From: a virus
Direction: 5' to 3' (one strand)
Virus record (IMG/VR): IMGVR_UViG_3300045117_000143
Coordinates: 1-36,391 of that record
Length of the DNA stretch: 36,391 nt
Part shown: in pieces, positions 1 through 36,391 of the stretch
Layout: every line of letters starts with the position of its first letter
Position numbering within the stretch: the first letter of the stretch is position 1
The notes under the pieces: model-generated
Told to the model about the DNA's origin: nothing
The model's input: only the letters and a program-made list of their open reading frames with translations
The model's database searches: none
Program-made: the position numbers and the translations under genes

Positions 1-389
1 ACGATCCGCACCAGCGGCGTGCCGTCGTCCGCGTCGAACCCGTCCGGCTCCACGAAGATCGAGAGCTTCGCCCGCGTCATCTGGAACCCGCACAGTTTGC
101 ACGCCGAGATCATCGCCATCCGCAGCCCCGAAGCCGGGATGCCGCACCACCCGTCCGGCGCGACGTGCATGGCGTCGCGGTAGGCGGCCTCGAAGTCCTT
201 GGGTTCCTTCTTCTTGCCCTTCTTGGCAGTGGAACCCGCGGCCTGCGTCTCGTGCATTTGCTGTCTCGCCTTGGCCGAGAACTTGTGCTGCACATAGGGA
301 GCCGCGCCCTTGATTTCCAGGACCGCCGTTTCCAGGTTGGGCGGCTGGATCGTCACATGAACTTCCTTCTCTGCTTTCTCTGACTTCAT
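1..389 (-). CDS. Phage early protein of unknown function, partial (C-terminus beyond window)
   Basis: This minus-strand reading frame starts at ATG 389 and runs off the left edge, so only 129 residues are visible. The start follows AAGGGGAAACGACA, a usable Shine-Dalgarno site. Residues 10-40 contain a hydrophobic alternating stretch followed by APYVQHKFSAKAR. A lysine-rich linker (KKGKKKEPKDF) comes next, and then GWCGIPASGLRMAMISACK with two cysteines about 14 residues apart. I recall similar proteins from other phages without an assigned role; I do not recognise a catalytic motif. It is the most downstream gene visible in the short minus-strand early cluster, separated from its upstream neighbour by the repeat tract at 400-870. 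A DNA-metabolism role is possible but only a guess. Confidence 0.75.
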   Translation of the reverse strand, partial: MKSEKAEKEVHVTIQPPNLETAVLEIKGAAPYVQHKFSAKARQQMHETQAAGSTAKKGKKKEPKDFEAAYRDAMHVAPDGWCGIPASGLRMAMISACKLCGFQMTRAKLSIFVEPDGFDADDGTPLVRI

Positions 390-399
390 TGTCGTTTCC

Positions 400-870
400 C
401 CTTTGGCCGGTCTTGCCGGCCTGTTGTTGTGTTACTGCCTCGCCACGTCAAACCCCTCCAGGCCAGACACGCCTTGCCGGCCGTGCCACTCCCCACCCTG
501 CCATGCCACTTCCCGCCCTGCCGTGCCACTTCCCGCCCTGCCGTACCTGCCTGACCCGGCCTTGCCACTCCCACCCGAACCTAACCTTGCCCTGCCTGCC
601 TTGCCAAGCCGTGCCTGTCCTCTCCTGGCCACACCCCACCAAAACACGCCCTGCCTGCCTCGCCTCTCCTAGCCCGTCCTCACCCCGCCGTGCCCAAACG
701 CGCCACCCTCGCCGGCCGTGCCATGCCGAACCGCGCCCAGCCCTGCGCTGCCGAGTCCTGCCCTGCCTGCCGTGCCCGGACACGCCGCCCTCGCCTTGCC
801 TCGCGATGCCCAAACATGCCTCGCCTGCCGAGTCCCGCCGCCCGAGCGCGAACGTATCCTCCCCTTGCCC
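400..870 (-). repeat. Degenerate GGCA-type repeat tract, non-coding
   Basis: About 470 bases between two minus-strand genes consist largely of short, imperfect units that read TGCC/CCTTGCC on the plus strand, that is GGCA/GGCAAGG in the transcript. The clearest tandem copies, ccctgccgtgccacttcccg, are near 500-545. The tract has a very strong C-over-G bias on the plus strand. Several overlapping reading frames are open through it only because the repeat unit contains no stop codon, and their translations are repetitive G/R/W/A strings. I see no gene here. A possibly related GCAAGG-rich leader lies at 4336-4440 in the other operon, again with the G-rich strand as transcript. Confidence 0.7.
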
Positions 871-883
871 CATGCGCTCCCGC

Positions 884-1102
884 TCACTTCGCCTTCTCCC
901 GTTCCACCTCGATCAACTTCGCCAGCTCTCGATAGGCGGTGAGGCTCCATTCGAGATCCTCCTGGTGCCTGGCGATTTCGGCCAGCACCGCGTCCCACAG
1001 GGCGGCCTCTCGCGCCTCCTCTCCCCCTACCAGTCGGACACCATCCTCATCCACGACGACCTTTACGCCAAGGCCGTCAAACTCAAACGTCGCCCGTGCC
1101 AT
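884..1102 (-). CDS. Small acidic helical protein, unknown function
   Basis: A 72-residue protein starting at ATG 1102, preceded by AGGAGGGGAAG, a strong ribosome binding site. The N-terminal 25 residues look like a short beta hairpin (FEFDGLGVKVVVDEDGVRLV). The remainder is predicted helical and charged, ending in LIEVEREKAK. There is no enzyme motif or membrane segment. Its first 20 bases overlap the end of the upstream gene, so the two are probably translationally coupled. It is the last gene before the GGCA repeat tract. Function is unknown; size and position fit an accessory early phage protein. Confidence 0.7.
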   Translation of the reverse strand: MARATFEFDGLGVKVVVDEDGVRLVGGEEAREAALWDAVLAEIARHQEDLEWSLTAYRELAKLIEVEREKAK

Positions 1103-1328
1103 CTTCCCCTCCTACTCCCCCCGGCCTCTCCATCCCCTCCGCGTCCGGGGTCGGCTTCCCCTCGAACGGCTCGCAATACACCTTGCGGCCCGCAACCTGG
1201 CACTTCCACGTCACCCAACAGCAGAGCATCCCCCACCCCGCGTTGTGTGGCTCATGGGGCGTGGCGTGCTCGCAGGAGCCGCACGTCGCCGGGTCGGCCC
1301 CGGCGCACAAGACCTTGCCATCCCTCAT
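1083..1328 (-). CDS. Small cysteine-rich protein, possible zinc-binding
   Basis: An 81-residue protein with seven cysteines: C8, C16, C19, C36, C37, C43 and C52. The pattern includes CGSC at about 16-19 followed by a histidine-rich stretch (HATPHEPH), then CC and C at 36-43, which suggests a structural zinc site. The start at ATG 1328 follows GGAGGGGGGAGGCC and overlaps the upstream gene's stop as ATGA. The C-terminal 25 residues are glycine/aspartate-rich and probably disordered. I do not recognise the family. It lies in the minus-strand accessory cluster, fully coupled to its neighbours on both sides. Confidence 0.65.
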   Translation of the reverse strand: MRDGKVLCAGADPATCGSCEHATPHEPHNAGWGMLCCWVTWKCQVAGRKVYCEPFEGKPTPDAEGMERPGGVGGEDGTGDV

Positions 1329-1990
1329 GGCCTCCCCCCTCCCGCCCGCCCCACGAGGTCAGGCACGCTCGCCCACCCGGAGCCGTCCGGCACGAGGGCC
1401 AGGCGGCAGGCCAGCGTTTCGACGCTGGCATGGGTTGGAGAGTAGGCAGCGGCGGGCACTAGCACGTCGCACGCCCGCTCCTCGGCCAGTTCGCCCACGG
1501 CCAGCGGGAACCCTTCCGGCGACACCCGGTCTTGCCGGATGTTGACCCACCTGGCTACGTTGGGCAGCGGTTCCATTTCGTCGTCGTCGTTCAAGACGCG
1601 CTCCCATTGCGTATGCCCCTGCGCGGCGTCGATGGTGACGAGCAGCCGGGCCGGATGCCCGGTTTTTCGCAGGGCCGAAACGAGGCACGCCGCACCCCAA
1701 CTCTTGCCCACGCAGAGCACCGTCTCGTCGGGCTTGCACGCGGCCAGGAGGCCGCACACCCATGCGGTCGAGTCGCGCCGGCCCCCGACGCCGCAGGCCC
1801 ACCGAACCGGGAAGAAACCCAACTCAAACAGTTGTTCGACCACCGGCGAGAGCGCATGGCAGAGGTACGAGCGGCGCACCGTCGCCATCGTACAGCCGGG
1901 CTGCCGCTCATCGGGGATGGCTCCGTCAAGGCCGTACACGGTGCGGCCCGCGGAGCTGGCCCCGCTTCCCAACATGGTAATCAGTAGCAT
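1325..1990 (-). CDS. Putative alpha/beta-hydrolase-fold protein
   Basis: A 221-residue protein. The start ATG 1990 lies 10 bases inside the preceding 55-residue gene and follows GGAG at suitable spacing; the frame stays open upstream, but that part is explained by the preceding gene in another frame. Hydrophobic strand VLCV leads into GKSWG (residues 95-99), which matches the GxSxG nucleophile elbow with S97. LLVTID (D121) and PTHAS (H187) are placed in the usual acid and histidine order, giving a plausible Ser-Asp-His triad. Cysteines are frequent. If correct it would be a serine esterase or lipase-like enzyme, but the natural substrate cannot be read from sequence. It overlaps the next gene as ATGA. 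Family assignment is tentative because the whole call rests on three spaced motifs. Confidence 0.5.
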   Translation of the reverse strand: MLLITMLGSGASSAGRTVYGLDGAIPDERQPGCTMATVRRSYLCHALSPVVEQLFELGFFPVRWACGVGGRRDSTAWVCGLLAACKPDETVLCVGKSWGAACLVSALRKTGHPARLLVTIDAAQGHTQWERVLNDDDEMEPLPNVARWVNIRQDRVSPEGFPLAVGELAEERACDVLVPAAAYSPTHASVETLACRLALVPDGSGWASVPDLVGRAGGGRP

Positions 1991-2148
1991 GGTATCGCCT
2001 CCGTCACGGCGAGCGCCCACAGGAGGCAGGCCCCCAGGGTGAGCGCGACGCCGCAGATGTACCAGAGAATGTCTGTCCCGCGCCGGCTCCACCATCGGCA
2101 GATGAGCAAGTAGCGGGAGCGGATGCACTTGCGGGGGCCGTGCCTCAT
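1981..2148 (-). CDS. Small single-pass membrane protein, 55 residues
   Basis: The start ATG 2148 forms an ATGA overlap with the preceding gene and follows GAGGTGGCCGC. The product has a basic N-terminus (about ten Arg/Lys/His in the first 25 residues) followed by one hydrophobic helix around residues 28-48 (ILWYICGVALTLGACLLWAL), then a short tail ending IPCY. The layout predicts an inner-membrane peptide with the positive end inside. It shares 10 bases with the start of the hydrolase-like gene, so the two are likely translated together. A link with lysis or superinfection exclusion is conceivable but unproven. A shadow frame covers part of this gene and hides it in long-ORF searches. Confidence 0.6.
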   Translation of the reverse strand: MRHGPRKCIRSRYLLICRWWSRRGTDILWYICGVALTLGACLLWALAVTEAIPCY

Positions 2149-2426
2149 GCGGCCACCTCATCGCGCTCCGGGCAATCGTCCGCGTGCCCCACCCCGGACC
2201 AGCAAAAGCAGTCGCACCCCTCGAACCCCAAGTCCCACCCGCCAGGGCCAGCGATGATGGAGCTTCCGTCGTCGAAGCGGTACGCGGTGAAGTCGCCGTC
2301 CTGCTCGACAGTGGCGGCCCGGCAGAGGTGCGCGAGGGTCACGCCTTCGGCAGCCTTGAAGCGCTGGCCGTCGTGGCCCAGGGCGGCACTGATCTTCATG
2401 GCTTCGGTCGTCGTTTTCGTCTTCAT
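2145..2426 (-). CDS. Small protein with C-terminal cysteine cluster, unknown function
   Basis: A 93-residue protein and the first gene of the minus-strand cluster. The start ATG 2426 follows GGAGAAGAAG; an internal ATG ten codons later has no better site. Residues 45-70 look like a small beta domain (DFTAYRFDDGSSIIAGPGGWDLGF). They are followed by CDCFCW and a further cysteine near the C-terminus (CPERDE), which could bind a metal. The stop overlaps the next start as ATGA. It faces the divergent control region, with a TATACT-like -10 box about 45 bases upstream. No family recognised. Confidence 0.7.
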   Translation of the reverse strand: MKTKTTTEAMKISAALGHDGQRFKAAEGVTLAHLCRAATVEQDGDFTAYRFDDGSSIIAGPGGWDLGFEGCDCFCWSGVGHADDCPERDEVAA

Positions 2427-2952
2427 CTTCTTCTCCGCTTTTCAACCGGGTCCATCCCGGCAACGCCAAGAGTATATGCAGATTGCGTGCCAGAGTAAGC
2501 GCAAAACATATATCGCCATTGGACGAACGCCAGCAAAACCGCACGGCTGTAAGGCAAACTATTTTTTGACTTTCCGACCGTGATTTATTCCGCCGTCCAT
2601 TCTATGCGAATAGTGCGAAACCTAACGCGCTTCACCTGCCCAAACACGTTACACTTGCTGCGTTCCGAGACAATCGGAGATAACCCGCACCGCTATTGAC
2701 GTTGCGCCACTTTCACCCCGAAAAATGTATCAAATTGCGAACGGCGTATTTTTCGGGCGCTATCCGGCCTCGCGTGCGAATCATTAGAGTATTGCGGCCG
2801 TGAGCGCCTTTCGGTTGCGCCATCGGCAAACTGGCATAGCAGTTGCATACATATTCGCCCCGAAGGCCGGGCGGCTCCGGTGGCCGGTTCTTCCGCTCCG
2901 GCCCGACGCAGCCGGGGCCGCTCGACCTGGACCATGAAGGGGAGGATTTCGG
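2427..2952. promoter_or_regulatory. Divergent control region between the two early clusters
   Basis: This 526-base stretch has no convincing gene and is visibly richer in A and T than the rest of the window. It separates a minus-strand cluster from a plus-strand operon, so promoters for both are expected. On the minus strand a TATACT box lies at 2476-2471, about 45 bases before ATG 2426, with only a weak -35. On the plus strand TTGACG lies at 2696-2701 with A-rich sequence 19 bases on, and TACATAT at 2848-2854 is another possible -10. None of these is a full consensus match, so individual promoter calls are weak while the regional call is strong. A GC-rich leader from about 2855 precedes the plus-strand operon. 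Confidence 0.6.
2605..2780 (+). repeat. Four same-direction TGCGAA hexamers, possible operator or iteron sites
   Basis: TGCGAA occurs at 2605-2610, 2614-2619, 2736-2741 and 2775-2780, always in the same orientation and inside the divergent control region. The first two are nine bases apart. Chance would give well under one copy in this length. They could be binding sites for the HTH-like protein encoded immediately downstream, or short iterons. No dyad symmetry was found around them. Confidence 0.4.
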
Positions 2953-3258
2953 ATGAAAGAAAAGGGGATGTTCTACCGGGCGGTGCGGCGCATTCTCACC
3001 GACCGCGGCGCGACGTGGGAAGAACTGGCGGCGGCGTGCGGCAAGCACAAGCTCACCATCATGCACCGGCTCACCGGGCCTGTCACCCCGGCCACGCTGG
3101 ATCTCGTCGGCGGCGCACTCGGCGGCCACTCGGGGGCCTGGTTGCTCTCGCAGGCGTGGGCGGAATACCGCCGCTTGAAGGCTGCGGGTGCGGACGTGCC
3201 GATGCCCCGAATGATGGGCGAACACACCCCGGATGATCCGGGGCAACAGGAGGGATAA
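2953..3258 (+). CDS. Small HTH-like putative early regulator
   Basis: A 101-residue protein, first gene of the plus-strand operon, starting at ATG 2953 after GGAGGATTTCGG. Residues 20-55 (TWEELAAACGKHKLTIMHRL, then PVTPATLDLVGGALG) resemble the Cro/C1-type helix-turn-helix arrangement of a first helix, a recognition helix and a supporting helix. The C-terminus is proline/aspartate-rich. No other domain is visible. Its position next to the divergent control region with the TGCGAA repeats fits a phage repressor or early activator. The HTH assignment is by pattern only and the glycine at the usual turn position is shifted, so a non-regulatory role is possible. Confidence 0.55.
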   Translation: MKEKGMFYRAVRRILTDRGATWEELAAACGKHKLTIMHRLTGPVTPATLDLVGGALGGHSGAWLLSQAWAEYRRLKAAGADVPMPRMMGEHTPDDPGQQEG

Positions 3259-3262
3259 CGAC

Positions 3263-4291
3263 ATGGCAGGATTGATCAAGGTGGACAGCAAGTTTCTCGG
3301 GCCGCTCAAGGTGCGAAACGGCGAGTTGGAGGCGGGCAAGCTGCGACTGGTCGAGGCGCAGGTCAAGCTCACCGCGGGCACGCACTACACCGGCATCCAG
3401 GGCAAGATGCTCCTGTCGCCGGAAGGGGCGATGCGGCTCAACCAGATCGCGGGCCTCAGCATCGCCCTTCCCGTGGGGAGTTGGAGCGAGGCGAAAGACA
3501 AATACGGGTTCTCCGAAGTCAGTCGCCGGGTGCTGGTCGTCGGGCACACGCCGGGGGGCAAGCTCCAGGTGGTGGACTACTCCTGTTCCTTCTCCGTGCG
3601 CGCCTACTTCATCAAGGCCCTTTTCGGAAAAGTCACGGGCCGCGATCGCAAGGGCGACGGCGAGGGGGCCGAGGAGAGCAGCGGCGGCAAGTGCGGCTTC
3701 CTCGGTACGGTGAAGCACGAACCAGAGGCCAAGCCCGGCGAGCGGTGGGAATTCGTCCCGGTGGACGAGTCGGGCGTCGGCCTGTGGGTTGACCTCGCCC
3801 ATCCCAAGATCGCGAAGGCGTATGAGACGCAGGCCCAGGATCGGCAGTTCGCGGATCGGCGGTGCCTGGGCATCGCGCTCCGCAACGCGCTCGCCATGCA
3901 CGGGGCGATGCCGGGCAAGATGCTCGGGACGTACAAGGGCTACCAGCCGCCCCCCGAAGTCACCGTGCCCGTGTACCAGTGGCGCGGCGACAGCGAGGAG
4001 TCTGCGGCCGTGGCCGCGTCGCTGGCCGAGGGCCGGCCCCCCGCGGAGTTGAAGGGCGTCGAGACGGTGACGGTCACGGACAACGAGCCGTCTGACGACG
4101 ACGTGGCGGGCGTCGAGGAACTTGACGAGCGGGCGCTCCCCGAGCCGGACGCCGAAGCCCAGGCCCTCACGGGCGAGGTTCGGCGGCCACGGGGCCGCCC
4201 CCGGAAAGAGGCCGTGCCGGTGGGCGGCAGCAATGCCCAGGCGCAGACGGCCGACGCGGGCGAGGAACCGGCGGGGTTGCGGGATTTCTAG
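3263..4291 (+). CDS. Phage DNA-binding protein with C-terminal AT-hook, possible recombination protein
   Basis: A 342-residue protein. I chose ATG 3263 because AGGAGG lies nine bases upstream; the frame also has an earlier start at 3233 without such a site. Residues 1-225 form one conserved-looking domain, with LSPEGAMRLNQIAGL near 55, SYS-like CSFSVRAYF near 105 and QFADRRCLGIALRNALAM near 210. That layout is reminiscent of phage single-strand-annealing proteins, but I cannot assign it to RecT, Erf or Sak. After an acidic linker, RRPRGRPRKEA near 310-320 matches the AT-hook core GRP flanked by basic residues. It is followed by a Rad50-like ATPase and a helicase, which supports a role in recombination or replication. 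Confidence 0.55.
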   Translation: MAGLIKVDSKFLGPLKVRNGELEAGKLRLVEAQVKLTAGTHYTGIQGKMLLSPEGAMRLNQIAGLSIALPVGSWSEAKDKYGFSEVSRRVLVVGHTPGGKLQVVDYSCSFSVRAYFIKALFGKVTGRDRKGDGEGAEESSGGKCGFLGTVKHEPEAKPGERWEFVPVDESGVGLWVDLAHPKIAKAYETQAQDRQFADRRCLGIALRNALAMHGAMPGKMLGTYKGYQPPPEVTVPVYQWRGDSEESAAVAASLAEGRPPAELKGVETVTVTDNEPSDDDVAGVEELDERALPEPDAEAQALTGEVRRPRGRPRKEAVPVGGSNAQAQTADAGEEPAGLRDF

Positions 4292-4462
4292 TAGTCGGTT
4301 TTTGGCGTCAGTAAAAACCCCTTGCACTCGGACGATGCAAGGGTTACGGTAAGGGTAGCAGCAAGCCTTACCGCATGATGCAGTAAGGATGCTGCAAGGG
4401 TGGCGGTGAGGTTGCAGCAAGGTTGCCGCAAGCCTTACCGCCGGGGAAAGCGGAGGGCGACA
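4292..4462 (+). repeat. Leader with hairpin cluster and GCAAGG-type repeats
   Basis: This intergenic stretch holds three consecutive perfect hairpins. GGTTTTT/AAAAACC is at 4297-4303 and 4313-4319. CCCTTGCA/TGCAAGGG is at 4319-4326 and 4336-4343. CGGTAAGG/CCTTACCG is at 4347-4354 and 4366-4373. From 4336 to 4440 the sequence is built of degenerate GCAAGG/GGTTGCNGCAAGG units, with a second CCTTACCG at 4433-4440 that could pair alternatively. Read on the minus strand, the second hairpin is followed by TTTTT and would look like a Rho-independent terminator, although no minus-strand gene needs one here. On the plus strand it may form a structured leader of the ATPase gene. Confidence 0.55.
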
Positions 4463-6544
4463 ATGGGCGAGCAATTCATCATCATCACTTTGCGGGGGGT
4501 CAAAGGCGTCACGGGCACCGCGGTCCTCGGGCCGCGGACGCTGCTCACGGGGGCCGTGGGGGTGGGCAAGTCGGCCTACCTCTTCGGCCTCCAACTCGTG
4601 CTCTTCGGCCGCGTCCCGAGCATCGGGATTGCCGAGGGCGGCAAGCAGGACGTGGGGCGGTTGCGCCTCTACATGCGGGACGGCGGGAGCGTCACCGTGG
4701 GCTTTCCCGACGGGCGCAGTTTCGGCTACGCCTTGGAGTACACCGAGAAAAGCGCCCGCCTCAAGGCCCGCGGCCAGGCGGAACCGGACGGCCCGGTCGT
4801 CGAGGGGGCCGAGGCCGAGGCCCTGATTGCGGACTGGCGGCAGTCCGCAATCATGTGCTCCTGGTCCGCATTTCAGCGGGCCAACGACCGCCAGCGGCGG
4901 GACATGATCCTCGACTACTTCCCCGGCCTCGATTCCGAGGACGCGGCCCGGTGGGCGCGGTGCGAGGCATATGCGGCGCTGGCCGACCTCGTGAACGAGT
5001 GCTCGGTGGGCACGCCCCGGCACACCGCGGACGCGGAGCGCACCTATCGGCTCGGCGCGGTGCGGGCCGTGGGAAGCGACGCGCACGGCATCATCGAGGC
5101 CCTGGAGGGCAAGGCCCTTGGTTCGCTGGCCGCCCGCCTGGACCGGCTGCACACCGAGAGCAAGAGGACGGAGAACGAGCGCAAGGCGCGCAAGAAGGCG
5201 GTTGAGGGGTTGTCCTTGATCGAGGACCAGCGCACGGTGACACAGCAGGCCGGGGAGCTGCCCGTGCTCGAAGAACGCCTGCGGAACATGGACACGGAGA
5301 TCGCCGCGCTCGACGCCCAGGCCCAGGCGCACGAGCGGGGCGCGCGGAACAGGACCGCGGCCGAGGGGCGGTTGACGCGGGCGAAGCAGGCCGCGGAACG
5401 GCTGCGGGTCGAGGTTGGCCGCCTGGGGAGCGTGGAGGCGTGCACGGCTGCGGCCAAGCAAGCCGCCGACGCGGAAGCCGCGGTCAAGGCCGCCCGGCCC
5501 GCCCTGGAACTGGACACGTCGCCGCTCGTGACCGCGCTGGCCGACGCGGAGGCGCAGTTGGCCCGTGTCATGGAAGCGGGGCGACAGCAGAAGATCATTT
5601 ACCTGGAGGGCAAGGCCGGGACGTGCCCCCTCACCAAGGGGCCGTGCTCCGGGGATTTGTCCGCGGCCGTGGCGACGGCCAAGGACCAGCTCGCCGTGCT
5701 CGCCCAGGCCAAGCGCACGCACGAGGCCGCGGTCGCCAGCATCAACGCCGAGCTGGCGGCCCTCGCGGCCAAGGCGAAGCTGCACAAGACGGACATGGAG
5801 CGGTGGCGGGACGCCATGCAGGCCGCCATCGACGCCACGGCCGCGGCCCGGCAACGCCTCACCCGTGCGCCCCAGGCCGCGGCGGAACTGGCCGACGCGG
5901 AAGCCGCGGCCAAGGCCGCACAGCAGGCATTCGACGCGCTCACCGTGAGCGCCGCCGCGGACCCCGCGCACCGGACGGCCCTGGAGGAGCAGCGGGGCCG
6001 GCTGACGACGCAAATCAAGGTGGTGCGGGACGCCAAGGCCCGGCTCGACGTGGTGGCCGGGGCCGGCGTGGACGCGGCCGAATACGAGGCGAAGTTGTGG
6101 AAAGCCGCCTGGCAGGGGGCGGTGGCGGGGCGCAACGCCTACCTCCAGAGCCGCACGGCCAAGACGGCGAGCGCCATGCAACGGGCGGTCAAGGCTCTCG
6201 GATTGGGGGAAGAGTTCGTGATTGACCTCGGAGCCGACATGCGACTCGGGGTCATGCGGGACGGCGTGTATGTGGACGTGGAGGCCCTGAGCGGCGGGCA
6301 GTCCGTCATGTTCGGCGCGGCCCTGCTCGCGGCCCTGCCCGTGCCCAAGGAAGGGGAGCGGCGGATCATCATCGTGGAGGGGGTTGAAGCCGGGCCGGAA
6401 TTGCCCGTGCTGCTCGACTACCTGCGAACCGTGCCCGCGGCGTACATCGCCCTCGCCAGCGCGACCGCGCCGGAAGCCGCGGAAGGGTGGCTCCGGGTGC
6501 GGGTGCCAGAGGACACGGACGACAGCCAGGAGGCCGCGGCGTGA
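4463..6544 (+). CDS. Rad50/SbcC-like coiled-coil ATPase
   Basis: A 693-residue ABC-type ATPase of the SMC/Rad50/SbcC group. ATG 4463 follows CGGAGGGCGACA; the upstream in-frame start at 4400 lies inside the repeat leader. Walker A is GAVGVGKS (residues 30-37). Long alanine/glutamate/lysine-rich heptad regions at about 215-345 and 350-560 predict a split coiled coil. Between them TCPLTKGPC (CX6C, near 390) sits where Rad50 has a zinc-hook CXXC. The signature LSGGQ is at 609-613. The Walker B position reads IIIVEG (635-640), so the usual Asp is Val while the catalytic Glu is kept. Such proteins usually act with an Mre11/SbcD nuclease, which is not visible here; instead a helicase gene overlaps the stop (GTGA). 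A role in DNA end processing or recombination is inferred. Confidence 0.8.
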   Translation: MGEQFIIITLRGVKGVTGTAVLGPRTLLTGAVGVGKSAYLFGLQLVLFGRVPSIGIAEGGKQDVGRLRLYMRDGGSVTVGFPDGRSFGYALEYTEKSARLKARGQAEPDGPVVEGAEAEALIADWRQSAIMCSWSAFQRANDRQRRDMILDYFPGLDSEDAARWARCEAYAALADLVNECSVGTPRHTADAERTYRLGAVRAVGSDAHGIIEALEGKALGSLAARLDRLHTESKRTENERKARKKAVEGLSLIEDQRTVTQQAGELPVLEERLRNMDTEIAALDAQAQAHERGARNRTAAEGRLTRAKQAAERLRVEVGRLGSVEACTAAAKQAADAEAAVKAARPALELDTSPLVTALADAEAQLARVMEAGRQQKIIYLEGKAGTCPLTKGPCSGDLSAAVATAKDQLAVLAQAKRTHEAAVASINAELAALAAKAKLHKTDMERWRDAMQAAIDATAAARQRLTRAPQAAAELADAEAAAKAAQQAFDALTVSAAADPAHRTALEEQRGRLTTQIKVVRDAKARLDVVAGAGVDAAEYEAKLWKAAWQGAVAGRNAYLQSRTAKTASAMQRAVKALGLGEEFVIDLGADMRLGVMRDGVYVDVEALSGGQSVMFGAALLAALPVPKEGERRIIIVEGVEAGPELPVLLDYLRTVPAAYIALASATAPEAAEGWLRVRVPEDTDDSQEAAA

Positions 6545-7998
6545 GGTACACCCTCGAACAGCGGGCCATCCTCGACGGCCGGGAGTCGGCCAAGCGGGTC
6601 ATTGCCGCGGCCGGTTCCGGCAAGACAGCGGTGCTCGTCGGGCAAGCCGCCCGATGGAGCGACGACCCGGAAACGACGCTTGCGATCACCTTCACGCGCC
6701 GGGCCGGGGCCGCCTTGCGTGACAAACTGGAGGCCGCGGGCGTGGCCTCGCCCTGGATGGTGGGCACGGTGCATAGCTACTGCTATCGCAGCCTCGCCCG
6801 GTGGGGCCATCGCTACACCCTCGTTGATGCGGCTGAGTTGGTGGTGATTGCCGAATACATCATGGGCCGGGCCGGGGTGCGCTCGCAATCCACCCCGGAG
6901 CGCCTGGCCGCCATGCTAACGCACGATTTGAAGGCCCCCCGCCCCTCGGACGGGGAGCGGATGATTCTGCGCCTCGTGTTGGCGTTCCTGGCCGAGCAGG
7001 GGTTGTGCTACGTCGGGGATCTTCCGCGGCGTTGGCTCGACCTGGCCGGGCGGGAACCCCGCTTCCTCGACCTCTGCCGGGCGCAAGCTCGCACGGTGCT
7101 ATGGGACGAGTATCAGGACACGAACGCGGAGGACGCGGCGCTCCTCGCCGCCATAGCTCCCCGCCGTCGCTTCCTCATCGGTGATCCGTCGCAGTCCATC
7201 TACGGCTTCCGGGGGGCGTCGCCCGAATTCCTGTTGCGGGACACGGGCCGCTTGTTCCCCCTCACCCTCAACTGGCGTTCGGGTACGGGCATCGTGAGCT
7301 ATTGCAACGCGTTCCGCCTGCACTACATGGCCGGGGCGGCGCGGCAAGTGCCGGGCCGGGTGCGGATCATCGGCCTGGACGAGGACAGTCACACGAGCGA
7401 GGAACTGGCCCGGCTCGCCGGGGAAGGGCCGCTCGTGGTCCTCTGCCGGACGAACCGGGAGGTTGCCCGGCTGGCGTTGGCGCTGGCCCCGCTGCGCCCC
7501 CTGGTTGTGTCGTCGCAGACGGATCGGTTTGCGGGGCCGCGCTGGCGGGCCGTGTATTGGCTGTGCACCTGGCTCATCGCCCCGGAAAAGTCCTGGCTCC
7601 GGGCCAAGGTGGACCAACTCACGGGCGACGCCGGGGCGGTGCAGGTTCGCGGTTTCACGACCGCGGCGGAAGTGGCTTCCTGGCTCGGCATGGTGCCCGG
7701 CCCCGACGACGCCGCGCTCCTCGACTGCACACTGGAGGAGTTCGCGGCGTGGTACATGGCCCGTGACCTGCAAGACCAGCTCCCGGACGGTGAGCCGCCC
7801 GGCCTCGTGCTGATGACCGCGCACGCCTCGAAGGGCTTGGAGTGGCCAGCGGTGGCAGTCGTCGCGGATCGGATGCCCCTGAAAGGCCAGGACGCCACGC
7901 AGGAGCGGAATCTCTATTACGTCGCCTGTAGTCGGGCGATTGACTCCCTGGCCGTCGTCGGGCACGGCGGGGGCTTCATGGGCGAGATTGGAGGGTAG
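6541..7998 (+). CDS. UvrD/Rep-family superfamily 1 DNA helicase
   Basis: A 485-residue helicase with a GTG start at 6541 that overlaps the previous stop (GTGA) and has AGGAGG eight bases upstream. All SF1 motifs are present in order: Q-motif-like LEQRAIL, motif I AAAGSGKT (22-29), Ia ITFTRRAGAALRDKL, motif II DEYQD (189-193), motif III FLIGDPSQSIYGFRG, motif IV LNWRSG, motif V VLMTAHASKGLEW and motif VI NLYYVACSRA. It is shorter than bacterial UvrD (about 720 residues), with reduced 1B/2B insertions. It should unwind DNA 3'-5' using ATP. Coupling to the Rad50-like ATPase suggests a joint recombination or replication function. Family assignment is secure; direction of unwinding is family knowledge. 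Confidence 0.93.
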   Translation: MRYTLEQRAILDGRESAKRVIAAAGSGKTAVLVGQAARWSDDPETTLAITFTRRAGAALRDKLEAAGVASPWMVGTVHSYCYRSLARWGHRYTLVDAAELVVIAEYIMGRAGVRSQSTPERLAAMLTHDLKAPRPSDGERMILRLVLAFLAEQGLCYVGDLPRRWLDLAGREPRFLDLCRAQARTVLWDEYQDTNAEDAALLAAIAPRRRFLIGDPSQSIYGFRGASPEFLLRDTGRLFPLTLNWRSGTGIVSYCNAFRLHYMAGAARQVPGRVRIIGLDEDSHTSEELARLAGEGPLVVLCRTNREVARLALALAPLRPLVVSSQTDRFAGPRWRAVYWLCTWLIAPEKSWLRAKVDQLTGDAGAVQVRGFTTAAEVASWLGMVPGPDDAALLDCTLEEFAAWYMARDLQDQLPDGEPPGLVLMTAHASKGLEWPAVAVVADRMPLKGQDATQERNLYYVACSRAIDSLAVVGHGGGFMGEIGG

Positions 7999-7999
7999 C

Positions 8000-8338
8000 A
8001 TGGCAACCGTGGTCCATCTTTTCCACACTCCCGAGCGCGAGGCACACTATGCGCCGCAAGTCGGGAAAGTCCTGCTCTGGCTCGGCAACGACGGAGCCGG
8101 GTTGCCGGAGCCGCCGTATGTCCTCACCGGCTTTGCCGTCGTCAACACGCCAGACGGCCAGCCGCATCGGATCTTGCTCACGGTGGAGTCCGACGCCGCG
8201 TTGATGGAAGCCAGGAGGCTTATGCGGAGAATCAAGCACAACCTCGGAGAAGATTCGGCCTGGCCGCCGCCCGTCGTCGCGCCGCGGCGCGGGTGGGTGC
8301 GGCTCTGGCGGTGGCTCATAGGAGGAGGGAGGCGATGA
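8000..8338 (+). CDS. Hypothetical phage protein, 112 residues
   Basis: Starts at ATG 8000, one base after the helicase stop, with GGAGG seven bases upstream at the end of the helicase gene. The N-terminal 60 residues look like a small alpha/beta domain. A helical segment (ALMEARRLMRRIKHNL) follows. The C-terminus is proline-rich and then basic and tryptophan-rich (RRGWVRLWRWLIGGGRR), resembling a membrane-associating or nucleic-acid-binding tail. The stop overlaps the next start as ATGA. No family recognised. Confidence 0.65.
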   Translation: MATVVHLFHTPEREAHYAPQVGKVLLWLGNDGAGLPEPPYVLTGFAVVNTPDGQPHRILLTVESDAALMEARRLMRRIKHNLGEDSAWPPPVVAPRRGWVRLWRWLIGGGRR

Positions 8339-8532
8339 TCAAAACCTGGAAGGTGCTCTTACAGGTGGTGCAACACGAGCGGCTGATCGAAAGCGAAAAG
8401 CGGGCCGAGTTGCGGCGCGCCGCCAGTCGGCGCGAGGAAGCCCTGACCCGCCTGGATTTCAAGGCCCTGGCCGAGTTCGTCGGGCCGATTGACGAGGCCG
8501 CGGTTGTTGCGGACTTGAGGAGGCAGAAATGA
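8335..8532 (+). CDS. Small helical hypothetical protein, 65 residues
   Basis: ATG 8335 overlaps the previous stop (ATGA) and follows a very strong GGAGGAGGGAGGCG site. The product is almost entirely charged and helical (HERLIESEKRAELRRAASRREEALTRL is in the middle third) and has no cysteine or hydrophobic helix. It may be a small binding or adaptor protein. The stop overlaps the next start, again as ATGA. Function unknown. Confidence 0.6.
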   Translation: MIKTWKVLLQVVQHERLIESEKRAELRRAASRREEALTRLDFKALAEFVGPIDEAAVVADLRRQK

Positions 8533-8912
8533 GTTGCTACGACGTGCGAATCAAGTTCATCGAAACGCGGGCGAGAGTCCAGTGCGACTCGAAATACCCG
8601 ACGAACGGCTTTGCGCTGTCGCGCCGCTTGGTGGACCATATCGGCTCGCCGGCGTGGTGTGAGGAAGTGGGGCACAGCTTGGGCGACGACGACGGGGCCT
8701 TGACCTTGGAGGTTGAGGATCATGGCCCCTACGGCGACGGTTGCACCCTGCATGTCTGCTCGCCGTGGAGTCCTGCGCCGGGAGACGACGACTGGGCGGC
8801 ACGGATGCTCCTGTCTCTCGACCTGAGCGAATCGCAGGTGTCGTTGCTGGCGGAAGCACTGTCCACCGTGCTCCGACTGCGGCGGGCCGACAAGGCGGGC
8901 AAGGATGACTAG
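8529..8912 (+). CDS. Hypothetical phage protein, 127 residues
   Basis: ATG 8529 overlaps the upstream stop (ATGA) and follows GAGGAGGCAGAA. The sequence looks like a soluble alpha/beta protein with a strand-rich start (YDVRIKFIETRARVQC). A strongly acidic centre (LGDDDGALTLEVEDHGPYGDG) follows, then a helical C-terminal third (SESQVSLLAEALSTVLRLRRA). There are five cysteines and no recognisable catalytic motif. It belongs to the run of three tightly coupled small genes behind the helicase. Function unknown. Confidence 0.65.
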   Translation: MSCYDVRIKFIETRARVQCDSKYPTNGFALSRRLVDHIGSPAWCEEVGHSLGDDDGALTLEVEDHGPYGDGCTLHVCSPWSPAPGDDDWAARMLLSLDLSESQVSLLAEALSTVLRLRRADKAGKDD

Positions 8913-9060
8913 GCTTACGTCGCGCGTTGCTGGCTGTGCGCCGATGACCGCGCTTGCGTCTGTCCCCGATGTGCGCGATCCTCATGGTGTCGTTTTCCCT
9001 GGGGCGCGGCTGCCCTCGCCCGGTGGCCGCGCCCACCCAACGCGGAGGTGCACACCATGA
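8905..9060 (+). CDS. Possible 51-residue protein filling the gap, uncertain
   Basis: This short frame overlaps the previous gene's end (ATGACTAG) and ends with TGA at 9058-9060, making an ATGA overlap with the next start. That both-sided coupling matches its neighbours. However, its ribosome binding site is weak (AAGG directly before ATG) and its composition (Pro/Arg/Ala-rich, MTRLTSRVAGCAP...) is unlike a folded protein. The only other content of 8913-9056 is the strong GGAGG of the next gene. Treat as a candidate only. Confidence 0.25.
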   Translation: MTRLTSRVAGCAPMTALASVPDVRDPHGVVFPGARLPSPGGRAHPTRRCTP

Positions 9061-9932
9061 ACGCAGTAGAGCACTACGACTGGACGCTGGCCGCCATCAT
9101 GGAGGCTGGATACCCGCCCGAAACCGCCCACCTGATCGGCCTGTTTGACCGCACTGTGGATGCCGCGCAAGCGGGCGAGTTGGCGAACTTCGCGATCCAC
9201 GGCCATCCGCTCCCGGCTGTCACGCAGAGCTACGACTGGCAATGGTGGCGGTCCTCGCAGCATTGGGATACCTTCGCCCGGATCTGGACTTTGTATCACT
9301 TCGGGGGCCGCGAGGCGCTCCTGTATTCGCTCGCGTGCCAGCAAGGCGACGGCCTCTTCGACCTCAATGCGGCAATTACCGACATGCGGAGCCTGCACGC
9401 ACAGCACAAGTTCATCCCGCTCCGGCTCTGTGCGCGGCTCGGCTTGCGCCTGCACCTGTGGCAAGACACATATTCGCATCAGGGGTTCCGGGGCTGGCGG
9501 GACGAGCGCAACCGGGCCAAGCGGGGGCCGCTGGCGGCGTTCTGCCCGGCCATCGGGCACGCGGAGTTTGGCGAGCAACCGGACGAATTCTGGCGCGTCT
9601 GGCGGGGCCCGGGGAACGTCGAGATCAACAACCGCTGGCGCTACTGGCGGATGGCCGTGGACCTGTGGGCGTTGCTCACAGGCGAGGTGTGCGACGTGAC
9701 GAACGGGGCGGCCAAGAGCGCGACGGATTGGGCCTGCGTCGGGAAAGACGGGGCCATGCGACAACCCGAATGTTGCCGGATGTTTCTGGAGGCCAAAGAC
9801 GACGACGACTTGCGGGCGCGGTGCGCGGATCTCGTGCTTCGCAAGAGCGGGCGGCCCCTGCCCAAGTACGAGCGTCCGGGGCCGCTCACGGACACCTGGC
9901 GGGCGTTCTGCGCGGTGGCGCATGAGGTGTAG
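9057..9932 (+). CDS. Putative metal-dependent hydrolase, DUF6765/zinc phospholipase C-like motif
   Basis: A 291-residue protein starting at ATG 9057 after CGGAGGTGCACACC; a GTG three codons earlier is too close to that site. Residues 133-144 read HLWQDTYSHQGF, an H-x3-D-x3-H pattern. I recall this from the DUF6765 family and, more distantly, from zinc-dependent phospholipase C/S1-P1 nuclease folds, where such residues hold zinc. Other candidate ligands are H50 near the N-terminus, H70-D71 (QHWDTF) and H81. There is no signal peptide or membrane helix. The next gene encodes a cell-wall hydrolase, so a role in lysis or envelope degradation is an attractive inference, not a demonstration. Confidence 0.55.
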   Translation: MNAVEHYDWTLAAIMEAGYPPETAHLIGLFDRTVDAAQAGELANFAIHGHPLPAVTQSYDWQWWRSSQHWDTFARIWTLYHFGGREALLYSLACQQGDGLFDLNAAITDMRSLHAQHKFIPLRLCARLGLRLHLWQDTYSHQGFRGWRDERNRAKRGPLAAFCPAIGHAEFGEQPDEFWRVWRGPGNVEINNRWRYWRMAVDLWALLTGEVCDVTNGAAKSATDWACVGKDGAMRQPECCRMFLEAKDDDDLRARCADLVLRKSGRPLPKYERPGPLTDTWRAFCAVAHEV

Positions 9933-9956
9933 GGCAAACGGCACAAGGGGGACGCG

Positions 9957-10715
9957 ATGAACTGGCGAGAAATGGCGGTCATGTCCGGGTTGTACTGGCT
10001 GAATCTCATCGTGGCTGAGGCCGACGCACTCGGGCGCGTCCTCATCGGCAAGCAGTTCATCGCGCCGACGTGGGGGGCGCAAACCGCGCAGGACTTCATC
10101 ACGCGCCCCGGCTCGCATTCGTATTGCTGTGATTTCGTCCAGGCTTGTTGGCGGGCCGCGGGCTTCGTCCCGCCGTGGAACCTGGGGAGCGTCGGGCGCA
10201 TGATCGCGTTTGCCCGATATGACAGCAAGGCCATCGCCGGGCCGCATTGGTGCGTGTGGCATGACGAGCATCGGGCGATTGCGTCGTCGGTGCGGGATGC
10301 CCATGTCGCCAGCGGGAAGCCGATGCGTGCCGTGGTCGAGCGGGCCAAGGCACCCCAGGGCTTCGCCCCGCTCCCCGGCGACTGCCTGCTCCACCTCCCC
10401 GACCGGGACGGCGACGGCGCGGTACTGGACGAGTGGCACGGCCACGGGATGTTAGTTGTTGCGGCGTCAACCGACGCCGTGACGGTCATCGAGGGGAACG
10501 GTACCAAGAGCCTCGGGCCGATGCCGGGGAAGTACTTGGGAGACGGCCGCGGCTTCAGCTACGAGCGGCGGGAGGGGGTGGGGTTGCGGACGCTGAAGTT
10601 GACCGACGCCACGGTGTCGGCCCTCGTGCGGCCCTCGGATGCCGATTTCGAGCCGTGGGCGAAAGGATATTACAACAGCATGGGCGAGGCAGAGAAGGCG
10701 CGGGGTGGCGCATGA
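9957..10715 (+). CDS. CHAP/NlpC-P60-like cysteine peptidase, candidate endolysin
   Basis: A 252-residue protein with ATG 9957 after AAGGGGGACGCG. The papain-like order of active-site residues is visible: SYCCDFVQACWRAAGF (C57/C58 at the start of the catalytic helix), then PLPGDCLLHLPD and HGHGMLVV (H161 or H163) on the following strand, then VIEGNG (E179, N181). This is the CHAP/NlpC-P60 arrangement for cleaving peptidoglycan peptide bonds. No cell-wall-binding repeats or signal sequence are seen, so export would need a holin. The metal-site protein lies upstream and a resolvase overlaps the stop (ATGA). It could instead be an internal virion hydrolase, but its placement in the plus-strand operon favours lysis. 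Confidence 0.65.
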   Translation: MNWREMAVMSGLYWLNLIVAEADALGRVLIGKQFIAPTWGAQTAQDFITRPGSHSYCCDFVQACWRAAGFVPPWNLGSVGRMIAFARYDSKAIAGPHWCVWHDEHRAIASSVRDAHVASGKPMRAVVERAKAPQGFAPLPGDCLLHLPDRDGDGAVLDEWHGHGMLVVAASTDAVTVIEGNGTKSLGPMPGKYLGDGRGFSYERREGVGLRTLKLTDATVSALVRPSDADFEPWAKGYYNSMGEAEKARGGA

Positions 10716-11344
10716 CCGCCCCCGACGCGCTCACTACCGTCCTCGGCATCGACGGCGCACTCACGAGCGGGTGGGCCGTGCTCTCGGTGGAAGCATCGCC
10801 CCGCTGGATCGGCTCCGGAGTGCTCCGGGGCACCAACGACGACAAGCGGCGACGCAACATCCTCGACTTGTTCACGACGCTCGACAGCCCCGACTACGGC
10901 GTGCGCCTCGTGGCTCTGGAAGGCCAGTTCCTTGACACGTCCTCGCTCACCGCACAGCGCATTTCACAGCGCGCCGTGTGGCAGTTGCGGCGGGTGCTCG
11001 GCTGGTACGAAATGGCCTGCACCCTCACACACATTCCCTGTGAGACAGTCCAGCCGGACGAGTGGCGGGCCGCGGTGTTCGGAAGGGCCTTCGTCAAGGG
11101 CCTCCCGCGGGAGCGGCTGAAGGCATTGGCCGTGCAATACGTCGCCGCCCAGTATCGCATCGTGGCGTCTCGGCATGACGAGGCCGAGGCCGTGTGCATC
11201 GCGTACTACGCGGCGCTGCGGGCTTGGGTGCGCCAGCAACAGCAACTCGCCTGGCGGCATCGGCGGGGGAACTATTCGGAGTCGTCTGGGGCCGGGCCAG
11301 GCGGCAGGCGCAGGAGCGAATCCGCACTCCCGGCCTCGCCCTGA
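10712..11344 (+). CDS. RuvC-like Holliday junction resolvase
   Basis: A 210-residue protein starting at ATG 10712 inside an ATGA overlap; GGGGTGG precedes it. The RNase H-fold catalytic acids of RuvC-type enzymes are present: D14 in VLGIDGA, E70 in VALEGQF, and D156/E159 in HDEAEAVCIA. The spacing and the SQRAVWQLRRVLGWYE and PDEWRAAVFG segments match phage RuvC relatives. It should cut branched DNA made during recombination or before packaging. The C-terminal 35 residues are basic, low-complexity and overlap the opposite-strand gene. Annotated start variants further upstream would lie inside the peptidase gene and are unlikely. Confidence 0.85.
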   Translation: MTAPDALTTVLGIDGALTSGWAVLSVEASPRWIGSGVLRGTNDDKRRRNILDLFTTLDSPDYGVRLVALEGQFLDTSSLTAQRISQRAVWQLRRVLGWYEMACTLTHIPCETVQPDEWRAAVFGRAFVKGLPRERLKALAVQYVAAQYRIVASRHDEAEAVCIAYYAALRAWVRQQQQLAWRHRRGNYSESSGAGPGGRRRSESALPASP

Positions 11345-11949
11345 GTCTGCCGGATCACGTCAATCAGCGCCTTGCGCGCCGCCTCGCTGGCGGCTTTCTG
11401 GATCTCGGCCGCGTCGTTGCCCTGCAAGAGCGTCACTCCGCCGCCCCCGAGAAGGAGGGCGATGATCCAGGGCGCTACCTTCCACGCAAGGCCGATGAGT
11501 TTGCTCGTGTCGGCCGTCGCCGTCGCCGTCGCCGCCTGCGTTTCGAGGGCTTTGGTGCAGCGGGCATCAATCCGGTCCGCAGTTTCGTCGAGGCGTTTCT
11601 CGAGCCGGTCGGCCAACGTCCCGAGCCGGCGGTCCTGCTCGGCGGCCTGCTCCCCGAGGCGCTTTTCAAGGCGTGCTATCTGGTCGTCCGTGCGCCTGTC
11701 CATGCGCTCGACGCGCCGCTCCGTCTCATGGGAGCTCCCGTCGAGGCGACGGTCGAGCGCGGCGAACTGGCCCTTGATGTCCGCGTATTCGGCCAGCAAC
11801 GCCTTGAGGTTGGCTTGGCTGTCCTTCAGCGCCTCGTTGATTTCCCGAATGCGGGCGCACAGTTGCTCGCGCACTTCGAGGATTGAGTCCACAATGCCCC
11901 TCTTGCAGTCGTCGCAGGCATCCTTGGTGATGGGGGTTGGGTCGGGCAT
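11272..11949 (-). CDS. Coiled-coil protein with one membrane helix, candidate holin or lysis accessory
   Basis: A 225-residue protein. ATG 11949 follows AGGAGTCCCC; an upstream in-frame start would overlap the tail-spike gene. Residues 10-25 contain DACDDC. Residues 20-135 are a long charged coiled coil rich in Arg/Glu/Asp (ERRVERMDRRTDDQIARLEKR lies in it). One strong hydrophobic helix follows at about 150-175 (AWKVAPWIIALLLGGGGVTL), and then a short helical tail. XhlA-type lysis proteins have a similar coiled coil plus one membrane helix. It is the last gene of the late operon, directly after the tail spike, a usual place for lysis genes. Its last 73 bases overlap the resolvase gene on the other strand. 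Confidence 0.55.
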   Translation of the reverse strand: MPDPTPITKDACDDCKRGIVDSILEVREQLCARIREINEALKDSQANLKALLAEYADIKGQFAALDRRLDGSSHETERRVERMDRRTDDQIARLEKRLGEQAAEQDRRLGTLADRLEKRLDETADRIDARCTKALETQAATATATADTSKLIGLAWKVAPWIIALLLGGGGVTLLQGNDAAEIQKAASEAARKALIDVIRQTQGEAGSADSLLRLPPGPAPDDSE

Positions 11950-11957
11950 GGGGACTC

Positions 11958-14036
11958 CTAGGCGGTGGTGGACGTGTTGAGCACGTTGGTAGTGGTGCAA
12001 TCGGCTTCCGAAGTCGGCAACTGCCGGGCGTTGGTCAGGACGCCGGCAATGCGGAGATCGGCAGTGGAACCGGCGTTGTACATCCAGTTGCCGTTGATCG
12101 AGTTGCCCCTGGGACTGTTCCCGTCATGGTTGATCCCGTAGAGCGCCTGAATCACAGAGGCCCGCAGGATGTTCTCGTGAACCTTGTTGTTGTCGCTGTT
12201 GGTGTCGATGAAAATCTGGCTGGCGGCCACGGCCACGTTGTCGATCGTGTTCTCGCTGACGTTGTTTCCGTCAGCCGCGTTGAGGTAGATGCCGTGGTCG
12301 CCGGGGGCGTTGATGTGGTTCCCGACAACCCCGCAGGAGTTGGCGGCGAGGTGGATGCCGTAAGCGCCCGGCTGATGGATCTTGTTGCCGTTGATATTCG
12401 TCTGCTCGGCCGCGCAGTAGATGGCCGCGGCCGGCGACGCGCCCGCGGCCACGACCTTGTTGCCGACGACCTCAGAGCCGGTCGCCGTGGACGCCAGCGA
12501 GATCCCCGCGCCGGTCGGGTCGTAGATGCTGTTGCCCGTCAAGTGCGAGTCGGCCCCCGCGGTGTCGATGCCCGTCACGCCGACCTGCTCGATCTTGCAG
12601 CCGGTGACCGTGTTGCCCGTGGCACCGTTCGCGATGTCGATCCCGTCGTTGCTGATCGTGCCGTCCACCTTGCACGCCGCGATCAGGTTGTTGTCGCCCG
12701 TGAGCGCAACGCCGTTGCGCGCCCCGTTGACATGCAGGCCGATGATTTCGCAGTCGTTCCCGGCCACATAGCACCCGTCCTGGGTGGCACTGGCGACGCG
12801 GCCCCCGTGCACTTTGAGGGTGTTGCCCGCCAGGTTGAAGCCGTGGTTTGAGGGGCTGTGGCACCGGCAATCGGACAGTTCGCAGGTGTCGCCCGCGAAC
12901 ACAAAGCCCGAGGTTGCGGGGTTGTACGCCTCGACGTGATGCAGGGCGCAGTTGTTCGCCAACGCGGTTTGGTTGACCGCGGCCCCGCCAGCGTTGAAAA
13001 TCTGGATGTTGCTGGCCTTCAAGCCGATCGTTGCTCCATCGATCTGGAGGCCATGACTGGCCGTCTGGCTTATCTCGCAGTTGGCGATGAGGGACGGCCC
13101 CGCGCTGGCAAGCTCGATCCCATAGTTGGAACGCTCCATGAAGCAGTTTGACAGGAGCAGAACGGCCCCGCTTTGGGCGTACACGCTGCCGGTTGCAATG
13201 GCCGTGCCGCCAAAGCTCGGGGCCTCGAAGCGGCAGTCGTGGACCAGCACCCGCCCGGCCTCCACAAGCACGGCCTCGGAAGAGGCGAGGGGCGCGGTCG
13301 TGACGTGGATCACTTGGCAGTGCGAGATCACGCCCGTTCCGCTGACGACGTGGAAGGCGACGCCCTTGGGCACCACCGGCCCGTAAGTCGTCGGGCCGCC
13401 GAAGAGGGCCTGCACCGTCAGCCGGTCGAGAATGAAATCGGTGGGGCCGTTGATGCGAATGGCGTTGGCGTAGGTCGCCCCGGCCGCGCCGCTGTCGGAT
13501 TCAAGGGCGAGGTCCGTAACTCTCGCCCCTGTGTGCGTGATGGACACGCCCGCGCTGATAGCCGCGAGGGTTGCCACCCGTAGCCGCGTCTGCGGTCCCT
13601 GCCCTTGCAGCCAGACGTTGATGCGGTTGATGACGACCTGGGACTTCAAGGTGTAAATGCCGTCAGCCAGGAGCACCCGGCCGCCCGTACCGAAGGGCAA
13701 CGCCGCGATGGCCGCATTGATCGTCAGCGCGGCGTCAGCCCCGGCCCCGACGACGAAATCAGCCCCCTGCTTCCAGCCGTCGATCGAATCCTCGGCCGCG
13801 ACGACTACCGTGGCGGCCCTGGTTCCGGCGTCCGCACACGCCTCCAACCAAGCGAACTCTTCGGTGGCGGTGTGATGAAGCCAGTTCTCGTAGTTCCGAG
13901 GCGGCACTTCTTCCCAGTCCCATCCCTGATTCTTCTTGCCCGCTTGTGGCTCGATGATGTTGGGCCGGCCACCGCCGTCAACAACGTGCGAGATCGCGAA
14001 TTGAAACATTACTGCCGGCTTCGGGATCGGGGCCAT
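11958..14036 (-). CDS. Beta-helix tail spike / tail fibre protein
   Basis: A 692-residue protein, ATG 14036 after GGGAGGTGTAGGTC. The N-terminal 60 residues contain the attachment-type pattern PPRNYENWLHHTATEEFAWLE seen at the virion-binding end of many phage fibres. From about residue 95 on there are many 20-25-residue rungs with regularly placed N, G, hydrophobic and C residues (for example GNSIYDPTGAGISL, GNKIHQPGAYGIHL). These are the hallmark of a right-handed parallel beta-helix (PbH1/pectate-lyase-like). Such proteins bind, and often cut, surface polysaccharide. No active-site acids could be assigned, so depolymerase activity is only possible. It is likely trimeric and the main host-range determinant. 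Confidence 0.85.
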   Translation of the reverse strand: MAPIPKPAVMFQFAISHVVDGGGRPNIIEPQAGKKNQGWDWEEVPPRNYENWLHHTATEEFAWLEACADAGTRAATVVVAAEDSIDGWKQGADFVVGAGADAALTINAAIAALPFGTGGRVLLADGIYTLKSQVVINRINVWLQGQGPQTRLRVATLAAISAGVSITHTGARVTDLALESDSGAAGATYANAIRINGPTDFILDRLTVQALFGGPTTYGPVVPKGVAFHVVSGTGVISHCQVIHVTTAPLASSEAVLVEAGRVLVHDCRFEAPSFGGTAIATGSVYAQSGAVLLLSNCFMERSNYGIELASAGPSLIANCEISQTASHGLQIDGATIGLKASNIQIFNAGGAAVNQTALANNCALHHVEAYNPATSGFVFAGDTCELSDCRCHSPSNHGFNLAGNTLKVHGGRVASATQDGCYVAGNDCEIIGLHVNGARNGVALTGDNNLIAACKVDGTISNDGIDIANGATGNTVTGCKIEQVGVTGIDTAGADSHLTGNSIYDPTGAGISLASTATGSEVVGNKVVAAGASPAAAIYCAAEQTNINGNKIHQPGAYGIHLAANSCGVVGNHINAPGDHGIYLNAADGNNVSENTIDNVAVAASQIFIDTNSDNNKVHENILRASVIQALYGINHDGNSPRGNSINGNWMYNAGSTADLRIAGVLTNARQLPTSEADCTTTNVLNTSTTA

Positions 14037-14039
14037 GAC

Positions 14040-15956
14040 CTACACCTCCCATTCGTGCTTGTACACCTCGGCCCAATGCCCACCCAGGCCGATATATACA
14101 TGAGCGATGTTGACTTCGCCAAAATGATCAACATTCGGGTTCGGCGTGACGACGTGGGCCGCGTCAACCTCGCAATACCCGAACGGCTTGACGTAACAGT
14201 GCGAGAACCAGATCCCGACGCCGCCCGCCGCGCAGGTTTGCAGCCAGTCGGTCATTTGCAACGACTCGACCCACCCCGGCGACTGGACGAACACGCGGAT
14301 CTTGGCGGGCGGCGCGTCGTTCTCCACCCGGAGCTGGACCGCGTCAGGGAACAGGAGCACGAGCAGGGCAATCAACTCCTCGGTCGTGCCGGAGCACATG
14401 ACTTGAGCGGCACGGACATAGAGCCGTTGCCGCCACTGCTCGTCATCATCGCTCGTGCGTGTGATGTTGAGCACTTGTCCGAGCACGTCGAGTTGTGCGC
14501 CCGTGGCGTTGGCGAGCCAGCGTTTCCGCATGAGATCGCGGAACACCTGTTCCAACTCCTCCAGCCCCGTGAAGGTCGGCGTTGCGCCCGCCACGACTAC
14601 GTTGCCATTCAGGGCCGCGATCAGGGCGAGAAGATACAGCGATTCCCGATACTGGCTCGGCATGAGGCCAACGGCAATCGGATCGTGGTAAGCCGGCCAC
14701 TGGTATTCGTAGCAGCCCCGGTCTTGGCCGTAGCCGACCCGGCGCGGGTTGCCGTTGAGGTCGGCGGTAACGTCCGTAAGCGCGGTTCCGGTGTCAATGG
14801 CGGGACTGCCGAGGGTGGTCGCCGTGGGGGCGGTGAGCGAGAAGTCGCCGCCCGTTGCACGGGCGCTCACGAGTTGGGGGTTTACGTCCGCGGTGTCGCC
14901 AGTGGCGGCAGTCCACCCGTTGAAGTCCGTGCCGTTCTCGTAGGCAGCGTTGTATGCGCTCACGAGGACCGCCCCGCCGTTGTGCCGGTAGCCGTCCTCG
15001 GTGCAGTCCTGTACGATGTTGTTTTGGGCCTGCAACCGCACGGGCACGCCGCCCGCATTGAACAACCAGATTCCTTTCCCGGCGTTCCAAACGGTGTTGT
15101 TGCGGCACGTCGAATAGGGACGCCCCGGATCGGCATCAACCGAGGAGTGCAGGATGCCCACCGCGGCCCCGGCCGGCGCGGTAAGCGAATGCACGAGCGA
15201 ACTGTGCACGTCCCAGGAGCCGGTTTCAACCGCAATCCCATAGGCCGCGGTTCCCCCAATGCACCGATAACACTGGCACCGCTTGAAGCCGCCGAGTTGC
15301 CCGAGGACGGCGCTCGGCCCCTGCCCGCGAAAGCCGCACGTCCACGCGGCGCTAGAGCAGTCGTACACCTGGCAATCCTCCACGCGAGCCGCTCGCGTCG
15401 TGGTGCTTAGGGCGATGCCGAACAGGTCATTCAAGGCCAGGGTGACGGACAGGGCATTGATCCGCACGTCGTGGATGTAGGGCGCACGCACCGCACCCGT
15501 GCACAACACCCCGGACAGCAACGCCTGGTTGTTGACGTTGGAGGCAATCCGCACGTTGCCAATCTCCGGGTCGTTGCAGGCGTTGAGCAGGACGTGTGCG
15601 AGGGGCGTGCCGGGCGTCCCGCAAAGCGTGAACTCGGCCCCGCGGAATTGGCAGTCGGCGGCGGTAAGTTCCACGACCGAGCCAACGTAACGAATGATGC
15701 GGAGCAGACGTTGATCGCCGCCGTTGATTGTGGCCCGATCTGCCGTCAGGCGAAACAACTGCGCCGTGACGCCCGAGCCGTTGAAGGTGTAGGGGCCGCG
15801 CTGAAACGACACATAGACGCGCTTGTTGACGTTGACGTTCTGGTTGGTCTCCGTGTAGGGGCCATAGCCGATGAGGGTATCGTCGGCCGCCGCCGCCGCC
15901 AAGGCCAGCGCAAAAGAGGCGTGCGTGCCGCCGAGGCCGAAGGTGATGGTTGCCAT
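14040..15956 (-). CDS. Beta-helix domain fused to DUF2612-like baseplate domain
   Basis: A 638-residue protein; ATG 15956 overlaps the gpJ stop (TAATG). Residues 1-425 are a beta-helix-like region with paired cysteines and rungs, closing with the common cap LNGNPRRVGYGQDRG. Residues 432-560 match the DUF2612 layout: LMPSQYRESLYLLALIAAL, GAQLDVLGQVLNITR, DDDEQWRQRLYVRAAQ, SGTTEELIALL and APPAKIRVFV. DUF2612 proteins normally stand alone at about 200 residues next to gpJ and are thought to be the baseplate wedge end that holds fibres. Here the fibre-like domain precedes it. No internal ribosome binding site was found before residue 432, so I read this as one polypeptide. Confidence 0.8.
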   Translation of the reverse strand: MATITFGLGGTHASFALALAAAAADDTLIGYGPYTETNQNVNVNKRVYVSFQRGPYTFNGSGVTAQLFRLTADRATINGGDQRLLRIIRYVGSVVELTAADCQFRGAEFTLCGTPGTPLAHVLLNACNDPEIGNVRIASNVNNQALLSGVLCTGAVRAPYIHDVRINALSVTLALNDLFGIALSTTTRAARVEDCQVYDCSSAAWTCGFRGQGPSAVLGQLGGFKRCQCYRCIGGTAAYGIAVETGSWDVHSSLVHSLTAPAGAAVGILHSSVDADPGRPYSTCRNNTVWNAGKGIWLFNAGGVPVRLQAQNNIVQDCTEDGYRHNGGAVLVSAYNAAYENGTDFNGWTAATGDTADVNPQLVSARATGGDFSLTAPTATTLGSPAIDTGTALTDVTADLNGNPRRVGYGQDRGCYEYQWPAYHDPIAVGLMPSQYRESLYLLALIAALNGNVVVAGATPTFTGLEELEQVFRDLMRKRWLANATGAQLDVLGQVLNITRTSDDDEQWRQRLYVRAAQVMCSGTTEELIALLVLLFPDAVQLRVENDAPPAKIRVFVQSPGWVESLQMTDWLQTCAAGGVGIWFSHCYVKPFGYCEVDAAHVVTPNPNVDHFGEVNIAHVYIGLGGHWAEVYKHEWEV

Positions 15957-17446
15957 TAGGGGATCACCACAAAAGAGACGTTGGCGGCGGGGAGGTAGGC
16001 CCGCTCGTCCCAATTGATTGGCAGTTCGGTGGTCAGCCACGGCCCAGGGCCGACATGCAGGCGAACCGCTAGTATCATGTAGGCGATGCCGCTGCACGCG
16101 GTGAGGATGGGGCCAAAGTAGCGGGACGGCAGTACATCCTTGCCGAGCAGTTGAATGCTCTGTGCCGTGCTTACCGCGGCGGCCACCATCAACGCCTCGC
16201 CGCCCGTGGGGAACGTCTCTTCACTCGATTTGTGGTAGGTGATTCGCAGGTCAACTTCAATCGAAGTCGGCCGCGAGAAATAGAGGTCGTGCACGATGCC
16301 TTGCGTGTCCGTGACGAGGCGATGCACCGAGCCGATCGTCTGAATGCCGGCCGCGACGACCCGGAACAACTCGGCGCACACGATGTCATCGTAACTCGTG
16401 CCGACCGGGATATCCACGATGGCCTTGACCGAGTGCGGCGTGAGGCCGCCTGCCGTTACATCGGTGACGTTCTCCAGGACGATCGCCTCTTCCACGTCCT
16501 CAAGCTCCAAGAGCGCCGAGCGGATGCCCTCGACCGGGCCGCCCGTGGGCACATGGCAGGCGATTTCTCGACGCAGGCGCAACTCTGCATCCGTCTCCAG
16601 GGCATTGCCCGGCGTGGCGTCAATGAGGTTGTCGTTGCCGTTCCACCCGGCCACCGTGTCGAGGATGTCGGTCAAGGTGTGGGCGACGGCCTGCAAGGCT
16701 CCGCGCTCCTCGCCGCAGAACTGGCCGACCGCCCCCGTCTCATCAATGCTCAAGGTTCCTATGCCCGTGGCGCTCACGGCTACGCTGAAAGTCGGCGGAA
16801 TGTCCGTCCCGGTGAACTGCGGATAGATGCGGAGCAGGACGTTTGTACTGTCGTACACCGCCTCGACTACCCCGGCCACGGCCCCCGCCTCAATGGCCGC
16901 GGCCAGGCCGGCCAGGATCTCCGGCGCGCCGTCGTTGAGAACAACTGCATATGTGTTCGCCACGCCGTTGATCGTGACGGTGTAGGTGTTGCCAACCCCC
17001 GACACGACGCCGACCGTGATCCATGCCCCATAGACGGCGGTTACGACGGGTGTTGACACCGCGTCTAGCAGTTGGAACGTCACGGGCGGATCGGTGTTCT
17101 CGACCGCAACCCGCTTGCCCGCGGCGACCGTCGTTGCGGGTTCCAACCGGAGCACGGCCCACACTGATGAGTATGTGGCCTGCTTGCGCCGCAGTCCGTT
17201 CAACTCCACGAGGTTGTCGAGGTGCACGCCCGAGGCCGAGGACGGAATGAAGGACGCGTGAACCTGTTGCGCCAATTCCCACAGGTCGGCCTCGGCTTGG
17301 GCCAGGATCGCCGCCAGCTTGCCGAGCAGGCCATCGTTGCCGACATTGGCCGAGGCTCCGAATTTCGCTTGAATGGCCGCTTGGTTGTCGGCCAGCAAAT
17401 CGAGCACGCGCTTGATTTCAAAGCCGGCGTCAGTAATCCCGCTCAT
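15956..17446 (-). CDS. Baseplate wedge protein, gpJ / Mu gp47 / XkdT family
   Basis: A 496-residue protein whose ATG 17446 overlaps the gp25-like gene's stop (ATGA). Typical features are the N-terminal helical region with SASGVHLDNLVELNGLRRKQAT, a central beta-rich insert (residues 130-250), and the family signature PGNALETDAELRLRRE near 280 followed by EGIRSALLELEDVEEAIVLEN and GLTPHSVKAIV. It should form the baseplate wedge core together with the gp25-like protein and dock the DUF2612-type protein. Length is within the family range. Its place in the gp25-J-DUF2612 order supports the call. Confidence 0.9.
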   Translation of the reverse strand: MSGITDAGFEIKRVLDLLADNQAAIQAKFGASANVGNDGLLGKLAAILAQAEADLWELAQQVHASFIPSSASGVHLDNLVELNGLRRKQATYSSVWAVLRLEPATTVAAGKRVAVENTDPPVTFQLLDAVSTPVVTAVYGAWITVGVVSGVGNTYTVTINGVANTYAVVLNDGAPEILAGLAAAIEAGAVAGVVEAVYDSTNVLLRIYPQFTGTDIPPTFSVAVSATGIGTLSIDETGAVGQFCGEERGALQAVAHTLTDILDTVAGWNGNDNLIDATPGNALETDAELRLRREIACHVPTGGPVEGIRSALLELEDVEEAIVLENVTDVTAGGLTPHSVKAIVDIPVGTSYDDIVCAELFRVVAAGIQTIGSVHRLVTDTQGIVHDLYFSRPTSIEVDLRITYHKSSEETFPTGGEALMVAAAVSTAQSIQLLGKDVLPSRYFGPILTACSGIAYMILAVRLHVGPGPWLTTELPINWDERAYLPAANVSFVVIP

Positions 17447-17823
17447 GCGATTGCCTCCTCGATGTCGGCCCCGCCGTAGATGGTGACGATCTTCAACGCC
17501 ACGCTCATTCTCCTAGCAACGGCGTCCGTCGTCAAGTCCACCTGCTTTACCGAGGTCACGCCGTCCAGGTCGAGCACGCCGGTCCTGATGGCCTCGGCGG
17601 CTTGGGAGTTCGTAATGGCCTTGTTGCCGAGGATGCGTTGGAACCACGGCAGCCCGCGGTTGAGGTCCATGAACCACTCACCTTGAAACGTGCGGATGTA
17701 CTGCTTGACCCGGCTAATCGTTTCGCTCAGATCGGAAACCGTCGTCACGTCGGGTTGCCCCGCGGCGAGGACGAGATCCCAACGGTCGAGGGCGACTTGG
17801 TATTCGTAGCGCAGATCGAGCAT
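17443..17823 (-). CDS. Baseplate wedge protein, gpW/gp25-like (Mu gp46, XkdS type)
   Basis: A 126-residue protein. ATG 17823 overlaps the spike gene stop (TGATG) and follows GGGGTGG; an in-frame TTG one codon earlier is less likely. The family core is visible: LSETISRVKQYIRTFQGEWFMDLNRGLPWFQRILGNK (residues 32-68 region), including the EWFxD and G-PW motifs, and a C-terminal strand pattern. The homologues connect the sheath's first ring to the wedge and start sheath polymerisation. It is coupled to gpJ downstream. Confidence 0.9.
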   Translation of the reverse strand: MLDLRYEYQVALDRWDLVLAAGQPDVTTVSDLSETISRVKQYIRTFQGEWFMDLNRGLPWFQRILGNKAITNSQAAEAIRTGVLDLDGVTSVKQVDLTTDAVARRMSVALKIVTIYGGADIEEAIA

Positions 17824-18365
17824 CAAGCCACCCCGAGCGCCAGTTTGAGTTTCGCAAGATTGATCTTCATCTCTGTATTGTATGACACGTCGCAGGTTCC
17901 GCCCCCGCCTGGCGCGACAATTTCACCATTCGCCAACGCGTCAACAATCGCGCTCAAGAGCTCAAACACTTCGACCGCAGTGGCGCTCGGCCGCAGCACA
18001 AGCGGGATTGCGATAGCGTCGGTGATGTCGTGTTCGCGTCCGCTCTCAGCCGTAGTTTTCGTGGTGCCGCCCTTGCTCTGCCACTGGTCGAGATCCCGAT
18101 CCCCAAAGACGAGCAGGACCGGATCGCCCTCCTTGACGGGGAACCCGAGGTAGATCCGCTTGGTTCCCGGCATGACTAGCGGCACGCCCTTGAGGCCCGG
18201 ATCTTCCGTGCCATCCCGAGCCGCGACGAGGGGAGACACTTCAACCTCGCGGTCGCTGAGTTTGCGTGTCACCTTCGCCGGTCGGCAGACGCACAGGCCC
18301 GAGAGGGATTTCTGCGCCATCGCGGTCAGCACGTCGCCCAGGGTTGGCCGCTGTTGTTCCTGCAT
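17823..18365 (-). CDS. Baseplate spike protein, Gp138-like OB-fold
   Basis: A 180-residue protein; ATG 18365 has AAGGAGG at good spacing, and the further in-frame start at 18404 lacks one. Residues 5-115 match the Gp138 N-terminal (OB-fold) layout: LGDVLTAMAQKSLSGLCVCRPAKV, VSPLV, GVPLVMPG, and GFPVKEGDPVLLVFGDRDLDQW. The C-terminal part (HDITDAIAIPLVLRP and a helical tail) should form the membrane-piercing end, but no metal-binding HxH tip is present. It acts as the trimeric spike under the hub. Gene order hub-spike-gp25 agrees. Confidence 0.85.
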   Translation of the reverse strand: MQEQQRPTLGDVLTAMAQKSLSGLCVCRPAKVTRKLSDREVEVSPLVAARDGTEDPGLKGVPLVMPGTKRIYLGFPVKEGDPVLLVFGDRDLDQWQSKGGTTKTTAESGREHDITDAIAIPLVLRPSATAVEVFELLSAIVDALANGEIVAPGGGGTCDVSYNTEMKINLAKLKLALGVA

Positions 18366-18367
18366 GG

Positions 18368-19198
18368 CTACTTTGCCTCCTTGCAGGTAGCGGTGGTTTC
18401 CCACGTCTCCCCGTGCGTGTCGCCCATCGACGAGATGGCGGTGGCCTGAAACAGTCCCTTGGTTGCCGCGGCGTCCACTTGCACCACCCCGCCCGGTTGC
18501 AATTCAGGCAACAGCAGGGCGCGCACCTCTAGGCCGTCCTCGGTCCACCGTGGGGAACCGATCAGTCCAGTGCCCGGCGACAGGCGGATCGCCACGCGGG
18601 AACCGCGCTTGCTCCCCAGGTCCACCACCGTCAACGTGCCGTCGTTGATGCTCCACCGAAAGCCCCAGTCGTCGGCCAGGGAATCGAGGATGCGCCGGGC
18701 GCTTCCCACGACCGAGCGGGCCGCGGGCAGCACGCCCCGCAAGGCGTCACTGTTCACGGTTCCGAGGGCCACGCCGCCGAGCTTGCTGGCAATGCGCCTA
18801 ACCACGCTGCTCTTGCTCGTGCCGCCCCGAAACGTCAGGGCAATCCGGGTATCCCGCAGCACGGCCAAATCGGAGGCGCATTCGATTGAGGAAATCCAGT
18901 CCGGCCCGTCGTGCGCGTGTTCGGCCCGCGTGACTTCGCCCCGGTAGAGCACGCTGCGCTCCCCGTTGTATCCGGCCTCCAGAGTGACAACGCTTTCCTT
19001 CTCCCGGATGCCCTTGCGGCTCCCCTCGCTGAGATTCCAAATCCGGATATTGGCGGTGTTCGGCTCCCCGGACAAGTGCTTGGACACGTCAAAGGCGATG
19101 TGCAGATCGGTGAACCGCTTGCCCGTGCCCCCGGCCTTGGGCGTCACGGACAGGGCCGCGGAGCGCAGCCAAAAGCTCTTGTCTATCGCGGTCGTCAT
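18368..19198 (-). CDS. Baseplate hub protein (gp27 / P2 gpD / XkdQ type)
   Basis: A 276-residue protein whose ATG 19198 overlaps the plug gene stop (ATGA). The N-terminal strand block RFTDLHIAFDVSKHLSGEPN with IRIWNLSE, and YNGERSVLYRGEVTRA, are typical of short hub proteins. The middle has SARRILDSLADDWGFRWSINDGTL, a common hub element of this family. The trimeric hub connects the tube to the spike. It is shorter than T4 gp27, as usual for simple contractile baseplates. Confidence 0.85.
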   Translation of the reverse strand: MTTAIDKSFWLRSAALSVTPKAGGTGKRFTDLHIAFDVSKHLSGEPNTANIRIWNLSEGSRKGIREKESVVTLEAGYNGERSVLYRGEVTRAEHAHDGPDWISSIECASDLAVLRDTRIALTFRGGTSKSSVVRRIASKLGGVALGTVNSDALRGVLPAARSVVGSARRILDSLADDWGFRWSINDGTLTVVDLGSKRGSRVAIRLSPGTGLIGSPRWTEDGLEVRALLLPELQPGGVVQVDAAATKGLFQATAISSMGDTHGETWETTATCKEAK

Positions 19199-19524
19199 GT
19201 ACTCACCGTCTGATAGTAGAGCTTGAACGTGTCGCCCAAATCCGCGCGGTCGTAGGGCACGTCAACCCCGTCGTTTCCACAACATACCAACTCGCCATAC
19301 TGCACACGCCGCCCCGGCAAGCGGAACATGAGCGGCCAGCCGAGGACCATCTTGCGCCCCAGGTAGCGGGCCGTTCCATCGGCGTCGTAGAGCGAGAGAT
19401 ACCAGGCCCGCTCACGGGCGCTATAGGTGAGGCGCAACACATATTGCACGCCCCCGAGGGACACGGACAACTCATGATCCGCATATTGTGAGTAGGTCGG
19501 GATCTCGTAGTATTGCCAGGCCAT
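19195..19524 (-). CDS. Baseplate plug protein, DUF6983-like
   Basis: A 109-residue beta-rich protein. ATG 19524 follows GAGGGGCGGCG. The sequence runs IPTYSQYADHELSVSLGGVQYVLRLTYSARERAWYLSLYDADGTAR and then GRKMVLGWPLMFR. That is the compact all-beta pattern of the small baseplate plug described for cyanophage Pam3-like tails (DUF6983, from memory). It would close the tube end inside the hub. It lies between the Dit-like and hub genes, as expected for that family. Confidence 0.75.
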   Translation of the reverse strand: MAWQYYEIPTYSQYADHELSVSLGGVQYVLRLTYSARERAWYLSLYDADGTARYLGRKMVLGWPLMFRLPGRRVQYGELVCCGNDGVDVPYDRADLGDTFKLYYQTVST

Positions 19525-19533
19525 CGCCGCCCC

Positions 19534-20187
19534 TCATCCCAACGGCCGGTCGAGGACCGACGTATCAAAGGTCTTGTTCTCCGTCTCCTCCGATGCGCCG
19601 ACCTCGTCTAGCGCGTCCTGTACGTCTCCCTGTTCGCTCAGTCCGGGTGCCTCCACGTTGGCCTCGATGGCGTTCTGGCTCGCCATGCGCCGCAAGGCCG
19701 CCCGCACCGAGGCCCAGGGGTCTTCCGGTTCCGGGGGCGGCGGGGCGGTTACTTCTTCGGACGTGGCGAGCACGATCTCTGCCAGGTCAACTGTTGCGAA
19801 AAGGCCGCCCGTCTCTTCCTTGCTCTCCGGCACAGACAGCGCCATGATGAGCATCCGCGGGAAGTAGTCAAAGGCCGTGTAGCAAGTGACAAACAGCCGC
19901 TCTTTCAGCGCATAGCGCAAGGCTGCATACGCCTCCTGAGAAGGCGTCAAGTCCGTGCCCGCCTGCTTCTCGTCGTCGTCCACCACAATCGGCGTGTCGG
20001 AACGCAGGATGTCAAGCGAGAGATCTACCGGCTCCACCGTGGCGTGATCGCTGATGGTACTCCCGTCCTCAATGGGGCTGCGTGTCACCTGGGCGCGCAT
20101 GGACGTTCGGCGGCGGATGACAACATCGACTTTCACGTCAATGTCTTTGCCGTCGCTCGTCTGGTAGGTGAGGAGCACGATGCTCAT
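19534..20187 (-). CDS. Dit-like phage tail protein
   Basis: A 217-residue protein starting in an ATGA overlap with the tape measure stop. Residues 15-85 match the Dit-like N-terminal domain pattern of a basic strand followed by RAQVTRSPIEDGSTISDHATVEPVDLSLDILRSDTP. Residues 85-130 are helix plus strand (ERLFVTCYTAFDYFPRMLIMAL). The last 60 residues are acidic and probably disordered (APPPPEPEDPW onwards). Such proteins form the ring at the tube-baseplate junction. The extended tail beyond the usual domain is of unknown purpose. Confidence 0.8.
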   Translation of the reverse strand: MSIVLLTYQTSDGKDIDVKVDVVIRRRTSMRAQVTRSPIEDGSTISDHATVEPVDLSLDILRSDTPIVVDDDEKQAGTDLTPSQEAYAALRYALKERLFVTCYTAFDYFPRMLIMALSVPESKEETGGLFATVDLAEIVLATSEEVTAPPPPEPEDPWASVRAALRRMASQNAIEANVEAPGLSEQGDVQDALDEVGASEETENKTFDTSVLDRPLG

Positions 20188-21950
20188 TGTGCCGTCACTC
20201 CTGCTTGCGCCTGGACAAGCATCCCGGTCAACGCGTCCCGCACGCCTTCAACAACGAGCGCCTTGACCCGCTCGGCGTCGGCTGGATCAACGCCCTTGCC
20301 CGTCATATCAAGGTTGAGGTTGGCCGTGATCTGCGTGATGGCCTCGCCGCCCTTGGGACCGACAAGTTGCCGCATGGAGAAGCCGCCCAGCTTGCCCTTT
20401 GTCCCGATCTCCATTGCCAACCGGCTCGCCTCTGAGCGGATGAGCGAGTCAACGAGCGCCTTGCGCTGCGCCAGATCCGCCCGCACCGAGGCCATGTACT
20501 GATAACCGTAGCGGCCCGCGGCCTCGGCCAAACGGGAACCCCAGGCCCCGCCCCGCCCTTTCTTTCCTTTGGCGGCCTCGTTTTGCCGCATGACCGCAAT
20601 CTTGGCGGCATAGGCCGGATCTTGCATCCGCAGTTTTTCTAGTTCGGCCTGGTCTTCGGTGTCGCCCCGAAGGAACATTGAGCCGAGGATGCCCGCCGCG
20701 GCCCCCCCCGGCAAGATTTTCGTTAGGAAAGACAACGCACCCGCACCCGCCCCGCCCTTCAATGACTTGAGCGCGGTCAAGAGGTCGGTAGCACTGCCAA
20801 ACACCTTGCCGCCAGCCCACGCGGCAAAGGCAATACTGATTGCCTCTATCACATTGTCCCACCCGCCAAACGCCTCGACGAGCTTGTCAACGAGTTCAAG
20901 GATGCGCTCCAAGACCTTGACGACGCCGGGTAGAATCTTCTGTCCCAACTCAATCAGGGTGCGGTTGAACTTCGCCTGCAAGTCCTCGGTTTGCTCGGCC
21001 TGCGTTTCGTTCATCTTCTCGAATTGGGCGTTGACGAGGCCGGTGGTCTTGGTGACGGTGTAGAAGTTCTTGGCGAGCTTTTCGGTGCCCGCGGCAACCA
21101 GTTCAATGATCCCGCCCGCGCCCTTGCCGCCGAGTTGCCCGATGAATTCGTTGAGAGCCGCGCTGTCGCCGCCGAGCGCGGTCTGGAGTTCCGCCAGCCA
21201 CCGCACCCACCCCTTAGCCTGTACGCCGGCAAGTGAGAAGTCGATGCCGAGCCGATTTGTCAGTGCCGTCAATTCTTTCGACGGGGCGGCCAACTTCACG
21301 AGCAGCGCCCGCATTCCCATCATGGCGGCTTCAGGACCGACGCCTTGCGCTCGCATCGTCGCCATCGTGGCAACCAGTTCATGCAACCCGATCCCGGCCG
21401 CCCTGGCTTGCGGGGCCAGTTTGGCGACCAGCGCCATGAGAGCCGCGAGGTTGCCGCCAGCGATGCCCTTGCCCGCGAACAGCACTTCCGATACTTTGCC
21501 GGCCTCACCTGCATTCAGGCGGTACACGCGCAGGATCTTCGCCAGCCCTTCGACGGTTGGCCCGATCTCGGTGGCCGCGGACGTGGCAAGCTCCATTCCG
21601 GCCCGTGTGACGGCGGTAGCCGCGGCCAAGTCGCGAAAGCCGTTGGCGAGCGCGGCCACCATGCCGGCTTGAACGTCCGCGGGCATGTCGCCAAATTCCT
21701 TGGAGAGTTGCATAACGGCCCGCTGCGCCTCGTCCGCAGACACACGGGTCAAATCCAACTCGGCCAGAACCGCCTTGAAACTCTTGTTGAAGTCCATCGC
21801 GGTTTTCGTTGCGAGGACTCCAAGCCCGATGATGGACGCACCGACCGCTTTAGCTGTGGTTTTCATGCGGCCGATGGTGCGGTCGAACGCGGCCACGCCC
21901 GACTTATCCACCTCGAAGCCCCACCGGGCGATGAGTTCCTTGACGATCAT
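20184..21950 (-). CDS. Tail tape measure protein, TP901-type, short
   Basis: A 588-residue protein. ATG 21950 overlaps the end of the chaperone extension (AAATGA). Residues 60-330 carry the TP901-type tape measure core (LSKEFGDMPADVQAGMVAALANG, VLFAGKGIAGGNLAALMAL, GIGLHELVATMATMRAQGVGPEAAMMGM). A helical region follows, and then glycine/alanine-rich hydrophobic stretches at 375-425 (AISIAFAAWAGGKVFG). At the usual roughly 1.5 angstrom per residue this length predicts a tail of about 90 nm. It sets tube length during assembly and is wrapped by the chaperones encoded just upstream. Confidence 0.92.
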   Translation of the reverse strand: MIVKELIARWGFEVDKSGVAAFDRTIGRMKTTAKAVGASIIGLGVLATKTAMDFNKSFKAVLAELDLTRVSADEAQRAVMQLSKEFGDMPADVQAGMVAALANGFRDLAAATAVTRAGMELATSAATEIGPTVEGLAKILRVYRLNAGEAGKVSEVLFAGKGIAGGNLAALMALVAKLAPQARAAGIGLHELVATMATMRAQGVGPEAAMMGMRALLVKLAAPSKELTALTNRLGIDFSLAGVQAKGWVRWLAELQTALGGDSAALNEFIGQLGGKGAGGIIELVAAGTEKLAKNFYTVTKTTGLVNAQFEKMNETQAEQTEDLQAKFNRTLIELGQKILPGVVKVLERILELVDKLVEAFGGWDNVIEAISIAFAAWAGGKVFGSATDLLTALKSLKGGAGAGALSFLTKILPGGAAAGILGSMFLRGDTEDQAELEKLRMQDPAYAAKIAVMRQNEAAKGKKGRGGAWGSRLAEAAGRYGYQYMASVRADLAQRKALVDSLIRSEASRLAMEIGTKGKLGGFSMRQLVGPKGGEAITQITANLNLDMTGKGVDPADAERVKALVVEGVRDALTGMLVQAQAGVTAQ

Positions 21951-22222
21951 TTCGCGTTCTCAAGCTGCCAGGCTGTCACGGCGTCCTGGTAGTCAAGGGC
22001 AAGGTGCGCGTGGTACACGTCCACCAAGGACCAGTGCGTATCGAGTTCCTGGCGTGTCGCCACGCCGGCAAACACGAGCCGCCAGATGATCGCTTGGTGT
22101 TCCACAATCGCCCCTGCTTCCGGCCCCAGTAGTGTTACGGGGCCAGGGGGCCGCTTCCCTGTGCTCCCGAATCCGCCCGAGATCCGAGGTATCCGACCCC
22201 GGATCTCAGCGAGCGAAAAACC
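21947..22222 (-). CDS. Tail assembly chaperone, -1 frame extension (GT-type product)
   Basis: This frame lacks a good start of its own at its upstream end and is read after a predicted -1 shift at GGTTTTT (22222-22216). It gives a transframe protein of about 220 residues: 131 from the zero frame and 89 from this one. The conserved-looking part is the C-terminal half: EHQAIIWRLVFAGVATRQ, then ELDTHWSLVDVYHAHLALDYQ and ENAK, similar to small DUF6889-type proteins by memory. Independent initiation at GTG 22105 after AGGGGCGATT is a competing possibility and would give 52 residues. The stop overlaps the tape measure start. By analogy with lambda gpG/gpGT, it would recruit tube subunits to the tape measure. 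Confidence 0.65.
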   Translation of the reverse strand, partial: GFSLAEIRGRIPRISGGFGSTGKRPPGPVTLLGPEAGAIVEHQAIIWRLVFAGVATRQELDTHWSLVDVYHAHLALDYQDAVTAWQLENAK

Positions 22223-22608
22223 GAGGAGAAATTGACCTCCAGCACCCACGCCAGCACCCGCCCCAAAACCTCATAATCGCCGGCGAAGTGCTCATCGAAG
22301 GTCAGGTGCACGTTGATCCGCTCGCCCTTCTCGTCTGCGAATGACAGGCCAGAGCAGAGCGCCCGCGCCAGCGCCGCCACGTCAGGATCGCCCACGCGGT
22401 CAAGCGCCTGTTGCAGCGCCTCGGTGAGCGCGTGGGGATCGAACTCAGCCGCAAGGCCGCCGCCCGAGAGGAGCAGGCCGAGGGCCTTCGCCACAGGGCC
22501 GGACACGAGCTTGGAGGCCCGGCCGAGGAGGTTGATCCCTTCGGTAGCGGCGAATTGCTGCACCGTGTATTTGACGCCGCCGATCTCGCGCTCAAACGTC
22601 TTTCGCAT
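22135..22608 (-). CDS. Tail assembly chaperone, zero-frame product (gpG-type)
   Basis: A 157-residue protein, ATG 22608 after TAGGCGGCCC. It opens with RKTFEREIGGVKYTVQQFAATEG, followed by helical LLGRASKLVSGPVAKALGLLL. It then has VHLTFDEHFAGDYEVLGRVLAWVLEVNFSSVF, the usual layout of contractile-phage tail assembly chaperones (Phage_TAC type). It lies between the tube and tape measure genes, as expected. The last 26 residues, after the frameshift site, are low-complexity and look like the by-product of reading past it. It should act in tail assembly and be absent from the mature virion. Confidence 0.82.
   Translation of the reverse strand: MRKTFEREIGGVKYTVQQFAATEGINLLGRASKLVSGPVAKALGLLLSGGGLAAEFDPHALTEALQQALDRVGDPDVAALARALCSGLSFADEKGERINVHLTFDEHFAGDYEVLGRVLAWVLEVNFSSVFRSLRSGVGYLGSRADSGAQGSGPLAP
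22179..22222 (-). promoter_or_regulatory. Predicted -1 ribosomal frameshift signal
   Basis: On the minus strand the zero frame reads TCG GTT TTT CGC, containing the heptamer G_GTT_TTT at 22222-22216. Eight bases later a 12-bp stem begins: GAGATCCGGGGT (22207-22196) pairs with ACCTCGGATCTC (22190-22179) around a five-base loop. One pair is G-U in the mRNA but would be A-C in the complementary strand, so the fold suits the transcribed strand. Slippery site, spacer and stem have the geometry of known -1 frameshift signals. The same GUU_UUU site is used in an arterivirus frameshift. Confidence 0.65.
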
Positions 22609-22615
22609 GGGCCGC

Positions 22616-23080
22616 CTACAGCTCCATCAGGTAGGCGATCGCGTTCGTGATCGGCTGCACCTCGGCGCGGTAATCGACCGCGATCTCCATGCTTTCGAGG
22701 CCGAGCACCCACTCCCGGTTGCTCGCTTCCTTGCCATACTCGAAAGACGGTGCGTCCTCGATCCAGGCTTTCGTGCTCATGATCGAGGTTTCGCCGCTCC
22801 GAATCTGGAGGGTGAAAACCCCGAGGCCGGTGTCCTGGTCGTGCTTCAGTATGGCCGCCAGAATGTCGTTGCCCACGCCCCCCTGAAGCAGCGTCACGGT
22901 GCAGGTGCCCGAGCGGTTCCGGGTTCGCGTGCGGGTGCATGTGCCGTCCGCTCCGGTGACCTTGATACTGTGCTTCTCGTCCCGCTTGCAGGTGATGAAC
23001 GTCCCATCGGCAAAGCCGGTGATACGCGCACCGCCAGCGATGAAAATCACTTGATCCGGCATGTAGGTATAGACTGCCAT
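22616..23080 (-). CDS. Tail tube protein, DUF3277-like
   Basis: A 154-residue protein, ATG 23080 after AGGAGGCGACACC. The order of elements matches the DUF3277 tube family: an N-terminal TYMPDQVIFIAGGARITGFADG, then VTGADGTCTRTRTRNRSGTCTVTLLQGG, NDILAAILKHD, a strand-rich centre and a C-terminal EYGKEASNREWVLGL. These proteins stack as hexamers to make the inner tube. The gene directly follows the sheath gene. The two Cys in TCTRTRTRNRSGTC are unusual for a tube strand but not disqualifying. Confidence 0.88.
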   Translation of the reverse strand: MAVYTYMPDQVIFIAGGARITGFADGTFITCKRDEKHSIKVTGADGTCTRTRTRNRSGTCTVTLLQGGVGNDILAAILKHDQDTGLGVFTLQIRSGETSIMSTKAWIEDAPSFEYGKEASNREWVLGLESMEIAVDYRAEVQPITNAIAYLMEL

Positions 23081-23107
23081 GGTGTCGCCTCCTCTCCCGT
23101 CCTCCTA

Positions 23108-24247
23108 TCAGACGGTGATGGTTCCCGTGATCGCCGTCGTGTGCACCGCACCCTCGGCAATCGCCTTGAACGTGATCCCGGTCAGCCGCCGGGCTGTTTT
23201 GTCCGATGCGCTCACGTCGGCCTCGTCCGGCATCGTGAGATACTCGAGCCTGGACAGGAAATGCGCGTCGATGGCCTCCTTGAAGGCCCCCCGCAACTCG
23301 GCTTCGATGATGCCGATACCCTCGTTGGTGAACGCGATCTTGGGGAGGTTGACCTTCTTGGCGTACACGCGCTCCTGCATGACCGTGGTGAGCCAGTCCA
23401 CGCCGATCTGGAGGTCGATGAACCGCCCGCTGCCCATCGTGCCCCAGTAGGTCGCTGTCACGCCGCCCACCGTGAGCGCGAGGTTGGCGCACTTGTCGGG
23501 CGTGCCGCCGATCAGCACTTCGGATTCCTGCGTGGCCGACAAGTCCTTTGCCCCCGCGCCGACCGTATCCTTTGCCGCGGCGATGCCGGACGGCCGCTTG
23601 AAGGCCCAAGTGGCAGAGCCAGGGGCGAAGCCCGCGAACATCGCACCCATCCAGGCCGCATCCGGATAGCCGAGCGGATCGGTTGCCCCGTCTGAGGCGT
23701 TCTGGTCGTAGTAGGTCCAGGAGCGGTTGTAGCCGGTTCCGGTGGACAACTGGTAGCCGATGCTCGTCACGTCCGGGCCGGTGTACATGGCCGTGTCGTT
23801 GGTGGCGAACCCGGCGATCTTCGGCCGCGACGAACTGGCGACGTAATCCGCAACGGACTTCTGTTGCGTGGTCTTGCCGGAGCCGCGGTCGATGAGCAAC
23901 GCCCCATACCAGGCGTTGTCAATCAGGGCGACTTGTGCGAGGCCCTGCGACGGGGTTTCCGCGCCCGCAGTCGAGTCGTAGTAGCCGACATAGAACCCGG
24001 CCGGCTTGGGGTCTTGCGCCATGAGCGCGGTCGCACACTTGAAGATCGGTTTCGTCTGGTCGTACACGTCGGCCACGAGGCCCGCGGTACCCGTGTACCA
24101 CTTGACGCGGGTGCCCCACGCGGCGGGGAAACCGTGGGCGGCGGCGGCTTTCAAGTCGCCCAGGATGAGCGGGTAGCCGAACGAGGTTCGCGACACGGCC
24201 GCGTCTTGCAGGTTGATGGAAACACTGACAATCTGTGAAATGAGCAT
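23108..24247 (-). CDS. Tail sheath protein, DUF3383-like
   Basis: A 379-residue protein, ATG 24247 after CTAGGAGGGCACC. The DUF3383 layout is visible: an N-terminal IVSVSINLQDAAVSRTSFGYPLILG, a central region with ALIDNAWYGALLID, AGFATNDTAMYT and YPDAAWMGAMFAG, then WTYYDQN. The C-terminal domain has TYWGTMGSGRFIDLQIGVDWLTTVMQERVYAKK and ends ITGTITV. These sheaths contract to drive the tube. The presence of this gene is the main evidence for a myovirus. Length is in the family range of roughly 350-480. Confidence 0.92.
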   Translation of the reverse strand: MLISQIVSVSINLQDAAVSRTSFGYPLILGDLKAAAAHGFPAAWGTRVKWYTGTAGLVADVYDQTKPIFKCATALMAQDPKPAGFYVGYYDSTAGAETPSQGLAQVALIDNAWYGALLIDRGSGKTTQQKSVADYVASSSRPKIAGFATNDTAMYTGPDVTSIGYQLSTGTGYNRSWTYYDQNASDGATDPLGYPDAAWMGAMFAGFAPGSATWAFKRPSGIAAAKDTVGAGAKDLSATQESEVLIGGTPDKCANLALTVGGVTATYWGTMGSGRFIDLQIGVDWLTTVMQERVYAKKVNLPKIAFTNEGIGIIEAELRGAFKEAIDAHFLSRLEYLTMPDEADVSASDKTARRLTGITFKAIAEGAVHTTAITGTITV

Positions 24248-24256
24248 GGTGCCCTC

Positions 24257-24790
24257 CTAGAACAAGTCCACGGGTGCGTTGATGAGCGTCTGCGTTCCGC
24301 CGTCCGTGATCCAGACGGTCAGCCGCACATGTTCAATCCAGTTCAAAGCCTCTTCCTCGGAACAGCAAATCCCGAGCGTTACATCCATCGCATAGCGATC
24401 CTCGATCAGACTGCCGACGACTTCAGGGATTCGTTGAATGGCCCCCGTTCGCTGCACCGGGCAACCGGCGTTTTTGAACGCGGCCGAGATCGGGTTCGTG
24501 TAGAGCTTGTTGCGAGCCTCACCGGCCAGCGCCAGCGAGGTTGCCCCATAGAACTGCGAGGACAAGTTGACCTCATAGCGGGTGAGGATCTTGCGGATGG
24601 CGGTGGTGTTGTCGAGCGGGCAAATGTCGGGCACGGCCTGTTGCGGGACGATGCTTGTAACCGTCAGCGAAGCATAGGGCTTGCTCGGCCGCGGGCCGTT
24701 CTGTTGCCCGTAGATCACGTCGGAGGCCCCGGTGCCACACGCGGCAACCAGCCAGTTCCGGGCGGTCGCTTCAAAGGCCGGCCAGCTCAT
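24257..24790 (-). CDS. Tail terminator / neck terminator protein (gp12-like)
   Basis: A 177-residue protein starting in an ATGA overlap with the upstream gene. The layout SWPAFEATARNWLVAACG, then VIYGQQNGPRPSKPYASLTV, RYEVNLSSQFYGATSLALAGEARNKL, and a C-terminal strand block with MDVTLGICCSEEEALNWIEHV matches phage neck terminator proteins of the LIC_12616/gp12-like type. It should cap the tube after the tape measure is used. Its position between the neck protein and the sheath fits. Confidence 0.85.
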   Translation of the reverse strand: MSWPAFEATARNWLVAACGTGASDVIYGQQNGPRPSKPYASLTVTSIVPQQAVPDICPLDNTTAIRKILTRYEVNLSSQFYGATSLALAGEARNKLYTNPISAAFKNAGCPVQRTGAIQRIPEVVGSLIEDRYAMDVTLGICCSEEEALNWIEHVRLTVWITDGGTQTLINAPVDLF

Positions 24791-25137
24791 GTCAGCCTCG
24801 TCGCAATGTATTCGTAATGGGCCTCAGTCAGCGTCAGCGCCGAGAACGGCTCTTGCTGGACGAGTTCCCACGACGCCCCATCATAGGCGAGCAGGTCGGG
24901 CGACTGGTTGACGGGCGAGTCCTTCAGCGTCCGCAGTTGCGTCGGCGTGATGATGAGGATGCCGGCGAGTTCCTGCCGCCCCTCGGGCAATGACCGCATT
25001 TGCCAGGCCGACGCGGGTTGCACGTTGGCCTTGATCGTCTCGGTCGTCGTGGCTCCCGCTGTCCACACGCCCGCAACATAGGAGCCGGCCCGATGAGTCA
25101 CGGTGTAGTTGAAGAACATTTCGGGGGGCATTTGCAC
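24787..25137 (-). CDS. Head closure / head-tail joining protein
   Basis: The product is about 116 residues. Two starts are close together: GTG 25137, six bases after GAGGGGG, and ATG 25131 two codons further; I favour the GTG on spacing. The N-terminal strand FFNYTVTHRAGSYVAGVW and the C-terminal block ILIITPTQLRTL, then PDLLAYDGASWELVQQEPF and HYEYIATRL, are typical of the small beta-barrel head-closure proteins that bridge connector and tail (SPP1 gp16-like fold). Assignment rests on pattern and position. The stop overlaps the terminator start (ATGA). Confidence 0.7.
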   Translation of the reverse strand: MQMPPEMFFNYTVTHRAGSYVAGVWTAGATTTETIKANVQPASAWQMRSLPEGRQELAGILIITPTQLRTLKDSPVNQSPDLLAYDGASWELVQQEPFSALTLTEAHYEYIATRLT

Positions 25138-25139
25138 GG

Positions 25140-25652
25140 CTAACCCCCTCGCTTCTCTGATACTTGCGAGCCGCCGACGACGACCCGCACGCCGCACGAA
25201 TTCCGCATCCAGGCGGTATCGATCAAGGGCTTGGCGCCCCCATGCCGACGCCGGGCGAGCGTCGAGGGACGCAACTCAGGTTGGAAGATGGAATTGATCT
25301 TCGCCTGCACCCAGCCCGCGGCCCGATCCCCGCACGCGGCAAGAACGCTCTCGACCTTCTTTCTCTCAAAGACGATCTGCACCGCGCCCTGGTGCAGCAT
25401 GTCCCGCAGTTCCCGATCCTTTTCCTGGGCGGTGGGCCGCAGGAAGGGCCGTTCGGGGATGCGCCCGTCGCGCGTCCCGAATTCATGGATCGTCGCAATG
25501 TAGGGAGTCGTTGCCTGGTTGTCAGTTCCATAGGTGCGGGTTCCCCACCATCCCACGTCAAACCAGGACTTGTCAGCCCGGTCGATCTGCTTCACGACCG
25601 CAGCATAGCCGGTGTCCCGTTCGGTGATGGTGTTGCGCCTGCTCATGCTCAC
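25140..25652 (-). CDS. HK97 gp10-like neck / tail completion protein
   Basis: About 170 residues. The GTG at 25652 overlaps the upstream stop (GTGA); ATG 25646 is an alternative two codons in. The centre has IHEFGTRDGRIPERPFLRP, a signature shared by HK97 gp10 and phage virion morphogenesis proteins. RELRDMLHQGAVQIVFERKKVESVL is the following helix, and GWVQAKINSIFQPELRPSTLARRR the next. The usual role is joining tail to head. It lies in the neck gene block with coupled neighbours. Confidence 0.82.
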   Translation of the reverse strand: MSMSRRNTITERDTGYAAVVKQIDRADKSWFDVGWWGTRTYGTDNQATTPYIATIHEFGTRDGRIPERPFLRPTAQEKDRELRDMLHQGAVQIVFERKKVESVLAACGDRAAGWVQAKINSIFQPELRPSTLARRRHGGAKPLIDTAWMRNSCGVRVVVGGSQVSEKRGG

Positions 25653-26074
25653 TCACTCTTCAACGCATCGGTGGACGCGCCGGGGTTGTCGTCGCGGCCA
25701 ATGTCGAAAGCCGGCGCGGGGCGGTCGTCGTCCTCGTCGTCCGTCTCCATGTCGGCCAGACTGATCCCGCCCGCGTAGGGCTTCGCCGTCATCGCGGTAC
25801 GCGCCCGCAATGAGGCGGCGAGAGCCAGGTATTGCTTGGCGAGGTCGGAATACGACACGCTCACGCGGCCGACCGTCTGCGACACGCGCCCGGCGTAGCG
25901 GCCGGCGAGTTGCTCGGCCAGCGCGGCGGCGCACACATATTCGTCGTCGCCCCAGGTGGCTCGGACGTAGGCGATCTCGTAATCCGTAAACAGCGGGTTT
26001 AGCGGATCGGTATCCCCGACGAGGAACCGGATGCGGTCGTTGAGGTCGGTATCGGGGTGCCCGCCGTAGGGCAT
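25649..26074 (-). CDS. Head-tail connector adaptor protein
   Basis: A 141-residue protein, ATG 26074 after CCGGAGGCTCCC. The N-terminal helix NDRIRFLVGDTDPLNPLFTDYEIAYV, followed by EYVCAAALAEQLAGRYAGRVSQTVG and YSDLAKQYLALAASLR, is the helical-bundle pattern of phage connector (adaptor) proteins that sit under the portal. The last 40 residues are acidic and probably disordered (ETDDEDDDRPAP). It directly follows the capsid gene, as connectors commonly do. Confidence 0.8.
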   Translation of the reverse strand: MPYGGHPDTDLNDRIRFLVGDTDPLNPLFTDYEIAYVRATWGDDEYVCAAALAEQLAGRYAGRVSQTVGRVSVSYSDLAKQYLALAASLRARTAMTAKPYAGGISLADMETDDEDDDRPAPAFDIGRDDNPGASTDALKSE

Positions 26075-26089
26075 GGGAGCCTCCGGTTA

Positions 26090-26120
26090 GGGGCGGGGCG
26101 TCTGCTCCTGTGCCCGCCCC
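26090..26120 (-). terminator. GC-rich hairpin just after the major capsid gene
   Basis: GGGGCGGG (26090-26097) pairs perfectly with CCCGCCCC (26113-26120) around a 15-base loop in the gap between the capsid stop and the adaptor start. On the minus strand it is not followed by a T tract, so it is more likely a pause, partial terminator or mRNA-stabilising end than a full intrinsic terminator. Confidence 0.35.
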
Positions 26121-26135
26121 GCCGGGTTCAACGCA

Positions 26136-27113
26136 CTAGGCTACCGCCGTGTAGCAGTAGATTCCGAGGTCCGCGCACACGACCTTGAAGTCGAGCGCCA
26201 TTTCGCCCTCGATCCGGTCGGCCTTCTTGTTCGGCACGGGTTCTTTCATGATGCGGAGGCCCTTCTCGTTCACGCCGGGCAGGGCCTTCCAGACGAACAT
26301 ATAGCCCGCCGACGCGGTCGCGACGGACGGGGCCGGGGCCGCGTACGCGAACAGCATCGACTTGGCCGTGAGGAGCTGGCTGTATGCCGGCGTGCCGGGA
26401 ACCGCGCTCGTGTTGTAAATCGAGCGCGCCACCTTGTACTTCTCGACGCCGAAGTACTTGGCGAGGATCTGCTCTCGGATCGGCTCGGCGCTCGTGTACT
26501 TCACACGCTCGATGATGTCCGGGTGGTTGATCAGGGCCGAGTGCACGTCACGCCCGACCAGCATGACGTTCGGACGGAACCCGGTCAGATCCTCCATCGC
26601 GATGTAGAAGTTCTCCGCGTCGAGCAGGGGGTCGGAGTTGGTGTAGTCCGACCACTGGCGGAACTGGCCCGCAACGGGACCACCGGCCACGCCTTCAAAC
26701 TGCGTGGTCCACACGCCAGTCGTGAAGGCGGCGGTGCCGAACAGCAGCTCCCGGCCGACGAGGATCTGGCGGGTGACGAACCGCATGGCGTCCTGGTCCG
26801 GCTTCAGCGGCTCGTCGCTGTTGGTCCGCTCCTCCTCGCTGATGTCCTTGTGGATGGAGATGATGCGGCAGAAGTAGGGGTTGTTGGCAACGACCCCGTA
26901 GTCCGCGCCAGCCGACTCGGTGTTGGGGGCGCGCACCTTCGCGTTGGCCCGCAGAAAGTCCTCGCGGCTGTACTCGAAGTAGAGGTCGCTCTGCTTCGCG
27001 ACGGGGCACGGGGGGAACACGTCCGCAGCGGCAAAGGCCGTTTCGGACTGGAGCACCTCCAACGACATGTTGGTCAGCGGCGCGTTGACATGCACTTGAC
27101 TCGGTGTGGGCAT
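26136..27113 (-). CDS. Major capsid protein, HK97 fold
   Basis: A 325-residue protein, ATG 27113 after AGAGGAGGCTCAA. The sequence has the HK97-fold capsid pattern of this group. An N-terminal arm with AFAAADVFPPCPVAKQSDLYFEY is followed by ISEEERTNSDEPLKPDQDAMRFV (a long spine helix area). Then come the A-domain strand RPNVMLVGRDVHSALINHPDIIERVKYT and the closing strands AGYMFVWKALPGVNEKGLRIMKEP. It forms the icosahedral shell with the decoration protein upstream and the scaffold before it. GC hairpins bracket this gene on both sides. Confidence 0.9.
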   Translation of the reverse strand: MPTPSQVHVNAPLTNMSLEVLQSETAFAAADVFPPCPVAKQSDLYFEYSREDFLRANAKVRAPNTESAGADYGVVANNPYFCRIISIHKDISEEERTNSDEPLKPDQDAMRFVTRQILVGRELLFGTAAFTTGVWTTQFEGVAGGPVAGQFRQWSDYTNSDPLLDAENFYIAMEDLTGFRPNVMLVGRDVHSALINHPDIIERVKYTSAEPIREQILAKYFGVEKYKVARSIYNTSAVPGTPAYSQLLTAKSMLFAYAAPAPSVATASAGYMFVWKALPGVNEKGLRIMKEPVPNKKADRIEGEMALDFKVVCADLGIYCYTAVA

Positions 27114-27147
27114 TTGAGCCTCCTCTTTTCCTGCTCTCGATTTTCAG

Positions 27148-27171
27148 CGGGGCGAGCACCCGCCCGCCCCG
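27148..27171 (-). terminator. GC-rich hairpin between decoration and capsid genes
   Basis: CGGGGCG (27148-27154) pairs with CGCCCCG (27165-27171) around a ten-base loop in the 73-base gap before the capsid start. No T tract follows on the minus strand. It may set the relative mRNA level of decoration and capsid genes by pausing or processing. Confidence 0.3.
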
Positions 27172-27186
27172 TCAGTCGCTACATCA

Positions 27187-28542
27187 TCACGTCCCGATGG
27201 CGATCCACGACACGTCGACCGCCGCGCTGCCCGCCTGCGGGGTGCAGTCGTTGACCGCGGTGGGCTTCCAGGTCTTCACGTCGATGTGGCCCGCGACCGC
27301 GCCGATGGCGCAGGTGGTCCACATGTTCTCGGTCACGACCGGGTTGGCTCCCAGGCTGGCGACGCAGGCCACGACGGTCGCGAGGCCGGTCGTCACGTCG
27401 GACGCGCCGGTCACGGACGCCACGCCGCGGGCGAGCTTGTACCCGGCCGCGATGCCGACGATCGGGTTTTCGAGCAAGAGCCGGTTTGTCAGCAGAACGT
27501 ACACGGTCTCGTCGGCTCCCGCGGTGTCGCTCACTGCGATCCCGAGGGTGACGTGCCCGGCCGTCCCGCTTGAGTTGATGACCTTGCCGTTGAGATCCGA
27601 AATGACTTCGTTCCCCAACCCCACGGCCGCTCCGCAGATGGCAGGCACGATGCCGGCCACGGCGACATTGACCGAGCCTGCCGCGGCGGCCCCAGACTGG
27701 AGGATGCCCACGTTGCGGCTCCCGGCGGTGGCCTTGATGACCTCGTTGTCGGCCGCGCCCACCTTGCAGGCGAGGCCCGCGGCGGCGCTCAGGTCGGCTC
27801 CGGCGATCATTTCCTTGACGACCATGTCGTCGAACACCGGGGCGGGGCACACGAGGACCGTGATGGTCCCGGCCGCGACGCCGGAGTCGAGGGCGATGCC
27901 CACCGCGTGCTTGCCGCCGAGGTAGCCCGCGGCCCGGCCCTTGCCGTCCGCATCGGGCACGACCCACTGTCCCCGCGTCACGGTGCCCCCGAGGGTCAGC
28001 TCGGCCGGCCCGTAAGTGGTGATGTACGCGGGGGCGTTGTTGACGCTCCCCACGGCCACGACGCCGACGGCCTTGGAGCCGACGGTCGCCACGGCCACGT
28101 CGTCATCCGCGGTGCCGCTCGTCACGATGAGGCCCGCGGTCAGCGCGCCGTCCGACGTGAAGCGTTCGATCCTGGGATTGTAAAGCTGCGGTGCGACGTT
28201 GACCGCGAAGAGCGCGCCGGAAGTGGCGGCCTCGTCCGCGAACCCGACGATCCAGCCGTAGCCGCTCGCCTTCTGGAGGAGGCCAGCGGCGGTGCTCTCG
28301 ACCGGATCGCCGTAGGCGATGGTGCCCCCGGCCTTGCCGATGGCCCGGCCGCCCACCGCGACTTCGGCCGCCCGTCCCGCCGCGCCCGGCGTGTTCTGCA
28401 AGAGGCCGATGCACTTGCACCCGATCGCGTTGCCCACGTTGACCGTGTTGGCCGCGCTCAGACGGAGAGCGTAATACTGCGAGCTGCTCAGGTCGGCCGC
28501 GGCCAACAGGCTCAAGGTCATCTTGCTTTCGTAAGTCGCCAT
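27187..28542 (-). CDS. Capsid decoration (cement) protein with repeated DUF2190-like domains
   Basis: A 451-residue protein. ATG 28542 follows GGAGGATGAA; an in-frame ATG four codons earlier overlaps that site. The chain is a low-charge Ala/Gly/Val beta protein with at least three related blocks, starting near residues 15, 145 and 265. Each contains a GxxAxG turn and recurring elements such as VGVVAVGSVNN, VGIALDSGVAAGT and VGILQSGAAAAGSVNV. DUF2190 cement proteins are normally about 110 residues, so this looks like a tandem fusion. It would bind the outer capsid surface. Its location directly before the capsid gene agrees. Confidence 0.75.
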   Translation of the reverse strand: MATYESKMTLSLLAAADLSSSQYYALRLSAANTVNVGNAIGCKCIGLLQNTPGAAGRAAEVAVGGRAIGKAGGTIAYGDPVESTAAGLLQKASGYGWIVGFADEAATSGALFAVNVAPQLYNPRIERFTSDGALTAGLIVTSGTADDDVAVATVGSKAVGVVAVGSVNNAPAYITTYGPAELTLGGTVTRGQWVVPDADGKGRAAGYLGGKHAVGIALDSGVAAGTITVLVCPAPVFDDMVVKEMIAGADLSAAAGLACKVGAADNEVIKATAGSRNVGILQSGAAAAGSVNVAVAGIVPAICGAAVGLGNEVISDLNGKVINSSGTAGHVTLGIAVSDTAGADETVYVLLTNRLLLENPIVGIAAGYKLARGVASVTGASDVTTGLATVVACVASLGANPVVTENMWTTCAIGAVAGHIDVKTWKPTAVNDCTPQAGSAAVDVSWIAIGT

Positions 28543-28559
28543 TTCATCCTCCAAGTCAG

Positions 28560-28573
28560 CGCCCCGAAGGGCG
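28560..28573 (-). terminator. Small UUCG-capped hairpin between scaffold and decoration genes
   Basis: On the minus strand CGCCC-TTCG-GGGCG forms a five-pair stem closed by an extra-stable UUCG tetraloop in the gap after the scaffold stop. No T tract follows. It is the third GC hairpin in consecutive gaps of the capsid gene block. Confidence 0.3.
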
Positions 28574-28581
28574 GTTGTCTG

Positions 28582-29487
28582 CTACTGCTGTTGCTCCCCG
28601 GCCGCGGCGTACAGGTCCGGGTGCTCTCGGCACACCTTGGACCACGCCGCGCCCTTGGTGAGGTTCTTGTCCGCGTCCATCGCGGCCTTCACCATCGCTT
28701 CGAGCTTGGGCAGCGGGGCCGCGCCGTCATCCGTCGCGCCGCTCCCGATCTCGACGAACAGGGCCGACTTCTCCAGCGCCGCGGACACGCCCTTGAACAG
28801 CTCGCGCAGGATGGCGAATTCGGGCTTGCCGTCTGCGGCCTTCAGGAGCGCGAACAGTCGCTCGCCGCCCGGCATGGACGGAGCCTCGGCCTTGATCATG
28901 TTCTTGATCTCCGCGTCTCGTGCGTCCTGCTTCAGCTTGGCGGCCTCGGCCTCGGCCTTGACTCGCTGCGTCTCCTGCTCGCACGCGGCCTTGAACAGCG
29001 CCAGCACCGCGGGGCGGGACGCCTCGGCCACGTCGGTCAGGACCGGCTCGCCCTTGTCGTCCACGACCAGGCCGTGCTTCCGCATCGGTTCCTGGACGGG
29101 AGCCGGGGCGGGGAGTTCCACGCCCGCCAGGGCCAGGAGGCCCCCGACCGCTTCCTTGGGCACGCCCGCGGCCTTCAACAGCCGCAGCCCGGCGACGACC
29201 TGCCCGACCTTGCCCGCGTCCTCGACCTTGGCGGCCTTGAGGAGCGGCAGGGCCGCGGCCTCGATCCCGGCCTCGCCCGCGCCGAGCAGGAAATCCACGA
29301 CTCCAAACTGCGCTTCGCTCACGTTGATCTGCTTTTCCGGCATGTCTGCCCCCTTCGCGGCTTTCAGCATGGCGATCTTGCGCCCGTTCTGCGGGGTGAA
29401 CGGCCACACGACGATGGACAGTTCGTCCGCTTGCGCCCCGATGATTGTCTGCGTGCTGGTTGCCGCGCCACTCATGCCCATAAGCAT
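28582..29487 (-). CDS. Putative capsid scaffold protein
   Basis: About 301 residues from ATG 29487 (after GGAAGGTGCCCGT). A second strong candidate is ATG 29343 after GAAGGGGGCAGAC, which would give 253 residues. The chain is alanine/lysine/glutamate-rich and largely helical, with a coiled coil near 175-200 (QETQRVKAEAEAAKLKQDAR). It has a typical helical C-terminus (AWSKVCREHPDLYAAAGEQQQ) such as many scaffold and protease-scaffold proteins carry. It lies between the protease block and the decoration/capsid genes, the usual scaffold position. A TAAAAT box 26 bases upstream of ATG 29487 may restart transcription after the plus-strand cassette. Confidence 0.65.
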   Translation of the reverse strand: MLMGMSGAATSTQTIIGAQADELSIVVWPFTPQNGRKIAMLKAAKGADMPEKQINVSEAQFGVVDFLLGAGEAGIEAAALPLLKAAKVEDAGKVGQVVAGLRLLKAAGVPKEAVGGLLALAGVELPAPAPVQEPMRKHGLVVDDKGEPVLTDVAEASRPAVLALFKAACEQETQRVKAEAEAAKLKQDARDAEIKNMIKAEAPSMPGGERLFALLKAADGKPEFAILRELFKGVSAALEKSALFVEIGSGATDDGAAPLPKLEAMVKAAMDADKNLTKGAAWSKVCREHPDLYAAAGEQQQ

Positions 29488-29513
29488 ACGGGCACCTTCC
29501 CAACGGCGACAAC

Positions 29514-29519
29514 ATTTTA
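29514..29519 (-). promoter_or_regulatory. Candidate -10 box for the scaffold gene
   Basis: TAAAAT (29519-29514, minus strand) is a five-of-six match to TATAAT, with a weak TTGGCC 19 bases upstream and the scaffold ATG 26 bases downstream. A promoter here would supply transcripts to the capsid and tail genes independent of read-through across the opposite-strand cassette. Confidence 0.35.
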
Positions 29520-29618
29520 GGCGAGATAAAGATGATCGGGCCAATGAAATCCGCCGTTTCCGGCACGCGAAAAGCGTGGCGTGGCGGCGCTCTTTGCCGT
29601 CTCGGTGTCTTGCATCGC

Positions 29619-29647
29619 TTGACGTGTTGCCGGGTCGGTGGTAGTCT
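29619..29647 (+). promoter_or_regulatory. Promoter candidate for the methyltransferase-nuclease cassette
   Basis: TTGACG (29619-29624), a 17-base spacer and TAGTCT (29642-29647) give a near-consensus -35 and optimal spacing with a weaker -10. The start of transcription would be near 29654, leaving a leader of about 87 bases before ATG 29741. Its orientation is opposite to the surrounding late operon. Confidence 0.5.
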
Positions 29648-29740
29648 TTCCACGTCCGGCAGATCACCGGATGAAGGCCAGGCTTCCGGGCGGCCCGTCC
29701 TCGACCGGGCTGCCCTCCCTGGCGCGTCGAGGAGGCACGC

Positions 29741-30820
29741 ATGACACAGCACCCGCAAGTTGATCCGCAGTTCCAAGCGCAGATCCCGCCGCTCACGCCG
29801 GAAGAGTTCGCCGGCCTGGAGGAGCGCCTATTGGCCGAGGGCTGCCGGGATGCCCTGGTTGCGTGGGCGGAAACCGGCATCCTACTTGACGGCCACAACC
29901 GCCTTGCCTTGTGCCGCAAGCACGGCCTCACTTACCGCATCCGGGGCCTCAGCCTGCCCGACCGGGCCGCGGCCGAGGACTGGATCGACCGCAACCAGCT
30001 CGCCCGGCGCAACCTCTCCCCCGATGCCGCCAGCCTCATCCGCGGCCGAATCTACAACCGGACGAAGCAGGGGCATGGGGGAGCAAGGTATCAAAGTGAC
30101 ACCTTGAACCGCACCCGTGAGGGCGTGGCCGCGCAAACCGGAGTCTCCCCGGCCACGATTGCCCGCGACGGCCGCTTTGCCGAGGCCGTGGACGCGCTCC
30201 GGGGGGCGGTGCCCGACATTGACCGACGCGTGCAGGCCGGCGACATTCCGAGCCGGCAAGCCGTCCTCGACGCGGCCGACGAACCCGAGCGGGCCGAGGA
30301 GATTCTCGCCCGCCCTCACGTCGCGCACAACAGCGGCAACAACGAATGGTACACGCCGGCTGAGTACATCGAGGCGGCCCGATCCTGCATGGGCGGCATC
30401 GACCTCGACCCGGCTTCCTGCGAGACGGCTAACGCGACGGTGCAGTCCACGCACTACTACACCGCGGAGCAGGACGGGCGCAAGTTGCCGTGGGCGGGGC
30501 GCGTGTGGCTCAATCCTCCCTACGCCCAACCGCTGATTGGGGAGTTCGTTGATTGCCTGCTCTGTGCGCGGGTGTCCGGGGCCGTGAAACAAGCCTGCGT
30601 GCTCACGAACAATGCCACCGAGACGGCTTGGGGCGTCGCCCTCCTGGCCCATTGCTCCGCGGTCTGCTTCCTGCGTGGCCGCGTGCGCTTCGATGGGCCG
30701 AGCGGGAAGGGCACGGGCGCACCGTTGCAGGGACAAATGATCGTGTACTTCGGCGGCCACGTCGGAGCCTTCTATCGCCACTTCGCCCCGCTTGGCAACG
30801 TCCTAGTTCCGTCGCCATGA
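29741..30820 (+). CDS. ParB-like domain fused to Dam-type DNA N6-adenine methyltransferase
   Basis: A 359-residue protein, ATG 29741 after GAGGAGGCACGC. Residues 20-95 form a ParB/sulfiredoxin-like N-domain with ILLDGHNRLALC (48-58) and NQLARRNLSPDAASLIRG. Residues 125-150 look like an HTH (AAQTGVSPATIARDGRF). Residues 198-345 match phage Dam-type methyltransferases: NNEWYTPAEYIEAAR, IDLDPAS, WAGRVWLNPPYAQP with the catalytic NPPY (258-261), and LTNNATETAWG. It should transfer methyl groups from S-adenosylmethionine to adenine N6; the recognition site is unknown. It lies on the plus strand inside a minus-strand late operon and is coupled to a nuclease-like gene by ATGA. Confidence 0.88.
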   Translation: MTQHPQVDPQFQAQIPPLTPEEFAGLEERLLAEGCRDALVAWAETGILLDGHNRLALCRKHGLTYRIRGLSLPDRAAAEDWIDRNQLARRNLSPDAASLIRGRIYNRTKQGHGGARYQSDTLNRTREGVAAQTGVSPATIARDGRFAEAVDALRGAVPDIDRRVQAGDIPSRQAVLDAADEPERAEEILARPHVAHNSGNNEWYTPAEYIEAARSCMGGIDLDPASCETANATVQSTHYYTAEQDGRKLPWAGRVWLNPPYAQPLIGEFVDCLLCARVSGAVKQACVLTNNATETAWGVALLAHCSAVCFLRGRVRFDGPSGKGTGAPLQGQMIVYFGGHVGAFYRHFAPLGNVLVPSP

Positions 30821-31380
30821 CTTCCTTTGCTCACGATCTGCAACGCGGGCGGGCGGGCGAGTCGGCCATTGCCGCCTATCTGCGACGGCGCGGCTTTGCC
30901 ATCCTGCCGGCCTACGAAATCATCATGGAGCGCAAGGCCCCGGCGCTTTTCCCTGCGTTGCCCGCCGCGCCGCTCATCGCCCCGGATATGTTGGCGTGGC
31001 GGGACGGCAACGCGCTCTGGATCGAGGCCAAGCACAAGGAAGCCTTTGCCTGGCACCGCAATTCGGGCACCTGGGTCACCGGGATTGATCTGCGCGTGTA
31101 CGCCGACTATCAGCGCGTGCAGGCGTGCTCGCCGTGGCCCGTGTGGTTGCTCTTTCTCCACCGCGGCGGCCAGGCCAAGGACAGCCCGCCCAACAGCCCG
31201 GCCGGACTATTCGGGAACCGACTCGACATGCTCACGCAATGCGAGCACCACCGCTCGGATAGGTGGGGCAGTAGCGGCATGGTGTACTGGGCGCACGCCA
31301 GCTTGACGCTCATTGCGTCGCTGGCCGCAGTTCTCGCCGCCTCTACCGCCGCGGGAACACGATGCACGGCTCGGCCGTGA
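30817..31380 (+). CDS. PD-(D/E)XK-like nuclease
   Basis: A 187-residue protein starting in an ATGA overlap at 30817; the frame is open further upstream but that is inside the methyltransferase. The nuclease core is GRAGESAIAAYLRRRGFAIL (E15 on the first helix), then APDMLAW (D57), then LWIEAKHK (E70-x-K72), followed by QRVQACSPWPVWLLFLH. This is the PD-(D/E)XK order used by resolvases, VRR-NUC and restriction enzymes. The substrate is not known. Pairing with a methyltransferase raises the possibility of a restriction-like or genome-protection pair. The C-terminal 60 residues, overlapping the opposite gene, are less conserved-looking. Confidence 0.75.
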   Translation: MTSFAHDLQRGRAGESAIAAYLRRRGFAILPAYEIIMERKAPALFPALPAAPLIAPDMLAWRDGNALWIEAKHKEAFAWHRNSGTWVTGIDLRVYADYQRVQACSPWPVWLLFLHRGGQAKDSPPNSPAGLFGNRLDMLTQCEHHRSDRWGSSGMVYWAHASLTLIASLAAVLAASTAAGTRCTARP

Positions 31381-31867
31381 TCGCGGCCAGGCGGGTCAAG
31401 GCGTCCCGCTTCGACACGACGCGGATACCCTTGGTCGTGATGACGACGACCTGCTCATCGCCGGTGCGCTCGTAGTGCTTCAGGGCCTCGGCCACGGACT
31501 CAAACCGGGCCAGGCCAGCCACGTTGCCGAGTGCGGCCCGGAGCCATACGATCCGGTCCACGTCCTCATCGGACCAGCGGCACTCCTGGCCCTGCACGCC
31601 GGGGTCGGCAATGCTCGGCGTGATGGCCCCGGATTTCTTCCAGGTGCTCAGGGTCGGGCCGGACACGCCGGTCAACTCGATCACCTTCCACGTCGGCAGG
31701 CCGGGCGCGTCGTCCGGTTCCACCGACGCGAGCGGCGCGGCGTCGGCCGCGATGTCGGCCAGCACTTCCGCCGCGGGCTTGGCTGCTTCCTCCGGGGCCA
31801 GCGGCACGCTTGCCACGACCGGGGCCGTGTACTCCTGCTTGTCGTCCTTCTTTCCTCGCTTCGCCAT
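31343..31867 (-). CDS. MerR-like winged-HTH protein in the late operon
   Basis: A 174-residue protein, ATG 31867 after AGGAGGGTAATCAC. The first 55 residues are a low-complexity Ala/Pro/Asp-rich arm. Residues 55-112 carry PTWKVIELTGVSGPTLSTWKKSGAITPS, then CRWSDEDVDRIVWLRAAL, the MerR-type pattern of HTH, wing and following helix. The final part has EALKHYERTGDEQVVVITTKGIRVVSKRDAL. It could be a late-gene regulator or a DNA-binding packaging factor. Its last 38 bases overlap the plus-strand nuclease gene end. Confidence 0.7.
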   Translation of the reverse strand: MAKRGKKDDKQEYTAPVVASVPLAPEEAAKPAAEVLADIAADAAPLASVEPDDAPGLPTWKVIELTGVSGPTLSTWKKSGAITPSIADPGVQGQECRWSDEDVDRIVWLRAALGNVAGLARFESVAEALKHYERTGDEQVVVITTKGIRVVSKRDALTRLAAITAEPCIVFPRR

Positions 31868-31871
31868 GTGA

Positions 31872-32936
31872 TTACCCTCCTATCGTGAGCTTGGAGCCGC
31901 CCGGACTGATCCCAGTGCCGAGCGTGCTGATTATCTGCCAGGCCGCCGAGTCGGGGAAGTGGACGCCCACGCACCACGCGCCGGCCTTCACCATCTCTTC
32001 CCCGAGCTTGCCGTCGCCGTCCTGAATCCACGACTGCACCACCTGCGCGGCCAGCGGCGTTTCGCCGTGATTGATGCGGAACGACTTGCCCGCGGTCTTC
32101 TGCATGTAGTCGATTGCCATGCCCTCAATCGCTTCGGGCGTCCACACGTCGTTTTCCCCATCCTTGACGCCCGGCTCGGCCACGATGAAATGTGCGATCT
32201 GCTTGGCCGCGTTGGCCTTGCACAGTCGGCCCGTGAACGCCAGCGGGGGGGCGTCGGCCTTCTTCAACTCGGCCAGCATCCCCCGCGCCTTCTCCTGCAA
32301 CGCCTTCTTCTTGTCGTCGTCCAGGCCCGGCGCGGTGCTCTGCGGGATGCGGGCAATGGCGTTCGTCAGGTGCGGGCGGTCCAGCTTGCCCGCGGCATCC
32401 TTGATCGGAAAGTGCCGCTTGCTCCGGGGCGTGGTCTTGCCGTCCGCATCCTTCTCGCCGCCCGCTTCGATGTAGAGGAAGGCCGAGTCGGGCAGGTCGT
32501 TGACCTTGGCCGCGGTCCATTCGGCCTTTTCCATCGGCACGATGAGCGGCATCACCGGGGCCGCGAACAGGGCCAGTCCGCGCTTGTCGGCCTCGGCAAC
32601 GAGGGCCTTGGCTGCCTCTGCGAAGCGGGCATCGCCGCGTTGCTCCGTCGTCGCCGCCCACTCGTAGCGGTCGCAGAGCCAGAGCCACGCGCCCAAGACC
32701 TCGTAGTCGGACAGGCGGGTCAAGTCGCCCGTCGCCAGCGCCATCAGCGGGAGATTCAGGTCGAGGCCGTACATGAGCGCCCGGCGCATGAGCCAGCCGT
32801 ACTCCTCGTCGCCCATGACCTCCCGCGCCCGCTCCAACAGTTCGGCCACGCGGTCGGGGCCTTGCAGGTTGGCGTCGAGCAGCGCCACGACCATCTTTCC
32901 GTCAGCCTTCGTCATCGTCACCCGTCGTATTCTCAT
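31872..32936 (-). CDS. XkdF-like prohead protease with extra N-terminal domains
   Basis: A 354-residue protein; ATG 32936 has AGGAGG seven bases upstream. The C-terminal third (about 250-354) has the XkdF/S78-type layout. AHFIVAEPGVKDGENDVWTP is followed by IEGMAIDYMQKTAGKSFRINHGE (catalytic His candidate), VVQSWIQDGDG, GAWCVGVHFPDSAAWQII and GISPGGSK (catalytic Ser candidate). Residues 155-235 (LPDSAFLYIEAGG, KRHFPIKDAAGKLDRPHLTNAIARIPQS) resemble the DUF6582-type domain. The N-terminal 140 residues are unassigned. It likely processes capsid or scaffold. Fusion of these segments has been seen by me in other phages but should be checked. Confidence 0.75.
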   Translation of the reverse strand: MRIRRVTMTKADGKMVVALLDANLQGPDRVAELLERAREVMGDEEYGWLMRRALMYGLDLNLPLMALATGDLTRLSDYEVLGAWLWLCDRYEWAATTEQRGDARFAEAAKALVAEADKRGLALFAAPVMPLIVPMEKAEWTAAKVNDLPDSAFLYIEAGGEKDADGKTTPRSKRHFPIKDAAGKLDRPHLTNAIARIPQSTAPGLDDDKKKALQEKARGMLAELKKADAPPLAFTGRLCKANAAKQIAHFIVAEPGVKDGENDVWTPEAIEGMAIDYMQKTAGKSFRINHGETPLAAQVVQSWIQDGDGKLGEEMVKAGAWCVGVHFPDSAAWQIISTLGTGISPGGSKLTIGG

Positions 32937-32947
32937 CGTCTCGCCTC

Positions 32948-32974
32948 CTAGACCGGAGTCGTCACGCACCTTCA
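32948..32974 (-). other. In-frame TGA in a conserved C-terminal motif; possible read-through extension
   Basis: The minor head protein stops with TGA (32974-32972) directly after PPAHPD. Reading on gives TGA-R-C-V-T-T-P-V and then TAG (32950-32948). Family members usually read PPxHPxCRC, so the TGA sits precisely at the expected first cysteine. The second stop TAG is placed just before the AGGAGG of the next gene, like a normal gene end. Confidence 0.5.
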
Positions 32975-33829
32975 GTCGGGGTGCGCTGGCGGCTCAGTTA
33001 TATCTGTATCTCCAAACGGCTCCCCAAGTTTTGCCCGCTCGCCGTGGAGCGAGCGGCACACTTCACACACGCGGCGCTCATCCTCCGCGGTCAGCCACTC
33101 GTATTCTTGATCTTCGGAGATCACACCCTCGGCCTGCAACTGCTCCCGCATGGCGGTCTTGCCGTGGTTGATCGCGCTCATGGCCTCGGTTCTGGCGATC
33201 GTCTCGGCCCGTTGGGCGAGGAGCTTGTCCGCGTACTTCGCAGCCAGCTTCTCGACCTTCTCCGCACTCTTGCCCGCCTCGAGGAGCGCCGCCTTGTACT
33301 TCTCGACGGCGAGCGACTGCCGGGGCAGGAGGCCGATGTTGCCCTTGATGGCTTTGGCTGTCTCGTAGGGATGCACGCCGTTCTCAATCCCGTAGCGCGT
33401 GAGCGCGCTGATCGTCTCCCGCGTCCCGGCGTTGATGCCCTTGACAGCCTCAGCGGTGTGCTCCCGCAACCACGCCGCAGTCGTCTCCGCATAGGGGTTG
33501 AGCACGGCCCCGGCCGCGGTGGGGATGGCCCCGGCCTCCAGATTGCCCGCGGCCACCATCGCCCGGCGCAACTCGTCCTCAATCAACGTCGTGCCCTGAT
33601 CCGCCGCGTTGAGGTGCGCGGCGGCCGCGGCCTGCTCCATGTTCTTCGCCTCGACCGCCTTGGCGATGGCCTCCACGTCGGCGTGCTTGCGAGCCTCGTC
33701 AATGGCCGCGCGGAACGCCTCCTGCATGGCCTTTTCGGTGGAGTTGGCGAGCGTCACTAGAGGGCGCGTCCAGCCCGGCTCGACCTTGAACACGCGGCGG
33801 GCCTTGCTCATGGGGAGGAAGCGGATCAT
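32972..33829 (-). CDS. Minor head protein, Mu gpF / SPP1 gp7-like, ends at unexpected TGA
   Basis: A 285-residue protein whose ATG 33829 overlaps the upstream stop (ATGA). The first 200 residues are helical. Residues 205-285 match the Mu-F domain: AETIARTEAMSAINHGKTAMREQL, YEWLTAEDERRVCEVCRSLHGE (C255, C258) and TEPPAHPD. Homologues continue HPxCRC, completing a metal-binding set with the CxxC; here the first of those cysteines is replaced by TGA. The protein is normally a few copies per virion near the portal and helps head assembly or DNA entry. Either the extra eight codons are lost or the stop is bypassed. Confidence 0.85.
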   Translation of the reverse strand: MIRFLPMSKARRVFKVEPGWTRPLVTLANSTEKAMQEAFRAAIDEARKHADVEAIAKAVEAKNMEQAAAAAHLNAADQGTTLIEDELRRAMVAAGNLEAGAIPTAAGAVLNPYAETTAAWLREHTAEAVKGINAGTRETISALTRYGIENGVHPYETAKAIKGNIGLLPRQSLAVEKYKAALLEAGKSAEKVEKLAAKYADKLLAQRAETIARTEAMSAINHGKTAMREQLQAEGVISEDQEYEWLTAEDERRVCEVCRSLHGERAKLGEPFGDTDITEPPAHPD

Positions 33830-34116
33830 TCGGCCTCCGAGGGGTGGCCGGACAGGCCATCCGAAACGATGAAAATCCCCGCGGCCTTCTTGGCAGCAAC
33901 CAGAATCTCGGCGTGCACGCTACGATCTCCCTTGTCGGTCGGGTGCTTGTCCGTGAGCGCCTCGATCAGCGCGGGGATGTCCTCGGTGCAACCCTTGTCG
34001 GCCAACTCGGCCAGTGCGCCGCCTTGGCCACGCGCCCACGCGGCCCAGGAATACCAACCTCCGTTGCTGGCTACCTGGCCGAGAAAATCATCCATGTCGT
34101 ATGCGTTGTATCCCAT
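33826..34116 (-). CDS. Hypothetical head-operon protein, 96 residues
   Basis: ATG 34116 has GGGGGAG close upstream; the in-frame start at 34149 lies inside the preceding gene. The sequence is Gly/Ala/Asp-rich and mixed alpha/beta: GYNAYDMDDFLGQVASNGGWYSWAAWARG, then EDIPALIEALTDKHPTDKGDRSVHAEILVAAKKAAGIFIVSDG. No motif recognised. It overlaps the minor head gene (ATGA), suggesting co-translation. It could be an inhibitor or partner of the neighbouring nuclease-like protein, but nothing in the sequence proves this. Confidence 0.6.
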   Translation of the reverse strand: MGYNAYDMDDFLGQVASNGGWYSWAAWARGQGGALAELADKGCTEDIPALIEALTDKHPTDKGDRSVHAEILVAAKKAAGIFIVSDGLSGHPSEAE

Positions 34117-34124
34117 CGCTCCCC

Positions 34125-34721
34125 CTACTTCACTTGCCCCATGATCCAATCGTGCGCCTCGCGCTCGGAATCAAAACCCTTGAGCGCGGGGCCGCCTATG
34201 CGATATGAGCCGATCCCCTTCCCGACCCACACTGGCTTGCCGCTGTAGAGGCCCTTGAAAGCCCCGCCGCCGTAGGAGTCGCGCTTGTCGTAGGCGACGA
34301 CGAAGAGGCCCGCGGCCTTTTCCTTGCGGCCCCACTTTTCTTTCAGTTCTCGGCACTCCTTGCGGATCGTGATCTTGCCGTCCTTCTGGTCGCAGAGCGT
34401 CTTGACTTCGATCCCCACCACGCGCCCGCTCGGGGACTTGAGCGTCACGTCCATCGGCGCATTGTCCGGCGTCACCGTCCCGTTGAATTGCGCGGCGAAG
34501 CTCCGCTGCGAGGCATCCCCGAGATCCTGCTTGTCTTTGCTGCTCGGATTGTACGCCGCCTTGCTCCGCTCGCTCTTCGTCTTGGTGGTCTCCGGGCCGC
34601 TCCCTTCCCCGAAGCGGCCCGCGTCGTCTCGGGGCTGATCGGGCGAATACTTGCACATCACGATCAGCCGCGGCGGGGCCGCCTTTCGCAAGGAGCGCGG
34701 AGGTAGGATTACAAAGGTCAT
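34125..34721 (-). CDS. Head-operon protein with RDDAGRF motif and PD-(D/E)XK-like nuclease domain
   Basis: A 198-residue protein starting in an ATGA overlap with the portal stop. Residues 28-42 (DQPRDDAGRFGEGSG) are a short motif often found at the ends of phage head proteins, sometimes before toxin or enzyme domains. Residues 70-198 include PMDVTLKSPSGRVVGIEVKT, giving D91 and E105-x-K107 in PD-(D/E)XK spacing. A helix (CRELKEKWGRKEKAAGLFVVAYD) and a basic, glycine-rich end follow. If folded as predicted it is a nuclease carried in the head module. An alternative start at 34658 has no good ribosome binding site. Confidence 0.6.
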   Translation of the reverse strand: MTFVILPPRSLRKAAPPRLIVMCKYSPDQPRDDAGRFGEGSGPETTKTKSERSKAAYNPSSKDKQDLGDASQRSFAAQFNGTVTPDNAPMDVTLKSPSGRVVGIEVKTLCDQKDGKITIRKECRELKEKWGRKEKAAGLFVVAYDKRDSYGGGAFKGLYSGKPVWVGKGIGSYRIGGPALKGFDSEREAHDWIMGQVK

Positions 34722-35992
34722 GCCTCGGCCTCCCCTTCCGGCAGCTTCGCGGCTTGTCGCAGATAGCGGTCAAGGCCCACGTCCGGCACGATCAGCCCGG
34801 CGTTGGTGAGGTTTGTAACGTAGGTTGACAACTCGACCAGATCCCGGCTCTCGATGTCGCCGTGCGTGAGTGTCGGGTAAGCCTCGGGCCGGATGCCGTT
34901 CAACTCGCACAGTTCATGAAAGAGCTGATCGTCGCTCTGCTCGGCCAGGTCGTCGAGGTAGGCGGCGATGGCGACCGCGAACATATCGGTTTTCGAGGAG
35001 GCCAGGGCGAACGAGCCGACCTTCTCGTGCCCGAGCATGACGAAATCCGCCAACACTGACTGCGCGATTTGCCGGTCGTAGCGGTTGATCGCGCCGTCGA
35101 TGTCGATGGCCCGCCGCCCCCCGGTGGACAGCAGGGACAGCGACCACAGTTCCTCACCGTTCGGCCCCTTGTCGCTCGGGAGGATCAGTCCCTCTTGCTG
35201 GTTGCGCTTGATGCGTCGAACGATGGTCTTGGCCTCGCTGTAGGCGGCGATCTCCTCGGGGCTTGCCTTGTCGCTCATGGACGCGCCCGGCATCCGCAGG
35301 ACCGGGAAGCCGGACAAGTCCCGCTCCATGCCGATGGCCTCGATCTCGGAAAGCCGCTTCGAGCGGTAGTAGGAAACATAGGCCGTCCGCAGAATCGAGC
35401 GGCCTTCAGGGTTGCCCTTGCCCTGGTCGTCGCAACGGTAGAGCAAGAGCTTTGCCGCGGGGATTTCAACCGTGGCATACTTCGGCGGGGCCTGTTGCAC
35501 GAGGCCCTGGATGTCGCCGTTGTCCGCGAGTCGCCATTGCAGGATCGTTTCCTGGGCGCGAAAGGCCAGCTTGCGGACGGCGATCATCCCGTCGTTTCGC
35601 AGGTAGTACACTTTCTCGAAGGGCGCGAACCCGAAAGGCAGGAACGACAGGGCGCGGGCGACGTGCTGGCCCCAACCCCCTTGCGACAGGCCATTCATGC
35701 AGCTTGTCGCAAAGTCGGCCGCGTCCTGGGCCTCCTGGCCGGACACGTCCGGGTGCGTTGACGGGGCGAAGCTCCAAGGCACTTGGCGGCAGAGTTTCGC
35801 GGTTGCGAAGAGGATGGCTCCGACAATGGGCGAATTGTCCCGCATTTCGCGTAGCGCCTGCTTGCCCTTGTCGCCTTTCAGGTCGGGGTGGAACTCCTCG
35901 TCCAGGTAGCCGTCATAGTGCGTGAGGCCGGTCGTGCCAAGCTCGGCTGTCAGCTTCGGGGTCAGCGTGGGTTTCTTGTCGTCGTCGGCCAT
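34718..35992 (-). CDS. Portal protein (DUF935/gp6-like)
   Basis: A 424-residue protein starting ATG 35992, three bases after the terminase stop, with GGATAGGAC upstream. Typical portal features are the N-terminal TTGLTHYDGYLDEEFHPDLKG, MRDNSPIVGAILFATAKLCRQVPWSF, then FGFAPFEKVYYLRNDGMIAVRKLAFR and NPEGRSILRTAYVSYYRSKRLSEIEAIGMERDLSGFPVLRMPG. Next comes the stem/crown helix region ASPEEIAAYSEAKTIVRRIKRNQQEGLILPSDK, and finally ADFVMLGHEKVGSFALASSKTDMF. It forms the dodecameric DNA channel at one capsid vertex. Gene order terminase-portal agrees. Confidence 0.9.
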   Translation of the reverse strand: MADDDKKPTLTPKLTAELGTTGLTHYDGYLDEEFHPDLKGDKGKQALREMRDNSPIVGAILFATAKLCRQVPWSFAPSTHPDVSGQEAQDAADFATSCMNGLSQGGWGQHVARALSFLPFGFAPFEKVYYLRNDGMIAVRKLAFRAQETILQWRLADNGDIQGLVQQAPPKYATVEIPAAKLLLYRCDDQGKGNPEGRSILRTAYVSYYRSKRLSEIEAIGMERDLSGFPVLRMPGASMSDKASPEEIAAYSEAKTIVRRIKRNQQEGLILPSDKGPNGEELWSLSLLSTGGRRAIDIDGAINRYDRQIAQSVLADFVMLGHEKVGSFALASSKTDMFAVAIAAYLDDLAEQSDDQLFHELCELNGIRPEAYPTLTHGDIESRDLVELSTYVTNLTNAGLIVPDVGLDRYLRQAAKLPEGEAEA

Positions 35993-35995
35993 GTC

Positions 35996-36391
35996 CTATC
36001 CTCCCCACTCGTTGCGCTGTTCCAGGCCGGAGCCAAAGCGCGGCACGGCCTGGCGGCGGGCCTCCTGCGCGGCCTCCAGTTCCCGAATCTCCGACCGGCA
36101 GACGTAGGAGGCCATGAGCCGATCCCCGGTGTGTGCGCCGTGCTGAAACGTGAGCATGTCGTCAACCCACGCCTGGATCTCCGCGGTGGCCGGGCGGCCC
36201 TCGGCGGTGGCCGGGATGATCCACTTGCCGTTAGCGAGTTCAAGGCCGATGCTCTCAACCCCTGTCGCCGGGTTCCATTTCTCCGCAGTCGTGCTCCGTC
36301 CCACAATCGGGATCGCGGAGTCGTTGACGACCTCTTGCCGCAGCCAGTCTTGCACGCCGTTGTCCTCGACTGCGAACATGCACTTGTATTG
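35996..36391 (-). CDS. Terminase large subunit, C-terminal fragment (start beyond window)
   Basis: The frame is open to the right edge, so at least 131 residues of the C-terminus are seen. The visible part reads AIPIVGRSTTAEKWNPATGVESIGLELANGKWIIPA, then TAEIQAWVDDMLTFQHGAHTGDRLMASYVCRSEIREL. This matches the end of the nuclease domain of phage terminases, including the conserved aspartate in GDRLMA and the histidine in GAHTGDR. The ATPase domain would lie outside the window. It packages the genome through the portal encoded next. Confidence 0.85.
   Translation of the reverse strand, partial: QYKCMFAVEDNGVQDWLRQEVVNDSAIPIVGRSTTAEKWNPATGVESIGLELANGKWIIPATAEGRPATAEIQAWVDDMLTFQHGAHTGDRLMASYVCRSEIRELEAAQEARRQAVPRFGSGLEQRNEWGG

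Follow-up and report, generated by a model that had tools for sequence, protein, structure and literature searches.

Two overlapping genes, carried on the strand opposite to the late genes of an uncultured phage, are best explained as a self-contained, virus-borne restriction-modification-like cassette, a reading to which we assign a probability of roughly 0.6 and in which we infer both activities, their common target site and the victim DNA. The first gene (ORF1) codes for a ParB-like/helix-turn-helix (HTH) domain fused to a Dam-type DNA adenine methyltransferase and the second (ORF2) for a predicted nuclease of the PD-(D/E)XK superfamily. Methyltransferase and nuclease genes of these kinds are linked far beyond chance.

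Genomic context of the gene pair

The window, i.e., the whole stretch of DNA analyzed, is the full IMG/VR virus record IMGVR_UViG_3300045117_000143 of 36,391 bases. On its plus strand, ORF1 (29741-30820; 359 aa) and ORF2 (30817-31380; 187 aa) have the ATGA at 30817-30820 in common, with the start of ORF2 falling within the stop codon of ORF1; an earlier note on this DNA had placed and coupled the two genes in just this way. The sequence also shows a Shine-Dalgarno AGGAGG (29730-29735, plus strand) 5 nt 5' of the ORF1 ATG. The further claim that the pair has its own promoter fares less well: the candidate TTGACG-17-TAGTCT (29619-29647, plus strand) is weak, agreeing with the consensus at 8 of 12 bases, and is absent from the output of a consensus promoter scan. 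An inverted repeat with 8-nt arms upstream of ORF1 was considered as an operator and dropped, as by our estimate such a repeat is at about the chance level in 267 bases.

The head and tail genes identified around the cassette (portal, head morphogenesis, predicted head protease, scaffold, major head protein, tail sheath, tape measure and baseplate) all lie on the minus strand, which bears out the description of an opposite-strand insertion in a late operon. Because these structural genes include those for the tail sheath, tape measure and baseplate, the virus is by gene content a contractile-tailed phage. The cassette is immediately flanked by two late-region genes of unknown function on the minus strand, one of 298 aa at 28585-29478 and one of 174 aa at 31343-31867, the latter being convergent with ORF2, whose 3' end reaches 38 nt into it. 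The next minus-strand gene (31875-32969) has 'DNA methyltransferase' (phrog_1530) as its best PHROG label and head maturation protease and protease as its remaining matches; in all likelihood the best label is misnamed. Remote from the cassette, plus-strand genes for an SbcC-like protein and a DNA helicase (4400-7995) likely constitute a replication module.

Searches for relatives of the phage returned ten with the major head protein as the probe and none with the head-morphogenesis protein. The two nearest relatives covering the region (L188 and L189, with head proteins 44% and 39% identical to that of the window) retain the portal, head morphogenesis and head protein genes in the window's order, and neither of their 17-kb stretches contains an ORF1 or ORF2 homologue. 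This absence would fit a mobile insert and supports the earlier designation of the pair as a moron, though relatives at such identity are distant.

The ParB-like domain and the Dam methyltransferase

The N-terminal region of ORF1 (29741-30280, plus strand; phrog_21315) contains a DGHNR motif and a helix-turn-helix. A profile of 14 homologous N-termini (profile A4) matches the PDB chains 5k5d/5k5a, labeled 'ParB domain protein nuclease', with E 7e-7, and this profile evidence points to membership in the ParB N-terminal superfamily; the ORF1 protein (P0001) as a single query stays below Pfam ParB_N. The methyltransferase domain (30338-30748, plus strand) matches PF05869 (E 1.8e-11) and phrog_111 (E 1.7e-32). 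The Pfam match spans residues 200-336 with 44.4 bits against a gathering cutoff of 28.1, and the NPPY motif is located at residues 258-261 (30512-30523), a combination by which ORF1 is a predicted member of the Dam family. Thus, both halves of the fusion proposed from the single sequence are recovered by profile searches. A match of ORF1 to the PADLOC oMTase model is weak (E 3.4e-5). Among ORF1 homologues the N-terminus varies, with a ParB part like that of the window in 41 of 134.

Fusions of this kind are already known from phages: the accessible parts of the respective papers describe ParB-methyltransferase fusions in BCE_0392 of a Bacillus cereus prophage (PMC3459991; PMC5512222, section 15), in the methyltransferase of a Wolbachia prophage (PMC3089641) and in 36 enzymes of Paracoccus prophages (PMC6536676).

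As regards base composition, GATC occurs in the window 212 times against an expectation of 206, so that it is neither avoided nor enriched. Six-base palindromes are strongly under-represented (mean z of -6.7 for 24 palindromes vs 0.13 for 1246 other hexamers, the palindrome z being inflated ~1.4 because both strands were counted), a scarcity suggesting that restriction has weighed heavily on the lineage of the host.

The ORF2 family

In an alignment of 72 members of the ORF2 family, with five fragments of <120 residues left out, E15, D57, E70 and K72 (codons within 30859-31032, plus strand) are each conserved in all 72 and P56, which precedes D57, in 71. The E15/D57/E70-x-K72 constellation that had been read off the single sequence is therefore real. 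The family is absent from the libraries searched: ORF2 as a single protein has no match in Pfam, PHROGs or NCBIfam at E up to 1 or in PADLOC at E up to 0.01. Likewise, tblastn of ORF2 found no relative among 50,697 phage or 72,556 plasmid records, and that of another family member (L024) found none among the phage records. Relatives were recovered from uncultured viral contigs, with 3 found by a scan with ORF2 alone and 72 loci by a scan with a profile of 11 sequences, and from bacterial genome contigs, with at least 3 loci, a lower bound because the genome scan relies on short exact patterns. The dN/dS of the nuclease among five close relatives (ten pairs) is 0.12-0.25, indicating that it is maintained as a protein.

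Linkage of the methyltransferase and nuclease genes

The collected loci, the window included, provide 66 distinct nucleases with a length of 100 aa or more; one (L095) lies at a contig edge, leaving 65 for scoring. A DNA methyltransferase gene is directly upstream in 61 of these 65, some of which were drawn from a methyltransferase scan and hence show the pair by selection; among the distinct loci initially retrieved through their nuclease (L042-L107), it is directly upstream in 46 of the 50 with upstream sequence. The 61 upstream genes comprise 59 of the Dam type (55 of 58 scanned upstream ORFs plus L018-L021), one N6_N4_Mtase and one MT-A70. The last two loci, at which the ORF2 family stands behind a CcrM-like N6_N4_Mtase (L071, 4244-6549) or an MT-A70 enzyme (L075, 4982-6603) and not behind Dam, place one nuclease family behind three methyltransferase classes. 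As for the four exceptions, another protein is upstream in L098, a cytosine-5 methyltransferase (PF00145) is near the nuclease and not adjacent to it in L073 and L078, and no methyltransferase was found near the nuclease in L080.

Spacing was measured wherever a long ORF lies upstream (63 pairs, L098 included), taking the start codon closest to the profile start as the start: 53 overlap, 16 of them by exactly 4 nt, 9 are separated by 1-11 nt and that of L073 by 250 nt. The surroundings of the pair contain no conserved third gene, the commonest neighbor family being present in 11 of 60 loci. A VRR-NUC-like gene, recognized by eye, occurs near the pair in four loci, apart from the paired nuclease (e.g., L088, 2454-2939).

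The complementary scan from the METHYLTRANSFERASE side used a profile built from the methyltransferases of nuclease-bearing loci; 506 candidate Dam loci were counted, of which the best 80 yielded 78 distinct Dam tails, 77 of them with downstream sequence. Directly downstream of Dam, 63 of these 77 have a predicted nuclease, belonging to the ORF2 family in 21 and to a second small family in 42, a fraction that is not valid for all phage Dam because the set represents the Dam sequence space nearest the window. The other 14 include L147, with a PDDEXK_11 protein (PF20472, E 4e-35), and L158, L168, L174 and L176, whose downstream proteins share an ExKxD..TGN..E-like pattern by eye and have no Pfam match; in the wider set, the partner in L037 is an HNH endonuclease.

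The second family (alignment A3) displays a D..E-x-K core, with D32, D34, E48 and Q60 invariant among the first 11 sequences aligned. Its profile and that of the ORF2 family do not detect one another, and in a profile search of the loci collected up to then it was seen only next to Dam. The motif lysine is kept in 34 of 46 members and replaced by Ser or Thr in 11, with a gap in one; L007, L008, L010, L011 and L015 form a subgroup with this replacement, whose members may therefore lack activity or rely on a different residue. Used as a scan query, one member of the family retrieved no locus but its own. A match in Tenacibaculum phage pT24 covers 44% of the query and has no methyltransferase annotated beside it. 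ParB-only matches in gut phages (Dulem virus 33, MT836946) were set aside as ParB-like genes in which no methyltransferase motif was seen.

These counts bear on the simplest alternative, namely that an orphan protective methyltransferase and a nuclease of independent function are unrelated neighbors. It is in keeping with the 13 sampled cultured-phage Dam loci, none of which has either nuclease family; nevertheless, the overlap in 53 of 63 pairs and the presence of a partner at 63 of 77 Dam loci make it untenable for this Dam group, and we consider it highly improbable. The expectation that the two genes would be found together elsewhere is thus borne out from both directions.

Exchange of partners and other carriers

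Parsimony on a quickly built tree of 134 Dam domains gives 34 changes of partner label against a shuffled mean of 54 (all labels), and 21 of the 34 are switches from one main nuclease family to the other. Partner labels thus cluster on the tree and yet have switched repeatedly. As the tree is poorly supported (15 of 131 inner branches starred), the exact number of switches is unsure; the starred branches require the label of the ORF2 family to have changed 3 times or more.

The pair also extends beyond typical phage contigs. In Acidithiobacillus ferrianus (L108, 863-8537), a ParB-Dam and nuclease pair adjoins genes for a TrwC relaxase, a TrwB coupling protein and a topoisomerase, and is by this gene content probably part of a conjugative element. 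A comparable arrangement is seen in a cultivated archaeal virus, Methanoculleus virus Blf4 (MZ171369.1; L198, 2047-3823), in which a ParB-like domain fused to an N6_N4_Mtase (QXM18669.1) is followed, with an 11-nt overlap, by a 189-aa protein (QXM18670.1). The latter has no Pfam match and contains a PQD...VERK motif, by which we read it, by eye, as a putative nuclease; Blf4 is thus a possible laboratory model for the paired arrangement. The Blf4 paper, in its accessible part, mentions methyltransferases and not a methyltransferase-nuclease pair (PMC8540584).

Predicted folds of the nucleases

The AlphaFold2 model of ORF2 (pLDDT 84.2, pTM 0.81) has Hjc as its best Foldseek match (E 1.9e-5), and Hjc-type Holliday junction resolvases occupy the top 11 places in Foldseek and the top 7 in VIA-align. 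VIA-align superimposes the model on Hjc with Z 11.7 and rmsd 2.3 over 116 residues, followed by lower scores for a SPARDA nuclease chain (Z 9.6) and the restriction enzyme NhoI (Z 9.1). The 187-residue protein is thus predicted to have the PD-(D/E)XK fold postulated for it, with the alpha-beta core of this superfamily in the model and its catalytic core in the aligned sequences. At the sequence level, a single-sequence match of ORF2 to ST1444 (2eo0) is weak (E 0.83), and profile A1 has no Hjc match among PDB sequences; its weak matches there to CoA-binding proteins were taken as chance. The model of the second family (pLDDT 78.5) likewise has Hjc as the top Foldseek match (E 8e-3); with VIA-align, Hjc is intermixed with pyrophosphatases at Z ~7, because of which this model alone is not decisive.

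The structural matches raise the question of whether ORF2 might be a viral Hjc-type resolvase of Holliday junctions (branched DNA) serving recombination or packaging, and found beside a methyltransferase by virtue of a common DNA-metabolism operon. Besides the uniformity of the top matches and the nearest Foldseek match of the second family, the order and spacing of the acidic core of ORF2, which we take to be identical to those of Hjc, speak for this. Against it, there is no need for a general resolvase to follow a DNA methyltransferase at 61 of 65 loci, the same slot is also filled by other types of nuclease such as HNH, four pairs have a separate VRR-NUC-like gene nearby, and one pair adjoins conjugation genes. 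On balance we regard a resolvase role as rather unlikely.

A proposed restriction-modification-like function

The restriction-modification-like reading is favored by features that restriction-modification cassettes display: the nuclease gene lies directly behind the methyltransferase gene with translational overlap, different nuclease families are exchanged behind one Dam group, one nuclease family stands behind three methyltransferase classes, and the pair occurs on viruses and a conjugative element. Under this reading, the Dam-type methyltransferase, aimed or regulated by the ParB/HTH domain, would mark the virus's own DNA, and the co-translated nuclease would cut unmarked DNA, be it the host chromosome, a rival phage or a plasmid. 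The ATGA overlap would tie synthesis of the nuclease to translation of the protective methyltransferase. Type II systems likewise have linked genes for a methyltransferase and a nuclease.

Several observations sit less easily with it. The closest folds are those of Holliday junction resolvases and not of restriction enzymes; the nuclease, with its 187 aa, shows no evident domain for target recognition; it is odd, if a single fixed site is recognized, that one family of nucleases should follow methyltransferases of three classes; 4 of 65 nucleases have no directly adjacent methyltransferase; and the catalytic lysine is missing in 11 of 46 members of the second family. Of the compact restriction-modification pair suggested in the earlier note, the gene linkage and the predicted PD-(D/E)XK fold thus hold; the restriction-modification-like role is the best reading, and one that we infer.

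A methylation-directed nicking enzyme, akin to MutH or the P1 pac system, would provide a different link between the two genes, reading hemimethylated or unmethylated Dam sites and thereby timing packaging, repair or replication of the virus's DNA. There is precedent in phage P1, in which pac cleavage is under Dam control, and the cassette of the window does lie among head genes. The accessible parts of the literature add that BCE_0392 shows nicking-associated concatenation, for which its authors suggest a role in phage replication or packaging (PMC3459991), and that the Paracoccus prophage ParB-methyltransferase genes lie upstream of terminase genes (PMC6536676). This alternative seems quite improbable to us, given that neighbor clustering, with clusters judged by eye, finds no packaging gene recurring beside the pair, that one pair is in a conjugative region, and that other methyltransferase classes with different expected sites replace Dam.

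Within the restriction-modification-like reading, we tentatively raise the possibility, against which the odds still lie, of an unrecognized class of restriction system of mobile elements, in which the methyltransferase, of the phage Dam type or another and often ParB-bearing, provides target recognition and licenses a small, exchangeable nuclease without a recognition domain. Recognition supplied by the methyltransferase would explain both why Dam, N6_N4 and MT-A70 enzymes can be followed by one and the same nuclease family and why several nuclease families follow one Dam group.

Comparison with known systems

Phage adenine methyltransferases are generally regarded as orphan and protective. 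In the Dam group nearest the window, 63 of 77 loci have a predicted downstream nuclease from families that the searched libraries do not name; if active, these would amount to a reservoir of new small nucleases with which viruses and conjugative elements could destroy host or rival DNA that lacks the mark. Already described are the ParB-Dam fusion, the methyltransferase family and the nuclease fold. A search of the mostly open-access literature found no description of the methyltransferase-nuclease pairing; as far as this search shows, the ORF2 nuclease family is new, and so is the finding that in uncultured viruses it is tightly and exchangeably paired with methyltransferases of the Dam type.

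The catalytic domain of ORF1 is the same as that of the orphan phage Dam (PF05869; PADLOC oMTase), but the Dam of the window is paired with a nuclease, whereas neither partner family is present at any of the 13 Dam loci sampled from cultured phages. The prophage ParB-methyltransferase fusions (BCE_0392, Wolbachia and Paracoccus) share the combination of a ParB-like N-terminus with a DNA methyltransferase, but the accessible parts of their descriptions report no overlapping PD-(D/E)XK gene. Blf4 (QXM18669.1/QXM18670.1) resembles the window in that its ParB-like-methyltransferase fusion overlaps a small second gene; it differs from the window in the class of its methyltransferase, an N6_N4_Mtase. 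Archaeal Hjc is the closest solved fold to the ORF2 model (Z 11.7), but ORF2 is 16% identical to it, has an extra conserved W79/W86-TGI-D loop and C-terminal GLFG/GMVYW segments, and is linked to a methyltransferase.

Among restriction systems proper, virus-borne Type II restriction-modification systems exist in Chlorella viruses, and Sau42I of phage phi42 is reportedly a BcgI-like restriction-modification system. On bacteriophages, Type II restriction enzymes are rare according to the accessible part of Pingoud et al. 2014 (PMC4081073). The pair described here departs from Type II systems in that the ORF2 family is in none of the searched family libraries and activity, a site and cognate protection are postulated for the pair. 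It resembles them in the adjacency of the methyltransferase and nuclease genes, the PD-(D/E)XK core, the mobility of the cassette and the exchange of partners.

What the first reader, a model, noticed from the sequence alone, without database searches (positions are those of the whole stretch)
32948..32974. TGA exactly where the minor head protein's conserved cysteine codon should be
The Mu-F-like protein ends PPAHPD-TGA, but the frame continues TGA-R-C-V-T-T-P-V-TAG. Family members carry HPxCRC here, so TGA sits at the first Cys codon (one base from TGC or TGT) and the natural stop TAG follows eight codons later just before the next gene's AGGAGG. This is either a recent nonsense mutation or sequencing error, or a read-through/selenocysteine-like recoding at a metal-site cysteine. 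Other genes in the window end in TGA, so there is no global reassignment. No obvious stem was seen right after the TGA.
Basis: partly seen in the sequence, partly recalled or inferred. Interest (0 to 1): 0.75.

Follow-up and report, generated by a model that had tools for sequence, protein, structure and literature searches.

The report
Stop codon interrupting phage head gene
A phage head-assembly gene carries a stop codon exactly where its relatives have a conserved cysteine; this is most likely an isolated mutation or sequencing error, with no good evidence that the phage reads the stop as an amino acid.

Summary
The Mu-F minor head gene is on the minus strand (33829-32972). Its TGA (32974-32972) falls on a cysteine column that is invariant in 46 of 46 aligned homologues, and the read-on peptide RCVTTPV up to TAG (32950-32948) matches the family's CRC ending. 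The other metal-site residues (C255, C258, H283, C288) are intact.

Evidence for recoding is weak. The hairpin after the TGA meets the published bacterial SECIS criteria, but so do 28% of all TGAs in the window and 24% of ordinary Cys codons in homologues. No tRNA was found, the only Rfam hits are chance-level, and 23 of 44 genes end in TGA. No PAHP/PPHP-type Mu-F gene shares the TGA. Two very distant Mu-F genes (L338, L340) carry TGA at the same column; a matched scan at the next Cys found none under the standard code. Three scattered cases do not exceed plausible noise, but keep a selenocysteine reading formally open.

Best reading: an isolated nonsense change, real or a consensus error. Reads and close relatives, which would decide, were not available.

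The parts
32972..33829 (-). Mu-F-like minor head (head morphogenesis) gene as it stands, ending at the TGA, 285 aa
   Evidence: ORF; Pfam Phage_Mu_F 1.8e-15 for the read-through form; PHROG 3517 1e-38
32972..32974 (-). TGA at the invariant Cys column (residue 286)
32948..32971 (-). Downstream in-frame stretch R-C-V-T-T-P-V then TAG (32950-32948), homologous to the family C-terminus
   Evidence: predicted as a confident C-terminal strand, residues 289-292
33056..33067 (-). C255-x-x-C258, the first half of the presumed metal site, intact
   Evidence: invariant columns C255 and C258
32966..32983 (-). H283-P-D-(TGA)-R-C288, the second half of the presumed metal site
   Evidence: H283 invariant, C288 at 90% or more
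32937..32966 (-). Predicted RNA hairpin after the TGA (upper stem CUCC/GGAG, loop GGUCUA); it also holds the next gene's AGGAGG
   Evidence: at background frequency
31872..32936 (-). Next gene, XkdF-type (Peptidase_S78_2) prohead protease; Shine-Dalgarno AGGAGG at 32949-32944
   Evidence: Pfam 5.1e-14; sequence
34718..35992 (-). Portal protein, intact neighbour used to find relatives without bias towards the Cys
   Evidence: Pfam Portal_Mu 4.3e-24

Best explanation
The ancestor of this Mu-F gene most likely ended in the family's HPxCRC motif a few codons before the TAG, like its relatives. In this record the first Cys codon of that motif reads as a stop codon. It is either a real, isolated nonsense mutation in the sampled virus or provirus, or an error in the metagenomic consensus. 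If real, translation would end eight codons early, removing two of the four conserved cysteines and the last short strand of the C-terminal module, so the head protein would be impaired unless normal low-level UGA read-through rescues it. Shown: the position, the homology of the peptide beyond the TGA, and that no close relative in the searchable collections shares the TGA. Inferred: that it is a single recent change, and that the motif binds metal.
For: Cys at this column in 46 of 46 homologues, and a read-on ending homologous to theirs. Intact homologues on isolate plasmids end in the same way, HPNCRCTV... or HARCRCFI..., a few residues before their stop. No tRNA in the record, and no Rfam hit other than two chance-level matches. 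TGA ends 23 of 44 genes. The SECIS-like hairpin is at background. The other structural genes look intact.
Against: Stops inside conserved genes are rare in comparable viral contigs: none in about 39,000 aligned codons of portal, capsid and terminase, and none inside the other Mu-F matches. Two further, unrelated Mu-F genes have TGA at the same column, while a matched scan at the next Cys found none under the standard code. With counts this small (2 against 0) it proves nothing, but it is not what pure noise most predicts.
Confidence: 0.77

Rival explanations
1. Selenocysteine insertion: the host's Sec machinery reads the UGA with the help of the hairpin just downstream, so the head protein carries Sec in place of one metal-site Cys.
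For: TGA/Cys pairing in the alignment. The hairpin meets the published bSECIS rules: 4-bp upper stem, 6-nt loop starting GG, 17 nt from the UGA, energy below -7.5 kcal/mol (rules in PMC13188914; fold). TGA at the same column in L338 and L340. Sec as a possible metal ligand has been suggested for a few bacterial families (PMC13188914).
Against: The same rules are met at 247 of 883 TGAs in the window, 41 of 169 Cys codons of homologues and 114 of 500 shuffles. Folding z-scores are unremarkable. L338's lowest-energy loop does not start with G. The three TGA-bearing genes are mutually distant, with no TGA conserved within a clade. The site is a structural Cys, not a known redox site. A 2005 survey treated single sequences only as candidates because a sequencing error can cause an in-frame TGA (PMC1088965).
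Confidence: 0.07
2. Programmed or tolerated leaky UGA without Sec: near-cognate Trp-tRNA reads the UGA at low level, giving a mix of short and full-length minor head protein.
For: The extension is short, homologous, and followed by a second stop of a different kind. Low-copy minor head proteins may need little product (inference). Bacterial UGA is generally the leakiest stop (general knowledge, not tested here).
Against: Trp at this column was not seen in any homologue. No downstream structure stands out from background. No conservation of the TGA among relatives.
Confidence: 0.07
3. The protein naturally ends at HPD in this lineage: the last Cys pair was lost and the truncated protein is functional.
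For: A few relatives vary at the Cys pair: L203 has Gly at the first Cys and L229 has CEG in place of CRC. Some Mu-F subfamilies lack the CxxC pair.
Against: Here C255, C258 and H283 are all kept, and the R-C after the TGA is still recognisable, so any loss must be very recent. The next gene's AGGAGG overlaps the TAG, as if the TAG were the original end.
Confidence: 0.06

Closest known systems
Phage Mu protein F-like minor head proteins (Pfam PF04233, PHROG 3517/2468)
   Same: Whole-length homology, gene order portal - Mu-F - protease, CxxC ... HPxCxC module, chain ending within a few residues of CRC
   Different: TGA in place of the first Cys of CRC
Bacterial selenoproteins with a bSECIS element (e.g. 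E. coli formate dehydrogenase H)
   Same: UGA where homologues have Cys; a hairpin 17 nt downstream that meets the consensus rules
   Different: Hairpin not distinguishable from background; no conservation of UGA within a clade; structural rather than redox Cys; host Sec trait unknown
Leaky UGA read-through in phage structural genes (e.g. the Q-beta coat read-through; from general knowledge)
   Same: Structural gene with a UGA followed by an in-frame extension
   Different: Extension of only seven residues, completing a conserved domain rather than adding one
TGA-reassigned phages (code 4 or 25)
   Same: In-frame TGA in a Mu-F gene (L354-L356, L360-L364)
   Different: Those contigs are low-GC with many in-frame TGAs; this window ends 23 of 44 genes with TGA

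Membership tests
Mu-F-like minor head protein (PF04233) | Pfam profile match above the gathering score | tested here: met
   58.1 bits against 29.6, read-through form
Mu-F-like minor head protein (PF04233) | Lies between portal and prohead protease genes | tested here: met
   Portal_Mu 34718-35992, Peptidase_S78_2 at 31872-32936; two small ORFs of unknown function lie between portal and Mu-F
Mu-F-like minor head protein (PF04233) | Complete CxxC ... HPxCxC module in the translated product | tested here: not met
   Under the standard code the product stops at HPD
Bacterial selenoprotein | In-frame TGA aligned with Cys of homologues | tested here: met
Bacterial selenoprotein | SECIS stem-loop 16-37 nt downstream | tested here: inconclusive
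   Published rules met, but also by 28% of all TGAs in the window
Bacterial selenoprotein | TGA conserved in two or more related sequences | tested here: inconclusive
   No close relative shares it; two very distant Mu-F genes do
Bacterial selenoprotein | Host or phage encodes selA/selB/selC/selD | not testable with these tools
   The record is a virus contig with unknown host; no tRNA in it
TGA-reassigned genetic code | TGA absent as stop and frequent inside genes | tested here: not met
   23 of 44 genes end in TGA

The most novel reading that the evidence does not exclude
Some phages occasionally carry selenocysteine in the C-terminal metal site of their Mu-F minor head protein, with Sec and Cys forms exchanging repeatedly; this gene, L338 and L340 would be scattered examples.
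Probability: 0.05. Interest if true: 0.85.

Novelty: new member of a known kind. Interest (0 to 1): 0.27.

Why it matters
If it were recoding, it would be a selenoprotein, or a regulated read-through, in a phage structural protein; the recent review of prokaryotic selenoproteins that was searched (PMC13188914) does not mention phages or viruses at all. As an isolated nonsense change it matters only as a caution: a hairpin that fits the bSECIS rules turns up by chance after about a quarter of the TGAs in this sequence, so single metagenomic cases of TGA-at-Cys need reads or conserved relatives.

Tried and rejected
Global TGA reassignment: rejected, TGA is the commonest stop. Suppressor tRNA or an Rfam element in the record: none apart from two chance-level Rfam matches. 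SECIS as positive evidence: rejected after controls. Close relatives in IMG/VR and GTDB genomes by peptide patterns of this protein: none, but the tools may withhold records very near the window. A TGA-bearing Mu-F in two genome groups (the phyla of a Desulfobulbus and of a Clostridia genome, about 790 genomes): four pattern hits, none in a Mu-F gene. The matched control at the fourth Cys gave eight Mu-F genes, all from TGA-reassigned low-GC contigs, and no standard-code case. A blast survey of interrupted ORFs was swamped by spurious GC-rich frames and replaced by the HMM survey. A genome survey with the Mu-F profile gave few matches; its one 'TAG inside' (L325) lies near the start of the match, apparently upstream of the true start. 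Fold search against the PDB gave nothing significant.

Full report
What is there. The window is a 36,391-base virus record of unknown host, 66% GC. Its head-to-tail genes read on the minus strand: portal, two small ORFs, Mu-F, an XkdF-type protease, then capsid, tail and baseplate genes. The Mu-F ORF runs 33829-32972 and ends in TGA at 32974-32972. In the same frame follow seven codons, RCVTTPV, and TAG at 32950-32948. AGGAGG (32949-32944) overlaps this TAG, and the next gene's ATG is at 32936.

Is the TGA on the cysteine? Yes. Relatives were first found through the portal gene, which does not depend on the Cys. In the alignment of this gene with 14 of them, and with 46 in a larger set, column 286 is Cys in every homologue. 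C255, C258 and H283 are also invariant in the larger set, and C288 is nearly so. In 171 distinct sequences covering the column, the codons are TGC 100, TGT 69, GGC 1 and this one TGA. The stretch beyond the TGA is homologous to the family C-terminus, which commonly ends a few residues after CRC. An AlphaFold2 model of the read-through form is confident throughout the C-terminus (mean pLDDT 91; strand at 289-292). That the four cysteines bind a metal is an inference from the motif; no solved homologue was found.

Is the TGA shared? Pattern scans for P(A/P)HP(D/N)-TGA-(R/S)C gave 4 viral contigs and 93 genome contigs, none a Mu-F gene. Scanning the other common form, P(L/I/V/F/M)HP(D/N)-TGA-(R/S)C, gave five contigs. 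Two are Mu-F genes: L338 (47% GC; TGA, then RCGWLPKLAA and a stop; Mu-F profile match) and L340 (42% GC; TGA, then about 105 more codons; full-length homologues among Xanthomonas and Stenotrophomonas phages). Neither contig looks recoded. They resemble this gene no more than Mu-F genes generally do, so the three TGAs are taken as independent.

Noise or signal? The matched control, TGA at the next Cys (C288) in the same sequence context, gave 11 contigs: three chance matches and eight Mu-F genes from low-GC contigs in which TGA is a sense codon. So under the standard code there were two cases at the first Cys and none at the second. In portal, capsid and terminase matches no in-frame stop was seen in about 39,000 codons. 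This bounds the general nonsense rate at roughly 1e-4 per codon or lower. The number of Mu-F genes in a collection of 2.9 million contigs was not measured and may be large enough to give two or three cases by error. The subfamily of L338 also tolerates loss at this site: its relative L203 has Gly there, and L229 has Gly at the next one. The excess is suggestive at most.

Recoding signals. The RNA after the TGA folds as a hairpin with a 4-bp upper stem, loop GGUCUA, 17 nt from the UGA, -11.9 kcal/mol. These values satisfy the bacterial SECIS constraints given in PMC13188914. The control removes their weight: 247 of 883 TGAs of either strand in this window, 41 of 169 ordinary Cys codons of Mu-F homologues, 5 of 22 other TGA gene ends and 114 of 500 shuffles also satisfy them. 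Part of the stem is the next gene's Shine-Dalgarno sequence. No tRNA was found, and the only Rfam hits up to E = 5 are a CRISPR repeat and a snoRNA model, both below their gathering scores. TGA ends 23 of 44 genes. The 2005 Sargasso Sea survey classed single sequences only as candidates because a sequencing error can make an in-frame TGA (PMC1088965); by that rule this gene would be a candidate and no more.

Verdict. The most economical explanation is a single isolated nonsense change, in the virus or in the consensus. Selenocysteine and leaky read-through remain possible with low probability. Reads and close relatives, which would decide, could not be examined; the search tools state that records very near the window may be left out.

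Noticed in passing
L338:1524-2333 (+) and L340:1990-2709 (-): Two other Mu-F genes from unrelated viral contigs with TGA at the same conserved Cys column; in L340 the frame continues about 105 codons beyond it.
   Followed up: partly
L354, L355, L356, L360-L364: Low-GC viral contigs in which TGA is a sense codon (longest ORFs 103-181 aa under table 11 against 414-546 aa under table 4). By eye some TGAs align with Gly in sister sequences, which would fit code 25 rather than Trp. TGA also stands at the fourth Cys column of their Mu-F.
   Followed up: partly
L203 and L229: Mu-F relatives with Gly at the first or second Cys of the CRC motif, showing that the pair is not absolutely invariant.
   Followed up: no
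window 9048-9932 (+): ORF matching DUF6765 (Pfam 9.8e-20), a family of unknown function, in a phage record.
   Followed up: no
window 32937-32966 (-): Predicted hairpin that pairs the next gene's AGGAGG with an upstream CUCC; it might couple protease translation to Mu-F translation reaching the TAG.
   Followed up: no
window, all genes: TAG is a common stop for this high-GC phage (17 of 44 genes, against 4 TAA).
   Followed up: no
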